Assembly: GCF_027923555.1 (NCBI RefSeq)
Contig: NZ_AP025523.1
Coordinates: 2,484,484 to 2,548,483, forward strand
DNA: 64,000 bases
Reading direction: 5' to 3'
Origin: Vulcanimicrobium alpinum
Lineage (GTDB): Bacteria; Vulcanimicrobiota; Vulcanimicrobiia; Vulcanimicrobiales; Vulcanimicrobiaceae
Shown here: in pieces, positions 1 to 64,000 of the stretch
How positions within the stretch are numbered: position 1 is the first letter of the stretch
How the letters are laid out: every line of letters starts with the position of its first letter
Notes under the pieces: model-generated
The model's input: the letters and a program-made list of their open reading frames with translations, nothing else
Told to the model about the DNA's origin: nothing
Database searches by the model: none
Translations under genes and position numbers: made by a program

Positions 1-928
1 GATAGCCGCTCTCGAACGCGGAGATGTAGTGCGTCAGCAGCTTCTTCTGCGGATCGTTCGCCGGCAGATAGCTCGCGACGTTGATCTTCGTGCTCGCGAT
101 GAACGCGCCGTCGAGCGCGGCGCCGGCCTGCTGCGGGAAGACCCCCGTCGCCGCACCGTCGGAGTAGAAGATCGGCACCGAGATGCCGAGTTCGCGATAA
201 CCCTTGATGATCACGTTCGCCGACGGCAGCGTCGTCCACGCGACGACGGCCTGCGGGTTGGCAGCTTTGATCTTCGTCAATTGCGTCGTCGCGTCGCTCG
301 CGCGCGCGTCGATCGCTTCAGCGTCGACGACTTCAAATCCGAAGCGCTTCCCGGCGTCCTGGAAATGGGAGAGGCCCGTCTTGCCGTAGTCGTCGTTGCG
401 GTAGATGACGGCGACCTTCGTCATCTTCTTCGCGCGCATGTACTCCTGCATCGACTGCGCGACGTGGAAGTCGGTGATCGGCATCTTGAAGATCCACTGC
501 CGATCGGCGATCGGCTGGATCACCTGCGCGCTCGAGGCGAGCGAGACCATCGGCACCTTTGCCTGCGTCGCGAGCGGGACCATCGCCAGCGACGTTTGCG
601 TCAGCGACGAGCCGATGATCGCGGCGACGTGCTGGTCGAGGAGCTTGCGGGTGTTGTTGACGGCGGTCGTCGCGTTCGACTCGTCGTCGAGGACCGTGAC
701 CTGCAGCGGATGCCCCTGTACGCCGCCGGCCTTGTTGATCTCGTCGACCGCCATCTGGATGCTGTCGGCTTCCGGCCGGCCGAGGGTCGCACCCGGACCG
801 CTCTCTGAAACGGTCGCACCGATCACGTAGGGTTCCGCGGCGGCACCGGCGAGACGCGGCGGTGCCGCCGGAACGATGAGGAGCGCGGCGAGCGCGAGCA
901 TGCCGAAACGAACGACGATCCGAACCAT
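1..928 (-). CDS. livK: Branched-chain amino-acid ABC transporter substrate-binding protein (partial)
   Basis: This is the periplasmic ligand-binding subunit of a Liv-type (HAAT) importer for branched-chain amino acids or related compounds. The reverse-strand frame is open from an ATG at 928 to the window edge, so the C-terminus is missing (about 309 residues visible). It begins with a signal peptide (residues about 1-31, ending APPRLAGAAAEP) and continues with Peripla_BP_6 features such as IGATVSESGPGA, QMAVDEINKAGGVQG and VAVIYRNDDYGKTG. A strong AAGGAGG ribosome site lies just upstream of the ATG. It is the last gene of the operon livM-livH-livG-livF-livK, 89 bases after livF. The ligand cannot be told from sequence; amides, urea and aromatic acids are also carried by this family. 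Confidence 0.9.
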   Translation of the reverse strand, partial: MVRIVVRFGMLALAALLIVPAAPPRLAGAAAEPYVIGATVSESGPGATLGRPEADSIQMAVDEINKAGGVQGHPLQVTVLDDESNATTAVNNTRKLLDQHVAAIIGSSLTQTSLAMVPLATQAKVPMVSLASSAQVIQPIADRQWIFKMPITDFHVAQSMQEYMRAKKMTKVAVIYRNDDYGKTGLSHFQDAGKRFGFEVVDAEAIDARASDATTQLTKIKAANPQAVVAWTTLPSANVIIKGYRELGISVPIFYSDGAATGVFPQQAGAALDGAFIASTKINVASYLPANDPQKKLLTHYISAFESGY

Positions 929-1017
929 CTGACCCTCCTTACTTTCTTGCCGTCGTGTTGGCGGGCGACGCCGCAGTTTCCGTCTGAACGCGAGGCCGCG
1001 AGCGGTCCGCGCCGCCC

Positions 1018-1743
1018 TCAGGGCCGCGCGGCGAGGTAGACGGAACGCGCCGAGCGCGCCAGTTCGTCGGCGGTCTCGGTCCCGACGATGCGGCCGCGCT
1101 GCATCAGATACGCGCGCGAACAGATGCGCGCCGCCAGCCGCAGGTTCTGCTCCACCAGCACGATCGTGACACCCCGCTCGGCGAGCCGCGCGAGCGCGCC
1201 GAAGTTCTCGGCGCGCACTTTCGGCGCCAGACCCAGACTCGGTTCGTCGAGCAGCAGCAGGTCGGGCTTCGCCATCAGCGCGCGACCGATTGCGACCATC
1301 TGCTGTTCGCCGCCAGAGAGCGAACCCGCGATCGTGTCGCGATAGCGCCGCAGCGCCGGAAAGAGCTCGAAGACGCCCTCGAGATCGGCGGCGAGCACGG
1401 CGCGCGGCGCCCGCCGCGCGTAGGCGCCCATCTGCAGGTTCTCGCGCACGGTGAGCGGCGCGAAGATCCCGCGCCGTTCGGGGACGAGCGCGACGCCGCG
1501 CGTCGCCAACCGCTCCGGCGAAAGCCCGGTGACGTCGGCGCCGCCGATCCGGACGCGGCCGGCTTTGGGCGGGATCAGCCCGGTGATCGACCCGACCAGC
1601 GTCGTCTTCCCGGCGCCGTTGGGACCGACGATCGCGACGGTCTCGCCGCGTTCGACCCGCAGGCTCACGTCCCACAGCACCTGCACGCGGCCGCGCAGCG
1701 TCGAAAGATGCTCGATCTCGAGCGCGGGCTCTCCATCGCTCAC
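1018..1743 (-). CDS. livF: Branched-chain amino-acid ABC transporter ATP-binding protein LivF
   Basis: One of the two cytoplasmic ATPases that power the Liv importer. The 241 residues match the usual LivF length. Walker A is GPNGAGKTT (about residues 40-48), the ABC signature is LSGGEQQMV (about 142-150), and Walker B ends in LLLLDEPSLGLAP. The signature is canonical, unlike that of the partner LivG. The start codon overlaps the stop of livG by four bases (ATGA), which indicates translational coupling. It works with LivG on the LivH/LivM membrane pair. Confidence 0.95.
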   Translation of the reverse strand: MSDGEPALEIEHLSTLRGRVQVLWDVSLRVERGETVAIVGPNGAGKTTLVGSITGLIPPKAGRVRIGGADVTGLSPERLATRGVALVPERRGIFAPLTVRENLQMGAYARRAPRAVLAADLEGVFELFPALRRYRDTIAGSLSGGEQQMVAIGRALMAKPDLLLLDEPSLGLAPKVRAENFGALARLAERGVTIVLVEQNLRLAARICSRAYLMQRGRIVGTETADELARSARSVYLAARP

Positions 1744-2573
1744 GGCGTCACCCTCGCTTCGCCGCCGCGATCGCCCGCCGGCGCCTCCAATTCGTCGCCG
1801 AGATACGCGTCGATCACGAGCGGAGCGGAGGCGACGGCGTCGGGTGCTCCCTCGGCGATCTTGCGTCCGTGGTCGAGCACCACGACGCGATCGGCGACGG
1901 CGAGGAGTTCGCCGACGGCGTGCTCGACGAGCAGCACCGCGACGCCGTCGGCGCGCGCGCGGCGGATCGACGCGATCACGGCGTCGACTTCGTCAGGGTT
2001 GAGCCCCGAGAGCGGCTCGTCGAGCAGCAGCACCGTCGGCTCGACCGCGAGCGCGCGCGCGAGTTCGAGCAGACGCTCTTCGCCGAACGCGAGCGATTCG
2101 GTCGCGCGCGACGCCATCGCGCCGATCCCGGCGCGCTCGAGAACGGCGTCGGCCCGTTCGCGCACCTCCGCTTCGGCGCGGCGGCGCGCCCGCAGCCCGA
2201 GGCCGCAGGGGATCAGCTCGCGCGCGGGCAGCGGCGGATACGCGCCGCCGAACGCGCGCGCGGCGAGCGCGACCTCGACCGATTCGCGCACCGTGAGCCC
2301 CCAGAACATCACCGGCGTCTGGAACGTGCGCGTGACGCCGCAGGCCGCGACCGCGTGCACCGGCTTCCCGTTCAGCGGGATCTCCCCGAGCATGACGCTC
2401 CCCGACGTGGGACGCTGGACGCCGCTGATGACGTTGAAGAGCGTCGTCTTCCCCGCACCGTTGGGCCCCATGACGCCGAGCACTTCGCCGCTGCGCGCGG
2501 TGAACGAAACGCCGTCGACGGCGAGGACGCCGCCGAAGCGCATCGAGACGTCGCGCACCTCGAGCGTGCTCAC
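1740..2573 (-). CDS. livG: Branched-chain amino-acid ABC transporter ATP-binding protein LivG
   Basis: Second ATPase of the Liv importer, 277 residues. The frame is open far upstream, but the family start is the GTG at 2573 (VSTLEVRDVSMRFGG), which overlaps the livH stop as GTGA. Walker A GPNGAGKTT lies at about residues 36-44 and Walker B LLLDEPLSGLNPDE at about 182-195. The ABC signature reads LAFGEERLLE instead of LSGGQ, the kind of departure often seen in LivG proteins (LSYGxQ). The ORF overlaps livF by four bases downstream. Confidence 0.93.
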   Translation of the reverse strand: MSTLEVRDVSMRFGGVLAVDGVSFTARSGEVLGVMGPNGAGKTTLFNVISGVQRPTSGSVMLGEIPLNGKPVHAVAACGVTRTFQTPVMFWGLTVRESVEVALAARAFGGAYPPLPARELIPCGLGLRARRRAEAEVRERADAVLERAGIGAMASRATESLAFGEERLLELARALAVEPTVLLLDEPLSGLNPDEVDAVIASIRRARADGVAVLLVEHAVGELLAVADRVVVLDHGRKIAEGAPDAVASAPLVIDAYLGDELEAPAGDRGGEARVTP

Positions 2574-3442
2574 GCGCGGCGCACCGCGCGCCCGAGCAGT
2601 CCTTGCGGCCGCACGACGAGCACGAGCACGAGGATCAGAAATCCGACGCCCTCTTCCCAGCCGGTCGAGAGCAGGCCGCCGGCGACCTTCACCACGATGC
2701 CGAGCACGAAGCCGCCGACGAGCGCGCCCGGCAGGCTTTCGAGGCCGCCGAGCACCGCGGCGACGAAGCCGGCGAGACCGAGCGTGAGCCCCATGTCGTA
2801 GGTCGCGCTGGTGATCGGTGCGATCACCACCCCGCCGAGTCCGCCGATCGCGGCGGCCGCCACGAAACTCCATAGCGCGAACGTGCGCAGGGGGATCCCG
2901 AACGTCGACGCAATCGGCGGGTTCGCGACCGCGGCGCGCACCGCGGTTCCGGTGTACGTGCGGCGAAAGAACACGTAGAGCGCCGCGAAGACGACGACGT
3001 CGGTGCCGAACACCCACGACGCCTGCGGCGGGAGGACGCCGCCGAAGATCGTGAGTGCGGTGCCGCCGGTGAACGGCGTGAGGCTCAGCGGGTTGGTCCC
3101 CCACACGAAGAGCGCGAGCCCGCGCAGCGCGACGTCGAGGCCGAGCGTGATGAAGATCAGGGTGACGCCGGTCGAGGCGCGTGCGGGCCGGATCGCGGCG
3201 AGATAGCAGATCCCGCCGACCGCCGCGGCGACGGCGACCGCCAGCGCGGTTGCGGCGAACACCGGCATCCCCGCCGTCGCGAGCGACGACGCCGTCATCG
3301 CGCCGATCATCGCGAATTCGCCTTGCGCGAAGTTGATCAATCCGGTGACCTGATAGATGAGCACGAAGCCGGCCGCGATCAGCGCGTAGATCGCACCGAC
3401 CTCGATCCCGGCGAGCACGTATTGCCACACCTGCGCGGTCAC
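2570..3442 (-). CDS. livH: Branched-chain amino-acid ABC transporter permease LivH
   Basis: Inner-membrane permease of the Liv importer, 290 residues of mostly hydrophobic sequence with about eight membrane spans. The N-terminus (GIEVGAIYALIAAGFVLIYQ, then GLINFAQGEFAMIG) is the family hallmark. The EAA-like cytoplasmic loop is near GVVIAPITSATYDMGLTLGL. The GTG start at 3442 overlaps the livM stop (GTGA), and the frame upstream of it is not LivH-like, so the longer reading is rejected. It pairs with LivM to form the translocation pore. Confidence 0.93.
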   Translation of the reverse strand: MTAQVWQYVLAGIEVGAIYALIAAGFVLIYQVTGLINFAQGEFAMIGAMTASSLATAGMPVFAATALAVAVAAAVGGICYLAAIRPARASTGVTLIFITLGLDVALRGLALFVWGTNPLSLTPFTGGTALTIFGGVLPPQASWVFGTDVVVFAALYVFFRRTYTGTAVRAAVANPPIASTFGIPLRTFALWSFVAAAAIGGLGGVVIAPITSATYDMGLTLGLAGFVAAVLGGLESLPGALVGGFVLGIVVKVAGGLLSTGWEEGVGFLILVLVLVVRPQGLLGRAVRRA

Positions 3443-4398
3443 GCGCGCGCCGCCTCGCCGCGCGCGCCCGCGATCCCGCGCGGGAGCAGGATCAGCATCG
3501 CGATCAGGATCGCGCCAAGGAAAAACGATTGGAAGTCGCCGCGCGCGTTCGGCAGCACGATCGGGACGAACGTCTGCAGCACCTGACCGAGCACGACGAC
3601 GAGGGCCGCACCAATCACCGCACCCCACAAACTGCGGATCCCGCCGATGACGGACATCAGTACGAAGTTCACCGAGAGCAGGAAGCTGAACGACGACGGA
3701 TCGATGTACGAGGCCTGCGAGGCGTAGATCGCGCCGGCGATCCCGGCATACGCCGCGCTCAGGACGAACGTCTGGCGCTTGAGCCGTTCCGCGTCGACGC
3801 CGAGCGCTTCGGCGCCGAGTTCACCGGCGGAGATCGCGACCAGCGACCGTCCGAAACTCGAGCGCACCAGATTCCCGGCGAACCAGATCCCGATCGCCAG
3901 CATCGACCACGCCAAGATCGCGTAGGCGCGCTGGTCGAAGGCGAACGCGCCGATCGCGAATCCCGGGATGTCCTTGAACCCCGACGACCCGCCGATGAAC
4001 TCCCACTCGTTGAAGACGACGTTGATGACGATGCCGAGCGCCAGCGTCGCGAGCGCCAGAAGGTTCTCACGCAAACGCAGCGCGACGAAGCTCAGCGCAT
4101 AGGCGATCAGTGCTGCGAGCAGCGCGCCGCCGATCATCCCGAGCCACGGTGTCAGATGCGCTTTCACGGCCAGCGCCGCCGATGTATACGCGCCGATCCC
4201 GAAGAACGCCGCCTGGCCGAGCGAGACCTGTCCGGCATACCCCATGAACAGGTTGAGCCCGATCGTCACCAGCGCGTAGAGCCCGATCTGCGTCAGCAGT
4301 CCGGTGTAGTACGACGGCAGTACCCAGACCAGCGCGGCGACGACGGCGAGCACGGCCAGCGCACTGCGGCCGTAGGCGTGGGAGGGGCGGAGCAGCAT
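3439..4398 (-). CDS. livM: Branched-chain amino-acid ABC transporter permease LivM
   Basis: Second permease of the Liv importer and first gene of this operon, 319 residues. Family features are NLFMGYAGQVSLGQAAFFGI near residues 49-68, a series of hydrophobic spans and the loop GVDAERLKRQTFVLSAAYAG. The C-terminus LPRGIAG is typical of LivM. The start is an ATG at 4398. Only about 60 bases separate it from the upstream regulator gene, and those contain a hairpin that may end that gene's transcript, so the liv promoter must lie very close to the start or transcription reads through. Confidence 0.93.
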   Translation of the reverse strand: MLLRPSHAYGRSALAVLAVVAALVWVLPSYYTGLLTQIGLYALVTIGLNLFMGYAGQVSLGQAAFFGIGAYTSAALAVKAHLTPWLGMIGGALLAALIAYALSFVALRLRENLLALATLALGIVINVVFNEWEFIGGSSGFKDIPGFAIGAFAFDQRAYAILAWSMLAIGIWFAGNLVRSSFGRSLVAISAGELGAEALGVDAERLKRQTFVLSAAYAGIAGAIYASQASYIDPSSFSFLLSVNFVLMSVIGGIRSLWGAVIGAALVVVLGQVLQTFVPIVLPNARGDFQSFFLGAILIAMLILLPRGIAGARGEAARA

Positions 4399-4430
4399 CT
4401 CTCCGCCGCCTCTCTCTGGAACCGCACGTC

Positions 4431-4458
4431 AAACCCTGCCGGATCGCAATCCGGCGGG
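4431..4458 (-). terminator. Candidate intrinsic terminator after the LuxR response regulator
   Basis: Read on the minus strand, GCCGGAT and ATCCGGC form a seven-pair stem with a TGCG loop, extended by CCC/GGG past a one-base bulge and followed by TTT. It lies just after the response-regulator stop codon and before livM. The T-run is short, so termination may be partial. Confidence 0.5.
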
Positions 4459-4461
4459 ACG

Positions 4462-5100
4462 TTACGCGATGCCGTTCCGGATCGCGTAGATCGCCGCTTG
4501 GGTCCGCGCGGTGATTTGCAGCTTCGAGAAGATGCGGCTGATGTGGTTCTTCACCGTCTTCTCGGAGAGGCAGAGCCGGTCGCCGATCTCCTTGTTCGAG
4601 AGTCCGCCCGCGATGAGGCGGATGATCTCGCTCTCGCGCAGCGAGAGTTCGTCCTCGGCGGGACGCTCCGACTTGAGCCGCCGCAGCAGCCCGCCGGCGA
4701 CGCGCGCGTCAAAGTACGTTTCACCGCGAGCGACGGCCTTGCACGCACGGATCAGCTCGCCCGGCGAGACGTCCTTGACGAGATAGCCGTCGACGCCGCA
4801 CGCCAGGCAGCGCTGCATCGATTGCTGCTGCGCGTGAGAGGTGAGGACGACGATCCTGGTCCCCGGCGACGCGATCCGCGCCTGCGCGATGAGGTCGTCG
4901 AACTCGGCAGCGAAGTCATCCATGTCGATCAGCAGCAGATCCGGCTGATGGACCGCGATGCTGCCCTCATCGAGGGTCCGCGCGTCGCAGATCACCTCGA
5001 GCTCGCGATCGCTCGCCAGCAGATGGCACAGCGCTTTGCCGACGATGCTCTGACTCTCGACGACGATGAGACGGCAGTGCCGAGTAATGGTCGGATTCAT
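4462..5100 (-). CDS. NarL/FixJ-type response regulator
   Basis: Two-domain transcription regulator of 212 residues. The receiver domain (about 8-125) has the likely phosphoacceptor Asp59 in LLLIDMDDF, Thr87 in VVLTSHA and Lys109 in YLVKDVSPGEL. The usual acidic pair near the N-terminus is reduced to VVES, with one Glu. The LuxR-type helix-turn-helix (about 152-210) reads LSLRESEIIRLIAGG then KTVKNHISRIFSKL. The frame is open to 5253, but the ATG at 5100 is preferred because GGGAG precedes it and the receiver domain starts immediately. No histidine kinase is adjacent, so it is an orphan here. Confidence 0.9.
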   Translation of the reverse strand: MNPTITRHCRLIVVESQSIVGKALCHLLASDRELEVICDARTLDEGSIAVHQPDLLLIDMDDFAAEFDDLIAQARIASPGTRIVVLTSHAQQQSMQRCLACGVDGYLVKDVSPGELIRACKAVARGETYFDARVAGGLLRRLKSERPAEDELSLRESEIIRLIAGGLSNKEIGDRLCLSEKTVKNHISRIFSKLQITARTQAAIYAIRNGIA

Positions 5101-5528
5101 CTCGGTCTCCCAGATAAGTGCAGATAGGGTGGGATGGGTCGGGTCGAAAGTCACAGACGGAACGCCGAACGAGGCGCTGGATCGACCGATCGGTGAGGCC
5201 AAAGGTCTTGCACCGACCGGGCACCGTTTCGTCCGGAAACATTCCGGAAACACATTGTATCCCGGATCACACGGGGTGACTATCCTAGAAAGTGGGGATT
5301 CGGGCCCGTACGTTTGGGCCGAAAGTTCCCAGATTTTTCGGTGTCGCTAGGCACAACGGCCCGAAATCGCACAGTTCCGGCAGATTCTTGATGGTCAATA
5401 GTCCCGCGCCGCTTCGTCATCCGCCCCGCGTAGAAGGGACGTCGGGGCCTGCTCGCCCGCCGTGTTTCAAAGTCCTCGGAATGCGGGACGAAAGGGCAGT
5501 CTCTGATGTGGAACTAGCAGCGTAGATC
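5101..5528. other. Divergent intergenic region between two LuxR-type regulators
   Basis: About 430 bases without a convincing gene. It holds a -10-like TACAAT (minus strand, 5254-5259) and a direct repeat TCCGGAAACA at 5232-5241 and 5243-5252. An open frame at 5292-5525 (plus) has no recognisable protein features and was not called. Promoters of both flanking regulators probably lie here. Confidence 0.6.
5232..5259 (-). promoter_or_regulatory. -10-like hexamer with two direct repeats upstream of the response regulator
   Basis: TCCGGAAACA occurs twice, 11 bases apart (about one helical turn), a spacing typical of a tandem protein-binding site. TACAAT on the minus strand sits just upstream of the repeats in the direction of the response regulator gene. 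No good -35 was found, so the promoter is only tentative. Confidence 0.35.
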
Positions 5529-6514
5529 ATGCGAGCGGAGCGCGCACTCATTCGCGACCATGTCGATGGTCTCAACGGCGCCGGCACGGCATTCGTCTCG
5601 ATCGTCGCCGACCTCGTCCCCGTCTCGCGTTGGCGCTTCGGCCGGATCCATCTTCCGTATAACGTGGTGCAGTTCGCATGCTCGGAGCCGGACGAGGGGC
5701 CGGAGGAGTTCGAACGCTTCAGCATCGCGCACCGTGTCCTGCGTAGACGCGGCGCCGTCGGGTCTGCGATGTGGGCGATCCGCACTACCCCCACGCCGTC
5801 GCGATCTCGTTCCCGTACGCGGAAGGACGGGTCGCGGCGATCGTGCTGCTGCGCTCCGCCGAGCTCGGACCCTTCACCGATCACGAGCGGACGCTGCTCG
5901 GCGTGGCGCGCGAGATCGGCGAAGAGTGCCTGCCGCTGGGGATCACGACGTCAATGCCGTCGGCCGCGCCGAAGTCGGCGCTCTCGCGGCGCACCGCGCC
6001 CGCGATGTTCGTGCTCGATCGCGCGTACCAGGTCGTGATGGGTCCTCGCGCGCACGGCCCCTCGCCGGCGGCGCCCGACGGCGCACGCGAACGGCTGCCT
6101 CGCCTCATCGAACAGGAAGTCCGGACGATGACCTCCGCCTGGGCGGCCGATCCCCGAACGTTCGTCAACGCAACGTCCGTCTCGCTTCCGCTGCTCGTGA
6201 TTCGCGCGCACTCGATGCACGGCCGCGACGGCGCATTCCTCGCCGTCACCGTCGAGAGTCTGCGCGTTCGCCAGGTCCTGCGGCGGGCGAGCGAGGCCTA
6301 CACGATCACCGCCCGCGAGCTCGAGGTGCTTGCCGCGCTCCTCGACGGCTTACGCACCGAGGAGATCGCGGCGCATCTCGCGATCAGCATCTCCACGGTC
6401 AACGATCACGTCAAAAGCCTCGTCGCGCGGACGAAGTCGCAGAACCGCTCGCAGATGCTGGCACGCATCCTCGGATGGTACGGCGCCGAGCCGACGAGCA
6501 ACCGCGAAGCTTAG
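5529..6514 (+). CDS. LuxR-family regulator with an apparent frameshift near base 5760
   Basis: A DNA-binding regulator of about 328 residues if whole. The C-terminal LuxR domain is clear (ITARELEVLAALLDGLRTEEI then STVNDHVKSLVARTK). The middle looks GAF-like (AVAISFPYAEGR, GPFTDHERTLLGVAREIG). The first 78 residues, from the ATG at 5529, are in a different frame from the rest. Adding one G to the GGG run at 5760-5762 would join them smoothly as AVGVCDVGDPHYPH. As written, the second frame can only start at the GTG at 5771, after an in-frame TAG at 5744. Either the assembly lost one base or the gene is broken. No ribosome site is evident at 5529. The sensed signal is unknown. Confidence 0.6.
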
Positions 6515-6515
6515 C

Positions 6516-8651
6516 TCACAGCGAGCGGATGTCGCGCGGACGCGCGGGCGGCAGCGCTCCGGTCGTACCCGGGGCGATGCCGTAGGGCCCGATCGAGGAC
6601 CGCACCGGCTCGACCTTGTTGAGCACGACGCCCACGACGTTGCGTACGCCCGCGTTCTGCAGCCTGCGCAGGCCGCCCGTCGCGCGCGTCGCGTCGGTCT
6701 CGCGCGACGCGACGACGTACACGGTGCCCTCCGCGCGACCGCACACCACCGCTGCGTCCATGACGGCTCCGCACGCCGGCGTATCGATCAGCACGGTCTC
6801 GTAGCGCTTCTTCGCTTCCTGCAAGAAACGCTCGAACGCCGGCGATTGGAGCAGCGCGAACGGATTCGGGACGCTCGTGCCGGCGACGATCACGTCGAGT
6901 CCGGCATGCGGCGTCGTGCGAATCGCTTCGTCGAAGGTCACCGTCCCGACGAGCAGATCGGAGAGCCCGGCCGAGCGCTTCGTGTCGAGGAGCTGGTGCA
7001 CCGACGGCAAGCGCAGGTCGGCGTCGACGAGCAGAACGCGCGGCCGCAATTCGGCCATCGCGACCGCGGTCTTGAACGCGACCGACGACTTACCGCTTTC
7101 GGGATCGGCGCTCGTGAACGCGATCGTCGAGAGCGGTTCGCTGGACGCGTAGCGCAGCGAGGTGACGAGCTGCAGCACGGCGTCGACCATCGTGACCTCG
7201 AGCCACCCCGGCCGGCTCGCACGATCGGGAAGCTGCGGGATCGAACTGAGCACCGGGAGGCCGAGCCGCTCCGCGACGTCGCGTTCGGTGCGAATCCGCC
7301 CGTCGAGCCGATCGACGACGAAGACCGTCGTCAATCCGATGATCAGCGCCAGGAGTGCGCCGATCGTCATGACGACCAGCGCGTTCGGCGCGACTTCCGC
7401 CTGCGCCGCCGAAGCGCGCGCGATGACCGAGACGTCGCTGAGCGTCGTCGTGCTCGCGATGTTCTCTTGGCTCAGCTTCTGCTCCAGGGCGTTGTACACG
7501 TCCTCGTCGAGTTTGACCTGGCGCTTGAGGGCGAGCAGTTTCGCGGCTTCCTTCGGCAGCGCACGCAGCGCCGGCATCGCTCCGGCGTGCTGCGCGCGAA
7601 GCACGTTCAGCTGGGCCGCATCCGCGGCGATCTGAGCGCTGAGGGTCGCCGCCGTCTGCGTCAACGTCTGCCGCACCGGATTCACGATAGTGGAGGTCTG
7701 CGCGACGACGGTCGCAGGCGTCTTGGCGAGCTCGCGCCGGATCTGCGCGTCCTGCGTCTGGAGCGCCTTCACGGTTGGATGCTCGTCGGTATACTGAGCG
7801 CGGGCGTTCTGAAGCTGCACGTCGGTTTGCGCGAGCTGCGTCTGCAGCTGGACGACGGCCGGGTTCTGCGCGACTTGATTGCCGCCGCCGATCGTCTCGG
7901 TCGTTCCGCCGAGCTCCTGACGAACGACGGCCAACTGTGCCGCGGCTTGTTTCTGGTCGACCTCGGTCGCGGCGATTTTTCGCTCGGTATCGGAAATCGC
8001 CGCGATCGTGCTCTGCGTCTGGGCGTCGGCATCCGCAAGGCCGTACTTCGCTTGGAAGGTCGCGAGCATCGCCGCGCTGCGACCGAGCTTCGCCTTCGCT
8101 TCCGGGAGCTGCTCGGTGATGAACGCCGCCGCGGATTCGGCTTGCGAAACGACGAGGTCGCGGCGCAGCGCAACGAACGAGTCGGCGAGGGCGTTCGCGA
8201 TCCGCGCCGAGTCCGCCGCATCGTGCCACGAGACGCCGACGTCGACGATCGCAGTGTTCGTGCGCGGGTGCACGGCGATGTGCCGCGCGAGACGCGCCGT
8301 CGTCACCGGGAGGTGCGCGCTGCGGATCGTGCGCTCGAGGACCGGTTCCTCGCGCAGCATCTCGGCGTAGGTTTCCGCCGTTTGTCCTTTCGACGCGTCG
8401 AGGATCGCGTTGAGCACCGGCAGGATCGTCTGCTGCGAATCGCCCGTCGCCGTTCTCCCGGCGATCAGCTGCACGTGAGTCGTGTACGACTTCGGTACGA
8501 GGAGCACGACGGCTACGGTTGCGATCAGAATCGCCGCTATCGTCGCCGCGAACAGTTTGCCGCGGCGGCGCAGAACGTCCAGCGCCGAGCGACGCGGCGG
8601 CCCGTTCGAGACGACGATGCGATCGCTGGTGGGAAGCGCGAGGGTATCCAT
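6516..8651 (-). CDS. Polysaccharide chain-length/tyrosine-kinase protein (Wzc/EpsB-like), copy 1
   Basis: Inner-membrane co-polymerase that controls export and length of a capsule or exopolysaccharide, 711 residues. A Wzz domain lies between two membrane spans (about 33-53 and 428-450) with a long periplasmic coiled coil rich in Gln and Ala. The C-terminal BY-kinase domain has a P-loop SADPESGKSS (about 513-522), Walker A' LLVDADLRLPS and Walker B VLIDTPACGAV. The C-terminal tail has only one Tyr (SSIGPYGIAP), not the usual Tyr cluster. The ATG at 8651 shares one base with the stop of the export gene upstream (TGATG). A close paralogue lies at 17620-19797. It ends the minus-strand arm of the locus. 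Confidence 0.88.
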   Translation of the reverse strand: MDTLALPTSDRIVVSNGPPRRSALDVLRRRGKLFAATIAAILIATVAVVLLVPKSYTTHVQLIAGRTATGDSQQTILPVLNAILDASKGQTAETYAEMLREEPVLERTIRSAHLPVTTARLARHIAVHPRTNTAIVDVGVSWHDAADSARIANALADSFVALRRDLVVSQAESAAAFITEQLPEAKAKLGRSAAMLATFQAKYGLADADAQTQSTIAAISDTERKIAATEVDQKQAAAQLAVVRQELGGTTETIGGGNQVAQNPAVVQLQTQLAQTDVQLQNARAQYTDEHPTVKALQTQDAQIRRELAKTPATVVAQTSTIVNPVRQTLTQTAATLSAQIAADAAQLNVLRAQHAGAMPALRALPKEAAKLLALKRQVKLDEDVYNALEQKLSQENIASTTTLSDVSVIARASAAQAEVAPNALVVMTIGALLALIIGLTTVFVVDRLDGRIRTERDVAERLGLPVLSSIPQLPDRASRPGWLEVTMVDAVLQLVTSLRYASSEPLSTIAFTSADPESGKSSVAFKTAVAMAELRPRVLLVDADLRLPSVHQLLDTKRSAGLSDLLVGTVTFDEAIRTTPHAGLDVIVAGTSVPNPFALLQSPAFERFLQEAKKRYETVLIDTPACGAVMDAAVVCGRAEGTVYVVASRETDATRATGGLRRLQNAGVRNVVGVVLNKVEPVRSSIGPYGIAPGTTGALPPARPRDIRSL

Positions 8652-9526
8652 CAAAATGGCAACCCGACCAGCCGGCGGATCGTGCCGAACAGCAATCCGA
8701 AGCCGTCGACCTTCTTCTTCGTTTCCGGGATGAAGATCACGTCATCGGGCGCGAGGACGAGATCCGAGCTCAAGTCGCCGTCCTGCAGCGCGTGGTACAG
8801 GTTTACCTCCGTAACCGTCGGCGGGCCGCCTGGTGCGCGCCTCGTCACGCGGATATGATTGAGATCGGCGTTGGCGCTCGAACTGTTGCCGGCTTTCGCA
8901 ACGGCGATCGCGAGGCGATCGCCTTCGTTCACATCGACATCGCCGGGATGGTCAACCGCCCCCAGTACGCGCACGCGAATCGTCGCGGGCGCCGGCACGT
9001 ACACTGCCGAGGCGTTCTGTAGGCGGACATCCGAAGTGACGTCTCCCTTTCGCAACAGCCCCTCGAGAGAAACTTCATGGATCTGATCGCCGACGGAGAC
9101 GCGCGCGACCGGGAGCGGCCCGCTGGTGGGGCCAATCCCTCCTGCCGCTGCCAAAGCATCACTCAGGCGACCGCCGGGCTGAATCGTGTAGCGTCCGGGG
9201 GCCTTCACGTTTCCGAGAACGAGCACCGTGTAGGCGGCCTCGGTCTTGATCCCGACCGCGACGTTGGGCTCGCGCACGTACCGCTTGAGGCTGGCGGCTA
9301 TCAGCGTCGAGGCCTGCGTGGTCGACATCCCGCGCACGACGAGCCGGCCGACGAGCGGGAGGCTGATGCTCCCGTCGGGTGCGACGGTGAGCTGCTGCGA
9401 GAGCGCCGTCTCGCCGAACACCTGCACGTCGAGCACGTCGCCGGGCGCGATGGCGGTATCGGCGAGCGCGCAGCGCGCACCGAGCAGGATGGTGAGCGCG
9501 AAAAGCGCGCTGATGAATCGTCGCAT
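8651..9526 (-). CDS. Polysaccharide export protein (Wza/SLBB family)
   Basis: Secreted export-channel component of 291 residues. It has a cleavable signal peptide (about 1-22), a Poly_export domain starting APGDVLDVQVFGE, then two SLBB-type ligand-binding segments (YTVLVLGNVKAPGRYTIQ and IRVRVLGAVDHPGDVDV). There is no lipobox cysteine (GARC lacks the consensus), so it may not be an outer-membrane lipoprotein like Wza of enterics. It is translationally coupled to the kinase gene downstream, and the pair would form the transport machinery of this locus. Confidence 0.88.
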   Translation of the reverse strand: MRRFISALFALTILLGARCALADTAIAPGDVLDVQVFGETALSQQLTVAPDGSISLPLVGRLVVRGMSTTQASTLIAASLKRYVREPNVAVGIKTEAAYTVLVLGNVKAPGRYTIQPGGRLSDALAAAGGIGPTSGPLPVARVSVGDQIHEVSLEGLLRKGDVTSDVRLQNASAVYVPAPATIRVRVLGAVDHPGDVDVNEGDRLAIAVAKAGNSSSANADLNHIRVTRRAPGGPPTVTEVNLYHALQDGDLSSDLVLAPDDVIFIPETKKKVDGFGLLFGTIRRLVGLPF

Positions 9527-9527
9527 G

Positions 9528-10454
9528 TTATCGTGCGTCTCCCGCGCCGCTGTAGACGAGCGTTCCTTCGATGTCGAGCCGCTCGTCGTAGGTGCGGGCG
9601 ACCGCTTCGGGGATCGGGCTGCCGTCGCTCATGCGGACGAAATCGCGCAGTGACGTGCCGGTCGGATGCGAGTCGTGGTTGGGCGCGCCACGGTGCGCGA
9701 CGACCGCTTCGAGGCTGATCGTGCGGAAGTCGACGCTCCAACGGCTCTCGCCGCTCGTGTTCGGGCACGTCGAGTGCAGCTGCGCCGCCGAGAACGCCAT
9801 GACGCCGCCCGGGCGCATCACGATGCGCATCTCGGGATCGAGATCGAGCTGCTCCAGCGCCTTGGGCTGGACCCGCGTATCGGAGCGGACGTGCTTGCGC
9901 GCTTCGGCGCGGCCCTCGGCGTTCCAGCGGTAGTAATCGAAGGCGTCCGAACCGTTGCGCACGGCGCGCGACCAGTACTGCGGATGAAACGCCATCCCCG
10001 CGCACGCGGCGTGGTCGTAGATCGGCAGCCACCAGTTGATCTGCGCCATCGGCGCCGAGTACCACGTGTCGCGGTGCGGATGATGCGCGTAGGCGACGCC
10101 GGAGGTGAGGTATCCGTTGCTCGTCGAGACGCGCATCCGCGGAACGTCGATGTACGTGTCGTCTTCGTCGAAGTCGAGTTCGCGCAGGATCCCGCGAATC
10201 GCGTCGCGGGAGCGCGGATCGTGGATGAACGATGACTTCAACGGCGCGAAGCGGTCGACGAACGCCTCGACCTCCATGAAATGCTGCGCGCGCCGAGGGT
10301 CGACGCCCTCGAACGCGTTCTCGATCGACGCACGGGCATGATTGACGAAGGCGAGCGTCGCGGGCGAGTGCGCGCGCACGACGATCGCGCCGTCGTACAC
10401 CGCTTCGATCATGCGATGCGCGTCGAACGCGGGATCGATGTACAAGGTGCTCAT
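9528..10454 (-). CDS. PhyH-like Fe(II)/2-oxoglutarate dioxygenase in the sugar cluster
   Basis: A 308-residue protein resembling the phytanoyl-CoA dioxygenase superfamily. The likely iron ligands are in HPHRDTWYSAP (HxD-like) and the distal His of QLHSTCPNTSGESRW, whose Arg would bind 2-oxoglutarate. The start is the ATG at 10454, overlapping the methyltransferase stop by four bases (ATGA). Its place between sugar C-methyltransferases and the export genes suggests it hydroxylates or otherwise oxidises a sugar or a glycan substituent. The substrate is not deducible from sequence. Confidence 0.7.
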   Translation of the reverse strand: MSTLYIDPAFDAHRMIEAVYDGAIVVRAHSPATLAFVNHARASIENAFEGVDPRRAQHFMEVEAFVDRFAPLKSSFIHDPRSRDAIRGILRELDFDEDDTYIDVPRMRVSTSNGYLTSGVAYAHHPHRDTWYSAPMAQINWWLPIYDHAACAGMAFHPQYWSRAVRNGSDAFDYYRWNAEGRAEARKHVRSDTRVQPKALEQLDLDPEMRIVMRPGGVMAFSAAQLHSTCPNTSGESRWSVDFRTISLEAVVAHRGAPNHDSHPTGTSLRDFVRMSDGSPIPEAVARTYDERLDIEGTLVYSGAGDAR

Positions 10455-11671
10455 CCGACTGCCTCCACCTGTGGCTTCAGGCCCATGGACGCCAACTGCG
10501 CGGTGATCTCGGAGACGTACGCCTCGTTCATGACCACGACGAGGTCGGGCGGCGCCGCGGTCAGCGACTCCGGCGCGCGGACTTGGATCCCCGTCGACGG
10601 CAGGAAACGCCCTTGCCGGTGCGGGTTGATATCGACAACCGCATCGACGAGTTCCGCGGTGCCGGTCTCGCTCAAAAAGGCGACGCATTTGGAACCCGAG
10701 CCCCACACCGCGACGCGTTCGCCGGCGTCCTTGGCGGCCCGGATGGTGTTGCTCCAGCGCCCCATCTCCGCCGAGACGCGCTCGGCGTAGCTCGCCGTGA
10801 GCGCGGCGAGCGCTTCGGCGTCCGCCTCGGAACCGCCGGCCGGCGCCGCGCCGTCCGGATTGATGCGTGCTTCGAGCATGACGTACTGGTCGCCGAAGGC
10901 GAGCCAAGCATCGTCGACCGTGAACCCGTTCTCGCGGAACAGCCGGGCGAGCGAATCGGTGGTGAAGTACGAGCAATGCTCGTAGTAGACGTCCCAGAAC
11001 GCGCCCTCGCGGAGCACGCGGCCGACGTCGGGGACTTCGAAGAAGATCCGCGCGTGCGGCGAGCCGGCGAGCGAAGCCCGCAGTGCGCGGACGAAGCCGC
11101 GCACGTCGGCGATATGTTCGAGCGTGTGGCGGCAGATCACCGCGTCGGCGTCGAGCAGGCCGGTCTCCTCGCCGAAGAACTCGCGGCGCAGCGTCAACTG
11201 AGTCCCGGTCCGCTGCCGCAGCCGGTCCGGCGCGATCGTCGGGTCGAGTCCGAGACCGGCGTTGCCGCCGCGTTCGCAGATCGCGACGAGGAAGTCGCCT
11301 TTCCCGCACCCGATCTCGACCACGCGTTTGCCTTGCAGTCCGAAGCGCTCGATGATGTCGTCGACGAGGCCGTCGGCGAACGCCGTGAACGTCGGCGAGA
11401 AGCTCTGCTGCTCTTCGTACGAGTCGTCGTAGCGAACCAGCGCCGGATCGAAGCGCGGGTTCTGAATGAAGCCGCAGGCGCGGCAGAACGCGAGTTCCAA
11501 GGCGCCGTTCGGCACCCGCAGCGCGTCGGCGCGCTCTTCGAAAACGCGCGCGTTGTTGACCGGGATCGCAGGCGAGCTGAAAAACGAACGCAGGTCGGCG
11601 CTGCCGCACGCGCGGCACGAGGCATCAACGGGGAGCGGCGACTCCGCCGCACGCATGTCGAGGGTATTCAT
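10451..11671 (-). CDS. SAM-dependent sugar C-methyltransferase, copy 1
   Basis: A 406-residue three-part methyltransferase of the TylCIII/NovU/EvaC type. The N-terminus carries a zinc-binding pair of motifs (CRACGSADL and FCRACGFIQN). The SAM-binding motif is VVEIGCGKGDFL (about residues 116-127), and the C-terminal C-methyltransferase domain includes VAVWGSGSKCVAFL. Such enzymes add a methyl branch to a nucleotide-linked keto-sugar. The ATG at 11671 shares a base with the stop of the second methyltransferase gene (TAATG). Confidence 0.82.
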   Translation of the reverse strand: MNTLDMRAAESPLPVDASCRACGSADLRSFFSSPAIPVNNARVFEERADALRVPNGALELAFCRACGFIQNPRFDPALVRYDDSYEEQQSFSPTFTAFADGLVDDIIERFGLQGKRVVEIGCGKGDFLVAICERGGNAGLGLDPTIAPDRLRQRTGTQLTLRREFFGEETGLLDADAVICRHTLEHIADVRGFVRALRASLAGSPHARIFFEVPDVGRVLREGAFWDVYYEHCSYFTTDSLARLFRENGFTVDDAWLAFGDQYVMLEARINPDGAAPAGGSEADAEALAALTASYAERVSAEMGRWSNTIRAAKDAGERVAVWGSGSKCVAFLSETGTAELVDAVVDINPHRQGRFLPSTGIQVRAPESLTAAPPDLVVVMNEAYVSEITAQLASMGLKPQVEAVG

Positions 11672-12897
11672 TAGACGATCTGCACTTCCGGGATCGGGAT
11701 GATGAAACGGCCGCCCTGTTCGCGGAACGCAGCTTCCTGCTGCATAATTTCATCCGCGAAGTTCCACGCCAGCAGCAGCAGGTAATCGGGCGGATCCTCG
11801 CGCAGGCGCCGCGCCGCGACGATCGGCAGGTGGTTGCCGCCCATGTAACGCCCTTCTTTATGCGCGTTCCGGTCGACGACGTAGTCGATCAGGTCGGTCC
11901 CGATCCCGACGTAGCTGCACAGGGTCGTCGCCTTCGCCGCAGCGCCGTAGGCCGCGATGCGTTCGCCCCGCGCGCGCAGCGACCGCAGCAGCGTACCGAG
12001 CTCGTCGCGGATCGCGGAGACGCGCTGCGCGAAGTCCGCATAGAACGACCGCTGATCCATCTTGGACGCGAATTCCTGAGCGATGAGCGCGTCGACCCGT
12101 TGACGGCGATCGTCGTGCTGCTCGACGAACAGGCGCAGCGAGCCGCCGTGGATCGCGAGCCGCTCGACATCGTTGAGAAAGAGCCCGTGGCGCTTGAACA
12201 GCTCGTCGAGCGCGCGCACGGAGAAGTAGCACAGATGCTGGTGGTAGATCGTGTCGAACTCGCACTTCGCAACCAGATCGGCGACGTAGGGTACCTCGAT
12301 CACCGCGACGCCTTCGCGCTTGAGCAGCACTTTGATCGCCGCGACGAAACCGTTGAGGTCGGGGACGTGCGCGAGCACGTTGTTCGCGAGGAACACGTCG
12401 GCGCGCACGCCGAGGCCGTCGCGAAGTTCGCGCGCCAGCTCGAGGTTGAAGAAGGTGTTGAGCGTCGGGATCCCGCGATCCGAGGCGACCTGCGCCGGAC
12501 CGCTCGCCGGGTCGACGCCGAGCACCGGGATGCCGGCGTCGGCGAACGTCGAGAGCATGTAGCCGTCGTTGCTCGCGGCCTCGACGACCATGCTGTGCGG
12601 GCCGAGATGCCGCGTGCTGATCAGCCGCCGCGCGCTCGAGCGGAAATGCTCCATCAGCTGCGACGATACCGACGAATAGTACGGATAGTCGCGGCAGAAC
12701 AGGATCTCCGGATCGACCGTCTCGGTGATCTGGGCCAGCGTGCAGCGCGGGCAGAAGGTCAACTCCAGCGGTGCTTTGAGCTCGGGTTCGGAAAGCTGTT
12801 CCAGCGTGAGCAGACCGTCGGCCAGCGGCGTCTCGCCCAGCGAGAGTACCGGGACGAGACCCTCGGCGTCGCAGGAGCGGCAGGTTGTCGCGGTCAT
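11671..12897 (-). CDS. SAM-dependent sugar C-methyltransferase, copy 2
   Basis: A 408-residue paralogue of the downstream gene, with the same build: zinc-binding N-terminus (CRSCDAEGL and [10 protein letters not shown]), SAM motif [12 protein letters not shown] and C-terminal [19 protein letters not shown]. The long upstream open frame is not homologous. The ATG at 12897 overlaps the epimerase stop (ATGA). Two consecutive C-methyltransferases suggest either two methyl branches or one acting on a sugar side chain. The product would be a branched CDP-sugar given the adjacent cytidylyltransferase. Confidence 0.85.
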
Positions 12898-13949
12898 GCG
12901 ATCGCTTTCTCGACGGATGGGTGCGCGGCGCTCACGCGCAGTTCGCTGTCGAGCACCCCGCGCTCCATCAGCATGCGCACGTGCGCGATGCGCTGGTACC
13001 GCTCGCCTTCGAAGTCGGCAGAACTGACGTGGTTCTGCGCGTACGCGTCGAGCAGTTGACCGACGCCGGCACGCACGTCCCAGGTGAGGCGGACGTCCGG
13101 GAACGTTGCCGCGAACTTGGAGCAGTCGACGCGGTAGTTGCGCGTGTCGGAGTCGGCGCCTTGCGCGAACGTCACCGTCGCGCCCGGAACCTCTTCGCCC
13201 ACGATCTGCGCGACCTCGCGGACGCGGTAGTTCTCCTCGGTCCGTCCGACGTTGAAGACCTCGTTGTGCACCTTCTCGCGCGGCGCCTCGATCGCGGCGA
13301 TGAATGCGCGCGAGACGTCCTCGACGTGGACGAGCGGGCGCCATGCGGTGCCGTCGCTCTTGAGAAACACGCGGCCGTCGGCGAAGGCGTGCGCGGCGAG
13401 GTTGTTCACGACCAGATCGAACCGCAGGCGCGGCGAGAGACCGTACACCGTGGCGTTCCGCAAGAACACCGGACTGAAGCCGTCGCCGGCGAGCTCCGCG
13501 ATCCAGCCTTCGGCGAGCACCTTCGAACGGCCGTAGGGCGTGACGGGACGCAGCTCCGAATGCTCGTCGAGCAGCTCTTGACCGCCGGCGCCGTAGTTGC
13601 TGCAGGACGAACTGTAGACGAAGCGCGGGACGCCCGCGAGCTGCGCTTTGCGCGCCAGGTCGAACGACGTGCGGCCGTTGATCGCGATCGTCAGTTCGGG
13701 ATCGAGATCGCCGAGCGGATCGTTCGAGAGCCCGGCGAGATGGATGATCGCGTCGAAGCCGTGCAGATCCGGCGGCTGGACGTCGCGCACGTCGAGCGCG
13801 AGGTTCGGGACGGTATGGTTGACCGCGCCGAAATCGCAGCGGCTGAAGATGTCGGTGTCGCAGCCGGTGACGTCGTGCCCGCGGGCGACGAGCAGCGGCG
13901 TCAGCACCGTTCCGATATATCCGAGATGGCCCGTGACCAGAACCCTCAC
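12894..13949 (-). CDS. NAD-dependent epimerase/dehydratase (nucleotide-sugar SDR)
   Basis: Extended short-chain dehydrogenase of 351 residues acting on a nucleotide sugar. The Rossmann motif GHLGYIG is at residues about 7-13, followed by [20 protein letters not shown] and the catalytic YGRSK. The start is the GTG at 13949 ([13 protein letters not shown]), overlapping the cytidylyltransferase stop as GTGA. The frame is open further upstream but not homologous. No separate CDP-glucose 4,6-dehydratase (RfbG) is in the window, so this enzyme may fill that role or act as a later epimerase or reductase. Confidence 0.85.
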
Positions 13950-14761
13950 GCGGACACCGCGACCAGATGCGGCGCCTGGCGCCGGACGGTCGTCCACGGT
14001 GCATTGCCGCCGGACCATAGCTCTTCCAAAAGCTTGCGATCCCTCAAGGTGTCCATGCATTGCCAGAACGAGTCGTGACGATACGCCATCAGTTGTCCGT
14101 CGCGCGCGAGACGCGTGAGCGGTCCGCGCTCGAACGACGTCGCGTCGCCTTCGATGTAGTCGAACACTTCGGGCTCCAGCACGAAGAAGGCGCCGTTGAT
14201 CCAGCCTTCCGACGTCTGCGGCTTCTCGGAGAACTCGCCGACCTGATCGCCGTCGAGGTCGAGGTGACCGAAACGCGCGGGAGGCCGTACGGCGGTCAGC
14301 GTGGCGAGTTTGCCGTGCGAACGATGGAAGCGCAGGAGCGCGTCGATGTCGATGTCGGCGACGCCGTCACCCCACGTCAGCATGAACGTCTCGTTGCCGA
14401 TGACGGGCTGAAGCCGCTTCACGCGCCCGCCCGTCTCTGTTCCGATGCCGGTGTCGATCAGATCGACGCGCCAATCCGGCGCGTCGCCGTCCTCGGAACG
14501 CTGCACGGTGCCGGTCCGCAAGTTGACCGCCAAGTTGCTGTTGAGCGAGCAGTAATCGACAAGATACTTCTTGATGACTTCGCCGCGATATCCAAGCGCG
14601 ATGGCGAACTCGTTGTAGCCGAAGTCGGCGTAGATCTTCATGATGTGCCAAAGAATCGGCTTCCCGCCGATCTCAACCATTGGCTTCGGCTTCACTTCCG
14701 TCTCTTCCGACAGACGCGAGCCGACGCCACCCGCTAGGATCGCCACCTTCATGCGCTTCAT
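13946..14761 (-). CDS. rfbF: Glucose-1-phosphate cytidylyltransferase
   Basis: Makes CDP-glucose from CTP and glucose 1-phosphate, the entry step to CDP-linked deoxy and branched sugars. The 271 residues match the family length. Motifs: [13 protein letters not shown] for nucleotide binding, [18 protein letters not shown], and [14 protein letters not shown] for sugar and metal binding. The C-terminus [19 protein letters not shown] is characteristic of RfbF. Start ATG at 14761 ([12 protein letters not shown]). It is the second gene of the minus-strand glycan arm, coupled to the epimerase by GTGA. Confidence 0.93.
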
Positions 14762-14821
14762 GGTAGAGGAGGGGCCCCGTCGGCACGTGAGTCCGGCCGA
14801 CCGGCGGCGAGGACCAATAGC

Positions 14822-15916
14822 CTATGGTGCAGGCGCTGCTTCGGCGTCGAGGCCCGGAAGCGGCGTCGGCGCGCCGGCCGTTCGGACCGGCGAGCACCAT
14901 CCGCGGAGCAGTCCCGTGCCGAACGCGGCGTGGACGAGCGGGAAATACGCGACCGAGGCCGCGGTGACCGCGAGCGCCTCGCCTCGTCGCCGGCGCGCCA
15001 ACACGAGCGCCGCGAAGACGGCGGCCAGCGGCAGCAGCAGGACGCGAGCAGGCGAGCACGCCAGGGCGACGCCGAGGACGACCGCCGCCGGGGGCGCGAC
15101 GTGCCGCGCGCGCAGGGTCCCGGGATGGCGGCGGATCGTGCGCGCGCGCCACGTTCCGTATTTGTGCCAGAGCACCGCGGTCTCCCACGGGCCCCTCGTA
15201 ATGAGATAGGTGCACGGGGCCGGCGCGTGCCAAATCTCGCCGCCCGCACGCTCGATGCGGGCCGCGAGCTCCGAATCTTCGTTGGCGGTCCAGCGTTCGT
15301 CGAAGCCGCCGACGGACTGCAGCGTCCCCGGCCGGAAGGCTCCGAGATAGGGGTTGCCGTCGATCCGGCGCAGTCCTCCGGCGGTCCGCCGCATATCGGA
15401 TCCGCCGAGTCCCAACGGGTTCGTCATCAGCGCGCGGACGAGCGCGCCGCCGAAGCCCGGCGCATCCGGCTCACTCTGGCTTCCGCCGACCCACCAAACG
15501 GACGACGGGAGCTGGTCGAGCGCATCGACGAGCGACCGAACGTATGAGGGGTCGTAGCGCGTGTGCGCGTCAAGTCGGACCAGGATCTCGTCTGCCTGCG
15601 CCCTGCCGATTGCGGCATTCAGCGCGACCGCGATCCCGGGGCGGTCGAGCCGCAGGACCTCGCCGTCGGCGCCGGTCGCCCGCAGCCACTCTTCGACGAT
15701 GCGCGCGCCGCCGTCGACCGAGGCGCTATCCACGAAGATATAACGAACGCGCACGCTTTCGATGTTCTGCTCGCGCAACGACTGAAGCACGTCGGGCAAG
15801 TGCCGCGCCTCGTTGCGAAAGGGAACGACCAGGCACGCGCGCCGGGCGCAATCCATGGCTGGATCGTATGCGCCGGATCGCAGCGGATCATGCGTGCTTG
15901 CGGCAGCCGCGTCCAT
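14822..15916 (-). CDS. Family 2 glycosyltransferase (ExoA-like) with C-terminal membrane segments
   Basis: Processive-type GT-A glycosyltransferase of about 364 residues. Features: LVVPFRNEARHLPDVL near the N-terminus, FVDSASVDGG, VRLDAHTRYDP as the metal/nucleotide-sugar site, and TANEDSELAARI with the catalytic acid. Hydrophobic segments near the C-terminus (VLLLPLAAVFAALVLA) suggest membrane anchoring. The frame is open to a GTG at 15943. The ATG at 15916 is preferred for the G-rich stretch upstream, and an ATG at 15856 is also possible. It is the first gene of the minus arm, back to back with the sugar transferase. Confidence 0.82.
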   Translation of the reverse strand: MDAAAASTHDPLRSGAYDPAMDCARRACLVVPFRNEARHLPDVLQSLREQNIESVRVRYIFVDSASVDGGARIVEEWLRATGADGEVLRLDRPGIAVALNAAIGRAQADEILVRLDAHTRYDPSYVRSLVDALDQLPSSVWWVGGSQSEPDAPGFGGALVRALMTNPLGLGGSDMRRTAGGLRRIDGNPYLGAFRPGTLQSVGGFDERWTANEDSELAARIERAGGEIWHAPAPCTYLITRGPWETAVLWHKYGTWRARTIRRHPGTLRARHVAPPAAVVLGVALACSPARVLLLPLAAVFAALVLARRRRGEALAVTAASVAYFPLVHAAFGTGLLRGWCSPVRTAGAPTPLPGLDAEAAPAP

Positions 15917-16050
15917 GACCAAGGTCCCCCCGGCGAGTTCCACCGGGTCTACCGTCGGACAGGCCGAGATTCTATGCTCGGATTCGCTGCGCCGATGCGG
16001 CTTTGTCCCGTCGGAAGCGAACGAAAACGAAAGGTGATTCGAGGATTCTC

Positions 16051-17484
16051 ATGGCTGTCGAAGCGCCCTTTGTCGAGACGCTTCCCCTCGTTCGAGCCAA
16101 GCCCAAGCCGGCGCGCTTCACCCGCGGCTGGGCGATCACCCTATTTGTCGCTGACCTGCTGACGCTCGTCGTCGCGACGATCGCGGCGGCGCAGCTTGCG
16201 CAACAGTACTTCCACCTGCAGCTGCAAGTCGACCGGGTGGTGACTGCGCAGGCCGTCTGCATCGCAACGTGGCTGTTCGTGTTCTACCGCGCCGGCCTCT
16301 ACGAGCGCTCGTTCGCGCTGTCAATCCGCGATGAGATCTACTGCACTGTGACGGCGCTGATCCTCGGCACGCTTCCCTTGCTGATCCTCTTCACCATCGT
16401 TCCGCAGATTTCGTCATCGCGGGCCGTGCTGCTCGGAGCGCTGGTCTTCGCGTTGTTTGCGATGGGGTTCGAACGATCCGTCGCGCGCGTGGTTCATCAC
16501 ACCGCGATCCAGCGCCGCGGCAAGCGGATCGCGATCGTGGGAACGCGCGCGCGCATCGACCAGGCGCTCGAGCAGATGCACGTCGATCCGCGGTCCACCG
16601 TGCTGCAGATCGAAGTCAACGACATCGAGCGTTCTTTCGACGGAATCGGCGCGCTCGCCGATCGAGCGCTCGACGACATCGCCTGGCTGCGCCACGCCCG
16701 CGAATCCGACTGCGACAACCTGATCCTCACCGAAATCGTCCCCCCGCGGGTGCTGCCGCCGCTGCTGCACGCGGCGGCGATCGAGCGCTTCACGATCGCG
16801 TTCGCACCGCCCCGGATCTGCTCGCAGGCCTATGATTTCCGGATCGAAACGGACGGCCACCAGGCGATGATCGTCGTGCGTCAGTTGTACACGCTGGCGC
16901 ACGGCTCGAAAATTCTCAAGCGTGCGTTCGACTTGGTCGTCGCCGCCGTGCTCCTCGTTCTCGCGTCGCCGATCATCCTCGCCGCGGCGGTCGCGATCCT
17001 CATCGAGGACGGCGGACCCGTTCTGTTTCGACAAGAGCGAATCGGGCAATACGGGAAGTCGTTCGACATCCTGAAGCTCCGTTCGATGCGGGTCGATGCC
17101 GAGTCGCACTCGGGCCCGACGTGGTCGCCGGTCAACGATCCGCGCACGACGCGCGTCGGCCGGTTCGTGCGGCGCACGAGCATCGACGAACTGCCGCAGT
17201 TGATCAACGTGCTCCGCGGTGAGATGTCGATTGTCGGCCCGCGACCGGAACGGCCGGTCTTCGTCGAGCGTTTCCGCCGTGAGCTTCCGCGGTATGACGA
17301 GCGCCATCTCGTGCGGCCCGGCATCACGGGCTGGTCGCACGTGCAGATGTCGCGCAAACTCGACGTGAGCGCAGTCAGCGAACGCCTCAGCCACGATCTG
17401 TGGTACATCGAGAACTGGGGTCTCTTCATGGACGTTTCGATCGTCTTGAAGACCGCCGCAGAATTCTTGTTCCAAAGGCAATAG
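16051..17484 (+). CDS. Undecaprenyl-phosphate sugar phosphotransferase (WbaP/exopolysaccharide type)
   Basis: Initiates repeat-unit assembly by moving a sugar 1-phosphate from a nucleotide sugar to undecaprenyl phosphate. The 477 residues hold about four N-terminal membrane spans, a degenerate Rossmann-like region (KRIAIVGTRARID), a fifth span (VVAAVLLVLASPIILAAAVA) and the bacterial sugar transferase domain (LFRQERIGQYGKSFDILKLR, RRTSIDELPQLINVL, SIVGPRPE). The TTG at 16003 gives a longer frame, but the ATG at 16051 has GAGGA upstream. It opens the plus-strand arm, divergent from the GT2 gene. Sugar specificity is unknown. Confidence 0.9.
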   Translation: MAVEAPFVETLPLVRAKPKPARFTRGWAITLFVADLLTLVVATIAAAQLAQQYFHLQLQVDRVVTAQAVCIATWLFVFYRAGLYERSFALSIRDEIYCTVTALILGTLPLLILFTIVPQISSSRAVLLGALVFALFAMGFERSVARVVHHTAIQRRGKRIAIVGTRARIDQALEQMHVDPRSTVLQIEVNDIERSFDGIGALADRALDDIAWLRHARESDCDNLILTEIVPPRVLPPLLHAAAIERFTIAFAPPRICSQAYDFRIETDGHQAMIVVRQLYTLAHGSKILKRAFDLVVAAVLLVLASPIILAAAVAILIEDGGPVLFRQERIGQYGKSFDILKLRSMRVDAESHSGPTWSPVNDPRTTRVGRFVRRTSIDELPQLINVLRGEMSIVGPRPERPVFVERFRRELPRYDERHLVRPGITGWSHVQMSRKLDVSAVSERLSHDLWYIENWGLFMDVSIVLKTAAEFLFQRQ

Positions 17485-17619
17485 GGAGCGCGTGGTGAGA
17501 AAGGCGCTCGGCACCGTCACCCGGCGGGCTGCCGAAAGCACAGAGCAACCGCGACGACGGGGTCTCGGAGGCGGGGGGCAATGTGACCCGAACCGAGAGG
17601 CAGCAAGGATGTTTCGCCG

Positions 17620-19797
17620 ATGAATCAGCCGATCGTCGTCCGTTCCGAAAACTCGCCCGTCGTCCCGGAGAGCGACCTCAACCCGTCATTCGCGCCCGGC
17701 GAGACCATCGAGCCGTTTCTGGCGATTCTCGCGCGGCGCCGCCTGCTCGTCGCGGGGATCTTCAGCATCACGCTGGCGCTCGTCGCCATTCTGTCGATGC
17801 TCGCCCCGAAAGCGTATACGACGCATCTGACCCTCCTTGCCGGCGGCGGATCGGCCCCCACCGACAGTTCCGCTCAGCAGGGCCAGACATCGCTTCCTGT
17901 CCTCAACGCGTTGCTGGCGGCTTCCAACGCGCAGTCGTCGGAGACGTTCGTCGAGATGTTCGGCGAAAGTCCGGTGCTGAATCGGACGATTCAAACCCTG
18001 CGTCTGAATGCGACGCCCGCGGATCTGTCTTCGCACATCATGGCGAAGTCGCTGCCGGGAACCCCGATCGTCGATCTCGCCGTCACCTGGAACGACCCGC
18101 GCGAGTCGGCACGCATCGCGAACGGCTTGGCCGGGGCCTTGGTCGCGACGCGCCGCGGGATGGTCACGAAACAGGCCGACGCGGTCATTACGGAGATCAC
18201 CGCGCAGCTCGGACCTGCTGAAACCGCCCTTCACGACGCGACGAACCGGCTGGCGGCGTTCCAGGCCCGTGTCGGTGTCGCAGACGCGGCGACGCAGACG
18301 CAGAGCACGCTGGCGGCTGCCGCAGCACTCGAACAGAAGGCCGCCCTCGCACAAGTTGATGCAAAGCAGGCCGCCGCTTCACTTCGCGTCGTCGAGGGCG
18401 AGCTGGCGCGCACGCCGTCACTGATCGCCGCGGGCGGCTCGTCGCAGCCGAACCCGGTCGCGGCGCAGCTCCGCACGCAGCTCGCGCAAACCGACGTGCA
18501 GCTGCAGACGCTGCTCAAGCAATATACCGAAGAGCATCCGAGCGTCAAAGCGTTGCGCGAGCAGCGAACGCAAATTCTCAAGCAGCTCGCCACCGTCCCG
18601 GCGACGGTCGTCGCCGCACGCAATACGATGGCGAACCCTGCCGCGCAGCAATTGGCTCAGCAGCGTTCGACGCTGCGGGCGCAGATTGCAGCCGATCAGG
18701 CCCAGCTCACGACGGTGCGCGGACAGCTCGGCGACATCGAGGCCAAGATTCGCACGCTTCCGGCGCAAACGCAGCGGCTTGCCGAGTTGGACCGCAAGGC
18801 GAAGATGGCCGAATTCGTGTATGCCGCACTGAACCGCAAACTCAGCGACGCGACGATCGCCCGCACGACGGTGCTCACCGACGTTACGGTGATCTCACCC
18901 GCATCGGCGGGCAACGCCGCAGTCAAGCCGAACCTCCTGCTCAATCTGATCGTCGGCATGATCGTCGCTCTGATCATCGGCGTCGTGGGCGCGATCGTCT
19001 ACGACTACTTCGACCGGAGCGTGAAGACCGAGGAAGACGTCGAGGAGCGGCTCGGCCTTCCGGTGCTGACGACGGTGCCGATGCTCGGCGGCGCCAAGAA
19101 GCCCCCGGCACCGTGGGTGCGTCAAACGCTGGTCGAATCGATCCACCATCTGGTGACGTCGCTCAGGTACGCGACGAGCGCCGAACTGAAAGCGGTCGCG
19201 TTCACTAGCGCCTCGCCCGGCGACGGAAAGTCGACCGTCGCGTTGGCCACCGCCATCGAGTACGGTGCGCTGAACCCGCGTACGCTGATCGTCGACGCCG
19301 ACATGCGCTGCCCGACCATCCATGAAAAACTGGGGATGGACATCGGCAAAGGCCTCTCGGACGCGCTCGTCGGGACCGCGGCGTTCGAGGACGTGGTCCG
19401 CCCGACGAAACACGCCGGCCTCGACGTCGTAACGAGCGGTACGGTGACGGCGAACCCCGTGGGGCTGCTGCAGTCCGCCGCCTTCGACGCGTTCGTCGCC
19501 AAAGCGCGCAGCGCGTACGAGATGGTCGTCATCGACGCGACCGCATGCGGGCCCGTCGCCGATGCGACCCACGTGTGCGCAAAGGTCGACGGCACCGTGT
19601 TCGTCGTCGCGCGCAACGAGACCGATATCCGGGTGGCGTTCAAAGCGATGCGGCGCCTGCAGGCGTCGGGCGTGCACAACGTGCTCGGCGCCGTGCTGAA
19701 CAAAGTCGTCGCTCGACGCAACGAGTTCGGACCTTACGGCGCGCTCGCCGACGACGGATCGCGCGCGTTCCCGTTACCGCCCGCACGCAGCGCATAG
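17620..19797 (+). CDS. Polysaccharide chain-length/tyrosine-kinase protein (Wzc/EpsB-like), copy 2
   Basis: A 725-residue paralogue of the protein at 6516-8651 with the same order: Wzz domain between spans at about 42-63 and 448-468, Gln/Ala-rich coiled coil, and BY-kinase domain. Its P-loop (SASPGDGKST) is canonical, as are Walker A' (LIVDADMRCP) and Walker B (VVIDATACGP). The tail has a single Tyr (FGPYGALAD). Shared stretches such as TQLAQTDVQLQ and VTSLRYA indicate a duplication. AAGGA precedes the ATG. It lies 135 bases after the sugar transferase, where no other feature was seen. Confidence 0.88.
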   Translation: MNQPIVVRSENSPVVPESDLNPSFAPGETIEPFLAILARRRLLVAGIFSITLALVAILSMLAPKAYTTHLTLLAGGGSAPTDSSAQQGQTSLPVLNALLAASNAQSSETFVEMFGESPVLNRTIQTLRLNATPADLSSHIMAKSLPGTPIVDLAVTWNDPRESARIANGLAGALVATRRGMVTKQADAVITEITAQLGPAETALHDATNRLAAFQARVGVADAATQTQSTLAAAAALEQKAALAQVDAKQAAASLRVVEGELARTPSLIAAGGSSQPNPVAAQLRTQLAQTDVQLQTLLKQYTEEHPSVKALREQRTQILKQLATVPATVVAARNTMANPAAQQLAQQRSTLRAQIAADQAQLTTVRGQLGDIEAKIRTLPAQTQRLAELDRKAKMAEFVYAALNRKLSDATIARTTVLTDVTVISPASAGNAAVKPNLLLNLIVGMIVALIIGVVGAIVYDYFDRSVKTEEDVEERLGLPVLTTVPMLGGAKKPPAPWVRQTLVESIHHLVTSLRYATSAELKAVAFTSASPGDGKSTVALATAIEYGALNPRTLIVDADMRCPTIHEKLGMDIGKGLSDALVGTAAFEDVVRPTKHAGLDVVTSGTVTANPVGLLQSAAFDAFVAKARSAYEMVVIDATACGPVADATHVCAKVDGTVFVVARNETDIRVAFKAMRRLQASGVHNVLGAVLNKVVARRNEFGPYGALADDGSRAFPLPPARSA

Positions 19798-19860
19798 CAG
19801 GCAGTCGGGCAGGACGTCATCGCAACGGTTCAGGGCACGGCTGAGGCGACGTCTCGCTCA

Positions 19861-21447
19861 TTGCGCGCGTACGCCGGCGCGGCCCCGGCATCCGTCCTCG
19901 TCGTCGCGGCGGTCGTCCGCGCGATCGCGATGGTGCTGAGCCGCGGCAGCGTCATCGACATGGACGGCACCGAGTACGTCCGGGTCGCGCAGAACGTCGC
20001 CGCCGGTCACGGGCCGATCGGGATGCGCGGCGTTCCGATGCTGATCTTCCCGCCGCTCTTTTCCTGGCTCATCGCCGGCTTCATCCGGCTGGGCATCGAT
20101 GCGCAAACGGCGGCGCTCGGGATCGTGTTCGTCGCCGGCGTCGCGTTCGCGGGCGTCCTCTATACGCTCGGCACGACGCTGTACGGTCACCGCGCGGGTC
20201 TCTACGCCGGGCTCATCGCTGCGGTCTTGCCCGCGTGCGTCTCGACGTCGACGACCATCATCGCCGAAGCGCCGTTCTCAGTCTGCGCGGCCGCGGGGGT
20301 CCTCGCGCTCCTGCACGCCGTGCGCCGGCCGTCGCTCCGCATCGCCGCTTTGTGCGGCAGCGTGTTCGGAATCGCCTACCTCTTCCGACCCGAAGGATTG
20401 CTCTTCGCCGCGACGGCGTTCGCGATCGTGCTCGTCACGACGATCGCTCGGCGCCGGCACGTGGGCGCGGCCGTGGTCCTTGCCGCATGCGCCGCCGTAG
20501 CGACGATTCCGGCGCTGATCAACACGTACGAAGCGACAGGACGCGCGACGCTCGAAGGAAAGTCGTCGATCAACTTTCATCTCGGCGCAGGGCTCCGCAC
20601 CGGTGCGCCGTATCTGGCGGTCGCCGACGCGGTCGACGGCGCGGGACATCCCGTCGGGCCGGAGATCGATCCGCGCTTCTACTCCGCGCGCCAGCCGCCG
20701 CCGCGCGTCCCGGCCGGCGAAGCGCTCGGACTGATTGCCGGCGCGGCGATCCGTCACGTGCGCGACGTCGTCGCGGCCTTCGCTTCGCGGGAATACGGCT
20801 TCGGATTGCTCGCGCTCGCCGCGGCGGCCGGTCTCGCGGCGGGACCCTGGTCGCGCTCAAGATTCGGCGACGAACTCGTGTTGATCGCCTACGTCGTCGC
20901 AGCCTACGTCGCCCTTGCCGGCGTGTGGCATTTCTGGCCGCGCTATGCGGCGATCTTTCTCCCCGCCGCGATCTGCTGGGCGGCGCGCGGGGTCGCGGTG
21001 TTCGGCCGCTTCCGCGTCCGCATGCTCCCCGACGCGGGCCTCGTGCTGCTCTCCGTCCTGCTGCTCGGATCGCTGGCGGTCGACGTCGCGGACGCGCGCG
21101 AAAACGGACCCGCGCTGGAGCGGGTCGCTGGCGCCTGGATCGGCGCGCACCGCAGAGACGCCTTCGTCATGGACGTCGGCTCGCAGGCCGCGTTCTACGC
21201 CGGCGGGACGTGGTGGCCGATGCCGTACGGGGACGAAGGCGCGGCGGCGCGCTTCATCACGTCGCTGCATCCCGCGTACGTGATCGTCGACTCGTCGCGC
21301 GCCAACGACTTTCCGCCGCTGCGGCACTGGTTCGAGCGGGGCATTCCCCCGGCATTCGCCGAGCGCGCGAACGCGGTCTCGAGCGGCGGCCGCACGATGA
21401 CGATCTACCGCTGGCGCGGCACGCCGCCCGGCGTTGCGCGGCGCTGA
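19861..21447 (+). CDS. Multispan membrane glycosyltransferase (PMT/ArnT-like, GT39/GT83 fold)
   Basis: Integral membrane protein of 528 residues with about 11 hydrophobic segments. The first periplasmic loop contains the acidic motif DMDGTEYVRVAQN, which in this superfamily holds the catalytic Asp and uses polyprenyl-phosphate sugars. A soluble C-terminal part follows (VIVDSSRANDFPPL). The only early start in frame is TTG at 19861. It probably transfers a sugar to a glycan or protein outside the membrane as part of the exopolysaccharide locus. Confidence in the superfamily is good, in substrate none. Confidence 0.75.
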   Translation: MRAYAGAAPASVLVVAAVVRAIAMVLSRGSVIDMDGTEYVRVAQNVAAGHGPIGMRGVPMLIFPPLFSWLIAGFIRLGIDAQTAALGIVFVAGVAFAGVLYTLGTTLYGHRAGLYAGLIAAVLPACVSTSTTIIAEAPFSVCAAAGVLALLHAVRRPSLRIAALCGSVFGIAYLFRPEGLLFAATAFAIVLVTTIARRRHVGAAVVLAACAAVATIPALINTYEATGRATLEGKSSINFHLGAGLRTGAPYLAVADAVDGAGHPVGPEIDPRFYSARQPPPRVPAGEALGLIAGAAIRHVRDVVAAFASREYGFGLLALAAAAGLAAGPWSRSRFGDELVLIAYVVAAYVALAGVWHFWPRYAAIFLPAAICWAARGVAVFGRFRVRMLPDAGLVLLSVLLLGSLAVDVADARENGPALERVAGAWIGAHRRDAFVMDVGSQAAFYAGGTWWPMPYGDEGAAARFITSLHPAYVIVDSSRANDFPPLRHWFERGIPPAFAERANAVSSGGRTMTIYRWRGTPPGVARR

Positions 21448-21451
21448 GGGC

Positions 21452-21619
21452 TCACCCTCTGCGGTGGCCCAGATGCCACCCGTGCAGTTCGCACGGGTAC
21501 GGCGCGAGCCGCACGCTGGTCTTCGGGATCGCGCGCTCGGCGAGCTTCTTCGTCGCGAACGACCTCTTCGGCGCGCCGTTCTTGTTGTAGCAGCTGCGCG
21601 CGCCCCCGCGTTTGCGCAT
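21452..21619 (-). CDS. Small Cys/His protein of 55 residues
   Basis: A short basic protein from the ATG at 21619, ending YPCELHGWHLGHRRG. One Cys near the N-terminus (GARSCYNKNG) and C..H..WH..H at the C-terminus could form a single metal site, as in small zinc-ribbon-like proteins found in many bacteria. The middle (KRSFATKKLAERAI) would be helical. It lies on the minus strand in the 210-base gap between two plus-strand genes, which argues that it is real. Function unknown. Confidence 0.55.
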   Translation of the reverse strand: MRKRGGARSCYNKNGAPKRSFATKKLAERAIPKTSVRLAPYPCELHGWHLGHRRG

Positions 21620-21657
21620 ACGCTGGGTTCGTTCCACGACGCGGCGAAGCAGCCCCG

Positions 21658-22884
21658 GTGACCGCCGCATCGCTCGCCCGTCCGTGGAATCTGCGCGGGG
21701 TTTCCTGGATGGCGGTCGCGCACGGTGCGAGCGATCTGTATTCCGGGATCCTGCCGTTCGTCATCTACTACGACGTCGCGCGAGCCGGGCTGCCGGCGTG
21801 GTGTCAGGGGACGCTCGCGTTCGTCTGGTATCTGACGAGTTCGATCGCGCAGCCGATCGTCGGCGCCTACGGCGATCGGCGCGGGCGCTGGTGGTTCTTG
21901 CCGGCGTCGGTCGCGCTGACGGCGGCGGCGATCTCGCTCGCGCCGGCGGCCGGATCGATCGCGTTGCTGAGCGCGTGCGTCGTCCTCGGCGGACTCGGCT
22001 CGGCGGTGATGCATCCGGAGGCCGGCCGGTACTCGACCTTACTCGGCGGCGACCGGCGCGCGTCGGCGATCTCGATCTTTCAGATCGGCGGTCAGGTCGG
22101 CTACGGAATCGGGCCGACGATCGCCGCGGTGCTGCTCGCGCACGGCGGACCGGCGACGGTGGTCGCGATGGCACTCCCCGGCGTTGCGGCGGCGCTCGGC
22201 GTCGCCACCGTGCTCCCGGGGCTCGCGCGCAGCGTCGGTGCGCACGCGCCGCGCGCGTCGCAGGGGCACGACGGTGAGAACGCGCGCATCGACCGGTTCG
22301 CCGTTGCGCTGCTGGTCTGCAGCACGGCGCTGCGCTATCTCACCGGCGCCGCCTTCGCCTACTATCTCCCCAACCTGCTCGTCGCGCGCGGCGTCGCGCT
22401 CACGCAAGCGGGGGTCGTCGTCACCGCGTTTCTGATCGCCGCGGCGGCCGGACTCTACCTCGGCGGTGCGGCCGCCGACCGTTTCGGGCACGCACGCGTC
22501 GCGATCGCGGGCCTCGTCCTCGCGGTCCCTCCGCTGCTGCTCGCGCTCGCATCGCATGGGATCGTCGCGGTCGCGGCGCTGCTGGCCGGAAGCGTGCTGC
22601 TCTCGGTCCAGAACGCGCCCGGCGTCGCGCTCGCGCAGACGCTGCTGCCGCGCCGTCCGGGGACGGCGCTGGGACTGATGAACGGCGTCGCGTTCGGGAT
22701 CGGTTCGGCCGGCGTCGCGCTGATCGGCGTCATCGTGACGCGCGCGGGCGCCGACGTCGCGCTCGCCGTCGTCTCGATCGCGCCGCTGCTCGCGGCGTGC
22801 GCGTACGCGATCGTCGCGCGCCGCACCCGAAGCGGTTCCAGCGGCGCCCCGCTTTCGCGGCAGGACACGACCACCCGACCGTGA
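21658..22884 (+). CDS. MFS transporter (Fsr/fosmidomycin-resistance-like)
   Basis: Major-facilitator exporter of 408 residues with about 12 spans. The N-terminus WMAVAHGASDLYSGILPFVI and the loop GAYGDRRGRWWF (motif A-like) resemble the Fsr subgroup. LGGLGSAVMHPEAGRY after span 4 is also typical of Fsr proteins (the HP motif). Start GTG at 21658. The substrate is unknown. The C-terminal tail is Ser/Arg rich and probably cytoplasmic. Confidence 0.8.
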   Translation: MTAASLARPWNLRGVSWMAVAHGASDLYSGILPFVIYYDVARAGLPAWCQGTLAFVWYLTSSIAQPIVGAYGDRRGRWWFLPASVALTAAAISLAPAAGSIALLSACVVLGGLGSAVMHPEAGRYSTLLGGDRRASAISIFQIGGQVGYGIGPTIAAVLLAHGGPATVVAMALPGVAAALGVATVLPGLARSVGAHAPRASQGHDGENARIDRFAVALLVCSTALRYLTGAAFAYYLPNLLVARGVALTQAGVVVTAFLIAAAAGLYLGGAAADRFGHARVAIAGLVLAVPPLLLALASHGIVAVAALLAGSVLLSVQNAPGVALAQTLLPRRPGTALGLMNGVAFGIGSAGVALIGVIVTRAGADVALAVVSIAPLLAACAYAIVARRTRSGSSGAPLSRQDTTTRP

Positions 22885-22924
22885 AGCATCGGCGACCTCT
22901 CACGTAACGCAAGGAGGGCTGCGG

Positions 22925-24955
22925 ATGCAGGACATCTCGCGCCTCAGGAACGTCGCCATCGTCGGGCCGCATCATGCCGGCAAGACGACGCTGGTCGAGG
23001 CCTTGCTCGCACACTGCGGGGCGATCCCGCGGAGGGGGTCCGTCCGCGACGGGACGACGACCACCGACTGCGAGCCCGAAGCGATCGACCACCTCCAATC
23101 CGTCTGCGTCGGTTTCGCGCACGCGAACTGCGTCGACGTCGACCTCAACCTCGTCGACACGCCGGGATTCGTCGACTTCTTCGAAGAGACCAAGACGGTG
23201 CTGAGCGCGGTGGACGCCGCGGTAGTCGTCATCGATGCCGAACCCGGCCGCGTCGCCCAAACGGCGGCGCTGGTGGAATATCTGGAGATGCGCGCAATGC
23301 CGCATCTCTTTTTTGTGAACAAGCTCGATCGGCCGGGCGCGCAGTTCGACGCGACGCTGGCGGCGCTGCGCAGCGCGTACGGCGCGCACGTCGTCGCCAC
23401 GCACCTCCCGATCGGCAGCGGCGAAACGTTCTCCGGATACGTCGACCTCGCGTGCAGCAAAGCGTTCGGGAGCAACGGCACGGTCGAAGAGATTCCGATC
23501 CCGACGGCGCTCGAAGGCGCGGCCGCCGCGCAGCGCACGACGCTGCTCGAAGCGCTCGCCGATTTCGACGACACGCTCCTCGAGGAACTGCTCGAAGGGC
23601 AGACGCCGACGCAGGACGAGATCGATCGGGATCTGTGCGAAGACTGCTCGCACGACCAGATCGTCCCCGTGCTCGTCGGCAGCGCGGAGAAAGGGTTCGG
23701 CGTCTGGCCGCTGGTCGACGCGATCGCGCGGCTCTTCCCCTCGCCGGCGACCGAACCGCGCCGCGACGTCGACGGACGCCCCGTCGTTCCGCGCGACGAC
23801 GGCGCGGTCGTCGCCCAAGTCTGCAAGACGATCATGCACCCGCAGCAAGGCAAACTCTCCGTCGTGCGCGTCTTCACCGGGACGCTCACGCCGTCGAGCA
23901 CGATCGTCGACGCGTCGCGCGGCAACGCGCCGGTCCGGCTCTCCGGGATGGCGCGCCTCTTCGGCAAGAAGCAGGAACCGGTGACATCGGCCGGCCCGGG
24001 CGCGATCGTCGCGCTCGCGCGGCTCGAGGGCGTCGGCACCGGCGACACGCTGGCCTCGCCGAACGCCGGCGTGCTGATGCCGACCGTACCGCTCGCCGAA
24101 CCCTCGTTCGCGGTCGCGATCGCGCCGAAGCAGCGGCTCGACGAAGCGAAGCTCTCGCAGGCGCTCGCGCGTCTGCTCGACGAGGATCCGGCGTTGCGCG
24201 TCGCGCGCGCCGAATTCACCAACGAACTGCAATTGCTCGGCAACGGCGAGACCCACGTGACCACGGCGACCGAACGGCTCGCGCGCAAATACAACGTCGA
24301 CGTCACGACCCATCCGCCCTCGATCGCGTACCGCGAGACGATCCAGTCGCCGACGGAGATCCACTCGCGCTACAAGCATCAGACCGGCGGGCACGGACAG
24401 TTTGCCGACGTGCACCTGCGCTTCGAGCCGCGCGCACGCGGATCGGGCGTGACGTTCGCCGAGACGATCGTCGGCGGCGTGGTGCCGCGTCAGTTCTTCC
24501 CGGCGGTCGAAAAAGGCGTGCGCGAAGCGCTCGCGAGCGGCGGCCCGCACGGGTTTCCGGTAACGGATCTGCACGTGACGCTCTTCGACGGCGCGTTTCA
24601 CGACGTCGACTCGAGCGAAGCCTCGTTCAAGACTGCGTCGGGGATGGCGGTGCGCGAAGCGCTGCAGAAACTCGGCACGGTGGTGCTCGAGCCGCTCATG
24701 CGCGTCGAGACGACGGTGCCGTCGACGACGATGTCGGCAGCGGTCTCGCAGCTCACCGCCAAGCGCGGGCAGATCCTGGGCTTCGAACCGGCCGAAAAAA
24801 CCGGCTGGGACCGCATCATCGCGCTCGTCCCGCAAGCCGAACTCGGACGCTACGCGACGGAACTGCGCACCGCCACCGCGGGCCTGGGGACGTACGCTGC
24901 ACGCCACGAGCGCTTCGAGATCGCTCCCGAGCGCGCCGTCGAGGCGCCCGCATAG
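22925..24955 (+). CDS. Elongation factor G-like GTPase
   Basis: A 676-residue translational GTPase of the EF-G superfamily. G1 GPHHAGKTT (about residues 14-22), G3 LVDTPGFVDF and G4 NKLDRPGAQF are intact. Domain II (KLSVVRVFTGTL), III (SFAVAIAPKQRLDEAKLSQAL), IV (SRYKHQTGGHGQFADVHLRF) and V follow. It is shorter than canonical EF-G (about 700) and away from ribosomal genes, matching the EF-G-like (EF-G2) group seen as a second copy in many bacteria. An excellent AAGGAGG site precedes the ATG at 22925. Confidence 0.88.
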   Translation: MQDISRLRNVAIVGPHHAGKTTLVEALLAHCGAIPRRGSVRDGTTTTDCEPEAIDHLQSVCVGFAHANCVDVDLNLVDTPGFVDFFEETKTVLSAVDAAVVVIDAEPGRVAQTAALVEYLEMRAMPHLFFVNKLDRPGAQFDATLAALRSAYGAHVVATHLPIGSGETFSGYVDLACSKAFGSNGTVEEIPIPTALEGAAAAQRTTLLEALADFDDTLLEELLEGQTPTQDEIDRDLCEDCSHDQIVPVLVGSAEKGFGVWPLVDAIARLFPSPATEPRRDVDGRPVVPRDDGAVVAQVCKTIMHPQQGKLSVVRVFTGTLTPSSTIVDASRGNAPVRLSGMARLFGKKQEPVTSAGPGAIVALARLEGVGTGDTLASPNAGVLMPTVPLAEPSFAVAIAPKQRLDEAKLSQALARLLDEDPALRVARAEFTNELQLLGNGETHVTTATERLARKYNVDVTTHPPSIAYRETIQSPTEIHSRYKHQTGGHGQFADVHLRFEPRARGSGVTFAETIVGGVVPRQFFPAVEKGVREALASGGPHGFPVTDLHVTLFDGAFHDVDSSEASFKTASGMAVREALQKLGTVVLEPLMRVETTVPSTTMSAAVSQLTAKRGQILGFEPAEKTGWDRIIALVPQAELGRYATELRTATAGLGTYAARHERFEIAPERAVEAPA

Positions 24956-25050
24956 ACGCATCTGCGGGCCGAAGCGCGTCCGGCGCTTCGGCTCGCGCGT
25001 CCGACGCATCCCGCCCGATCGCGGAGTGTCCCGCACATCGAGCGCTCGTC

Positions 25051-25320
25051 GTGCTCGGTGAGAAGTGGAAGCTGCTCGTGATCATCGAACTCGGCAAGCG
25101 CGACTGGATGCGTTTCGGCGAGCTGCAGCATGCGCTCTCCGGGATCAATCAGAAAGTGCTGACGTCGGCGCTGCGCGGGCTCGAGCGCGACGGGATCGTC
25201 AAGCGCGTCGCATATGCCGAGCTCCCTCCCCGCGTCGAATACGCGCTGACCGAGCGCGGGCTCGGAGCCTTGGACGTCGTGCGCGCGCTGCATTCTTGGG
25301 CAGAACTCAGCGGACTTTAA
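25051..25320 (+). CDS. HxlR-family transcription regulator with unclear start
   Basis: Winged-helix regulator of the HxlR family: LGEKWKLLVIIELG, RFGELQHALSGINQKVL, LRGLERDGIVKRVAY and PPRVEYALTERG. Family similarity begins upstream with the redox-type Cys of AECPAHRALVVLG, at about base 25018. In this frame there is no ATG, GTG or TTG from inside the EF-G-like gene down to the GTG at 25051, so the given start is the only canonical one and would cut off the first helix. A rare start (ATC at 25018 or ATA at 24952), a sequence error or translation coupled to the EF-G-like gene could explain this. Confidence 0.65.
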   Translation: MLGEKWKLLVIIELGKRDWMRFGELQHALSGINQKVLTSALRGLERDGIVKRVAYAELPPRVEYALTERGLGALDVVRALHSWAELSGL

Positions 25321-25437
25321 TCCGATCTTCAGCGCTCGGCGCAACCTCGCGCGCGTTCCGTCGGCGATAGCGCTGGTGCCGTCGGCGATCCCGGGTACAC
25401 AGCGGATCACATCATTCGCCGTCCCTGGGAGGTCGCC

Positions 25438-25923
25438 GTGCGCATTCATTCCGTCTCACCGTCGCGCATCGTACGTGCGCTGCTTTTCTGCGTTCCCTTC
25501 GTCGTCGCCGCCGGCTGCGGCGGCGGCGGCGCGAGTTCCGGCACCGGTGCCGTTCCGATCAGCAACGGATTGTGCGATCCCGGCACGGCCGTTCAACTCG
25601 CGCGTCCGAGCAGCGGGCAGTTCGGCGTCTCGACCGGGACGGGGGTGATCGAGATCGTCGCCAACGGCAATAGCAACAATCTGTATTCCAGCTACACGAT
25701 GTACGACGTCATCCTGCAGAGCAATTTCGGCCAGCAGATCGTGACGTCGCCGCTCAACCTCACGTCGGATCCCGGAGGTCCGAAGCCGTACGCGTCGGAC
25801 TACTACTATTCGGCGAATTTGAACGGCCAGACGCTGCAGAGCGGAGCGACGTACTCCGCATACCTGAACATCTTCAACTCGCCCTGCCAGCAGCCGTTCC
25901 CGCTGGGCTCGTTCTCGACCTGA
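25438..25923 (+). CDS. Putative secreted lipoprotein
   Basis: A 161-residue protein starting at GTG 25438 after a GGGAGG site. The signal peptide ends in the lipobox VAAGC (Cys27), followed by a Gly/Ser-rich linker and a small beta-rich domain (TGVIEIVANGNSNNLYSSY). It is likely anchored in the membrane and facing the periplasm. No family was recognised. It is convergent with the hydrolase on the other strand, with only nine bases between the stops. Confidence 0.65.
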   Translation: MRIHSVSPSRIVRALLFCVPFVVAAGCGGGGASSGTGAVPISNGLCDPGTAVQLARPSSGQFGVSTGTGVIEIVANGNSNNLYSSYTMYDVILQSNFGQQIVTSPLNLTSDPGGPKPYASDYYYSANLNGQTLQSGATYSAYLNIFNSPCQQPFPLGSFST

Positions 25924-25932
25924 TCGCGGCCT

Positions 25933-26763
25933 TCAGGTCAGCTGCGCGCACCAGCGGGTGAGCGCCGCGCTCGTCGCGCCGGGCGCTTCCCACATCGGGA
26001 GGTGCCCGACGCCGTCGAGCACGACCAGTTCGCTGCCGGCGATCCCGCGCGAGATCGCCTGCTGCGACGCGACGGAGAGGTACGTGTCTTCCGCGCCCGC
26101 GACGATCAGCGCGGGGACGTGCACGTCCTCGAGCAGATCGTCGCTCGCGACGCGCTCCTTCATCCCGCGCACCAATTGCGCGCAGCCGCGCGGGTTCTGC
26201 CGCTCCATGAGCGCGCGCAGCCGCTCCACCAGCGCGGGATGGTGCGCGTAGCAATGCGGCGCGAGATACCGCGGCAGATAGCTCTCGACCGCCGCCGCCA
26301 TCGTCCCCTCCACCGCCAAGCGCGCGGCCACGGCATCGCGGCCCGCGCCGAGTTCGCGCTGAGCGGGATCGGCGTTCGGATTCCGCGCCGCGTCCGCGGC
26401 GGTATGGCTTGCGACCAGCGCGAGCCCGGCGACGCGTTCGGCGTACATGCGGAAGAACGCGAGCGCGACGTAGCCGCCGATGGAGTGCCCGGCGACGGCA
26501 GCGCGGTCGATCGCGAGCGCGTCGAGCACGCCGGCGAGGTCGCCGGCGAGCGCCTCCATCAGCGCAGGACCGTCGCTCGGCTCCGATTCGCCGCAACCGC
26601 GCAGATCGACGGCGACGACGCGCACGCCGGCGGCGGAAAGCGCCGCCGACTGCGCCGCCCACACGCTGCGGTCGAGCGGAAACCCGTGCACGAGGACGAC
26701 GGGGACACCGCGGCCGCCGAAATCGTCGTAACCGAGCCGGCGGCCCTCGATCGTGACGTTCAT
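25933..26763 (-). CDS. Alpha/beta-fold hydrolase
   Basis: A 276-residue hydrolase with HGFPLDRSVW near the oxyanion hole, the nucleophile elbow GHSIGG, the acid in VAGAEDTYLS and the catalytic His in DGVGHLPMWEAP. Layout and length fit the large esterase/haloperoxidase-like group, so the substrate remains open. Start ATG at 26763. It follows the LolA-like gene by 35 bases on the same strand and may share its transcript. Confidence 0.85.
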   Translation of the reverse strand: MNVTIEGRRLGYDDFGGRGVPVVLVHGFPLDRSVWAAQSAALSAAGVRVVAVDLRGCGESEPSDGPALMEALAGDLAGVLDALAIDRAAVAGHSIGGYVALAFFRMYAERVAGLALVASHTAADAARNPNADPAQRELGAGRDAVAARLAVEGTMAAAVESYLPRYLAPHCYAHHPALVERLRALMERQNPRGCAQLVRGMKERVASDDLLEDVHVPALIVAGAEDTYLSVASQQAISRGIAGSELVVLDGVGHLPMWEAPGATSAALTRWCAQLT

Positions 26764-26798
26764 GGCAGCGTCGCTCGCATCGCGCGAGGGTACGCGCG

Positions 26799-27434
26799 CT
26801 AGAAGTCGCTCTCCTTGAGATTCGCCGCCGTGTTGACGTCGTTGAAATCTTCGGTCTCCACGATCGTCGCGCCGGCGAACGTCACCCGCCGCACCGGCAA
26901 GTGCGTCGTGCGCGAGAGGTAGACGACGCGCTTGGTCGCGCCGTTGTCGTCTTTGTACGGGGTCGTGACGGTGTCGAACACCGTGCCGTTCACGATCTCT
27001 TCGCCGTCGACGGCCGACGGCGCCGTCTTGATCAGCTCGGCGATGTTTTCGAACGACGCCTGATCGACGGTGCCGCCGCGCAGATCGACCGCGCGGCCGT
27101 CGTGGATCGAGACCCGCAGATGGATCCCGCTGAGAAAACCGCCCTGGTGGCCGCTCACCGTGTCGCCGCCGGTCCAGGAGGCGCCGCCGCCGCGGCCGGG
27201 GCCGCCGGTGATGTCGATCTTGGCGAAGTGCGGCTTCAAGTACGCGTAGCGGTAGGTGCGGTCTTGCACGGCCGCACCTTTGGTCTCGTGCACGCTGATC
27301 GTGCACGTGTAACTCGGGATCTTCGCCCACGTCTCCAGAAACGCCGCGGCCGGACCGCTCGGCGCCGCACCCAGGAGTGCGACGCCGAGTCCAAGTGCCG
27401 CGACGGGGACGCCGCTCCGTCGTGTGATGTTCAT
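26799..27434 (-). CDS. Secreted LolA-like/DUF1571-like protein
   Basis: A 211-residue exported protein with a signal peptide (VPVAALGLGVALLGAAP). The mature part begins AFLETWAKIPSYTCTISVHE, the pattern of LolA/LppX-like proteins and DUF1571, which bind or carry lipids in the periplasm. The ATG at 27434 overlaps the GDSL lipoprotein stop by four bases (ATGA). Family assignment is by fold pattern only. Confidence 0.6.
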   Translation of the reverse strand: MNITRRSGVPVAALGLGVALLGAAPSGPAAAFLETWAKIPSYTCTISVHETKGAAVQDRTYRYAYLKPHFAKIDITGGPGRGGGASWTGGDTVSGHQGGFLSGIHLRVSIHDGRAVDLRGGTVDQASFENIAELIKTAPSAVDGEEIVNGTVFDTVTTPYKDDNGATKRVVYLSRTTHLPVRRVTFAGATIVETEDFNDVNTAANLKESDF

Positions 27435-28987
27435 CGTGTGCTGCGAAGAACGTCGAAACCGGAGACGCCGTTCCCCGGTGCGTACGGATCGGTCGCATAG
27501 ACCGACGCGACGTTCACGTCGGGGATCCCCGCGCCGTACGCCGCGTTGATCGCGTCGATGAACGTGTTCGCGATCAGCGCGTAGCCGGTGTTCGACGGAT
27601 GCACGCCGTCGAGGCTGAAGAACCCGCCGCGGTAGACGAGGCTGCAGCACTTCGGCGGGTTGACCGGCACGCCGCCGGCGGTCTGGATGGCGACGAACAC
27701 GGCGTGCTCGTCGACCAGCGCCGCCCCCGTCTCCGATGCCGCCGTGGCGATCGCCGCGTTGTAGGCCGTGTTGAGCTGCTTGACTTCCGTGGCGACGGCG
27801 TCACTGACGAACGTCCCCGCGCCGAGCGTGGGCGCGACGGGCGCCGACGGCGGCGTCGTCCCTAACTGCGCCGACGCGGCGGCGAGCGTCGCGAACAGCG
27901 CGTTGATGGTGAAGTAGCCGTTCGATCCGAGCCCGGTTTGCGTGGTCTCCTGCGTCGCGTAGGCGGTGGAATACTGCGTCGCGATCGCGGCGGCCGTCGC
28001 GGCCGGTACGCCCTTCTGCACGAGCACTGCGGTGATGTACGCCTGGAGCGTCGGCTGGTACGCAGGTTGCGGGATAAAGACCGCCGCACCCATCACCTCG
28101 ACCAAGTTGGCGACGGCGACCTTCGAGCCCGACGCCTGCATCTTCTGAACGATCGCCTTGATGTCGTCGTGCATCGACTGCGGAGACGTCACCGGCGCCG
28201 CACCGCCCGAGAACGCGATCTTGAGCAGGTCGTTCGAACCGAGCCACACCGTTGCGTAGCGCGCGTGGAGCGACGCGGCGGCGTTCACCTGGGTGACGCC
28301 GCTGCCGAAGCCGGCGAGGATCGGCCAAAAGTTCTGGCTCTCGCCGTTCACCAGCGCGTTGAGCCCGACGATCGCGGCGGGCGTGTTCCCCGGTGCGATC
28401 GTGCAGTCCCCGATCGCGCCCGTCATGAACAGCGCCTCGTGCGCGGTCTGACCGGGGATCGCGACGTCGTACGGTACCGTTCCCGGGCTCAGCCGCAGTT
28501 GCAGCGCTGTACCGAATTGGTTCGCCGCCGCCTGCGTGCCGGCGCACGGTGTGCCGATCTGCGCCGGGAACCCCGACGTCGTCGGCGCGAGGAGCCCTCC
28601 CAGCCCCGATGGCCCGATGAGCGGGAGCGGTGAGGTCGCCGGGTTCGAGAGCGACGCGAGGCTGGTGCCGTTTGCCTGCGACCAGAGCAGCGCGAAGAAC
28701 CCGTGTTCCTGCGTCGCCTGCACGCCGGCGGGAGCGATCGTGCCGACCTGCGCGTTCACGCCGAGCGGTCCCGGCAAGTTGACGCCGAGCAGGCCGCCCG
28801 ACTGCACGCCGGCGGTGAGGCTGTCTCCGATCCCGGCGAAGGTGTTGCCGCTCGCCGGGAGCGTCGGGCCGCCGAGGAGCGTCGCATTCGGCGGGACGAC
28901 GTTGGTGGTGTTGGTGCCGCCCGAACAGGCACTCAAAAGGAAGGCCGCCGTCGCGATCGCCGCGGCGCTGCGCACGCGCGCGATCAC
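27431..28987 (-). CDS. GDSL-family lipase/esterase, lipoprotein
   Basis: Surface or periplasmic hydrolase of 518 residues. A lipobox LLSAC (Cys21) ends the signal peptide. Block I is FAGIGDSLTAG with the nucleophile Ser, block III is WLGSNDLLK, and block V is DGVHPSNTGY with the catalytic Asp and His. Long insertions between the blocks make it larger than most GDSL enzymes. The GTG start at 28987 overlaps the stop of the beta-barrel gene (GTGA). Confidence 0.85.
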   Translation of the reverse strand: MIARVRSAAAIATAAFLLSACSGGTNTTNVVPPNATLLGGPTLPASGNTFAGIGDSLTAGVQSGGLLGVNLPGPLGVNAQVGTIAPAGVQATQEHGFFALLWSQANGTSLASLSNPATSPLPLIGPSGLGGLLAPTTSGFPAQIGTPCAGTQAAANQFGTALQLRLSPGTVPYDVAIPGQTAHEALFMTGAIGDCTIAPGNTPAAIVGLNALVNGESQNFWPILAGFGSGVTQVNAAASLHARYATVWLGSNDLLKIAFSGGAAPVTSPQSMHDDIKAIVQKMQASGSKVAVANLVEVMGAAVFIPQPAYQPTLQAYITAVLVQKGVPAATAAAIATQYSTAYATQETTQTGLGSNGYFTINALFATLAAASAQLGTTPPSAPVAPTLGAGTFVSDAVATEVKQLNTAYNAAIATAASETGAALVDEHAVFVAIQTAGGVPVNPPKCCSLVYRGGFFSLDGVHPSNTGYALIANTFIDAINAAYGAGIPDVNVASVYATDPYAPGNGVSGFDVLRSTR

Positions 28988-30153
28988 AGCGGGATCACCG
29001 TCGGCGAGCCGATGCCGACCTGGAGTTGGAACACCGACGCTTTCAATCCGGCGATCGTCGGACGCGCGTCTTGGCAACCGCTGGGGCCGCCGAGCCGCTG
29101 GCACGTAATGCTCGTGATGCCGAGCTCCTTATAGTTCGTCGGTCCGCCGCCCCCGAATATTCCTTGAATGAACGTGTGCTTCGTGAAGCGGTGGGAGACG
29201 CCGTAGAGGAAGAGCGCGTCGTACTGCGGGTACGGGTCGATGGGATGATATTGCGGCAACCTCGACGGCTGGAAGAAGACCGTGGTTTTTTTATCGAAGC
29301 GGTATTCGACGTAGCCGAGCAAGAAAATCTGCGCGTGATTCGTCTGATTGACGCCGGCCGTGTGGACCAGCCACTGCGGCGCCGCCGTGATCGTCGCGAA
29401 CATCCGCGGCGTCGCGAGAAACGGCAGCGTCACAGGCAGGAGCCAAAACTGTTCCGTACGGGCATGCGCCTCCGTCGGGAAGCCGTTGAACTCGAACTTG
29501 ATGACGTCGTCGTTTCCGCCGATCGTCGCGGTGCGCGCGATGTACGTTGGTGAGATCACGATCGGCAGCACCTTGCCGCCGGGCATCCCAATGGTGATCA
29601 GGTTCTGATCGAGGACCGTCAGGATCTTGTTCTTCGTGACGTTGTCGACAAGGCCGGTGTTGGTCGTACCCAGCGACGCGCCGGGCAGGTTGGTGCCGGG
29701 TCCGGTGTAGCCTTGCAGATAGAGCGGGACATTCCGAAAGCTGAATCCGAGCGGCGTATCTTCGAACTCGAAGTAGCCGGCCTGGACGCGATTCGTATGC
29801 GAGAACGCGTATCCGAATCCGACGTCCATGCCGCCCGGAACGTTCGGCGTGTACTTGAGGTCGCCGTAGTCGTGCGTGAAGTGCACGTCCGCATTGTAGG
29901 TGAAGCCCTGCGGCAGCGAGGGCTTGTGGATCGGCGCCTGCGGGGTGCCGACCGGGTTCGCTTGAGCGACATCGGAGGGATCGAGTCGATCCCGGTCGCC
30001 GAGGAGTGCGCGCTGCAGGGTCGCATTGGCGGGAGCGAGGAGCCCGGCTTGAAGGGCGCTGGCCTCGCCCGCGTCCGCGCGAGCGGCGAGCGGCGCGAAG
30101 ACGATCGACGCGCACAGCAATGCGCCGACGACCGCCAACGGACGGTAAATCAT
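28984..30153 (-). CDS. Outer-membrane beta-barrel-like protein
   Basis: A 389-residue exported protein with a signal peptide (MIYRPLAVVGALLCASIVFA). It has many alternating, aromatic-rich strands such as VQAGYFEFEDTPLGFSF, GYVEYRFDKKTTVFFQPS and DALFLYGVSHRFTKHTFIQG. This pattern fits an outer-membrane barrel, possibly of the phenol MetA/transporter-like group. Start ATG at 30153. It heads a coupled group with the GDSL lipoprotein and the LolA-like protein. The transported or bound compound is unknown. Confidence 0.6.
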   Translation of the reverse strand: MIYRPLAVVGALLCASIVFAPLAARADAGEASALQAGLLAPANATLQRALLGDRDRLDPSDVAQANPVGTPQAPIHKPSLPQGFTYNADVHFTHDYGDLKYTPNVPGGMDVGFGYAFSHTNRVQAGYFEFEDTPLGFSFRNVPLYLQGYTGPGTNLPGASLGTTNTGLVDNVTKNKILTVLDQNLITIGMPGGKVLPIVISPTYIARTATIGGNDDVIKFEFNGFPTEAHARTEQFWLLPVTLPFLATPRMFATITAAPQWLVHTAGVNQTNHAQIFLLGYVEYRFDKKTTVFFQPSRLPQYHPIDPYPQYDALFLYGVSHRFTKHTFIQGIFGGGGPTNYKELGITSITCQRLGGPSGCQDARPTIAGLKASVFQLQVGIGSPTVIPL

Positions 30154-30244
30154 GCCGCGCGCTTGCGCGGGGTGGAGGAAGGTTCCTTCACAAAACGATA
30201 ATCTCCATGATCGGTTTCGCGGGTGGCCCGCCGGCCGGCGCGAA

Positions 30245-32140
30245 ATGACGCCCGCGATGTCGTTGCGTGCCGCCGTCGCATGGTTTCCATTCGTCGCCCT
30301 CGTCGGACAAGACGAAGCGAAGCTCGCACTGACGCTCGCCGCGATCGATCCGCGGATCGGCGGCGTCCTGCTCTCGGGTCCGAAGGGAACCGGGAAGACG
30401 ACGCTCGTGCGCAGCGCCGGCGAGCTGCTGCCGGTGCTCGAACGCGCGACCTGCGCGTACGGCTGCGATCCGCGCGGCTCGAGCCTGTGCGCGGAGTGCG
30501 CGGGGCGCGAAGCACGCGGCAAAGCGATCCCGGCCCGCAAGTCGCGCGGCACGATCGTCGAGCTCCCGTCGAACGCCCAACTCGACGACGTCGTCGGCGC
30601 GATCGACCTGCGCTCTGCGCTCGAACGCGGCGCGGTCACGTTCCGGCCCGGCCTGCTCGCTGCCGCCAACCGCAACGTCCTCTACGTCGACGAGATCAAT
30701 CTGCTCTCGGACGTCGTCGTCGACGCGCTGCTCGACGCGGCCGCGCAGGGCGTCGTGCACGTCAAGCGCGGACAGCACGCGATCGACTATCCGTCGCGGT
30801 TCGCCTTGGTCGGAACGATGAATCCCGAAGAGGGCGAACTCCGCCCGCAGATCACCGATCGCATCGGCCTGCGCGTCTTCGTCGCCGCCGCGTCCGATCC
30901 GGCGGAGCGCCGCGAGATCTACCGCCGCAACGCGGCGTTCACGCGCGATCCGCACGCCTTCGTCACGGCGCACAAGAAAGCGACCGACACCTACCGGCGG
31001 CGTCTTGCGAAGGCGATCGCGCTGCTCCCCGGCGTCGTCGTCTCCGACGACGCGGAGCGCGTCGCGATCGAAGCGGTAACGCGGTTGGGAATCGACAGCC
31101 ATCGCACGGAGATCGTCGCGCTCACCGCCGCCGCCGCGCATGCGGCGTGGCACGGACGCACGACGGCGACGGCCGACGACGTCGCGGTGGTGTTTCCGCT
31201 CGCGGCGCGTCTGCGGCGCAGCCGTCTGCGCGTCGAGGCGCTCTCCGAACATCTCGCGGAAGACGCCGCGATCGCGCAGGCGCTGGAGGCGACGGCCGGC
31301 GAGAACGATGCGAGCGCGGCGCAGAACGACGCGCTCTCGGGCGGGACGACGACGATGGTCTCGCCGGCGCTGACCGCGCGCGAACCGGCGAAAGCCCGCC
31401 CGCAGCGCGAACGCGAAGGCGACAGCGTCGCAACCGCACCGCTCGCCTCCGGCGGACGCATCGACGTCCCGGCGACGCTGCTCGACCGCGGCGTCGCGGC
31501 GCGCGCAGGGATCGCTCCCGAACCGAAGGAGCGCGTCGACGTGACGACGCCGGCGCGGCTGACCGTGCTCGTCGTCGACGCCTCGCTCTCGACGCGCGAG
31601 TCGGCCGCGGCGGTGAAAGCGGCCGGCCGCGAACTGCTGCGCCCGGTCTATACGGAACGCGAACGCGCGGCGCTGGTCTCGTGCTGGGGCCCGTTCGCCG
31701 AGATCGTCGTCGACGAGAACACCGGGCGCAACGTCGACCTCGTCGCCGCGCGGCTGGAAGAACTCGAGCCCGGCGACGTGCGCGCGCTCACTCCGCTCCC
31801 GGGCGCGCTCGAACACGTGCGCCGCATCGCGGACCGTTTCCGCCGCGCGAATCCTGGCGGCACCGTCGACGTCGCCGTCTTCAGCGACGGCCGCGCCAAC
31901 GTGCCGCTCGGCGATCCCGCGGACGTCGCGAACGCGCTGGCGGCGGGCGATGCGCGCGCGCTGGGCGAGACGGCGGCTGAACAATGCCGCGCGCTCGCCG
32001 GCGTGATCGGTACGCGCGCGCACCTCACATGCGTCAACCTCGACGCCTACGAAGCGCACCCGCTGATGCGCGAGATCGCCGAGATCGGACGCGGCCGATA
32101 CTTCGCTCTCGCCGACGTCGTCGCGCGCATCTCCTCTTAA
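30245..32140 (+). CDS. bchD: Fused magnesium-chelatase I/D subunit (ChlID/BchID-type)
   Basis: A 631-residue AAA+ plus VWA protein, so BchI- and BchD-like parts are in one chain. Walker A GPKGTGKTT is at residues about 45-53 and Walker B is LYVDEINLLSD. A Cys cluster CAYGC...LCAEC follows the P-loop, as in fused cobalt/magnesium chelatase ATPases. After an acidic, Gln/Ala-rich linker comes the VWA domain with MIDAS motif DASLSTRES and FSDGRANVP. The presence of bchH 1.3 kb downstream and bchL in the window favours Mg insertion into protoporphyrin over Co insertion. The ATG at 30245 is preferred; another ATG is at 30257. A separate bchI elsewhere is possible. Confidence 0.82.
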   Translation: MTPAMSLRAAVAWFPFVALVGQDEAKLALTLAAIDPRIGGVLLSGPKGTGKTTLVRSAGELLPVLERATCAYGCDPRGSSLCAECAGREARGKAIPARKSRGTIVELPSNAQLDDVVGAIDLRSALERGAVTFRPGLLAAANRNVLYVDEINLLSDVVVDALLDAAAQGVVHVKRGQHAIDYPSRFALVGTMNPEEGELRPQITDRIGLRVFVAAASDPAERREIYRRNAAFTRDPHAFVTAHKKATDTYRRRLAKAIALLPGVVVSDDAERVAIEAVTRLGIDSHRTEIVALTAAAAHAAWHGRTTATADDVAVVFPLAARLRRSRLRVEALSEHLAEDAAIAQALEATAGENDASAAQNDALSGGTTTMVSPALTAREPAKARPQREREGDSVATAPLASGGRIDVPATLLDRGVAARAGIAPEPKERVDVTTPARLTVLVVDASLSTRESAAAVKAAGRELLRPVYTERERAALVSCWGPFAEIVVDENTGRNVDLVAARLEELEPGDVRALTPLPGALEHVRRIADRFRRANPGGTVDVAVFSDGRANVPLGDPADVANALAAGDARALGETAAEQCRALAGVIGTRAHLTCVNLDAYEAHPLMREIAEIGRGRYFALADVVARISS

Positions 32141-32144
32141 AAAG

Positions 32145-32173
32145 TTGCACAAAAATCCGATGAGTGGTATAAG
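32145..32173 (+). promoter_or_regulatory. Sigma-70-type promoter of the H1-like gene
   Basis: TTGCAC at 32145-32150 and TATAAG at 32168-32173 are separated by exactly 17 bases. The region begins four bases after the bchID stop and is unusually AT-rich for this genome. It lies about 90 bases before the H1-like start codon, giving that gene its own strong promoter. Confidence 0.7.
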
Positions 32174-32261
32174 GGAACCAACCAACAGCCGGCGGTCGCC
32201 ACTGCCGGTCTCCGCGCGTTCGTGACAACCGCGGACGCGGAAAGGAACGGTTTCACCACCG

Positions 32262-32570
32262 ATGGCTGCCAAGAAGGCTGCTGCGCGCAAGAAAACGGCG
32301 CGCAAAGCCACCACGCGCAAAAAAACCGCGCGTAAGACCACCGCTCGCAAGAAAACGTCGGCCCGTAAGAGCACGAGCCGCAAGACCACCACCCGGAAGA
32401 AAGCCGCTCGCAGGACGACGGCGCGCAAGAAGACCAGCGCGCGCAAGAGCACGAGCCGCAAAAAGACCGCGCGCAAGACCACGGCGCGCAAGAAGTCCGT
32501 CCGCAAGGCCGCGCGCAAAGCGGCGCCGCGCCGGAAGACGGCCGCTCGCCGCAAGAAGGCCGCAGCCTAG
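32262..32570 (+). CDS. Histone H1-like Lys/Arg/Ala/Thr-rich DNA-binding protein
   Basis: A 102-residue protein made almost only of Lys, Arg, Ala, Thr and Ser in KK/RK-T-A-R units. The 16-residue unit TTARKKTSARKSTSRK occurs twice. It resembles the C-terminal tail of eukaryotic H1, bacterial AlgP and chlamydial Hc2, which compact DNA. It has its own promoter and an intrinsic terminator, so it is a separate, probably highly expressed unit. It lies between the two magnesium-chelatase genes. A regulatory link is not shown by the sequence. Confidence 0.85.
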   Translation: MAAKKAAARKKTARKATTRKKTARKTTARKKTSARKSTSRKTTTRKKAARRTTARKKTSARKSTSRKKTARKTTARKKSVRKAARKAAPRRKTAARRKKAAA

Positions 32571-32593
32571 GTCCAACCTCCGGTGAGGTAACG

Positions 32594-32636
32594 GAGCGCG
32601 GCGCGAGGAAACTCGCGGCGCGCTCTTCTTTTTTTT
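32594..32636 (+). terminator. Intrinsic terminator of the H1-like gene
   Basis: GAGCGCGGCGCGAG and CTCGCGGCGCGCTC form a 14-pair stem with one mismatch around a GAAA loop-like turn, followed by TTCTTTTTTTT. It begins 24 bases after the stop codon. The GTG of the methyltransferase gene starts four bases after the T-run, so that gene needs its own promoter or readthrough. Confidence 0.85.
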
Positions 32637-32639
32637 CCC

Positions 32640-33428
32640 GTGCGGGTCTCGTCGTTGCTCGATTCGTTCTCCGGCAGCACCTCCGATACGGTCCTCACCG
32701 GCGACGCGCTCACGCTGCTGCGGGGCGTTCCCGACGCATCGGTCGATCTGGTGATCGCCGACCCGCCGTACAATCTGGGACCGAAGTTCGCGGGCGCACC
32801 GCAATGGTCGCGCGATCCGAATTGGAACGGCTGGTGCCGCGCCTGGCTCGCCGAGTGCGAGCGAGCGCTGCGGCCCGGCGGCGCGATCTTCGTCTTCGGC
32901 ATCCACCACTACGCGTGCTATCTCCAAGTCGCGCTGTACGACCTCGGCCTCGCGTACCGCCGCCAGTTCATCTGGTATTACGAGAACGGCTTCTCGCGCT
33001 CGACGACGATGCCGAGCACGCAGTACGAGCCGCTGCTGTGGTTCACGAAGGGCGACGGTTTCACGTATCACGTGCTGCGCGAACCGTACAAGAGCAGCGA
33101 GCGGCTGCGGCATGCGATCGTGAAGAACGGCAAGGTGTGGACGCCGAACCCCGCCGGGCGCATCGCCGGCGACGTGTGGCGTTTCCCGGTCCTCGCCGGG
33201 CGCCGCTTCGCGCACGAACGGGTCGCGCACCCGACGCAGAAGCCGCTCGCCCTCGCCGACCGCATCGTGCGCCACTTCTCGAACCCGGGCGAATTCGTGC
33301 TCGTCCCGTTCGCCGGCTCCGGCACCGAGTGCGTCAGCGCGCAGCGGCTCGGCCGCCGTTTCCTCGGCTTCGAGATCTCCCCCGAGTACGCCACCCTGGC
33401 GAACACCCGCCTCCGACGGCCACGGTGA
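32640..33428 (+). CDS. DNA N6-adenine/N4-cytosine methyltransferase (orphan)
   Basis: A 262-residue beta-type DNA methyltransferase. The catalytic motif DPPYNLGPKF (about residues 41-50) precedes the SAM motif VPFAGSGTECVSAQRLGRRF near the C-terminus, and VAHPTQKPLAL is the usual motif before it. No restriction endonuclease is near, so it is probably a solitary regulatory or housekeeping methylase. Start GTG at 32640. The recognition sequence cannot be read from the protein. Confidence 0.87.
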   Translation: MRVSSLLDSFSGSTSDTVLTGDALTLLRGVPDASVDLVIADPPYNLGPKFAGAPQWSRDPNWNGWCRAWLAECERALRPGGAIFVFGIHHYACYLQVALYDLGLAYRRQFIWYYENGFSRSTTMPSTQYEPLLWFTKGDGFTYHVLREPYKSSERLRHAIVKNGKVWTPNPAGRIAGDVWRFPVLAGRRFAHERVAHPTQKPLALADRIVRHFSNPGEFVLVPFAGSGTECVSAQRLGRRFLGFEISPEYATLANTRLRRPR

Positions 33429-33472
33429 GCCTCGTCACCGGTGGGAGCGGCGCGGTGCCGTAGCGTCTGGCT

Positions 33473-36400
33473 ATGAAGGTCGTCGGCTATTCGTCGTGGG
33501 CTCCCGATGAGCGCGCCAATGCGATGCGGCTCGCGTTCAAGACGCTCCGCGAGCGGACCGGCGAGGACTGGACGCTCGAGCACTTCGGCGCTTCCGACTT
33601 CAACGATCCAGCGGCGCTGGGCCGGTTGCGCGAGGCGATTCGCGGCTGCGACATCCTGGTCGGCTGGCAGTCGATGACGATCGACACGGTCGAACGCCTC
33701 GCCCTGCTGCTCACCGAGATGGAACGCGCGGGCGAGCTCCCCCGCCAGAAGATCCTCTGGTACGACATCCCCGACGCCCGCTTGCAGCGGCTCATGTTCT
33801 CGTCGCTCGGCTTCACGTTCGACATGAACAAGTCGAACCCGATGCGCGAGATGTCGATGGCGATCAAGCGCTTTCAGGCGAAGGCGAAGGGCGAGACGAT
33901 CGACGTCATGTGGGAGGCGCGCCAGGGCTTCCTCGGCATGCAGAAGATGGTCGGCGCCGCGCCGCTGATGGCGAAGCTGCTCAAGAAACCGGTCTTCAAG
34001 TCGCTGGTGCTCGTCGGCTACTGGAACAACCGTTCCGTCAAGAACGTCGGCAACATGTTCCTCTATCTCATGCAGCACTTCATGGGCCGCAACGTCGGCG
34101 AGGTCGAACTGCCGGAGAAGGTCGAGAACGAAGGGATCTATCATCCGGCGCACGCCGGACTGTTCCAGAAGCCCGAAGAGTATCTCGCCTGGTACGAGCC
34201 GTGGTTCGCGCAGACGTACGGCAAGAAACCGTGGGACCGCGTCGGCTTCGTGACCCACGACCTCTTCCTCCCCGACTGGAACCACCCGACGCTCGACGCC
34301 GCGATCGGCGCCTGGGAGCAGCGCGGCGTCGGGGTGATCTGCTCGATGACCGCGGTCTTCAACGCGCACGTGGTCTCGCGCGGACACCTCATCGACAAGG
34401 CCGGGAAGCCGCTCGTCAACGCCCTCTACCACAACGTGCCGCTGTATCTGGCCGGCTCGATGTTCGCCGGCAACCCCGACGCGTCGATCGCATTCATCCA
34501 CGACCTGGGCGACCCGCGCGTCTACACCTCGCCGGTGAACGCCGCGATGTCGCGCGCCGATCTCGCCGCGTCGAAGTTCGGCGTCGCGTCGCTGGAGTAC
34601 ATCGGCAACGTCGTCACGCCGGAGACCGAAGGGATCCAGCCGTTACCGCCGGTCTGCTCGCGCGAGCATACCAGCGAGGACGTGAGCGCGCTCGAACCGA
34701 TCCCCGACCGCATCGATCTGGTCGCCGACACGACGACCCGCTGGCTGCGGCTCGCGTCGACGCCGAACGCCGAGAAGAAGCTCTCCTTCTTCGTCTACAA
34801 CTTTCCGCCGGGCCCGGGCAACGTCGGCGTCGCGTACTTTCTCGACGTCGCCGGCTCGCTGCGCGAAGCGCTCCTCGCGCTCAAAGCCGACGGGTACGCC
34901 GTCGGGGACACGCTCCCCGAGTCGGACGCCTCGATGTCGCACGAACTGCAAGAGATGTACGCCGGGCGGCGGACGATCGGTGCCGTCTCGTCGGCGGAGA
35001 TCCGCGACTGGGTCCACGATCTGCCGCGCCAGTACGAAGTGCTCTTCTACGATGTGTGGGGGCAGCCGGCACCGACGATCCCGATCAAAGGCCTGCGCTT
35101 CGGCAACATCCTCGTGCTGCTGCAGGACATGCGCGGAATGGAAGACCTCTCGGTGATCCACGACAAGCAGGCGCCGCCGTCTCCGTGGCTCATCGCATCG
35201 TATCGTTACGCGACGCGGCGTTTCCAGGCCGACGCGATGGTGCACGTCGGAACGCACGGGCTGGTCGAGTGGGCGAAGGGCAAGGAGTGGTGCCCGGTCG
35301 CCGGCGATTACCCGGAATACCTCATCGACGGCACGCCCCACGTCTACCTGTTCAACGTTCTCGATCCGGTCGAAGCATCGATCGCGCGGCGCCGCTCGTA
35401 CGCGACGATCGTCTCGCACCTGTGCCCGCCCTTGCGCGCGACCGAGGGCAGCGAGGATCTGCGCGCGCTGCACCGCCTCGTGCACGACTACTACAACACT
35501 CTCGCCGAGGACGCCGAGAAGAAAGCCGACCTCGCGGAGGAGATCGCGCATCTCGTCGAACGCAGCGGGTTGCGCATCGAAACGGCGGGCGATACGCGCC
35601 TGGCCGTCGGTGACGACCAGCGCGCCTACGTCGCGCGCGTCCACGACGAGCTCGTCTCGCTCGAAGGCGAGTTCTCGCCGGCCGGCCAGCACGTCTTCGG
35701 CCGCAACCTCTCCGACGAAGACCGCGAGACGACGTTCAACGCCTGCCTCGAAGCCGGCGACGTCGACCTGTTCCGGCTGATCGCATCGTGCTACGGTGTC
35801 GACTACGACCGGCTGGCCCGCGACCCCGAAGGCCGCGATGCCGACGGCGCGTACCACCACGATCTGCTCGACGAGATCCGCGACGTCGGCCGCGATCTGA
35901 TCGCCGCCGAGGTGATGCGCCCGAGCGGCGCGGCCGGCCGCGGCGCGATGACGGGGCTGTTGCAGGCGCGCACGGTCGGTTCGCGCCGCCTGCAGAAATC
36001 GCCGTACGACGTCGAGCAGCTCGAAGCGTTCGTCGAACGCGCGCGCGTGCTGTGGCACGAGCTCGGGCGCGTCGGGGAGGCGGAGAAGCGCGGCTTGCTG
36101 CAGGCGCTCGCAGGACGGTACCTCGAGCCGTCGCCTGGCGGTGAGATCGTCGGCGACTGGAGCGTGCTCCCCACCGGGCGCAACATGGCGTCGACCGACG
36201 TACGGATGCTGCCGCGCGAAGCGGCGCAGCGCAAAGCGAAGCGCACCGTCGAACAGGTCCTTGAAGCGGCGCTCGCCGAGCGCGGGCACTATCCCGAAGC
36301 GGTCGGCGTCGTGCTGTGGGGCTCGGAGATCCTCGAGTCGGAAGGCGTCGGGATCGCGCAGGCGCTCGACCTGCTCGGCGCACGCGTCGCGAAGGACAAG

Positions 36401-37387
36401 TTCGGCCGCGCCGAACGCGCCGAGCTGATCTCGCTGGATGAACTCGGCCGGCCGCGCATCGACATCGTCGCGAGCGCCTCGACCGTCTTCAAGAACACCT
36501 TCCCCGGCGCGGTGCGCATCATCCACGAGGCCGCGCAGCTCGCCGCCGACGCGAACGAGCCGCCGGAGTGGAACTACGTGCGCAAGCACAACGCCGAAAT
36601 GGCGGCGCACGGGCTCGATCAGGTGCTGCTGCGCGCGCGCGTCTTCGGGATGGCCGAGGACGCGTTCATGGGTCAGGTCGGCGCGATGCTCGATCAAGGC
36701 ACCTACGACGACTACAAGGACATCGGCAACGCCTGGCTCAGCGACAACGGCAACGCGTTCATCCCGACCTTCGCCGCGATCCAAGTGACGCCGGCGCACG
36801 AGATTCAAAAATATCTGGTCGCCAAGGTCGAGGTGATCCAGCAGCCGCTGGTCGCGATGGGCGCCGGCGGTCCGGTGAAGGAAGACATGTTCGCGTCGTT
36901 CACCTCGGCGTTCGGCGCCGCGAAGCGGACGATGGGGCAGGACGACACGATGATCGTCGTCAGCGACCTCACGCGGCGCGAGCCGGTCGTGCGCAACTTC
37001 CGCAACGTGGTGGTGAACGGCGTCCTCAACCGCTACCACTCGAAGGACTGGCGCGACCGGATGCTCGCGCACGGCTACTCCGGGGTGCTCGAGTTCGGCG
37101 ACGTGATGAAAGCGATGCGCTCCACCGAAGCGGCGCTCGGCAACACGATCTCGCCGGAACTCTGGAAGCGGACGGTCGAGGTGACGCTCGGCGAGTGGGA
37201 ACGGATCGCCGATGCAAATCCGCACAAGACGCGCGAGATCGGCGAGGTGCTGCTCGACACCCGCAAGCGCGGAATGTGGGAAGACGCCGAACTCGAGCAG
37301 GCGCTCAAGAACAAACTCAACGAACTCGACGCGGACGTCGAACTCGCGACGTACCGCAAGCAGATCGCCGGCGCGGCCGGCGACTGA
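33473..37387 (+). CDS. bchH: Magnesium chelatase subunit H (BchH)
   Basis: The large porphyrin-binding subunit that, with the I/D ATPase, inserts Mg2+ into protoporphyrin IX as the first committed step of (bacterio)chlorophyll synthesis. Its 1304 residues match BchH (1200-1350). It has the N-terminal domain of chelatase H (DILVGWQSMTIDTVERLALL), the motif ENEGIYHPAHAGLF, and the CobN/Mg-chelatase core (VHVGTHGLVEWAKGKEW, VVLWGSEILESEGVGIAQAL). CobN of cobalamin synthesis is homologous, but the N-terminal domain plus nearby bchID and bchL favour BchH. The DUF2721 gene starts three bases after its stop. Confidence 0.87.
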   Translation: MKVVGYSSWAPDERANAMRLAFKTLRERTGEDWTLEHFGASDFNDPAALGRLREAIRGCDILVGWQSMTIDTVERLALLLTEMERAGELPRQKILWYDIPDARLQRLMFSSLGFTFDMNKSNPMREMSMAIKRFQAKAKGETIDVMWEARQGFLGMQKMVGAAPLMAKLLKKPVFKSLVLVGYWNNRSVKNVGNMFLYLMQHFMGRNVGEVELPEKVENEGIYHPAHAGLFQKPEEYLAWYEPWFAQTYGKKPWDRVGFVTHDLFLPDWNHPTLDAAIGAWEQRGVGVICSMTAVFNAHVVSRGHLIDKAGKPLVNALYHNVPLYLAGSMFAGNPDASIAFIHDLGDPRVYTSPVNAAMSRADLAASKFGVASLEYIGNVVTPETEGIQPLPPVCSREHTSEDVSALEPIPDRIDLVADTTTRWLRLASTPNAEKKLSFFVYNFPPGPGNVGVAYFLDVAGSLREALLALKADGYAVGDTLPESDASMSHELQEMYAGRRTIGAVSSAEIRDWVHDLPRQYEVLFYDVWGQPAPTIPIKGLRFGNILVLLQDMRGMEDLSVIHDKQAPPSPWLIASYRYATRRFQADAMVHVGTHGLVEWAKGKEWCPVAGDYPEYLIDGTPHVYLFNVLDPVEASIARRRSYATIVSHLCPPLRATEGSEDLRALHRLVHDYYNTLAEDAEKKADLAEEIAHLVERSGLRIETAGDTRLAVGDDQRAYVARVHDELVSLEGEFSPAGQHVFGRNLSDEDRETTFNACLEAGDVDLFRLIASCYGVDYDRLARDPEGRDADGAYHHDLLDEIRDVGRDLIAAEVMRPSGAAGRGAMTGLLQARTVGSRRLQKSPYDVEQLEAFVERARVLWHELGRVGEAEKRGLLQALAGRYLEPSPGGEIVGDWSVLPTGRNMASTDVRMLPREAAQRKAKRTVEQVLEAALAERGHYPEAVGVVLWGSEILESEGVGIAQALDLLGARVAKDKFGRAERAELISLDELGRPRIDIVASASTVFKNTFPGAVRIIHEAAQLAADANEPPEWNYVRKHNAEMAAHGLDQVLLRARVFGMAEDAFMGQVGAMLDQGTYDDYKDIGNAWLSDNGNAFIPTFAAIQVTPAHEIQKYLVAKVEVIQQPLVAMGAGGPVKEDMFASFTSAFGAAKRTMGQDDTMIVVSDLTRREPVVRNFRNVVVNGVLNRYHSKDWRDRMLAHGYSGVLEFGDVMKAMRSTEAALGNTISPELWKRTVEVTLGEWERIADANPHKTREIGEVLLDTRKRGMWEDAELEQALKNKLNELDADVELATYRKQIAGAAGD

Positions 37388-37390
37388 CCG

Positions 37391-37849
37391 ATGACGCCGG
37401 CCCTCGCGATCATCTCGGCGATGATCACGCCGGCGCTGCTGATCTTGGCGTCGGCGTCGCTGGTGGCGTCGGCGCTGGTCCGGCTCGCGCGCGCGGTCGA
37501 TCGCGTTCGCGCGCTGATGGCCGCGATCGCCGAGGGAAGCTACGCGAGGCTCGGCACGGACGCCGCTGCGCTCGACGGCTGGCTCGTGCGCTTCGAGATG
37601 CGCGCGCTCTACGCCGAGCGCGCGATCGCGCTGTTCTTCGGCGCGGTCGCGATCTTCATCGCGGGCTGCCTGGCGATCGCGATCGACCGCGCCGCGGGCA
37701 ACACACTGACGTGGCTGCCCGTCAGCCTCATCATCGTCGGGATGCTGGCCCTGCTCGGCGGCGCCTTCGCGATGGTCGCCGAATCACGTCTCGGCGGCGA
37801 CCAGATTCACGACGAGGTACGGATCGCGCGCGCTAGAATCCGTCCTTGA
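37391..37849 (+). CDS. DUF2721-family membrane protein
   Basis: A 152-residue protein with an N-terminal span (AIISAMITPALLILASASLV), a conserved cytoplasmic linker (VDRVRALMAAIAEG, LVRFEMRALYAERAI) and two further spans. This layout is that of DUF2721, whose function is unknown. It starts three bases after the bchH stop and is probably co-transcribed with it. Its 3' end overlaps the convergent CDGSH gene by 17 bases. Confidence 0.7.
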   Translation: MTPALAIISAMITPALLILASASLVASALVRLARAVDRVRALMAAIAEGSYARLGTDAAALDGWLVRFEMRALYAERAIALFFGAVAIFIAGCLAIAIDRAAGNTLTWLPVSLIIVGMLALLGGAFAMVAESRLGGDQIHDEVRIARARIRP

Positions 37850-38525
37850 ACGCGATGTCGGCATGGGTGCCGTCGCAGAACGGCTTGTTGGTCGAAGCGC
37901 CGCAGCGGCACAGCGTGACGCGGTTGCGCACTTCGTAGGTGGTCCCGTCGGACGAGGTGATGGGGATGCCGCCGCGCACCCACAGCGGACCGCTGCAGTC
38001 TTTGCCGGGATCCTCGACGAGTTCGATCGACGGCGCGGACTCCGGCTCGATCGCCGCGCCGGTGGTTTTGTCGCGCACGACGAGCCGGCCCGACGGGCAG
38101 TGCGTCGCTTCGTGCTCGACCAGCGCGCGGGCCCCGGCCTCGTCGGTCCGTTTGATCAGTTTCCAGATCGAGCCGTGCGGATCGCAGAAACGCGCGAACG
38201 CGCAGAGCGCGTCCGCATCCTGCAGGACCATCGCCGGCCCTTCGATCGTGGTCGCCTGCGCGGCGTACGGTTCGCGTGAAGCCGTCTCCGTGCCGTCGAA
38301 GCCGATGCACGCGTGCGTGCCGTCGCAGAACGGCTTGTTCGCCGATCGGCCGCAACGGCACAGCGCGTACTTTTCACCCGCGTCGATCGCACGGCCGGGC
38401 TGCCACTCCTCGGAACCGCCGTCGGCGTCGTACGCGATCGTATCGACCTGCAGCGGAACCGCGCCGTAGACGAGGTACGGGCCGTTTTCGGTGATCGTGA
38501 TGCGGGGCGTTCGCTGGTCGCTCAT
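37833..38525 (-). CDS. Double CDGSH iron-sulfur protein
   Basis: A 230-residue soluble protein with two CDGSH [2Fe-2S] motifs: CRCGRSANKPFCDGTH (about residues 57-72) and CRCGASTNKPFCDGTH near the C-terminus, both with intact three-Cys-one-His ligands. Between them is a divergent-Fer4-like segment with FARFCDPHG and THCPSGRLV. Similar proteins are thought to act in redox or iron-sulfur trafficking. Start ATG at 38525. The IS5 element sits just 42 bases upstream and has cut it off from the SIMPL gene. Confidence 0.85.
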   Translation of the reverse strand: MSDQRTPRITITENGPYLVYGAVPLQVDTIAYDADGGSEEWQPGRAIDAGEKYALCRCGRSANKPFCDGTHACIGFDGTETASREPYAAQATTIEGPAMVLQDADALCAFARFCDPHGSIWKLIKRTDEAGARALVEHEATHCPSGRLVVRDKTTGAAIEPESAPSIELVEDPGKDCSGPLWVRGGIPITSSDGTTYEVRNRVTLCRCGASTNKPFCDGTHADIAFKDGF

Positions 38526-38563
38526 CGTGGAGATTCCTTTTGCGGAGGTTCTTCGGGCTGCGT

Positions 38564-38567
38564 TTAG
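38564..38567. repeat. Left target-site duplication TTAG of the IS5-family element
   Basis: TTAG directly abuts the left inverted repeat and is repeated at 39885-39888. It fits the YTAR target consensus of IS5-family elements. Confidence 0.85.
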
Positions 38568-38587
38568 CAGGCCGATGAAAAATCGGC
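38568..38587 (+). repeat. Left inverted repeat of the IS5-family element
   Basis: Twenty bases that match the reverse complement of 39864-39884 with three base differences and one extra base in the A-run. Confidence 0.88.
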
Positions 38588-38665
38588 CGAGTTGATGTTG
38601 GCGTGACGGCGTTTTTCGCGTATTATAAGAGCAAGTCTCCTCATACCTTGGTGAGGTTGCGGCCG

Positions 38666-39748
38666 ATGCGGACTCATGATGAGCAGCGTGCATCCGTTTG
38701 GACGACGTTGCAGCCGGAAGACACCGTGCCCGGCGATCATCCGTTGCGCCCGATGCGCGTGATGGTCAACGAAATTCTGCGCGAACTCTCGCCGGAGTTT
38801 TCCAAGCTCTACTCCCGACGGGGCCGGCCATCGATCGCGCCGGAGAAGCTGCTGCGAGCCTTGCTGTTGCAAATGTTCTACTCGATCCGCAGCGAGCCGA
38901 TGCTGCTGGAGCAGTTGCGTTACAATTTGCTCTTTCGTTGGTTCGTGGGCTTGAGCATGGACGACAAGATCTGGGACCCCTCGACGTTCAGCAAGAACCG
39001 CGATCGGTTCTTGAATGGCGAAATCTCCGAGCGGTTCTTCGCCGCCGTGGTCGAGCGGGCGCGTGCCGACGAACTGCTCTCGAACGAGCATTTCACCGTC
39101 GATGGGACGCTAATCGAGGCGTGGGCCAGCCACAAGAGCTTTCGGCCCAAGTCGGACGACGAACCGCCGACCTCGAGCGGCGGTCGCAACGAGGGCGTGA
39201 ACTTTCGTGGCCGGCCGCGCAGCAACGAGACGCACGTCTCGAGTACCGATCCGGACGCGCGGTTGTACCGCAAGAGCAGCGGCGCGCCGGCGATTCTCGG
39301 CTATCTCGGACATGCTCTGATGGAGAATCGCAACGGCTTGATCGTCGGCGTGAAGACCACTCGCGCGACCGGGATCGCCGAACGCGAAGCAGCGCTGGAA
39401 TTGATTCGCGGGGTCAGCGGAAGCAACCGAATCACGCTCGGCGCCGACAAGGCGTACGATACCAAAGACTTTGTCGAGGCGTTGCGAGCGCTCAACGTGA
39501 CGCCGCACGTTGCTCAAAATACGACCCGTCGCCGCAGCGCGATCGACCGCCGAACCGTCCGCCATCCGGGCTACACGGTGAGTCAACGCAGGCGCAAGTT
39601 GATCGAGGAGAGCTTCGGGTGGGGCAAGACGATCGGCCGATTGCGCAAGGTGCATTTCCGCGGGCTTGATCTGGTCGGCGACATTGTGCGCTGGACGGCC
39701 GCGGCGTACAACTTGATCAGGATACGCAATCTGAGGGCCGCGACATGA
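38666..39748 (+). CDS. IS5-family transposase
   Basis: DDE transposase of 360 residues from the ATG at 38666 (MRTHDEQRASVWTTL); the frame opens at 38603 as well. An N-terminal DUF772-type DNA-binding region (RRGRPSIAPEKLLRALLLQM, SMDDKIWDPSTFSKNR) is followed by the catalytic core: Asp in HFTVDGTLIEAWAS, Asp in TLGADKAYDTKDF and Glu in RRKLIEESFGWGKTI. The gene is undamaged, in keeping with an element able to move. Confidence 0.93.
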   Translation: MRTHDEQRASVWTTLQPEDTVPGDHPLRPMRVMVNEILRELSPEFSKLYSRRGRPSIAPEKLLRALLLQMFYSIRSEPMLLEQLRYNLLFRWFVGLSMDDKIWDPSTFSKNRDRFLNGEISERFFAAVVERARADELLSNEHFTVDGTLIEAWASHKSFRPKSDDEPPTSSGGRNEGVNFRGRPRSNETHVSSTDPDARLYRKSSGAPAILGYLGHALMENRNGLIVGVKTTRATGIAEREAALELIRGVSGSNRITLGADKAYDTKDFVEALRALNVTPHVAQNTTRRRSAIDRRTVRHPGYTVSQRRRKLIEESFGWGKTIGRLRKVHFRGLDLVGDIVRWTAAAYNLIRIRNLRAAT

Positions 39749-39863
39749 TGCGAAGTGATGCTGACCCGAGGGGCGTTTTCGAGATGAACCGCTCGGCAAC
39801 GGGCTTCGAGGGGTCCGCCGACCTCCCGAAAACCGTGCTGAACGGGCAGTTCGCGAACCACGC

Positions 39864-39884
39864 GCCGATTTTTTCACGGGGCTG
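39864..39884 (-). repeat. Right inverted repeat of the IS5-family element
   Basis: The inverted partner of 38568-38587, ending in G at 39884 just before the TTAG duplication. Confidence 0.88.
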
Positions 39885-39888
39885 TTAG
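39885..39888. repeat. Right target-site duplication TTAG
   Basis: Copy of the left TTAG. Its first three bases, read on the minus strand, are the TAA stop codon of the SIMPL gene, so the duplication preserved that stop. Confidence 0.85.
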
Positions 39889-40625
39889 AGGGCGCGGCGC
39901 CGCTGCGACGCATCCGGCGCCGCGATCGCGAACGTCACCGATTCGACGACCGAGACGCGCGCCGTGAGCGTGTCGACGTCGACGTATTGACGGCCGCTGG
40001 GGTCGAGCGGCGAACCGTCGCTCGCGCATCCGCCGGTTTCGACGACGCCGGCGACGCTCCCGAGCCCGACGCTTGCCGAAGCGGCGATCGCTTGGGCTTT
40101 GCGGCGCGCATCGGCGAGCGCCGCCGCGCGTGCGGTCTGCTCGACCATCGCGCAGTCGTCGAGACGGGCGAAGAACTGGACGCCGTCGATCGCCGTCCCG
40201 GGGTGGCTCTGCACATACGCCGAGGCCGCGCGTGCGATCGACGCCAGTTTCGCCGGCGACGCGTTGCGGATCGTGCCGCGCAGCTGCGTCGGTTGGTTGG
40301 GCCCGAGGGAGATCTGCGGCCCCGGAATACCGACTGCCGCGTCGTCGATCCCGGCGGCTTTCATCGCGGCGAGCACGGAGTCGTCCTGCGCGGGCCCGCG
40401 CGCGGCGGCGGTGAAGCCGAGCATCTTCGCCGCAACGCGGGCGACCCCGCGGCCCTGCACGACGATCCCGCCGCCGGCCAGAGCCGGCGGATGCGCGACC
40501 GGCATGACCGGCATCATCGGCGGCGCAATCTGCGCCATGCGCACTGGCGGCGCGGCCGGCGTTTGCGCGCTCGTCGCGAGCGGGATGAGACAAGCGCACA
40601 CCACGAGCCGCACGATCATCGTCAT
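39885..40625 (-). CDS. SIMPL-domain (DUF541) secreted protein
   Basis: A 246-residue exported protein with a signal peptide (MTMIVRLVVCACLIPLATSA) and a SIMPL domain: IVVQGRGVARVAAKM at the start and EQTARAAALADARRKAQAIA, the most conserved segment of the family, near the C-terminus. SIMPL proteins are periplasmic or envelope proteins of unclear role, some linked to oxidative stress. Start ATG at 40625. Its TAA stop lies inside the IS5 target duplication. Confidence 0.85.
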   Translation of the reverse strand: MTMIVRLVVCACLIPLATSAQTPAAPPVRMAQIAPPMMPVMPVAHPPALAGGGIVVQGRGVARVAAKMLGFTAAARGPAQDDSVLAAMKAAGIDDAAVGIPGPQISLGPNQPTQLRGTIRNASPAKLASIARAASAYVQSHPGTAIDGVQFFARLDDCAMVEQTARAAALADARRKAQAIAASASVGLGSVAGVVETGGCASDGSPLDPSGRQYVDVDTLTARVSVVESVTFAIAAPDASQRRRAL

Positions 40626-40656
40626 GCCGCTTCGTCGTCCCACCGCCGATTCCGGT

Positions 40657-41538
40657 TCACGATCGGGGCGGCAGTTCGATGGGCTCGGCGTGACGGGCCA
40701 GCAAGCGTTTGAGAAAGGCGTCGTGCTTGTACGAGGAGGCGTTGCCGAACACGATCGCCGTGTCGGCGTCGGGGACGATGTAGAGCCCTTGGCCGCCCGC
40801 GCCGGAGGCGTAGACGACGCCGTCGGCGAGCCACCAGCCCAGACCGTAGCGCGGGTTCGCGGCCGAGCCGGCGAAGCAGCGCGCGAGCGATGCGCGCGCG
40901 ACGATCTCGCGACCGCCGGCCGTCCCGCCGTCGCGCACGAACGCACCGTACGTCAGCCACGCGCGCGCGGTCAGAAACGCGCCCGTCGGCAACGGCTGCG
41001 TTCCGTCGGCGAGCGACCGCCACGACGCGACCGCAACGCCGGCGGGGTCGAGGATTCGCTCGCGCAGGTACGCGTGCGGCGTCAAGTCGCGCGGCGCGAG
41101 CTTCGCCGCGAGAACGGCCCCGAAGACCTGCAGCGGAATCCCGCCGTAGGTGAACGTCGTCTCCGGCGTCGTCTTCAGCGGCGTCGCGAGCGCTTTCGGG
41201 TACGCCGGCACTGCCGTGCCGAGACCGCCGAAGCCGATCCCGCTGGTGAGCTGGAGCAGATCGCGCAGCGTCACCGCGGCCTTCTCGCCGCTGCGCCAAT
41301 CGGCGAACGTCGTGCCGACCGGCTCGTCGAGCGCGAGCAGCCCATCGTCTTGAGCGGCGACCGCGGCGACGCCCCAGAAGCTTTTCGTCCCGCTGTAGAG
41401 CGCATGCGGCTTATCCGCGCTCCACCCGTTCGCGTAGTGCTCCGCCGCGATCTCGGCGCCGCGCTGCACCACGAACGCCTGCAGCCCGTGACGTTCGGCA
41501 TACGCGAGCGCGGCGTCGAGATCGAGCGCGCGCGTCAT
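40657..41538 (-). CDS. Serine hydrolase of the beta-lactamase (class C-like) family
   Basis: A 293-residue penicillin-binding-protein-like hydrolase. The active-site SxxK is in YSGTKSFWG, a Tyr is in TFTYGGIPLQVFG (YxN-like position) and a C-terminal Gly-rich segment is ASGAGGQGLYIVP (KTG-like position). There is no signal peptide, so it is probably a cytoplasmic esterase or peptidase, not a resistance enzyme. The ATG at 41538 overlaps the antiporter stop (ATGA). Confidence 0.83.
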   Translation of the reverse strand: MTRALDLDAALAYAERHGLQAFVVQRGAEIAAEHYANGWSADKPHALYSGTKSFWGVAAVAAQDDGLLALDEPVGTTFADWRSGEKAAVTLRDLLQLTSGIGFGGLGTAVPAYPKALATPLKTTPETTFTYGGIPLQVFGAVLAAKLAPRDLTPHAYLRERILDPAGVAVASWRSLADGTQPLPTGAFLTARAWLTYGAFVRDGGTAGGREIVARASLARCFAGSAANPRYGLGWWLADGVVYASGAGGQGLYIVPDADTAIVFGNASSYKHDAFLKRLLARHAEPIELPPRS

Positions 41539-43121
41539 TCCAGCCGCGACTCCGCGAGGTCGAGCTGCCACTCGACGTGACGGTACGCGTCGTCGGTGAT
41601 CGTGCCCGCCCCGCGCAGTTCGAGCAACGCCCGGCGTTCGGCCCGATAGGCTTCGCGGCGCAGCCGCGTCTCGATCTCGTGCAGCGCTTCGTCGGAAGCC
41701 GTGTCGAGGTTGCCGTCGACGTGCGTGCTGAAGTGGGCGATCCGTTGATCGTAGTCGGCGGCCAGGCGTCCGACGATCTCCCACTCAGCCGGCGATGAGA
41801 ACGTACTCTCGAGCTCCTGCAGCCGAGCACGTACCGCTTCGGCGGTGCGCACGCGCGCCAGCGCGACGCCGCGCGCCACCGCGTCGTCGGTCTCGACGAC
41901 GTTCCAGCGCCGGATCAGCACCGGCAGCAGCAGACCTTCGCCGACCAGCGTCACGACGATCACCACGAACACGACGAACAGGATCAGATCGCGCTGCGGA
42001 AAGCTGACCGGGAGCGCAAGTGCCGCGGCGAGCGAGACGATCCCGCGCATCCCGGCGGTCCCCAGCACGAACGTGACCTGCCACGGCGGATCGGGGCCCT
42101 CGCGTTCGCGAACGCGCGGCGAGAGCGCACGGCGCAGCCGCGAGACGGGGAAGACCCACGCATAGCGCGCCGCGACGACGACCGCGGCGATCCCGAGCGA
42201 CCACAGCGCGAGCGTCGACGGCGAATACGCGCCGAGCGCCGCGACGATCGAACGCAGCTGCAGGCCGATCAGCACGAACGCGGCGCCGTTGAACGTGAAG
42301 AACAGCAGGTTCCACACCGCGCTCGCCGCGATGCGGCTGTCGGCATCGAAGATCCGGCTGGACTTGCGGCTGAGCATCATCCCGCCGCTCATCGCGGCGA
42401 GGACGCCCGATGCATGCAGCGCGTCGGCGGGGACGTAGAGCGCGAACGGCGTCACCAGCGAGAACGCCACCGCGATCGTTTCGTCCGAGAGCCCGGAGCT
42501 GCGAATCCAGCCCAGGACGCGTGCGAGCAGGATCCCGCCGCCGATCCCGATCCCCAGGCCGACGACGACGACGTAGACGAACTGCGCGAGCGCCAGGCCG
42601 AGGGAGAACGTCCCGGTCACGACCGCGGCGACCGCGAACGCGTAGATGACGAGGCCCGACGCGTCGTTCACCAGACTCTCGCCGTTGATGATCGCCGCGA
42701 GGCGGCGCGGCAAGTTTAATTCTTCGGCGATCGCGTCGGCCGCGACCGCATCGGTCGGCGAGAGGATCGCGCCGAGGACGAATCCGAGCGCCAGCGGGAA
42801 GCCCAGCAGCCAGTGCGCCGCGTAGGCGACGCAGAACGAGGTGAAGATCACGAGGCCGATCGCCAGCAGCAAGATCGGCTCGCGATAGTGCAGGAACGAG
42901 CGAACGTCGGTCGTCCAGCCGTCGCCGAAAATCAGCGGCGGCAGGAACAGCAAGAAGACCAGATCGGGTTCGAGCACGATCGTCGGTGCGCCCGGAACGA
43001 ACGCGAGCAGCACGCCTCCCAGCACGAAGACGATCGGATACGGAACGTGCATCCGCTTCGCGACGAGAGCGAGCGCCACGATCGCCGCAAGAAATGCCGT
43101 GATCAAAACGCCCGCGCTCAC
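41535..43121 (-). CDS. Na+/H+ antiporter (CPA1, NhaP-like)
   Basis: Inner-membrane cation/proton antiporter of 528 residues with about 12 spans. Key motifs: FLLFLPPLIFGDGW, LSPTDAVAADAIAEELNLP and GESLVNDASGLVIYAFAV, which holds the ion-binding Asp of CPA1 (ND pair). A cytoplasmic helical tail of about 140 residues follows (ETRLRREAYRAERRALLEL). The GTG at 43121 ([12 protein letters not shown]) overlaps the MFS stop (GTGA). The long upstream open frame is not homologous. Confidence 0.9.
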   Translation of the reverse strand: MSAGVLITAFLAAIVALALVAKRMHVPYPIVFVLGGVLLAFVPGAPTIVLEPDLVFLLFLPPLIFGDGWTTDVRSFLHYREPILLLAIGLVIFTSFCVAYAAHWLLGFPLALGFVLGAILSPTDAVAADAIAEELNLPRRLAAIINGESLVNDASGLVIYAFAVAAVVTGTFSLGLALAQFVYVVVVGLGIGIGGGILLARVLGWIRSSGLSDETIAVAFSLVTPFALYVPADALHASGVLAAMSGGMMLSRKSSRIFDADSRIAASAVWNLLFFTFNGAAFVLIGLQLRSIVAALGAYSPSTLALWSLGIAAVVVAARYAWVFPVSRLRRALSPRVREREGPDPPWQVTFVLGTAGMRGIVSLAAALALPVSFPQRDLILFVVFVVIVVTLVGEGLLLPVLIRRWNVVETDDAVARGVALARVRTAEAVRARLQELESTFSSPAEWEIVGRLAADYDQRIAHFSTHVDGNLDTASDEALHEIETRLRREAYRAERRALLELRGAGTITDDAYRHVEWQLDLAESRLE

Positions 43122-44374
43122 GCTTCGCTCACCTCCGGCCGCCCGAGCGCAATTGCCAGCGCCACGGCGGTTGCGAGGATTCCGGCGAGGACCAGCGTCA
43201 TGCGCAATTGCAGCACCGTCGCGATCGAGCCGATGATGAGCGAACCCAGCGGAACCAGACCGAGCAGGATCATCGAGTACACCGAGACGGCACGGCCGCG
43301 CATGTCGTCGGGCGAGAGCGTCTGCAGCAGAATGTTCGACGATCCGATGAACGACAGCGTTGCCAGACCGATCACCGTCAGGATTCCGGCCGCGGGCCAG
43401 AACTGCGAGGTCAGTCCGAGGATCCCCACCCCGGCCGAAGTCACGATCGCCGACACCGCCCAGATGATCCCGCGCCGTTCGCCGCCGGTTGCGGCGGTGA
43501 AGAACGCACCGCCGATCGCGCCGACGCCGCTCGCCGCCATCAGCCAGCCGAGGCCCGCGGCGTCGGTATGGATCACGTGGACCGCGTACGCCGGCAAGAG
43601 AAAGTTGTACGGCCGGACGGTCAGCGACGTGACGACGAGCAGCAGCACCACCCAGCGCAGGACGGGATGCGCGGCGAGAAATCGGACTCCCTCGAGGATC
43701 GCGCCGAAGACGTGTCCGCGGATGCGGCTCGACGGCGGCGCCGGTTTCATGAAGCCGAGCGCGATCACCACCGCGAGCGTCGTCGCGGCGTTCACCAGAT
43801 AGCACGGCGCGACACCGATCCACGCGATCAGGATCCCCGCCAGCGGGGGTCCGACGACGCTGGGCGCATTGAACGCGATCGAGTTCAAGCCGATCGCCGC
43901 GGCGACGAACTCACGCGGCACCATCAGCGGGACCCAGCTCTGGCGAGCCGGCGCGTCGAACGACTGCGTCGCGGCCTGCAGTCCGCTGGTGATCATGAGC
44001 GTCCACAGCGGCGCGTGCTTCGTCGCGATGAGCACGAAGACGAGGAACGACAGCACCACCGTCGCCAGGTTCGTGATCAGCAGAACCAGACGCCGGGGAT
44101 ACCGGTCGGCGACGACGCCGGCGAACGGTGAGAGGATCAGCACCGGCACCGCGCGCGCCGCGCCGATCAGCCCGATATTGAGCGCGCCGATGCGGTCGTC
44201 GGGCGCGAGCGACGCGACGTAGTAGCCGAGCGCCGTGAACTGCATCCACGTGCCGAGATTCGAGACCAGCAGCCCGCCCCAGAGCAGGCGAAAATCGCGA
44301 AACGCGAACGCACCCAGCGTGCTCGGACGCTGATCGGGGACGCGCGGTTCGCTGCCGCCTCCCGGCGGCCTCAC
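43118..44374 (-). CDS. MFS transporter (MFS_3/EntS-like)
   Basis: A 418-residue exporter with about 12 spans. Family signs are [21 protein letters not shown] at the N-terminus, [19 protein letters not shown] (motif A-like loop) and [20 protein letters not shown], typical of the enterobactin-exporter-like group. The start is the GTG at 44374, overlapping the upstream kinase-like gene by GTGA. Substrate unknown. Confidence 0.87.
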
Positions 44375-44988
44375 GCGCTCGCTGCCCGCACCGCCGCGAC
44401 GATGAGCGTCGCGGTTCCCGTCACGCCGAAGCGCGACGTGTCGAGAACGATGTCGTAGTTGCGCGGATCGCCCCAGGTCACGCGATAGTGTTCCTTCGCG
44501 TAGGTGCGCCGCGCCTCGTCGATGCGGGCGATCTCGGCACGCGCGGTGTGCTCGTCGCACTGGAGCGACTCCATCACCCGCGCGATCCGCCACGGGAGCG
44601 GAGCGCTCAAAAAGACGCGCACGACGTTGGACCACTCGCACAGGATCGTTCCGGCGACCCGGCCGAGGATGATCGCGTTGTCCTCCGCGGCGATCTCGCG
44701 CACCAGCGCGTCGATCCCGCGCCGCGTCTCGCGCGCCAGATCGCGGTCGGTCGTGACGCTCGGCTGCGCCGTCTCCGGCAGCGCCCCGCCGAGCTGGTCG
44801 AGGACGCGCTGACCGAACGGGCGCGGCCGGTCGGAGACGGTCTCGACCATCTCCGCCGACGTCCCCAAGCGCGCGGCGACCACGACCGGGAGCTCCTCGT
44901 TCACGAGCCGGTAGCTGGTCTGCTCGGCGACGAGCCGGCAGACGTCGAGGGCCGAAGCGCCGTAGGCGCGCGAGACCGTGACGATCAC
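44371..44988 (-). CDS. Cytidylate-kinase-like family protein
   Basis: A 205-residue P-loop protein resembling Cytidylate_kin2. The N-terminus [19 protein letters not shown] corresponds to the family's ISRQYGSGG, but here the second Gly is missing, so the P-loop is degenerate. Other features are [20 protein letters not shown] and [15 protein letters not shown], both typical of the family. Start GTG at 44988. It heads the minus-strand chain. Function in bacteria is unclear; kinase activity is only an inference. Confidence 0.75.
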
Positions 44989-45005
44989 GGCCGCCCCTTC
45001 GACCG

Positions 45006-45021
45006 GGTGACTGCTGTCACC
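45006..45021. promoter_or_regulatory. Inverted repeat GGTGAC-N4-GTCACC upstream of bchL
   Basis: A perfect six-base inverted repeat with four-base spacer, between the divergent kinase-like gene (start 44988) and bchL (start 45088). Size and position fit an operator for a dimeric regulator. It does not match the TGT-N12-ACA site of PpsR/CrtJ. Confidence 0.4.
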
Positions 45022-45087
45022 GTTGGCGCGGGGCCGCCCCGAGTACCGTCGTGGAAGGGACGAGGCGGACTCGCCCGGAGGATGGAC

Positions 45088-45924
45088 ATGCTCAAGATCG
45101 CGGTTTACGGCAAGGGCGGGATCGGCAAATCGACGTTCTCGTCTAATCTCAGCGCCGCGTTCGGCCGGGCCGGCAAGAAGACGATCCAGGTCGGCTGCGA
45201 TCCCAAGCACGACTCGACGTTCACGCTCACCGGCGATCTCATCCCGACCGTCGTCGAGGTGCTCTCGGCGGCGAAGTTCAAATCCGACGAGATCGAGCGC
45301 GACGAGATCATCTTCCCCGGGAAGTACGGCGTCGATTGCGTCGAGGCGGGCGGACCGCCGGCGGGTGCGGGCTGCGGCGGCTACGTCGTCGGCGAGACCG
45401 TGAAACTGCTCGAGAAGTTCGGCGTCTACAACGACTACGACGTGATGGTGTTCGACGTGCTTGGCGATGTCGTATGCGGCGGGTTCTCCGCGCCGCTGCA
45501 GCACTCCGAGCAAGTCATCATCGTCGCCACCAACGACTTCGACTCGATCTTCGCCGCCAACCGCATTGCGACGGCGATCGGGATCAAACAGCGCAGCGGC
45601 GGCGGAACGCTGGCCGGGATCGTCGCGAACCGCGCGTCCAACGCCGAACTGGTCGGCCCGTACGCGCAGCGCATCGGCTCCGTCTGCCTCACGTGCATCC
45701 CCGAAAACGACAGCGTGCGCAAATCGCGCCTCACCGCGCAGACGGTGTTCGAACAGGATCCCAGCGGCGAACTCGGCCGGCCGTGGACGGCACTGGCGGC
45801 GCGGCTCCTCGACGGCGTCCCGCTCGTCGTCCCCACGCCGATCCCCGAACGCGAGCTCTTCAAACAGCTCGGCGCGGACTACGTCCGCCCCGCCGACATC
45901 CCCGCCCCCGCGATGGCGGTGTAG
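45088..45924 (+). CDS. bchL: Light-independent protochlorophyllide reductase ATP-binding subunit BchL
   Basis: Fe-protein of the nitrogenase-like reductase that turns protochlorophyllide into chlorophyllide in the dark. The 278 residues match BchL. The P-loop [10 protein letters not shown] is at residues about 7-16; [16 protein letters not shown] follows. The two cluster-ligand Cys are in [13 protein letters not shown] and [13 protein letters not shown]. The ATG at 45088 is preferred over that at 45082 because GGAGG is then correctly spaced. NifH and BchX are homologues, but the sequence between the Cys residues is BchL-like. Subunits BchN and BchB are not in the window. Confidence 0.93.
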
Positions 45925-45947
45925 TCCGCGCGCGACGCGCGCGCACG

Positions 45948-47816
45948 TCAGATCGCGACGGTGATGCCGAGTTCGATGCGGCGTTCGGCGAGGATGCGCA
46001 GGTCGTCGGGGAGCGGGCGCGAGTTGCGCTGGAGGGCGGCGAACAGTTCGCGCCGCCAACTCGGCATGCCGCCGGGGACGAGCTGTTCGATCTTCGGGTC
46101 GGCGTAGAAGAACGACGTGTCGTCGCGGTCCAGATCGAGCCCCGACACGCCACAGGAGCGCAGAATCGGTTCGATCCGCGGCGATTCCATGTAGCCGAAA
46201 CGCGCGACGACGCGCACCAGCCGCAGCGAGAGACGCTCGATCGTCACGCGTTCGCTGTCGGCGAGGTACGGCGTCGAGGCGCGGGTGATGTTGAGGACGA
46301 CGATCCGCTCCTCTTGCGCGCGCTCGCGCACCCAGCGATGCCGTGCGAGGAACGGGACGCCACGCGGATCGGGCGTCAAGAACACCATCGTCCCCTTCTC
46401 GCCCATCCCTGAGGGCAGTTTGTCGAGCACCTGCTCGAGCGGAATCTGCTGTTCCGCCAGCGCTTTCGAGAGCGCCCGCCGTCCCTCGAGCCACGTCGTG
46501 CTGATCACGACGATCACCGCGCTGATCGAGATCGGGATCCACCCGCCGTCGAAGAACTTCGGCAGCGACGCGACCACCAGGCTGCCGTCGACGAGGACGA
46601 ACCCGACGACCAGCGCGAGCGAGAGCGCGCGGTTCCAGTGCAGCACCTTGGTGATCACAACGAAGTAGACGATCGACGTGCACAACATCGTGAACGCGAC
46701 CGCGAGTCCGTAGGCGGCGGCGAGCCGGTCGCTCGAGCGGAACGCGATCACCAGAACCGCGCAGCCGATCCCGACCACGCCGTTGATCGACGGCACGAAC
46801 ACCTGGCCCTTGTAACGATACGACGTGTGCTTGACGTCGACGCGCGGCGCGAGGTTGAGCGCGATCGCCTGCTCGACGAGCGTGAACGTTCCCGAGATGA
46901 GCGCCTGCGACGCGATCACCGTCGCAGCCGTCGCCAGCACGACCATCGGAATCAAGAGCGGCGCCGGGGTGAGCGCGTAGAACGGGTTGGCGAGCGCGTT
47001 GGGGCTCTCGAGCAGTTTCGCGCCCTGACCGAAGTAGTTCAGCACCAGCGCCGGAAAAACGGCGGCATACCAGCCGAGCATGATCGGACGGCGGCCGAAG
47101 TGCGAAAGGTCGGCGTAGAGCGCTTCGACACCCGTCACCGCTAGCACCACACCGCCCAGGATGATGAAGCTCGCGAAGCCGTGCGCGGTGAGCATCCGCG
47201 CCGCGTGGCGCGGATCGATCGCCCAGAGCACTGCCGGCTGGCGTATCAGTGCGATCGTCCCGAGGATCGCGATCGCGGCGAACCACACGAGCATCACCGG
47301 GCCGAAGAGTTTGCCGACCCGCTCCGTCCCGCGACTCTGCACCGCGAAGAGCATGAGCAGCACGATCAGGGAGATCGGGACGACGTAGGGCTGCGCCGCC
47401 GACGAGACGACGCTAATCCCCTCGACCGCCGAGATCACCGAGATCGCGGGCGTGATCATCCCGTCACCGAGCAGCATCGACGCGCCGACGATGACGACGA
47501 TCGTCAGCCCGGCCGAGCGGATCATCTTCCCGAACTCCGGCGGCGGCGAGGCGAGCGCGAGCAGGGCGAGGATCCCCCCTTCACCGTCGTGGTCGACGCG
47601 CATGATGAAGGTGACGTACTTGATGCACACCACGATCACGAGCGCGTAGAACAGCAGCGAGCAGATCCCGAGGACCGACTCGGGCGACGGCTTCGCGTCG
47701 GCGAGTTGGAAGCACGTCTTGAGCGTGTAGAGCGGGCTCGTCCCGATGTCCCCGAATACCACGCCCATCGCCGCGACGATGAGCATCACAGGGGTGCGCG
47801 ACCGCGTCTGGCTCAC
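45948..47816 (-). CDS. kup: Kup-type potassium uptake protein
   Basis: Inner-membrane K+/H+ symporter of 622 residues. Motifs: AAMGVVFGDIGTSPLYTLK at the N-terminus, GEGGILALLAL, and GASMLLGDGMITPAISVISA, all diagnostic of Kup/HAK. About 12 spans are followed by a cytoplasmic C-terminus (MVFLTPDPRGVPF, VARFGYMESPRI, DTSFFYAD). A TTG at 47873 gives a longer frame; the GTG at 47816 matches the family. It lies seven bases after the broken MalT-like gene and probably shares its transcript. Confidence 0.92.
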   Translation of the reverse strand: MSQTRSRTPVMLIVAAMGVVFGDIGTSPLYTLKTCFQLADAKPSPESVLGICSLLFYALVIVVCIKYVTFIMRVDHDGEGGILALLALASPPPEFGKMIRSAGLTIVVIVGASMLLGDGMITPAISVISAVEGISVVSSAAQPYVVPISLIVLLMLFAVQSRGTERVGKLFGPVMLVWFAAIAILGTIALIRQPAVLWAIDPRHAARMLTAHGFASFIILGGVVLAVTGVEALYADLSHFGRRPIMLGWYAAVFPALVLNYFGQGAKLLESPNALANPFYALTPAPLLIPMVVLATAATVIASQALISGTFTLVEQAIALNLAPRVDVKHTSYRYKGQVFVPSINGVVGIGCAVLVIAFRSSDRLAAAYGLAVAFTMLCTSIVYFVVITKVLHWNRALSLALVVGFVLVDGSLVVASLPKFFDGGWIPISISAVIVVISTTWLEGRRALSKALAEQQIPLEQVLDKLPSGMGEKGTMVFLTPDPRGVPFLARHRWVRERAQEERIVVLNITRASTPYLADSERVTIERLSLRLVRVVARFGYMESPRIEPILRSCGVSGLDLDRDDTSFFYADPKIEQLVPGGMPSWRRELFAALQRNSRPLPDDLRILAERRIELGITVAI

Positions 47817-47823
47817 TGGACCC

Positions 47824-48861
47824 CTACTCGGCGGCGCCGCCGCCGGTTCCCTCCGCAACGAGCGCCGAGCCAAGGGACCGGACGCCGATCAAGCCGAGCG
47901 CGATCGCGCGCGCGACGGCGCGGGCGCGCGAGTTGACCCCGAGCGTCCCGGTGACGCGTGCGACGTGCGTTTCGACCGTGCGCGACCGGCGCGTCGGCGC
48001 CGACGTGCGAACACCGGCGGAGGAAGCCCGGACATCATCGGTCAGACCCGAGGCCGTCGCATCGTCGGCGTGCTCGCGCAGACAGCGCGCGTCGGCGGCC
48101 GGATCTCGCGCGCGGTCGAGATGAAAGACGGCCGGCCGCAGACGTCCCGCGCGGCCGTACGCACCGGCGGCGTCGGTGTGCCGCATCGCGAGCGTTCGTT
48201 CGTCGAGGCGGCGCGCGAGCGCATCGCGCACCAGCGGATGCACGCGATATCCGCGCTGCACCGGCGCGACCAGCACCCCGTCGCCCTCGAGCGCCGATAC
48301 CCGCGCGGCGAACGCCGTGTCGCCGGGCGCGACGATCTGGAGTTCGATCGTCTCGTACGCGAGTGCGGCATCAAGGAGCGCGCGATCGTCGGCGGCGAGG
48401 CCGGCGAGTCGGCGGCCGACCAGTTCGTCGAGCAGCGTCGCGCAGGACGAGGCGCGCGCAGCTCGAGCGAGACCGGCGGCGGCATGCGCCGCACGAGCGC
48501 GCGGGCGAACGCGCCGAAATCGGGACCGGGAATATGCGCGTCGTCGACGACGATCCGCAGCGGCACGTCGACGTGTTCGAGTTCGCGTGCAAACGACGCG
48601 CCGAGCTGCGCGGCGTGTGCGCTCGTCGGCGAGGCCGAGCGTCACGCGTCCGACGTCGGGCCGCACGGTGCGCACGCGTTCGATCAGCGGCGCGACGAAG
48701 GCGCCGGCCTCCCAGGGCTGCGCGTCGTACCATGCCGCCGACGGGTCGCCCTCGAGGGCGGCGCGCACCGTCGTCGTCTTCCCGTATCCCGCGGCTGCCT
48801 GCACGACGACGAGCGTCGCTTCGCGCAGCGCAGCGTGCAGCGCCGCGGGGACCGCGCTCAT
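47824..48861 (-). pseudogene. Degenerate MalT/LuxR-type regulator with two offsetting frameshifts
   Basis: Pieces of a MalT-type ATPase regulator. The P-loop is VVVQAAAGYGKTTTVRAAL, and the C-terminal half of a LuxR domain is RTVETHVARVTGTLGVNSRA. Between about 48630 and 48455 the family sequence is in another frame (AHAAQLGASFARELEHVDVP, RIVVDDAHIPGPDFGAFARA), then returns. So one base was gained and another lost, or the reverse. The N-terminal part of the helix-turn-helix is eroded, and the protein is about 345 residues where such regulators have about 900. It could still be translated from ATG 48861, coupled (ATGA) to the small gene upstream. Confidence 0.65.
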
Positions 48862-49031
48862 CCGTCGAGTTCGCGTTCGATCGTTTCGCGCTCGAGTACG
48901 CCGCGCGTCTTCTTGCGTTCGTCCGGTTCGATCGGGCCGGCGCTGCTCTTCTGCCGCACCGCCAGCCACCGTTCAGCCCCCAGCCTCCCCGCGGGCGGCG
49001 GCGCCGGTTGCTTCTTCTTTCCCTTGGCCAT
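48858..49031 (-). CDS. Small hypothetical protein (57 residues)
   Basis: Short charged protein from the ATG at 49031, preceded by GGGGAG. It begins MAKGKKKQPAPPPAGRLGAE and ends in an acidic-basic helix (KKTRGVLERETIERELDG). The stop overlaps the start of the MalT-like pseudogene (ATGA), and it follows the photolyase by 15 bases, so it fits the operon. No family recognised. Confidence 0.5.
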   Translation of the reverse strand: MAKGKKKQPAPPPAGRLGAERWLAVRQKSSAGPIEPDERKKTRGVLERETIERELDG

Positions 49032-49046
49032 CGCGGCGAACTCCCC

Positions 49047-50600
49047 TCACACCGGCGCGCCGGCCCGCATCCGTTCGCGAAGCAGCCTCGCGCGTTCCCG
49101 CACCGCAACGCGCCAGGCCGCGGGACGGCCGGCCCAGGCGCGGACGATCACGCGCATCCGATGGTTGGCGGCGAAGCGCCGCTCGTTGCGCGCGATGAAG
49201 TCCCAGTAGAGCGCGTTGAAGGGACACGCGTCCTCGCCCGTCGCCTGCTTCGGATCGTACCGGCAGCGCCCGCAGTAGTTCGACATCTTGGCGATGTAGT
49301 TCGCCGAGGCGGCATACGGCTTCGTCCCTACCAGGCCGCCGTCGGCGTGCAGCGCCATCCCGATCGCGTTGGGCGCCATCACCCAATCGTAGCCGTCGAC
49401 GAACATCGCGTGAAACCAGTCGTGCGCCTCGCGCGGAACGACGCCCGCGATCAGCGCGAAGTTGCCCAGCACCATCAGCCGCAGGATGTGATGCGCGTAG
49501 GCCGTCTCGCGGACGTGCGAGACCGCTTCCCGCATGCAGAACATCCGCGTCTGCCCGTCCCGGTAGAATGCGGGGAGCGGCAGGTCGGCGCCGAGCGCGT
49601 TGCGCTCTTTGTATTCCGGCATCCAGCACCGGTACGTCCGCCAGACGAACTCGCGCCACCCCAGCACCTGCCGTACGAAGCCTTCGACCGACGCGAGGCG
49701 CGCGCGCCCGCTGCGGAACGCGAGTTCTGCGCGCTCCACGACTTCGAGCGGGTGCAGCAAGCCGACGTTGATCGCGGCGGAGAGCAGGGAGTGCGACATC
49801 GCGCGTTCCCCCGCGACCATCGCGTCCTGCCACGGCCCGAACGTATCGAGCCGGCGTTCGCAGAAATCGTCGAGCATCGCCAGTGCGTCGGTGCGCGTCA
49901 CCGGCAGATCCCAGTCGCCGATATCACCGGGGTGATCGCCGAAGTGCGTCTCGACCGTTGCGATCGCGCCGCGCGTGATTGCGTCGGGCGGGAACGTCGC
50001 GCGCGGCGCAAACCGCAGGCCCGTCTTCGGCGGCGGGCTGCGGTTCTCGCGATCGAAGTTCCATCGGCCGCCGGCCGGCTCAGCCCCGTCCATGAGCACT
50101 CCGGTCTTCACCCGCATCGCACGGTAGAACGTCTCCATCGTCACCCGCGCGCCGTCGCCGCGCAGCAGGCGATCGTAGTCCTCCGGCTCGCTCACCACGT
50201 TCGAGGGCGGCGTGACGTCGACCGGCAGGCCGTGCTCGTGCGCGAGCGCGCACAAGCGCTCGGTCATCCCCCATTCGCTCTGCTCTTCAATGCGCAGGCG
50301 CGACGGCGCCGAAACGGCGACGTGCGCGGCGAACGCCTGCGCGAAGTCCGGCTGTTCCGCCCGGTAATCGACCCGCCACCCGGCGGCGCGCAGGTCCTCC
50401 GCGAAATGGCGCATCACCGCGTAGATCAGCACGAGCTTGCGCTTGTGGTACGGAAGCATCGCACCGCGCGCGACCGACTCGATCATCAGCACGATGCTGC
50501 GCGCGGGATCGGCCCCGGCCAGGGCGGAGTTGCGCACCGAGCACTGGTCGCCGGTGATCCAGATGGTCGTCGGCCCGTCCGCCGAATGGTCTGCAGTCAT
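49047..50600 (-). CDS. phrB: Iron-sulfur cryptochrome/photolyase (FeS-BCP, PhrB-like)
   Basis: Flavoprotein of the bacterial (6-4) photolyase/iron-sulfur cryptochrome group, 517 residues. N-terminal Rossmann part: WITGDQCSVRNSAL, YHKRKLVLIYAVMRHFAEDL. Flavin-binding helical part: AINVGLLHPLEVVERAE, GFVRQVLGWREFVWRTY, YAHHILRLMVLGNFALIAGV. Four cysteines for a [4Fe-4S] cluster are at MFCMREAV, YCGRCRYDP and DACPFNALYW. Members repair (6-4) photoproducts or act in light signalling. The ATG at 50600 lies on a CATG shared with the divergent ABC ATPase gene; ATG 50609 is an alternative. Confidence 0.9.
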   Translation of the reverse strand: MTADHSADGPTTIWITGDQCSVRNSALAGADPARSIVLMIESVARGAMLPYHKRKLVLIYAVMRHFAEDLRAAGWRVDYRAEQPDFAQAFAAHVAVSAPSRLRIEEQSEWGMTERLCALAHEHGLPVDVTPPSNVVSEPEDYDRLLRGDGARVTMETFYRAMRVKTGVLMDGAEPAGGRWNFDRENRSPPPKTGLRFAPRATFPPDAITRGAIATVETHFGDHPGDIGDWDLPVTRTDALAMLDDFCERRLDTFGPWQDAMVAGERAMSHSLLSAAINVGLLHPLEVVERAELAFRSGRARLASVEGFVRQVLGWREFVWRTYRCWMPEYKERNALGADLPLPAFYRDGQTRMFCMREAVSHVRETAYAHHILRLMVLGNFALIAGVVPREAHDWFHAMFVDGYDWVMAPNAIGMALHADGGLVGTKPYAASANYIAKMSNYCGRCRYDPKQATGEDACPFNALYWDFIARNERRFAANHRMRVIVRAWAGRPAAWRVAVRERARLLRERMRAGAPV

Positions 50601-51609
50601 GCCGATCATCGAGACGCGCGATCTCCGCAAGGTGTTCCGGACCCTCGTCCGGCAGCCGGGCGTCGCCGGCTCCCTGCGCACGCTCCTCTCGCGGACGTAC
50701 GAAGACAAGGTCGCGGTCGAGGGCGTGACGATGGCGCTGGAGGCCGGCGAGCTGGTCGGCTACATCGGCCCCAACGGCGCGGGGAAGTCGACGACGATCA
50801 AGATGCTCACCGGGATCCTCGTCCCGACGTCGGGCGAGGTCCGCGTCGCCGGGCTGGTCCCCTACGAGCAGCGCCGGCGCAACGCGCGCAACATCGGCGT
50901 CGTCTTCGGGCAGCGCTCGCAGCTGTATTGGGATCTGCCGCTGATCGAGTCGTTCGAATTGCTGCGCGCGATCTACGGAATCCCGAAGGAGCGCTACGCC
51001 GCGAACCTCGCGCACTTCACCGAGACGCTCGACATGGGCCCGTTCTTGCAGACGCCGGTGCGCCAGCTCTCGCTCGGGCAGCGCATGCGCGGCGACTTCG
51101 CCGCGGCGATGCTGCACGATCCGCGGGTCGTCTTCCTTGACGAGCCGACGATCGGCCTCGACGTCGTCGCGAAGGAAGCGATCCGCGAGTTCGTCGCCCG
51201 CGTGAACCGCGATCGCGGGACGACCTTCATTCTGACCACGCACGATCTGGCCGACGTCGAGCGGCTCTGCCGCCGCATCGTGCTGATCGACCGCGGCACG
51301 CTCGTCTACGACGGCGAGATCGACGCGCTGCGCGACCGCTACGGCACGCACCGCACGCTCGTCGTCACGTTCTGCGAGAGCTATCCCGACGTGGCCGTCG
51401 AGGGCGCGGAACTCGAGTCGCGCGAGGGGACGACGGCGCGCCTGCGCTTCGACCGCCGCACGACCTCCGCCGAAGTGCTGATCCGGCGGGTCGCCGACCG
51501 CTACTGCATCAGCGACGTCTCGATCGAAGAGCCCGAGCTCGAGTCGATCATCCGCCGGATCTACCTGGAAGGCTACACCGAGGCGCCCGCGCTTACGGCA
51601 CCCGCATGA
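50599..51609 (+). CDS. ABC-2-type exporter ATP-binding protein
   Basis: A 336-residue ATPase of the subgroup paired with DUF990 permeases. Long N-terminal insertion (TLVRQPGVAGSLRTLLSRTY), Walker A GPNGAGKSTTIKML, Q-loop VVFGQRSQLYWDLP, signature LSLGQRMRGDFAAAML and Walker B VVFLDEPTIGLDVVAKEAI. A C-terminal domain follows (about 240-336). Start ATG at 50599 (MPIIETRDLRKVF). Its two likely permeases are at 52161-52994 and 58402-59199. The substrate of this family is not established. Confidence 0.88.
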   Translation: MPIIETRDLRKVFRTLVRQPGVAGSLRTLLSRTYEDKVAVEGVTMALEAGELVGYIGPNGAGKSTTIKMLTGILVPTSGEVRVAGLVPYEQRRRNARNIGVVFGQRSQLYWDLPLIESFELLRAIYGIPKERYAANLAHFTETLDMGPFLQTPVRQLSLGQRMRGDFAAAMLHDPRVVFLDEPTIGLDVVAKEAIREFVARVNRDRGTTFILTTHDLADVERLCRRIVLIDRGTLVYDGEIDALRDRYGTHRTLVVTFCESYPDVAVEGAELESREGTTARLRFDRRTTSAEVLIRRVADRYCISDVSIEEPELESIIRRIYLEGYTEAPALTAPA

Positions 51610-52162
51610 TGAGCTGGGAGTGCGAGGTCACGCCGAAATTTCCGACCGACGACTGATGGTCGGCGTTGTCGCTGTGGTAGATCAGCACGAGCTGCGTTCC
51701 CGTCGCGAGCTGCAGCGGCGAGAGGAGTGCGAGCGATCCTTCGCCCTGCGCGTCGGTGCTGAAGCTGTTCTGCGTGCCGACGACGTCGAGCGGCGTGAAC
51801 ACGGCGCCGGTGCGCACCGCGAGCTGACGCAGGAAGAGGCTGTAGCGCCCGTTCGGCAGCAGGTGATGGAACGCGGTGCGCACGCGCACGCCCTGCGGCG
51901 TTTGGTCGATCGTCGCGGTCCCCGCGCCGGTGCGCCAGACGCCCAGCACGGCTTTGAGCGAGTCGCCGTGCGCGTTGTAGAGCGGCGCGGCGTCGCTGTC
52001 GTTGTCGGTCGGCGGACGCAGGCCGTAGTCGTGGCCGCCGTCGCCGGTGAGCGCCTGCGCGCTCGCGTCGCGGACGAAGACCTGCGGCGGCTGCGCGGTG
52101 GTGGCGGGCGTGACGGGCTGAAACGTCGCGGTGACCGCGGCGAGAAGCGCAAGGGCTAGCAT
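51593..52162 (-). CDS. Secreted hypothetical protein nested between ABC exporter genes
   Basis: A 189-residue exported protein with signal peptide (MLALALLAAVTATFQPVTP) and a beta-rich domain (LLPNGRYSLFLRQLA, DVVGTQNSFSTDAQGEGSL, QLVLIYHSDNADHQSS). Similar secreted proteins are found in many soil bacteria with no known role. The ATG at 52162 sits on a CATG palindrome shared with the divergent permease. The stop lies 17 bases inside the ABC ATPase gene, so it fills the gap in that plus-strand operon exactly. Confidence 0.7.
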   Translation of the reverse strand: MLALALLAAVTATFQPVTPATTAQPPQVFVRDASAQALTGDGGHDYGLRPPTDNDSDAAPLYNAHGDSLKAVLGVWRTGAGTATIDQTPQGVRVRTAFHHLLPNGRYSLFLRQLAVRTGAVFTPLDVVGTQNSFSTDAQGEGSLALLSPLQLATGTQLVLIYHSDNADHQSSVGNFGVTSHSQLIMRVP

Positions 52163-52994
52163 GTCGGTAATACGTACCGTCCCGCTCCGCCGTTCCCTCG
52201 CCGACGCGATCGCGCCGTACACGGCATTCGCGGCAAAGGCGTTCTCGCGTGAAGCGACCTACCGCATGGAAGTTTTCACCAACATCGGGTCGCTGCTGGT
52301 GCGGCTGTATCTGATGAAGGCGGTGTGGACGGCGCTCTACGCCCAAAACGCAGCGCCGGCGGGCGTGCCGCTCCACGCGATCCTCACCTACACGTGCGTC
52401 GCGCTGCTGATGTCGCTGGTGCTCGAGATCGACGGCACCCGCGCGATCCGCGAGAAGATCCGCGAAGGGACGATCGCCACCGACCTGATGAAGCCGATCA
52501 GCCTGCCCCTGTACTTCTTCAGCGACGGGGTGGGGATGACGCTGCTGCACGCGGTGCTGATCGTCCCGGCGCTTCTCGCCTCGCTGCTGATCGTGCACAT
52601 CGACGTGCCGCCGCCCGGCGTGCTCGTGGCGTTCGCGCTCAGTTTCGCAATCGGCTACCTGGTCAATTTTCTGCTGAACTTCCTGATGAACTGCGTGGCG
52701 TTCTGGACCCTGGAGACGTTCGCGGTCCAGCTCATGGTGCGCTGGGTGAGCGACTTGCTCAGCGGCCAGATCGTGCCGCTGATCTTCATCCCGGGTGCGC
52801 TGCAGAACGTCGTGCTCGCCCTGCCGTTCGCCGCGATCTACTCGACGCCGCTGCTGATCTACGTCGGGACGATCCCGCCGTCGGCGTACCTGCGGGCGAT
52901 GGCCCTGCAGGTGGTGTGGTTCGCGGCGTTCGCAGTGCTCTCGTGGCTGGTGTGGCGGGCCGCGCAGCGGCGCGTCGTCGTTCAAGGCGGCTAA
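52161..52994 (+). CDS. ABC-2 exporter permease (DUF990 family), copy 1
   Basis: Inner-membrane protein of 277 residues with about six spans. The cytoplasmic N-terminus AFAAKAFSREATYRMEVFTN and the segment IREGTIATDLMKPISLPLYF match the ABC2_membrane_6 (DUF990) family. Start ATG at 52161. It is 551 bases downstream of its ATPase, with an antiparallel gene in between. Confidence 0.85.
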   Translation: MSVIRTVPLRRSLADAIAPYTAFAAKAFSREATYRMEVFTNIGSLLVRLYLMKAVWTALYAQNAAPAGVPLHAILTYTCVALLMSLVLEIDGTRAIREKIREGTIATDLMKPISLPLYFFSDGVGMTLLHAVLIVPALLASLLIVHIDVPPPGVLVAFALSFAIGYLVNFLLNFLMNCVAFWTLETFAVQLMVRWVSDLLSGQIVPLIFIPGALQNVVLALPFAAIYSTPLLIYVGTIPPSAYLRAMALQVVWFAAFAVLSWLVWRAAQRRVVVQGG

Positions 52995-53025
52995 CGCGCT
53001 CGCGGTCCCGAAGAGCGGCGACGCG

Positions 53026-54678
53026 ATGGACACGATCGATCGTCCGCACTACCTCACCCACGAGGTGACGAACCAGCCGCCGCCGCTGGCCGAGTACAAC
53101 GCGGCGGCGTCCGATGCGGCGTTGCTTGAGGGGCTCGAGCGCGAGGCTGCCGGCTGGGACGGCGACGGCCTGCTCGCGCTCGGCGCGCGCGCCGGTTCGG
53201 CCGAAGCGATCGGCTGGGGTTTCGACGCGAACCGCCATGCGCCCGAGCTGCGCACGCACGACCGCTACGGCCACCGCATCGACGAGGTTGCCTTCCATCC
53301 AGCCTGGCACCGTTTGATGGAAACCGCGGTCGCGCACGGGCTGCACGGCGCGCCGTGGCGCGAGCCGCGCGCCGGCGCGCACGCGGCGCGCATGGCGCGC
53401 TTCTACGTGTGGTCGCAAGTCGAATCCGGACACGGTTGCCCGATCTCGATGACCTACGCGGCGGTGCCGGTGCTGCGGCGGCGCCCCGATCTCGCCGCGC
53501 TCTTCGAGCCCGCGCTGACGTCGTCGATCTACGAGCCGCACCTGCGACCGCTGCGCGAGAAACGCGGCGCGCTGTGCGGGATGGCGATGACCGAGAAGCA
53601 AGGCGGCTCCGACGTGCGCGCCAACACGACGCGCGCCGAGGCGTTCGACGGCGACACGTACGCGCTGACCGGGCACAAGTGGTTCTGTTCCGCGCCGATG
53701 TCGGATGCGTTCCTCGTCCTCGCGCAGGCGGCAGAGGGGCTGACGTGTTTCTTTCTCCCGCGCATCCTCCCCGACGAGACGCGCAACGCGTTCCACATCC
53801 AGCGGCTCAAAGACAAACTGGGCAACCGTTCCAACGCGTCGAGCGAGATCGAACTCGACGCCGCGCTCGCGCTGCGCGTCGGCGACGAAGGCCGCGGCGT
53901 CGCAACGATCATCGAGATGGTCACGCACACGCGCCTCGACTGCGTCGGCGGGAGCGCCGCGCTGATGCGGCAAGCGTTCGTGCAGGCGGCGCATCATGCG
54001 CGCCACCGTCGCGCGTTCGGCGCGCTGCTCGCCGACCAGCCGCTGATGGAGAACGTCCTGGCCGATCTGGCGCTGGAGTCCGAAGCGGCGACGACCCTGT
54101 TGATGCGTCTCGCCGGCGCCGTCGACCGCAGCGCAGACGATCCGCGCGAAGCGGCGTTCGCGCGCATCGCCATCGCGCTGGGCAAATACTGGGTGTGCAA
54201 GCGGGCGCCGGCGCACGTCGCCGAGGCGATGGAATGCCTCGGCGGCAACGGCTACGTCGAGGAGAGCATCCTGCCGCGGCTCTACCGCGAAGCCCCGGTC
54301 AACGCGATTTGGGAAGGCTCCGGCAACGTCAACGCGCTCGACCTGCTGCGAGCGCTCGCGAAAACGCCGGCATCGTTCGACGCGCTGTTCGCCGAGCTCG
54401 ACGCGGTGCGCGGCGACGATGCGCGCTTCGACGCCGCGCTCGCCGAGACGCGCGATGGATTCGCCGGCGGGGCGGCGGCGGAGCCGCGTAATGCGCGGCG
54501 CGCCGTCGAAGCGCTCGCACTGCTGCTGCAGGCGTCGCTGCTGCTGCGGTACGCGCCGCCGTTCGTCGCCGAGGCGTTCGCGGCAAGCAGACTCGGCAAC
54601 GACGGCGGCGCGACGTTCGGCACGCTGCCGGCCTCCGCCGACGTGCGTGCCATCGTGACCCGCGCCTGGCCGGGCTGA
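53026..54678 (+). CDS. aidB: AidB-like acyl-CoA dehydrogenase
   Basis: Flavoprotein of the acyl-CoA dehydrogenase superfamily, 550 residues, very close in plan to E. coli AidB of the alkylation (Ada) response. Matching segments: THEVTNQPPPLAEYN, FHPAWHRLME, MAMTEKQGGSDVRANTTRAE, RLKDKLGNRSNASSEIEL, EAMECLGGNGYVEES, YREAPVNAIWEGSGNVNALD. AidB binds DNA and is thought to deal with alkylating agents. An AlkA-type glycosylase lies 3 kb away. Start ATG at 53026, 31 bases after the permease. Confidence 0.9.
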   Translation: MDTIDRPHYLTHEVTNQPPPLAEYNAAASDAALLEGLEREAAGWDGDGLLALGARAGSAEAIGWGFDANRHAPELRTHDRYGHRIDEVAFHPAWHRLMETAVAHGLHGAPWREPRAGAHAARMARFYVWSQVESGHGCPISMTYAAVPVLRRRPDLAALFEPALTSSIYEPHLRPLREKRGALCGMAMTEKQGGSDVRANTTRAEAFDGDTYALTGHKWFCSAPMSDAFLVLAQAAEGLTCFFLPRILPDETRNAFHIQRLKDKLGNRSNASSEIELDAALALRVGDEGRGVATIIEMVTHTRLDCVGGSAALMRQAFVQAAHHARHRRAFGALLADQPLMENVLADLALESEAATTLLMRLAGAVDRSADDPREAAFARIAIALGKYWVCKRAPAHVAEAMECLGGNGYVEESILPRLYREAPVNAIWEGSGNVNALDLLRALAKTPASFDALFAELDAVRGDDARFDAALAETRDGFAGGAAAEPRNARRAVEALALLLQASLLLRYAPPFVAEAFAASRLGNDGGATFGTLPASADVRAIVTRAWPG

Positions 54679-54714
54679 CGAGGTCTGCACGCAGCGCCGA
54701 GAAAGGGAACGCGC

Positions 54715-55182
54715 ATGCGCACTGCATCGGTTTTCTCCGCCGCCGCGCTGGCGGTCTGCGTCACGACCGCCGGACTTGCCGCGGTCGCGGCCGCGGCGAC
54801 TCCCAATCCCGGAAACGCCGCGGCCCTCGCGACCGCGAAGGCGCAGTTGGTCACGCTCCGGGCGATGCACGGTTCCGGAGCCGGCGGGACCGTGCAGCTC
54901 AGCGTGATCGGGCGGACCCGCACCCGCGTCGTGGTCCGCATCCCGCAAGGCGGAGCGTACGCGCTCACGCTGCACCCGGGTTCCGACTGCAACGACAATC
55001 GCGCGCTCGCGCAGTCGCTCGCGCTCGCGCCGCTCAACGCAGCCGGAACCGGCGCACCGACGTCGAGCACGGTGGTCGATGTGCCGCTCGAGACGCTGCG
55101 TTCGGGAGACTACGTCGTCGACGTGCGCAAGGCGACGGAGCGAAGCGCCGTCGCACAGGCCTGCGCGCGCCTTACGCGCTGA
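54715..55182 (+). CDS. Small secreted hypothetical protein
   Basis: A 155-residue exported protein with a signal peptide (SAAALAVCVTTAGLAAVAAA) and a small domain with two Cys (GSDCNDNRALAQ and AVAQACARLTR), probably disulphide-bonded. GAAAGGGA precedes the ATG. Its 3' end overlaps the peroxiredoxin gene by 11 bases (convergent). No family recognised. Confidence 0.6.
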   Translation: MRTASVFSAAALAVCVTTAGLAAVAAAATPNPGNAAALATAKAQLVTLRAMHGSGAGGTVQLSVIGRTRTRVVVRIPQGGAYALTLHPGSDCNDNRALAQSLALAPLNAAGTGAPTSSTVVDVPLETLRSGDYVVDVRKATERSAVAQACARLTR

Positions 55183-55738
55183 CCGCGTCGCGCAGCGCCG
55201 CCAGCACGTCGCCGGCGTTGCGGTCCGGCGGGAAGACGGGATAGAACACGCGCTCGATCACGCCGTCGCGCGCGATCCATGCCATCCGCTTGAGCAGAGT
55301 GAGACCGGCGACGTCCATCGTCGGCAAACGCATCGCGTGCGCCAGCGCGAGCTTCTCGTCGCTGAGCACGGGGAACGGGACATGAAGCCGTTCGACCATC
55401 TCGCGCTGATACGCCGGATCTTGCGTGGAGAGGCCGAAGACGCGGGCGCCGAGCGCGCCGAACTCGGCGTGCAAATCGCGGAAGCCGCACGTCTGCGGAG
55501 TGCAGCCGCGGGCGCCGGGGATCATCTCCCAATCGTCGGTCAGCGACGGTTCGCCGGGGCGTCCGGTACGCGGATACGCGAACACCACGACCGTTCCGGG
55601 GATCGCGGCGAGGTCGATCTGCGAACCGTCGGTCGCCGTCAACGTCACCGACGGGATGCGCATTCCGGTGAGATGTGCGGCGGCGCCGTCGTCCTGCGGG
55701 ATCGGGAGGCCGGCGGGGATCTGCGAGATGTCGTTCAT
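55172..55738 (-). CDS. Peroxiredoxin (BCP/PrxQ or redoxin-like)
   Basis: Thiol peroxidase of 188 residues. VVFAYPRTGRP leads to the Cys pair GARGCTPQTCGFRD, the peroxidatic and resolving residues spaced as in PrxQ/BCP. ARVFGLSTQDPAYQREMVE and VPFPVLSDEKLAL are also typical. The segment between the first strand and the Cys pair is longer than usual. The ATG at 55738 overlaps the ClpN gene stop (ATGA). It probably reduces hydroperoxides in the cytoplasm. Confidence 0.85.
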   Translation of the reverse strand: MNDISQIPAGLPIPQDDGAAAHLTGMRIPSVTLTATDGSQIDLAAIPGTVVVFAYPRTGRPGEPSLTDDWEMIPGARGCTPQTCGFRDLHAEFGALGARVFGLSTQDPAYQREMVERLHVPFPVLSDEKLALAHAMRLPTMDVAGLTLLKRMAWIARDGVIERVFYPVFPPDRNAGDVLAALRDAVSA

Positions 55739-56358
55739 GGCGTTTCCTCGCGACGTTCGAACGTGTATGAGCGTTGGTGATCGTCCGGCCGGACGACCGA
55801 CACCTGCACCCGCGTTCCCGGAGGAAGCTGGTGTTGGACGGCAAGCGTCCGGAGCAGCGCCTCCGCGAAGGCCGCGTCGCCGTCGCCGCCGTCGCTGAGA
55901 CGCCATGCGCCGCCATGCGTCGCGGCGGCAGGCGGGTTGTCCGACTCGCGGACGGTCCGCGCGATCGTCGCGATCGCCTCTTCGAGCGCATCACGGCCAA
56001 CGCCGGGGACTAGATCCGGCATCTCGGCATCGAGGATGCCCAGCGAGATGTGCGTCGTGTCGATGAACCGGTCGTTGTGGGCGCGGGCGTGCACGAACGC
56101 GCGCTCGATCGCATGCTTCGACTCGCCGGAGAACACCATCTCGGTCGTCGGCGCCTGACCGGCGGCGCCGAGCCGTTCCTTCAGCGCGCTGCGGTCGATG
56201 CTGCGCGAGAGCAGTGCCCCGAGCTCGTCGTCGGAGTCGGCCAAACCGAAGAGGATGTGCTGCGTCCCGATGCCGGGGGAGCCGAACATCTGCGCGACTT
56301 CCTGCGCGCGAACGATCGCGTGCCGGGCTCGCTCGGTGAACGGCTCCCACATCGACAT
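55735..56358 (-). CDS. Clp N-terminal-domain protein without ATPase
   Basis: A 207-residue protein made of the double Clp repeat that forms the N-domain of ClpA/ClpC (PFTERARHAIVRAQEVAQMF, GTQHILFGLADSDDELGALL, FVHARAHNDRFIDTTHISLG), followed by a unique tail of about 80 residues. There is no AAA+ module. Stand-alone ClpN proteins may act as adaptors or as ClpC-like substrate binders. Start at ATG 56358, or 56352. It is coupled to the peroxiredoxin. Confidence 0.85.
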   Translation of the reverse strand: MSMWEPFTERARHAIVRAQEVAQMFGSPGIGTQHILFGLADSDDELGALLSRSIDRSALKERLGAAGQAPTTEMVFSGESKHAIERAFVHARAHNDRFIDTTHISLGILDAEMPDLVPGVGRDALEEAIATIARTVRESDNPPAAATHGGAWRLSDGGDGDAAFAEALLRTLAVQHQLPPGTRVQVSVVRPDDHQRSYTFERREETP

Positions 56359-56362
56359 CGGC

Positions 56363-56629
56363 TCACTCCCACATCGCTTCGTGCACGTAACACCACTTCC
56401 AGCGTTCGCCGGCTTCGAGCGAGGCGATCACCGGGTGCTTCGCCGCCTGATGATGTTTGGTCGCGTGCGTGTTCTTTGAGGAGTCGCAGCAGCCGACGTG
56501 ACCGCAGGCGTCGCAGAGGCGCAGGTGCACCCACGCGTCGCCGCTGCGGAGGCACTCTTCGCAGCCCTGCGGCGTGTTTGGCGCGTGATGCGCCAGCGTC
56601 GCCGCGTGCGCGCACGCGCCTTCGGTCAC
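56363..56629 (-). CDS. UBP-type zinc-finger protein
   Basis: An 88-residue single-domain protein with the ZnF_UBP pattern: CAHAATL, GCEECLRSGDAWVHLRLC, DACGHVGCCDSSKNTHATKH and HPVIASLEAGERWKWCYVH. In eukaryotes this domain binds ubiquitin tails; bacterial stand-alone versions have no known role. Start ATG at 56629, overlapping the pirin stop by four bases. Only four bases separate it from the ClpN gene. Confidence 0.85.
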   Translation of the reverse strand: MTEGACAHAATLAHHAPNTPQGCEECLRSGDAWVHLRLCDACGHVGCCDSSKNTHATKHHQAAKHPVIASLEAGERWKWCYVHEAMWE

Positions 56630-57366
56630 GCGTCCTCCAGGCGAACGCCGGTCGGCGGTACGTCCCAGAGGACGAGTTCGCCACTTCCGCGCACGGCGAG
56701 ATCGCGCACGCCGTGGATGCGCACCGCGTCGCCTGCGCCGAGCGTCTCACCGTTCGCCGTCACCGTGCCCTCGGCGACGAAGAGAAATCCGTAGCGCGAC
56801 GGGTCGAGTGCGTATTCGAGCGCCGCGTCCTCGAGACGCGCGACGCGCACCGTCGCGTCCTGGCGCAACGAGACCGGCGCCTCGATGCCGGACTGGCCGC
56901 TCGCGATCGTGAGCCAGCGGTTGCGCCGCTCGTCTTCCGCGAACGTATGCTGGCCGTAGGCCGGCGCTTCGCCGTAACTGCGCGGCAGCACCCACATCTG
57001 CACGAAGTGGACGTCGCGGCTCTGCGAGTGGTTGAACTCGCTGTGCTGCACGCCGGTCCCCGCGCTCATGTATTGCACGCCGCCCGGCGCGACGACGCCG
57101 TGGTGGCCCATCGAGTCGCGGTGCTCCAGCTCGCCGCGCAGGACGTAGGTGACGATCTCCATGTCGCGATGCGGATGGGTGCCGAAGCCCTTCCCCGGCT
57201 GCACCACGTCGTCGTTGAAGACCCGCAGCGCGCCCCAGTTCAGGTTCTCCGGGTCGTAGTAGTCGGCGAAGCTGAACGAGTGGTGCGTCTGCAGCCAGCC
57301 GAAGTCGAAGAATGCCCGGTCCTTCGCACGCTGGATCGCGAATACGGGCGCCGTCTGAGTAGCCAT
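56626..57366 (-). CDS. Pirin-family bicupin
   Basis: A 246-residue YhhW/pirin-like protein, quercetinase type. The metal site is in GTHPHRDMEIVTYVLRGEL (two His) and GTGVQHSEFNHS (His and Glu), with the family hallmark FGWLQTHHSFSF. The C-terminal cupin lacks metal ligands, as is usual. It heads the minus-strand run pirin-UBP-ClpN-peroxiredoxin. The natural substrate is unknown. Confidence 0.9.
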   Translation of the reverse strand: MATQTAPVFAIQRAKDRAFFDFGWLQTHHSFSFADYYDPENLNWGALRVFNDDVVQPGKGFGTHPHRDMEIVTYVLRGELEHRDSMGHHGVVAPGGVQYMSAGTGVQHSEFNHSQSRDVHFVQMWVLPRSYGEAPAYGQHTFAEDERRNRWLTIASGQSGIEAPVSLRQDATVRVARLEDAALEYALDPSRYGFLFVAEGTVTANGETLGAGDAVRIHGVRDLAVRGSGELVLWDVPPTGVRLEDA

Positions 57367-57442
57367 CGTGATCTCCAGGGACCCGCCGGGTTCGTGAGCG
57401 GTTCCGTCCGTTCCCGGCCGGTAACCGGTCCCCCCGTCGCGC

Positions 57443-58339
57443 TCAGCGCGTCAGGCTGATCTCGCCGCGTTCGTCGAGGCGGCCTAGGAGCAGATGGTAG
57501 TACAGCATCCCCTGTTGCGGCTGCAGACGCTCGAGGATCGGTTCGGCTTCGATCGCGGGATCGCCGGAGAGTTTGCGCAGTCCGGCCGTCGCGCCGGAGT
57601 CGTTCATCGGGAAGATGTCGAGACGGCCGAAGCCGCGCAGCGCAACGACCGCAGCCGTCCACGGCCCGATCCCTTTGTGCTCGACCAGCGCCGCGATCAG
57701 ATCGGGTGTCGTAAGCTCGGCGAGCGCGGCTTCGTCGAGCGCGCCATCGGCGATCGCGTGCGCGACGGCCTTGAGCGCATTGATCTTGTTCACCGACAAC
57801 CCGAGGCTCCGCAGTTCCGGCGGATCGGCGGCAAGGATCGTCGCCGCGTCCGGAAACGGGAACAGCCGTACGCCGTCGGCCTCGGACGCGACCGCGAAGC
57901 GCTCAATGACGCGACGCAGGATCGCACCCGCGGCGTGGATCGACACCTGCTGGTACACGACCGCGTTGACGATCGCTTCCCACAGCGTCGGATAGCGCGG
58001 CGGACGGACGCCGCGCGCGAGCGTCGCGATCCGGTCGAGCCACGCGAACGCACGAGCGCCGTCGTACAACGGCGTCAGGTCGACGTCGGTGCCGAGCGCG
58101 CGGCGCACAACCGAGACGGCGTCGAAACGCGCGGCCTGCGGCCCGTCGAAGCGCACGCGCACCGCATCCGGCGCGGGCTGGTCGACGGTGAGCAGCGTCG
58201 GCGCGCGCGGATCGCCCAGCAGCCGGCGATACACCCCGCCTTCGAACACGTCGACCACGTTGGTGGAGAGCCGTCGCAGCACCACCGCGGAAAGATCGCG
58301 CCGATACGGCGTGCGCACCGGCACGAGCGTCCCGTTCAC
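57443..58339 (-). CDS. alkA: DNA-3-methyladenine glycosylase II-like (AlkA/HhH-GPD)
   Basis: Base-excision glycosylase of 298 residues. The helix-hairpin-helix is LVEHKGIGPWTAAVVAL. The catalytic Asp follows in DIFPMNDSGATAGL. The N-terminus resembles the AlkA N-domain. It removes alkylated purines. With AidB nearby it points to an alkylation response, although no Ada or AlkB was found in the window. Start ATG at 58339, divergent from the second ABC permease with 62 bases between them. Confidence 0.85.
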   Translation of the reverse strand: MNGTLVPVRTPYRRDLSAVVLRRLSTNVVDVFEGGVYRRLLGDPRAPTLLTVDQPAPDAVRVRFDGPQAARFDAVSVVRRALGTDVDLTPLYDGARAFAWLDRIATLARGVRPPRYPTLWEAIVNAVVYQQVSIHAAGAILRRVIERFAVASEADGVRLFPFPDAATILAADPPELRSLGLSVNKINALKAVAHAIADGALDEAALAELTTPDLIAALVEHKGIGPWTAAVVALRGFGRLDIFPMNDSGATAGLRKLSGDPAIEAEPILERLQPQQGMLYYHLLLGRLDERGEISLTR

Positions 58340-58401
58340 CGCGCGTTCCTTTCCGGCGCAGGTTCCCGGAACCCGTCGTCGTCCCGGCGAATCAGGCCCG
58401 C

Positions 58402-59199
58402 GTGTACCTGACGACGTACGCGCGCTACTGGCGGATCAACCTGCTCACCATGCTCGAGTACCGGGCGAACTTCCTGATGTGGTTCGGGTTCACGATCGTC
58501 TATCACGGCACCGCGATCGCGGCGCTCTGGATCACGCTGCGCAACTTTCCGTCGATCAACGGCTGGAACTTTCGCGACACCGCCTTCATGTACGGCCTGT
58601 GGATGCTCGGACACGGACTGCACAACACGTTCTTCTTCACCGTCGGCGGCGTCCCCGAATTCGTGCGCGAAGGTCGCTTCGACCGGTTCCTCGTCCGTCC
58701 GCTCGATCCGCTCTTTCAGGCGCTGACGGTGCCGCAGCAGATCTGGCCCGACGAACTGATCCTCGCGATCGTGTACTTCTGCGTCGTCACGGTCTACGCC
58801 GGCGTCCACGTCGACTGGCTCTTCATCGCGTACGTCCCGTTCGTCGCGCTCGGCGGGGCGCTGATCGATTTCGGAATCAACCTCGCGATCGCGACGGCGT
58901 CGTTCTGGTTCACGCGCATCGACTCGCTGCGCTGGGTGTTCATGTCGCTCGAACAGGAGTTCTCGCGCTATCCGATCTCGATCTATCAGCGCGGCGTGCG
59001 CCTCGTGCTCGCGTTCGTGCTCCCGTTCGCGTTCATGAACTACTTTCCGGCGACGTTTCTGCTGCACAAAAGCGAGACCGGGCTCTCGCTCAACCCGGCC
59101 GTCGGCCTGCTCACCCCCGTCGTCGGAGCGGCGTGCTTCGCGATCGCCTACCTCTTCTGGCGGGTCGGAATCGACCGGTACCAGGGCACCGGAAGTTGA
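58402..59199 (+). CDS. ABC-2 exporter permease (DUF990 family), copy 2
   Basis: Inner-membrane protein of 265 residues, about six spans, with YARYWRINLLTMLEYRANFL at the N-terminus and REGRFDRFLVRPLDPLFQAL as the conserved cytoplasmic segment of ABC2_membrane_6. It is the expected second permease for the ATPase at 50599 and the permease at 52161, but lies 5.4 kb from the latter. Start GTG at 58402. Confidence 0.85.
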   Translation: MYLTTYARYWRINLLTMLEYRANFLMWFGFTIVYHGTAIAALWITLRNFPSINGWNFRDTAFMYGLWMLGHGLHNTFFFTVGGVPEFVREGRFDRFLVRPLDPLFQALTVPQQIWPDELILAIVYFCVVTVYAGVHVDWLFIAYVPFVALGGALIDFGINLAIATASFWFTRIDSLRWVFMSLEQEFSRYPISIYQRGVRLVLAFVLPFAFMNYFPATFLLHKSETGLSLNPAVGLLTPVVGAACFAIAYLFWRVGIDRYQGTGS

Positions 59200-59229
59200 A
59201 CGTTCTTCGCTGGGGGGTAGACAGCGAGA

Positions 59230-59553
59230 ATGAGCCGTGCGTTCACCAAGGAGCGCGACGATGCGCCCCAACCCGAGCCCGTGCTGCGCAAGCGCGTCGA
59301 GGAGCTCCCGGCCCGGCCCGACGATCTGCGCGTGGTCGGCCCGGGCGCCCACGTCGTCGTGGAAGGCGTCGATGCCGAGCCCCGCACGTTCACGATCGCC
59401 GGTTACGACGAGACGGACCTTGCCGCGCAGCGCATCGGGATCGACTCACCGCTGGCCCAGGCGCTGCTCGGCAAGCGAGCCGGCAACCGGGTCGTCTGGC
59501 ATCGTCCGGCCGGCGACCGCACCCTGCGGATCGCGCGGGTCGAGTACGACTGA
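59230..59553 (+). CDS. Small protein with GreA/GreB C-terminal domain
   Basis: A 107-residue protein whose C-terminal half (GIDSPLAQALLGKRAGNRVV then WHRPAGDRTLRIARVEYD) is the FKBP-like C-domain of GreA/GreB, also found in Rnk. The coiled-coil of Gre factors that reaches the RNA polymerase active site is absent; the short N-terminus is charged. It may bind RNA polymerase near the secondary channel as Rnk does. Start ATG at 59230. Confidence 0.8.
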   Translation: MSRAFTKERDDAPQPEPVLRKRVEELPARPDDLRVVGPGAHVVVEGVDAEPRTFTIAGYDETDLAAQRIGIDSPLAQALLGKRAGNRVVWHRPAGDRTLRIARVEYD

Positions 59554-59607
59554 CGGCTCGCTGACCGCCCCGGGGACGCCCGGCGGCGGCGGGCGAAACG
59601 CCGCCCG

Positions 59608-60723
59608 ATGGCCTGGCTGACCGCGACGTACCTGATCGACGCCGCCCCCGACGAAATCGAGGCGCGGGCCTCCGCGCTCGCGATCGAGCAGAGCGTCGAG
59701 TGCCCGCTAGCGGCGATCGGCGACCAGCGCGTCCTGCATGAGATCGTCGGGCGCGTCGCCGGGATCGAACCGGCCGGCGACGGCCGCTATCGCGTCGACG
59801 TCGGGCTCGCCGTCGAGACGACGGGCGGCGAGCCGGCGCAATTGATGAACATGATCTTCGGGAACTGCTCGTTGTGGGAGCACGTGCGCTTCGTCGACGT
59901 GACGCTGCCCGAGCCGCTGCTCGCGCGCTTCCCCGGACCGCGGCACGGGATCGCAGGGATCCGGGCGCTGCTCGACGCGCCGCAGCGCGCGATGACGAGC
60001 ACCGCCGTCAAGCCGCAGGGGCTCCCCGTCGCCGAACTCGCGCGATTGTGCAAGACCTTCGCGCTGGGTGGCGTCGACATCGTGAAAGACGACCACGGGA
60101 TCGCGAATCAAACCTATTCGCCGTTCGACGAACGCGTGCGGGCCTGCCAGCGCGCGGTGCTCGAAGCGGTGGAGACGACCGGCAAGCCGGCGTTCTATGC
60201 GCCGAGCCTGTCGGGGACGCCGCGCGTTCTGCGGGAGCGCGCGCGGCTCGCCCGCGATCTGGGCGTGCGCGTCGTACTCGTCGCGCCGATGCTGATCGGC
60301 CTTCCGGCGTTCGCCGATCTGGTCGACGAATTCCCCGAGTTCGTCTACCTCGCGCATCCCTCCGCGGCCGGCGGCCGGATCGATCCGGTGCTGATCTTCG
60401 GCAAACTGTTTCGCCTCTTCGGCGCCGATGCCGTGATCTTCACCAACTATGGCGGACGCTTCGCGTATCCGCGCGAGTCGTGCGCCGCGCTGGCCGCTGC
60501 GGCGCGCGCGCCTTGGGGCACGCTCGCTCCGGCGCTCCCGGTCCCGGCCGGCGGGATGCTGCTCGAACGCGTCGACGAATTGCTCGAGTTCTACGGGGAC
60601 GATACGATGATGCTGATCGGCGGCAACCTGCTGATCGCGCGCGACGCGCTCTTGGAGCGGACGCGCGAGTACGTTGCGAAGGTCGAGGGTCATGGACGCA
60701 CGCACGTCGCGCTTCACGCGTAA
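59608..60723 (+). CDS. RuBisCO-like protein (form IV), likely methylthio-ribulose phosphate isomerase
   Basis: A 371-residue RuBisCO large-chain homologue, much shorter than true RuBisCO (about 470). The catalytic Lys of loop 1 remains in TSTAVKPQGLP, but the second Lys is Gln. The carbamylation motif reads GGVDIVKDDHGIANQ: Lys and Asp are kept, Glu204 is His. The loop-6 Lys region reads NYGGRF, and the Ser379 position is Ala (VPAGGM). These changes rule out CO2 fixation. The overlapping downstream cupin matches the gene pair of R. rubrum, where the RuBisCO-like protein isomerises 5-methylthioribulose 1-phosphate. Other form-IV roles, such as D-apionate breakdown, are possible. Confidence 0.85.
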   Translation: MAWLTATYLIDAAPDEIEARASALAIEQSVECPLAAIGDQRVLHEIVGRVAGIEPAGDGRYRVDVGLAVETTGGEPAQLMNMIFGNCSLWEHVRFVDVTLPEPLLARFPGPRHGIAGIRALLDAPQRAMTSTAVKPQGLPVAELARLCKTFALGGVDIVKDDHGIANQTYSPFDERVRACQRAVLEAVETTGKPAFYAPSLSGTPRVLRERARLARDLGVRVVLVAPMLIGLPAFADLVDEFPEFVYLAHPSAAGGRIDPVLIFGKLFRLFGADAVIFTNYGGRFAYPRESCAALAAAARAPWGTLAPALPVPAGGMLLERVDELLEFYGDDTMMLIGGNLLIARDALLERTREYVAKVEGHGRTHVALHA

Positions 60724-61156
60724 GTTCCGCGCCGGCGGGGCGTTCGGCTGGGACGACGTCGACGTGCTCGCGTACAAAGAAGCCGGCGGCGCGCCGTTCC
60801 GCGCGGTGACGCGACAGGTGCTCTTCGAGGAGGCCGAGCAGGGCTGCCAATTACGCTACTTCGAGGTCGCGCCCGGCGGCCACACGACGCTCGAGCGGCA
60901 CGAGCACGTGCACGCGGTGCTCGTCCTGCGAGGCCGCGGCGCGGCACTCATCGGCGACGAGGTGCGCGAGATCGGCGAACACGATCTGTGCCGCATCCCG
61001 CCGATGACGTGGCATCAGTTCCGCGCCGCCGATGACGCGCCGCTCGGATTCTTGTGCCTGGTCAGCTCGGAGCGCGATCGCCCGCAGCTTCCCTCCGACG
61101 CCGATCTCGCGGCGCTCCGCACCGACCCCGCGGTCGCCGCGTTCCTTCGCATCTAG
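60692..61156 (+). CDS. Cupin, likely methylthio-xylulose phosphate methylsulfurylase
   Basis: Single-domain cupin of 154 residues with the metal-binding motif RHEHVHAVLVLRGRG and the second motif PPMTWHQFRAADDAPLG. It begins at ATG 60692, inside the last 32 bases of the RuBisCO-like gene, preceded by GAGGG, so the two are translationally coupled. In R. rubrum the equivalent cupin converts 1-methylthioxylulose 5-phosphate into 1-deoxyxylulose 5-phosphate and methanethiol. That role is inferred from context; sequence alone shows only a metal-binding cupin. Confidence 0.75.
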   Translation: MDARTSRFTRKFRAGGAFGWDDVDVLAYKEAGGAPFRAVTRQVLFEEAEQGCQLRYFEVAPGGHTTLERHEHVHAVLVLRGRGAALIGDEVREIGEHDLCRIPPMTWHQFRAADDAPLGFLCLVSSERDRPQLPSDADLAALRTDPAVAAFLRI

Positions 61157-61170
61157 ATCGCTTTCGCACG

Positions 61171-61213
61171 AAGAAAACCGTCGAGCCCCGTCCGCATTGC
61201 GAACGAGGCTCGA
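61171..61213 (-). terminator. Intrinsic terminator of the HD-GYP gene
   Basis: On the minus strand TCGAGCCTCGTTCGC pairs with GCGGACGGGGCTCGA through an AAT loop, all paired if two G-U pairs are allowed. It is followed by GGTTTTCTT. It lies 38 bases after the HD-GYP stop and converges with the cupin gene. Confidence 0.75.
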
Positions 61214-61250
61214 TCGGCGCCCACACCCGGGCGACGCGGGGGAGACAGAT

Positions 61251-61859
61251 TCAGCCGGCGCGGCCCAGCATCGAGGTGAGCTCGGCGTCGACCGCGCGCG
61301 TGCGGCGCGTCGCCACGACGTCGATCATGACGTCGACCACGAGCGCATCCCACTGCGATCCGCGCCCCGCGCGAAGGATCTCCATTGCCTCGCCGGCGAG
61401 CCGGGCGCGGCGATAGGGCCGATCGCTCACCATCGAGTGAAACGCGTCGGCGACGGCGACGACGCGCGCTTCGAAGAGGATCGCGTCTCCCGCCAGGCCG
61501 TCCGGATAGCCGTTGCCGTCGATCCGTTCGTGGTGCGACCGCACGATCGGCGCGTAGGCGGCCAGCGCCGGGATCGCGGCGACCATCGCGGCGCCGGCGG
61601 CGGCGTGTTCGCGCATCACCGCCCATTCCGCGTCGTCGAGCGGGCCGGGCTTGAGCAGGATCGACGGCGGCGTCGCGATCTTGCCGATGTCGTGCAGCAG
61701 GCCTGCGGTGGCGATTCGCTCGACGAGATCGTCCGGAAGCGTGAGGCGCTTTGCGATTTGCCGCGCCCACGCGTCGGTCGCCAGCGAGTGCGCGCACGTC
61801 GCTTCGTCGCATGCATCGAGCGTCGCGAGCAGCGCGTCCACGGCGCGTGCGGCCTTCAC
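61251..61859 (-). CDS. HD-GYP-domain phosphodiesterase
   Basis: A 202-residue stand-alone HD-GYP protein. Motifs: LLHDIGKIATPPSILLKPG, VRSHHERIDGNGYPDGL and VADAFHSMVSDRPYR, with the metal ligands intact. The family hydrolyses cyclic di-GMP or related dinucleotides. There is no receiver or sensor domain. The frame is open to 61946, but the GTG at 61859 overlaps the stop of the upstream gene (GTGA) and precedes the first conserved helix. That upstream gene may supply the missing sensory part. Confidence 0.85.
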   Translation of the reverse strand: MKAARAVDALLATLDACDEATCAHSLATDAWARQIAKRLTLPDDLVERIATAGLLHDIGKIATPPSILLKPGPLDDAEWAVMREHAAAGAAMVAAIPALAAYAPIVRSHHERIDGNGYPDGLAGDAILFEARVVAVADAFHSMVSDRPYRRARLAGEAMEILRAGRGSQWDALVVDVMIDVVATRRTRAVDAELTSMLGRAG

Positions 61860-62188
61860 GGCGTTCTCCGGCAGAGCGAGACGAGCCGCTTGAACGTCGC
61901 GTGACGCGCATCCAGCGTCGGCGCGTCGCACTCGTCCATCACGCACTGGACGGCCGCCGCGATCAGATCGTCCGCGTCGGCGCGGCGTTCACGAGCGCGC
62001 GAGAGGGTCGCGCGCAACGCCGCCGACTCCCCGGCGGCGAGCGACCGCGCGAGCAGGGCACTGAGGCTTTGTACCAATGCGACGTTCGCAGCCGAGGCGG
62101 GCGTGGAACTGCACGAGCGGAGGAAGTCGCGAGCGATGCCGCCGCCGCGAGCGCCCTCGGGGCACCCGTGCCCGAGGTCGTTCGTCAC
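61856..62188 (-). CDS. Hypothetical protein coupled to HD-GYP gene
   Basis: A 110-residue, Ala/Arg-rich, mostly helical protein (VALVQSLSALLARSLAAGES, SRARERRADADDLIAAAVQ) from GTG 62188. It overlaps the HD-GYP start by four bases. No family recognised. It may partner the phosphodiesterase, for instance as a sensor or as an inhibitor; this is context only. Confidence 0.5.
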   Translation of the reverse strand: MTNDLGHGCPEGARGGGIARDFLRSCSSTPASAANVALVQSLSALLARSLAAGESAALRATLSRARERRADADDLIAAAVQCVMDECDAPTLDARHATFKRLVSLCRRTP

Positions 62189-62195
62189 GGCCGGC

Positions 62196-62261
62196 TCAGT
62201 TGCAGACCGGCGGGCACGACGTGAGGATGATGACGGCGGCGATCAGGGACAGCGTGAGCAC
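62196..62261 (-). CDS. Possible 21-residue membrane/lipoprotein-like peptide
   Basis: A micro-ORF starting at GTG 62261 with GGAGGA at good spacing. It codes for a hydrophobic stretch (LSLIAAVIIL) ending TSCPPVCN, with a lipobox-like TSC. It stops seven bases before the next gene of the HD-GYP operon. It could be a small membrane peptide or a leader. Length makes chance hard to exclude. Confidence 0.3.
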   Translation of the reverse strand: MLTLSLIAAVIILTSCPPVCN

Positions 62262-62479
62262 GATGGCGTTCCTCCAGGCGCAAGCGATGCTCGAACGCTA
62301 GCCCAGACGCGCCGACCGCTCGTGCGTCAAACGACCCAAATCTGATGAAATGCCCGACGGCTCCAGCGTTTTTTGCACAACCGGAGCGACGGTCGCCCCG
62401 GGAATCCGCCGGGCCCCGGAGAACGCGAGCGCACCGGCCGATACCCCGGCAGAACCCACCGGAGAACACGCTGCTGTCT

Positions 62480-63952
62480 GTGCACGACGCCCCCGCGGTT
62501 ACGCTCGAGCATGTGTATGCCGTCGCGACGCGCGGATCGGTCGCCGAGATCGACGAATTGCTCGCCGTTTACGCCGCGGCGCGCCGTCTCAAGGATGCGA
62601 TGCCGACGGGCCTGCGCGGGATGCGCGCCTCGATCTCCGGCGACGTCGCCGGCGGCATCGCGCTGCTGCGCCGCGCGGTCGCGCACGCCGCCGATCCCGA
62701 ACGCCAGTACCTGATCGACATGCTGGTCCCCCTGTTGATCTCGACGGCCGATCTCGACGGCGCCGACGAAGCGCTGCGCGCGACGAACGATGCGGTGGCG
62801 TGTCTGATCCCGGCGGCGCTCGCCCTGCGCGCCGTCGTCGCGGCGCAGCGCGGCCGCGACGAGCAGAGCCGCGCGCTCGCCAAACGCGCCGTGGGCGACG
62901 AACGCGCGCTCGAGATGCCGATCGTCGCGGCGCGGATCCTGCAGCGCGTCGCGCTCGCGGCGCTCTACCGTCAGGAGTTCGAAGAAGCGCAAGAGCGCGC
63001 GCTCGCCGCGGCGCGCGCCTACGAAACAATCGGCGCGCATCGCAACGCAGCGGTTGCGTATTCGGTCCTCTACGTGATCGCGCACGACTGGACGTGCGAT
63101 CCCGAGATCACCCGGCTTTACGCCGAACGGATGACGATCAGCAGCGAGCGCGCCGGCGACGTCTCGATGCAGAACAACGGTCTGGTCGCGCAATTCGGCA
63201 TCGCCGCGGAAGCCGGCGACGACGAGCGGCTGGCGTCGATCCGCGCGCGCCTGCTCGCGAACCCGATGAGCGAACAGTTCGGCGAACGGTTCGCCTGCGT
63301 GCTCGCCGAGTCGCTGATGCACGGCTGGGCCGGCCGCTTCGACGTCGCCGAAGCGACGATCGCCGCGTTCGCCGCCGCCGACGGGCGCAGCCTCCCGGAG
63401 ATCTCGCTCTGCGAGTCGCTGCTGGCGCTCTTCGACGCCGCACGCTGGGACGTCGTCGCGGCGCGCCGGCGCGCGCATCTGGTGCTGAGCCGGACGGCGC
63501 ACCACGCCGATCCCGAACCGCTGTACGACGCGCATTCGCGGCGCATCGCGCGCATCATCGCCGCGTCGGTCTGCATCCTCGTCGGCGAGTCGGCGCGCGG
63601 CGTTCGCGCGCTCACTAAGCGCTTCGATCCCGACGGCGCGTTCGCGGTGCTCGCGACGCAGCACCATCTCGACGAGCGTGCCGTGCCGCCGATCATGCGC
63701 GGCTACGCGCGGCTGATCAACGTCGTCCGCGACGCGGCGGTGCGCAACGCCCCGAAACTCGGCCTCACCCGCGCCGAGATGGACGTCCTGCGCGCGCTTC
63801 CCGACGGCGCGACCCTCGAGCAGATCGCCGCCGAGTTCGGCAAGTCACGCAAGACGATCGCGCGCCAGGTGGGCGCGATCTACGACAAGCTCGAGGTCTC
63901 GAATCGCGCGCAGGCCGTACAGCGAGCGCGCGATCTGGGGATGTACCTCTAG
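62480..63952 (+). CDS. LuxR-type regulator with helical-repeat N-terminus
   Basis: A 490-residue regulator. Residues about 1-420 are Ala-rich alpha-helical (TPR-like: QEFEEAQERALAAARAYETI), resembling the sensor part of MalT-type proteins without the ATPase. The C-terminus is a LuxR-like domain (LTRAEMDVLRALPDGATLEQ, SRKTIARQVGAIYDKL). The frame is open from an ATG at 62345, but that extension is Pro/Arg-rich and not protein-like, so the GTG at 62480 (VHDAPAVTLEHVYAV) is chosen. It is divergent from the HD-GYP operon. Signal unknown. Confidence 0.75.
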   Translation: MHDAPAVTLEHVYAVATRGSVAEIDELLAVYAAARRLKDAMPTGLRGMRASISGDVAGGIALLRRAVAHAADPERQYLIDMLVPLLISTADLDGADEALRATNDAVACLIPAALALRAVVAAQRGRDEQSRALAKRAVGDERALEMPIVAARILQRVALAALYRQEFEEAQERALAAARAYETIGAHRNAAVAYSVLYVIAHDWTCDPEITRLYAERMTISSERAGDVSMQNNGLVAQFGIAAEAGDDERLASIRARLLANPMSEQFGERFACVLAESLMHGWAGRFDVAEATIAAFAAADGRSLPEISLCESLLALFDAARWDVVAARRRAHLVLSRTAHHADPEPLYDAHSRRIARIIAASVCILVGESARGVRALTKRFDPDGAFAVLATQHHLDERAVPPIMRGYARLINVVRDAAVRNAPKLGLTRAEMDVLRALPDGATLEQIAAEFGKSRKTIARQVGAIYDKLEVSNRAQAVQRARDLGMYL

Positions 63953-64000
63953 CGCGCCGCGGGGACGGGCTCGGGCTCGGCCTCGCCGGCGAGCGGCCGG
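63949..64000 (-). CDS. Possible 3' end of a convergent gene
   Basis: The last 52 bases could encode, on the minus strand, a C-terminus ending AEPEPVPAAR with a stop that shares CTA with the stop of the LuxR gene. Too short to identify. Confidence 0.25.
   Translation of the reverse strand, partial: RPLAGEAEPEPVPAAR

Follow-up and report, generated by a model that had tools for sequence, protein, structure and literature searches.

A single-chain I/D chelatase gene, bchID, as the probable magnesium-chelatase motor of Vulcanimicrobium alpinum

We propose, at a probability of roughly 85%, that the bchID gene of Vulcanimicrobium alpinum encodes the complete ATPase motor, with both the I and the D function, of the magnesium chelatase that starts bacteriochlorophyll a synthesis together with the BchH encoded nearby. 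Insertion of magnesium commits tetrapyrroles to (bacterio)chlorophyll. The gene lies in the stretch of 64,000 nucleotides that was analysed (the window; 68.6% GC), which belongs to a genome of one contig of 3,508,363 bases. The proposal rests on gene content, sequence motifs, a predicted ATPase fold, co-occurrence across the phylum and the phylogeny of the large subunit.

V. alpinus WC8-2, a member of the Eremiobacterota that makes bacteriochlorophyll a and has a genome of 3.50 Mbp with 68.4% GC (PMC9758169), is presumably the strain studied here. For WC8-2 and other Eremiobacterota the same report described a "possible" BchI-BchD fusion with Walker A/B motifs and a C-terminal vWA domain that formed its own clade. 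This fused BchID is very probably our bchID gene, and since it is already in print the fusion itself is not new. It was the one report found in our literature search on BchI-BchD fusions, for which subscription papers were outside the scope, and the portions of it available to us did not contain the sole-gene status, cobalamin synthesis, BchH or ring composition. In the literature as far as it was accessible, no report was found of the sole-gene status, the missing corrin pathway, the 6/6 co-occurrence or the separate origin of the ATPase half, though they may still have been published.

The reading frame, its two halves and the linker

The open reading frame at 30152-32140 (+) spans 662 aa and has in-frame ATG codons at 30152 and 30245, the latter giving the 631-aa product considered here (Table 1). 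Its third-position GC was 0.86, which is of coding type. In the profile searches, the whole chain was best matched by TIGR02442 (418.9 bits, cut-off 779.45), the N-terminal half scored 283.9 bits against the BchI-ChlI equivalog TIGR02030 (cut-off 466.95), and the score against the BchD-ChlD equivalog TIGR02031 was 240.4 bits (cut-off 499.55), each below its cut-off.

Table 1. Features of bchID and neighbouring genes, with positions in the window
Feature	Position	Strand	Basis or remark
bchID, single-chain chelatase motor, 631 aa	30245..32140	+	ORF, profile scores, third-position GC
AAA+ ATPase half, residues 12-329, ChlI/BchI fold	30278..31231	+	profiles, predicted structure, fold search
Walker A, GPKGTGKT	30377..30400	+	motif reading
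Cys loop, CAYGCDPRGSSLCAEC	30452..30499	+	motif reading
Walker B, VLYVDEIN	30677..30700	+	motif reading
Sensor-1 segment, GTMNPEEG	30812..30835	+	motif reading
Presumed Arg-finger segment, TDRIGL	30854..30871	+	motif reading
Linker, residues 330-437	31232..31555	+	without in-frame slippery heptamer
VWA (integrin-I) half, residues 438-631	31556..32137	+	profile matches
MIDAS DxSxS, DASLS (usual chelatase form DASGS)	31577..31591	+	motif reading
MIDAS Thr segment, RALTPL	31781..31798	+	motif reading
MIDAS Asp segment, FSDGR	31880..31894	+	motif reading
Histone-H1-like ORF rich in Lys/Ala/Thr/Arg	32262..32570	+	HC2, 33.4 bits (cut-off 40)
DNA N4/N6-methylase ORF	32640..33428	+	PF01555, 157 bits; between H1-like ORF and bchH
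bchH, sole CobN/BchH-type large subunit in genome, 1304 aa	33473..37387	+	profiles, tree
Transposase ORF (DUF772 + DDE_Tnp_1)	38603-39748	+	just past bchH and a DUF2721 gene
Deoxyribodipyrimidine photolyase-related protein	49047-50708	-	PF04244, 185 bits

In the ATPase half, Walker A, Walker B, the sensor and the Arg finger were all intact, TDRIGL being the segment that we take to be the finger of this family. The fold predicted from an alignment of 52 sequences (49 of the 55 listed loci plus 3 sequences) had a pLDDT of 86.6, compared with 38.7 when 3 sequences were used. A fold search returned BchI of R. capsulatus (1g8p) as the best match, with Z 35.4 and rmsd 3.4 over 319 aligned residues, followed by cyanobacterial ChlI entries and then by MCM helicases at Z ~24; the list was filled by ATPase matches and the result concerns the ATPase half only. 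In the VWA half the MIDAS was complete (DASLS, TPL and SDG), and the profile of this half matched three BchD VWAs at 97.2%. Among the other phototrophic relatives, the ATPase motifs were kept in all three whose ATPase half could be read (with GSKGIGKT in one), and the MIDAS motifs in all five whose VWA could be read (with DASQS in genome G060). This recurrence excludes chance.

Thus the first-pass annotation, which had placed a single-chain I/D chelatase with an intact P-loop and Walker B and a MIDAS-bearing VWA domain at this locus, was borne out in its location by frame, profiles, motifs and fold, and in both domains. Two other points that it had raised turned out to be ordinary. The Cys cluster is indeed present, as a four-Cys loop placed after Walker A, but this loop is common in the superfamily, and Thiodictyon BchI and many of the fused relatives have it too. 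The linker (107 aa) is acidic only mildly, with 17 D/E, 10 K/R and 8 P, and does not resemble the Pro/Glu-rich tract of BchDs; it is 46-59% identical among the phototrophic relatives.

The full-length ID could be accompanied by a VWA-less, I-like chain generated by proteolysis, by an internal stop or frameshift, or by internal initiation, and a conventional I-rich, D-poor ring would then still form, as has been proposed for frameshifting chlD genes. Genes of this kind have been described for cobalt-type chelatases and in some further bacteria (PMC9227772), and an I5D ring, which a pure fusion would be unable to make, is favoured in a review (PMC13297055). Furthermore, the +1 frame of bchID has stops at codons 376, 433 and 439, and codon 433 is also the site of an AGGAG-GTG pair. 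However, the zero-frame stop after the I part and the slippery site of fs-chlD were not found, bchID being one continuous frame: no in-frame X_XXY_YYZ heptamer occurs in the linker, the gene has just two, both within the VWA half (codons 481 and 518), and the -1 frame runs without a stop to codon 578. An internal start at codon 433 was set aside because the GTG is not conserved; judged from aligned residues it is possible only in V. alpinum and G118, and not in G090, G061 or G095. The halves of the G060 gene lie in different frames, but this change falls at a 70-N gap and the BchH of that genome is also in two pieces, so it was rejected as evidence of frameshifting. Taken together, two products from bchID, which are the main alternative to our proposal, seem unlikely, although they might arise by proteolysis.

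Partner genes and distribution in the phylum

The complete one-contig genome yielded no second BchI/BchD-type gene with the profiles TIGR02031 and PF01078, against both of which every first-look candidate was scored. The other AAA+ matches checked were YifB (584 bits), a Lon-type protease, ClpX, two MoxR-type ATPases and a ClpB-type domain. Given that MoxR-type proteins are present, one of them or another AAA+ protein might supply the I function while bchID acts only as D. Yet the MoxR proteins of V. alpinum resemble BchI only in the AAA+ signatures, and bchID retains every ATPase motif that is missing from the sampled true BchDs, and we consider such a division of labour improbable.

A PF02514 search of the same genome gave one large-subunit gene only, bchH, whose product scored 590 bits against TIGR02025, below the cut-off of 829. 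Two Photo_RC genes and four nitrogenase-like NB/YZ genes are located ~6-24 kb past the right end of the window; a BchH-type partner and a bacteriochlorophyll pathway are hence found in the genome that carries bchID. This gene content, with a sole I/D gene and a single PF02514 gene beside reaction-centre and NB/YZ genes, speaks for the magnesium-chelatase reading.

The best profile of bchID being TIGR02442, it could instead be the motor of a cobaltochelatase, a ChlID of that kind working with CobN. Fused I/D proteins adjoining CobN-type genes are common, and in G089, another genome of the Eremiobacterota, the ID gene adjoins CobN and cobalamin genes. However, the TIGR02442 score remained under the cut-off, the G089 protein is only 36% identical to that of V. 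alpinum, the sole large subunit falls on the BchH side (see next section), and the occurrence of bchID follows that of reaction centres. Neither a CobN partner nor a corrin pathway was found in the V. alpinum genome; it had no corrin-ring methyltransferases, its three TP_methylases being a uroporphyrinogen-III methyltransferase, RsmI and a MazG-type protein. From the sole I/D gene, the single BchH/CobN gene and the lack of corrin methyltransferases, a cobaltochelatase role would be very unlikely. The medium in which WC8-2 was tested on substrates included vitamin B12 (PMC9758169), which is compatible with the missing corrin pathway but proves nothing.

The first-pass annotation had left two options, a self-sufficient motor for BchH or a cobalt chelatase part with the BchI elsewhere, and had suggested a search for a separate bchI. 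None was found in the complete genome, and the observation it named as contrary, separate bchI and bchD genes together with a cobalamin pathway lacking its chelatase, was sought and not found either. The second option is not supported, as neither a separate BchI nor a second large subunit nor a set of corrin methyltransferases turned up. The first, in which self-sufficiency itself is a prediction, gains genomic support from the lack of any other BchI/BchD-type gene, the one BchH and the 6/6 association with reaction centres.

This association was seen across 149 genomes of the phylum. A reaction centre was found in six of them, and close ID relatives, 63-72% identical to the V. alpinum protein, in exactly the same six (V. 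alpinum included), with p = 7e-11 if the genomes are assumed to be independent, which they are not, though the six represent six genera. A PF02514 large subunit was present in all six and otherwise only in G089 and G138; G138 lacks a reaction centre and carries an ID together with broken I-like pieces. Reaction centre, large subunit and close ID relative were all missing from the 10 further genomes of the V. alpinum genus (G119-G128), which suggests that the phototrophy genes as a set were gained or lost together. The ID was complete in 3/6 genomes, those of G061 and G095 being cut at contig ends and that of G060 having the gap in its linker, and the single-chain state was thus directly visible in three. 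In G060, AcsF lies immediately upstream of bchID and BchH immediately downstream, and in G090 BchM and AcsF lie upstream; these neighbours and the co-occurrence in six of the 149 genomes argue for the magnesium-chelatase reading. In each phototrophic genome the large-subunit matches were confined to a single contig, and in G060 and G061 they were split into pieces. This is different from an earlier study, in which BchH and a BchH-like gene were described for two Eremiobacterota MAGs (PMC6664022). No bchID relative was found in the viral contigs searched.

As to the surrounding genes, the H1-like ORF lies directly 3' of bchID in 5/6 phototrophic Eremiobacterota genomes (besides the window, at L023 3440-3790, L024 3373-3780, L025 1132-1464 (-) and L026 1222-1566), and in G118 bchH follows directly after it. 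The methylase ORF is probably unrelated to the chelatase. A divergent alpha/beta hydrolase gene stands beside bchID in G118 and G090 (L180 654-1577 (-) and L181 5562-6422 (-)); a similar one is found at 25933-26727 (-), 3.5 kb from bchID, and another beside the orphan ATPase of the Herpetosiphon genome described below. These hydrolases were rejected as BchO, since they scored 38-55 bits against a cut-off of 172.55 (true BchO 307 and 324).

Ancestry of the large subunit and of the two halves

The large subunits of five Eremiobacterota phototrophs formed one clade on the BchH side of the tree (95/89), away from CobN. Its neighbours were BchH of Thiodictyon, Tateyamaria and Roseinatronobacter and three Chloroploca large subunits, and the large subunit of G138 and three archaeal ones made up an outer group on the same side. 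The CobNs, those of G089, Spirosoma and Streptomyces among them, formed the other half (100/100). The placement on the BchH side, the lack of corrin methyltransferases and the bacteriochlorophyll a made by WC8-2 (PMC9758169) all point to a magnesium chelatase.

The ATPase halves grouped (100/100) with two orphan ATPases of Chloroflexota of 348-350 aa, here called I2, from genomes reached through Chloroploca and Herpetosiphon loci, and fell outside the clade of the three BchI sampled, a joint clade with canonical BchI having an AU p=0.033; sampled canonical BchI outside the ID group included purple and Chloroflexus-type ones. The VWA halves clustered together at the end of a long stem. The best tree did not join them with BchD, but the AU test did not reject such a grouping (p=0.109), and this half is left unplaced. 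Both AU tests were run on groups already visible in a previous tree. For the ATPase trees, 64 of 111 rows and then 35 were used (named long-branch rows taken out and every fourth other row kept), with three fragments and the ATPase half of Roseobacter BchD, which was too degenerate, left out; for the VWA trees, 49 of 87 rows and then 35 were used (named long-branch rows taken out and every third other row kept). The trees were without Chlorobi, heliobacteria and cyanobacteria. The relatives sampled were the best 80 loci of a longer list and I2 came from three genomes searched, so nearer kin of the ATPase half may exist. The position of the ATPase half apart from sampled BchI, the unplaced VWA half and the sub-cut-off NCBIfam scores count against the magnesium-chelatase reading.

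Among the sampled proteins, the I2 ATPases (L177 8509-9558 (-) and L178 7855-8898 (+)) come closest to the bchID ATPase half, and that of Herpetosiphon has the Cys loop. Unlike bchID, they have no VWA, and no VWA or large-subunit gene was among the neighbours listed.

A possible two-protein chelatase and its known counterparts

In cyanobacteria, the MIDAS-bearing VWA of ChlD binds ChlH and ChlI hydrolyses ATP (PMC6604950). In V. alpinum, the AAA+ halves of bchID would form a ring with ATP hydrolysed at the interfaces, and the VWA half, via MIDAS-bound Mg2+, would dock on BchH carrying protoporphyrin IX. ATP-driven movement could then pass through the linker and the VWA to BchH and drive Mg2+ insertion. 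With I and D in one chain, such a ring would be homomeric and contain several VWA domains, not one D per ring as in I5D; a chain that works without being processed would place a VWA on each subunit of the ring, at odds with the I5D model. The full proposal, that of a two-protein magnesium chelatase in which an unprocessed homomeric ID ring drives BchH, the I5D asymmetry is not needed and the motor comes from an I-type ATPase lineage other than that of the sampled BchI, has in our estimate about an even chance of being right.

According to a 2026 review, there is no structure of the complete magnesium-chelatase complex, and HI5D has been proposed (PMC13297055). The numbers of I and D subunits in the motor are modelled, not yet seen. 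A cultured phototroph with a one-chain ID, in which I:D = 1:1 is fixed by genetics, would offer a direct test of the I5D model. Furthermore, a one-chain ID could simplify heterologous bacteriochlorophyll synthesis.

Among known systems, the fused I/D cobaltochelatases (TIGR02442; for example those of G089, Spirosoma and Streptomyces) are similar to bchID in joining an active-type AAA+ and a VWA with MIDAS in one chain. They are usually ~600-750 aa, their MIDAS is mostly DASGS and their Walker A mostly GxKGTAKS, and their partner is a CobN in cobalamin loci, whereas that of bchID is on the BchH side. For example, G089, of the same family as V. alpinum, has a CobN (1137 bits, cut-off 822) and genes for a PduO-type adenosyltransferase, CobG, CobI/CobJ and CbiD, and its ID is without the Cys loop. 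The frameshifting chlD genes (PMC9227772) likewise encode I and D in one gene, but yield two proteins by programmed frameshifting. BchI/ChlI and BchD/ChlD of other phototrophs share with bchID the BchI fold, the MIDAS VWA, the BchH partner and, presumably, the function; however, they are two separate proteins, and the sampled BchDs have a Pro/acidic tract and are without Walker motifs.

Follow-up and report, generated by a model that had tools for sequence, protein, structure and literature searches.

The window analysed here, a stretch of 64,000 nucleotides, corresponds to positions 2484484-2548483 of the single-contig genome (3,508,363 bases) of the Antarctic bacterium Vulcanimicrobium alpinum, whose strain WC8-2 is the first cultured member of Eremiobacterota and has a circular chromosome (PMC9758169). 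On its plus strand, a full-length gene for a RuBisCO-like protein (RLP) occupies positions 59608-60723 (371 aa, ATG start; Pfam RuBisCO_large, E 1.4e-21), and a cupin gene follows at 60692-61156 (154 aa, ATG at 60692; Pfam Cupin_2, E 4.3e-12); the 3' end of the former and the 5' end of the latter share the 32 bases at 60692-60723, just as the original prediction had described. Two further plus-strand genes lie upstream of the pair, and both probably stand outside the pathway discussed below: an ABC-2 type transporter permease (58402-59199; Pfam PF06182), a conserved neighbour that is 82-86% identical upstream of the RLP gene in non-phototrophic congeners, and a protein with a GreA/GreB C-terminal domain (59230-59553; Pfam GreA_GreB), which is kept in or near the locus across the genus and is encoded downstream of the RLP gene in four congeners.

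When the window RLP was compared with the PDB by phmmer, the top match was 3qfw (370 bits, 51.4% identity), which we take to be an R. palustris RLP, as the PDB name gives no organism; MtnW-like structures scored at most 133 bits. Identity was 33-34% to MtnW and 26-28% to RLPs of the Photo type. In a maximum-likelihood tree of 40 rows, from which the R. rubrum RLP sequence was left out, the window RLP and 3qfw fell together within a 28-row clade (support 100/99) and, nested in it, a 19-row clade (support 100/99), apart from MtnW, Photo and true RuBisCO. The 28-row clade is defined by the metal-site motif KDDH, found in all 28 members, and all 12 rows outside it, consisting of MtnW, Photo, the B. 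fungorum RLP and forms I and III, carry KDDE. Three other assignments were considered and rejected, namely MtnW (118.5 bits against a cut-off of 513.6 and 159 against 409, together with the KDDH motif and a separate clade), the 3-oxo-isoapionate-4-phosphate decarboxylase OiaX (74.6 bits against the NCBIfam equivalog cut-off of 700) and the Photo-type RLPs such as R. palustris RLP2 and that of C. tepidum (26-28% identity, separate clade).

The loss of residues needed for CO2 fixation, on which the original prediction was built, is borne out in nearly every particular. The KDDE of RuBisCO, MtnW and Photo RLPs is replaced by K160-D161-D162-H163 (codons at 60085-60096, plus strand), Ser379 is replaced by Ala in the segment PAGGM, and the lysine that can be carbamylated is retained along with its Asp. 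Only the substitution of the second Lys by Gln needs rewording: the window RLP reads VKPQGL where RuBisCO has TKPKLGL, and because this stretch lacks one residue relative to RuBisCO, the alignment decides whether K177 counts as replaced by Gln or as missing. Further RuBisCO residues are changed as well (H327 to Ile, K334 to Arg and R295 to Pro). The R. palustris member of the KDDH group, RLP1, has been established as a 5-methylthioribulose-1-phosphate 1,3-isomerase by assay and knockout, and the step of its cupin was demonstrated by the same means (PMC5893883). Since KDDH marks this assayed group, the residue losses are a signature of the group and not signs of decay, and the product of 59608-60723 is predicted to be a 5-methylthioribulose-1-phosphate 1,3-isomerase of the DeepYkr/KDDH clade.

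Several more distant RLPs of the KDDH type (34-42% identity) were encountered directly after a split transketolase, whose N- and C-terminal halves are encoded by separate genes, and not in front of a cupin (L022 5960-9071, L070 8484-11583 and L071 7656-10651); their hosts are Trueperaceae as well as deep lineages of the phylum. In another genome (G113, L061), the RLP gene and a divergently placed RuBisCO large-subunit-like gene lie about 1.5 kb apart (9483-10631 and 12058-13506).

The cupin points in the same direction. Its best match in the PDB was 3jzv (E 1.2e-53, 59.0% identity), followed by 3kgz (53.2%), which is presumably the R. palustris cupin. The PDB record of 3jzv names Rru_A2000, the cupin-type 1-methylthioxylulose-5-phosphate sulfurylase of R. 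rubrum (PMC4958253). All of the RLP-linked cupins were recovered with 3jzv, 3kgz and 3ibm in one clade of 12 rows (support 99/91), in which a 9-row clade (99/93) unites 3jzv and 3kgz with RLP-linked cupins; the cupins of the phylum that do not adjoin an RLP gene fall outside the 12-row clade. The metal-ligand positions E68, H70, H72 and H108, as well as C122, are invariant across the clade. The product of 60692-61156 is thus predicted, by kinship, to be a 1-methylthioxylulose-5-phosphate methylsulfurylase.

The identical 32-base overlap of the two genes recurs in palsa_1478 (L002) and in a second relative (G066, L066), at protein identities of 75-80%. RLP and cupin genes that overlap or lie no more than 20 bases apart were also found in G060, Rhodovulum sp. 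PH10, Rhodovulum strictum, an actinobacterial MAG, an Ectothiorhodospiraceae MAG and Bacterium HR33; an RLP gene followed by an overlapping or nearly abutting cupin gene is thereby seen in alphaproteobacterial, gammaproteobacterial and actinobacterial records in addition to Bacterium HR33. Because the same overlap is found in two more species and the pairing recurs across several phyla, the association exceeds chance, and it is likely that the overlap couples the translation of RLP and cupin.

All of the known steps of the methylthioadenosine (MTA)-isoprenoid shunt are encoded in V. alpinum. In genome coordinates, mtnP, the MTA phosphorylase gene for which the original prediction had called for a search, lies at 668288-668998 (TIGR01694, 299.6 bits; cut-off 274.85) and mtnA at 1225891-1226805 (TIGR00512, 365.7 bits; cut-off 279), and two copies of metY, encoding O-acetylhomoserine sulfhydrylase, lie at 2680307-2681554 and 1578778-1580025 (both over the cut-off); RLP and cupin complete the set. 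The prediction of R. rubrum-type shunt enzymes is well supported, both proteins being of the same kind as those of R. rubrum and R. palustris. The genome also contains dxs (1143883-1145733), by which the shunt is rejected as the sole source of 1-deoxyxylulose-5-phosphate (DXP). Glutathione is the thiol co-substrate of the R. rubrum methylsulfurylase, and the ATP-grasp domain of glutathione synthetase (PF02955) was not found in the V. alpinum genome in a search whose control worked; according to a review, the thiol co-substrate is expected to differ among bacteria.

The original prediction had further expected mtnBCD to be missing and the shunt to replace the canonical pathway, as it does in R. 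rubrum, and had named a complete standard salvage pathway as a finding that would refute it. Neither expectation held, as mtnC (2150560-2151237), mtnD (2151306-2151791) and mtnB (2151821-2152381) are clustered on the same strand, each over its curated cut-off, and complete the canonical methionine-salvage branch. No Rfam riboswitch match was found near these genes or near the RLP-cupin pair. We take the joint presence of mtnBCD and the shunt genes to mean that two branches coexist, and it does not disprove the activities of RLP and cupin. With mtnBCD complete, salvage does not depend on the shunt; this has no bearing on catalysis by RLP and cupin, since in R. palustris, too, two routes of salvage start from one shared intermediate (PMC5893883).

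We consider it probable that RLP and cupin form a translationally coupled pair of the MTA-isoprenoid shunt, which would act as an oxygen-independent side branch for MTA disposal and sulfur recovery. The sequences themselves show which genes are present, how they relate to characterised enzymes, which residues their products carry and how the two genes overlap; activities, fluxes and conditions of use in this scheme are inferred. MTA would arise from S-adenosylmethionine, chiefly through polyamine synthesis; MtnP would cleave it with phosphate, and MtnA would isomerise the product to 5-methylthioribulose-1-phosphate. From this putative branch point, the oxygen-requiring MtnB-MtnC-MtnD route would lead in one direction and the shunt in the other: RLP would shift the carbonyl group (1,3-isomerisation) to give 1-methylthioxylulose-5-phosphate, from which the cupin, with a cellular thiol, would remove the methylthio group to yield DXP and methanethiol. 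The methanethiol could then be returned to methionine by MetY, and Dxs would stay the main source of DXP. Because the RLP-cupin branch can run without the oxygen that MtnD requires (PMC4958253, PMC6302742), the most likely role of the shunt is that of an oxygen-independent alternative.

Two characterised systems can be set beside this scheme. Like V. alpinum, R. rubrum has its RLP (Rru_A1998) and cupin (Rru_A2000) together and possesses mtnP, mtnA and metY (PMC4958253), and the two cupins are 59% identical, as judged from 3jzv. R. rubrum, however, lacks the classical salvage pathway (PMC6302742), which is complete in V. alpinum; the 32-base gene overlap and the failure to find the GshB domain in V. 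alpinum are further differences. In R. palustris, the genes for RLP1 (RPA2169) and the cupin (RPA2170) are adjacent, as in V. alpinum, whereas the second route from the intermediate is a DHAP route instead of mtnBCD (PMC5893883). The motifs KDDH, KPQ and PAGG are common to RLP1 and the V. alpinum RLP, which belong to sister clades in the tree. The V. alpinum proteins are 51% (RLP, to 3qfw) and 53% (cupin, to 3kgz) identical to the structures that we attribute to R. palustris. The two characterised species are mutually only 53% (RLP) and 56% (cupin) identical (PMC5893883). To the RLP gene, the same one that the genome paper reported as a type IV 'deep' RLP of unknown role (PMC9758169), our analysis assigns a concrete and testable function in the first cultured strain of Eremiobacterota; it also extends the shunt to the phylum Vulcanimicrobiota (Eremiobacterota), in a combination with complete oxygen-dependent salvage that is not described in the shunt literature cited here.

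The original prediction had gone on to propose that the shunt, through DXP, feeds carotenoid and phytyl-tail synthesis in an organism with bacteriochlorophyll genes. The setting of the gene makes this proposal tempting: the genome paper places the RLP gene between bchNBGP and bchL (PMC9758169), pufLM lies about 26 kb downstream of it, and the bchH gene, about 22 kb away, is within the window at 33473-37387, close to a gene for a BchI/BchD-like protein, perhaps a fusion (30152-32140). Both Bch homologues are divergent and well under their curated cut-offs, and an IS5-family transposase gene (38603-39748) lies downstream of bchH. A text search of the genome paper for methionine, isoprenoid or salvage returned zero mentions (PMC9758169). 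Across 70 genomes of the family, however, two have both RLP and pufLM, 11 have RLP only and four have pufLM only (Fisher p 0.31); that is, pufLM is present in only two of the 13 RLP-bearing genomes (V. alpinum and G117) and four of the six pufLM genomes are without RLP. The gene order upstream of RLP is, moreover, kept in congeners without pufLM, in which the RLP gene occupies the same position after acyl-CoA dehydrogenase, redoxin, pirin, AlkA-like and ABC-2 genes. The RLP gene is therefore part of an ancestral locus and not of the photosynthesis cluster, and a photosynthesis-linked function of RLP is rejected on distribution and synteny. This removes the association with phototrophy as evidence, and pigment synthesis might still use the RLP product; a dedicated supply of DXP for pigments is nevertheless very improbable, considering also that the genome has its own dxs and that polyamine-derived MTA would presumably cap the DXP yield.

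Two other accounts concern RLP itself, and both draw on congeners without the cupin. Each of the seven genus members sampled from the phylum carries RLP, mtnB and mtnD, and five of the seven are without cupin, a pattern that would suit an RLP acting as DK-MTP-1-phosphate enolase in the canonical pathway, the role of MtnW, with the cupin being incidental. Such a role is hardly credible, as mtnC, which performs that step, adjoins mtnB and mtnD in all seven genomes, and as the MtnW scores are far below the cut-offs and MtnW itself lies outside the clade of the window RLP (100/99) and retains KDDE. The same five congeners bear on the second account, which gives the KDDH RLP of this genus a different substrate or sink that does without the cupin, and treats the cupin itself as a remnant or as an addition peculiar to a lineage. 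Among genus members, V. alpinum, G066 and G121 (palsa_1478) carry the cupin and G119 a fragment of it, and a methylsulfurylase-type cupin is absent genome-wide from G026, G077, G091, G096 and G102 (RLP loci L065, L067-L069 and L008). These five nonetheless keep a full-length KDDH RLP with a dN/dS of 0.20-0.30, as compared with 0.22-0.30 in cupin-bearing members, and their RLP is thus under purifying selection. A constrained RLP without the cupin may have a use for which no such cupin is needed, and the distant KDDH RLPs beside split transketolase genes could be viewed in the same way; either another enzyme takes the RLP product in the cupin-less congeners or RLP has a second use. The recurrence of cupin coupling to KDDH RLPs in several phyla weighs against this second account, which we regard as unlikely for the pair in V. 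alpinum, and the MTA-isoprenoid shunt is the reading that we prefer.

Beyond the RLP-linked kind, a search for the cupin in 118 genomes of the phylum produced matches in 74, mostly a single homologue of 33-51% identity that is not linked to RLP. In the family of V. alpinum (f1), this unlinked cupin is usually encoded near glutaredoxin and EVE-type genes; at 11 loci (L095, L100, L102-L108, L110 and L111), a cupin of about 40% identity lies in such a conserved glutaredoxin/EVE-type neighbourhood, often with a rhodanese gene. When the 70 genomes of the family were scored for the cupin and mtnBCD, 45 had the cupin only, 19 had mtnBCD only, two had both and four had neither (Fisher 2.5e-11, with kinship ignored); among those at least 90% complete, the corresponding counts, again ignoring kinship, were 35, 16, two and one. 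The two genomes with both are V. alpinum and G066, and each has a cupin linked to RLP. In a Dxs tree, from which G117 was left out after failing its motif check, mtnBCD changes state seven times; among independent pairs, the cupin goes opposite to mtnBCD in about five of six and in none does it change in the same direction (sign test p ~0.06).

Most of the cupin-bearing genomes have mtnP and mtnA and are without RLP. Together, these observations suggest, short of proof, a part in MTA salvage for the unlinked cupin as well, in which case it would need a different partner in most of the genomes concerned. A survey of other bacteria likewise found a few genomes with the methylsulfurylase but without the isomerase (PMC10663253). 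A candidate isomerase was sought beside mtnA and mtnP in the cupin-bearing genomes without RLP, and these neighbourhoods, as read from the sequences, hold riboflavin, purine and DNA-replication genes, with no candidate among them. We propose, tentatively and as a possibility on which we would place less than even weight, that the unlinked cupin of Vulcanimicrobiota (Eremiobacterota) is a core enzyme of an undescribed, RLP-free route of MTA salvage that has been exchanged with mtnBCD on several occasions; the mutual exclusion of cupin and mtnBCD across the family points to where the unknown salvage enzyme may be sought. Separately, two genomes assigned to different families, G044 and G052 (L134 and L185), share an identical Dxs, a sign that one of these MAGs may have been misbinned.
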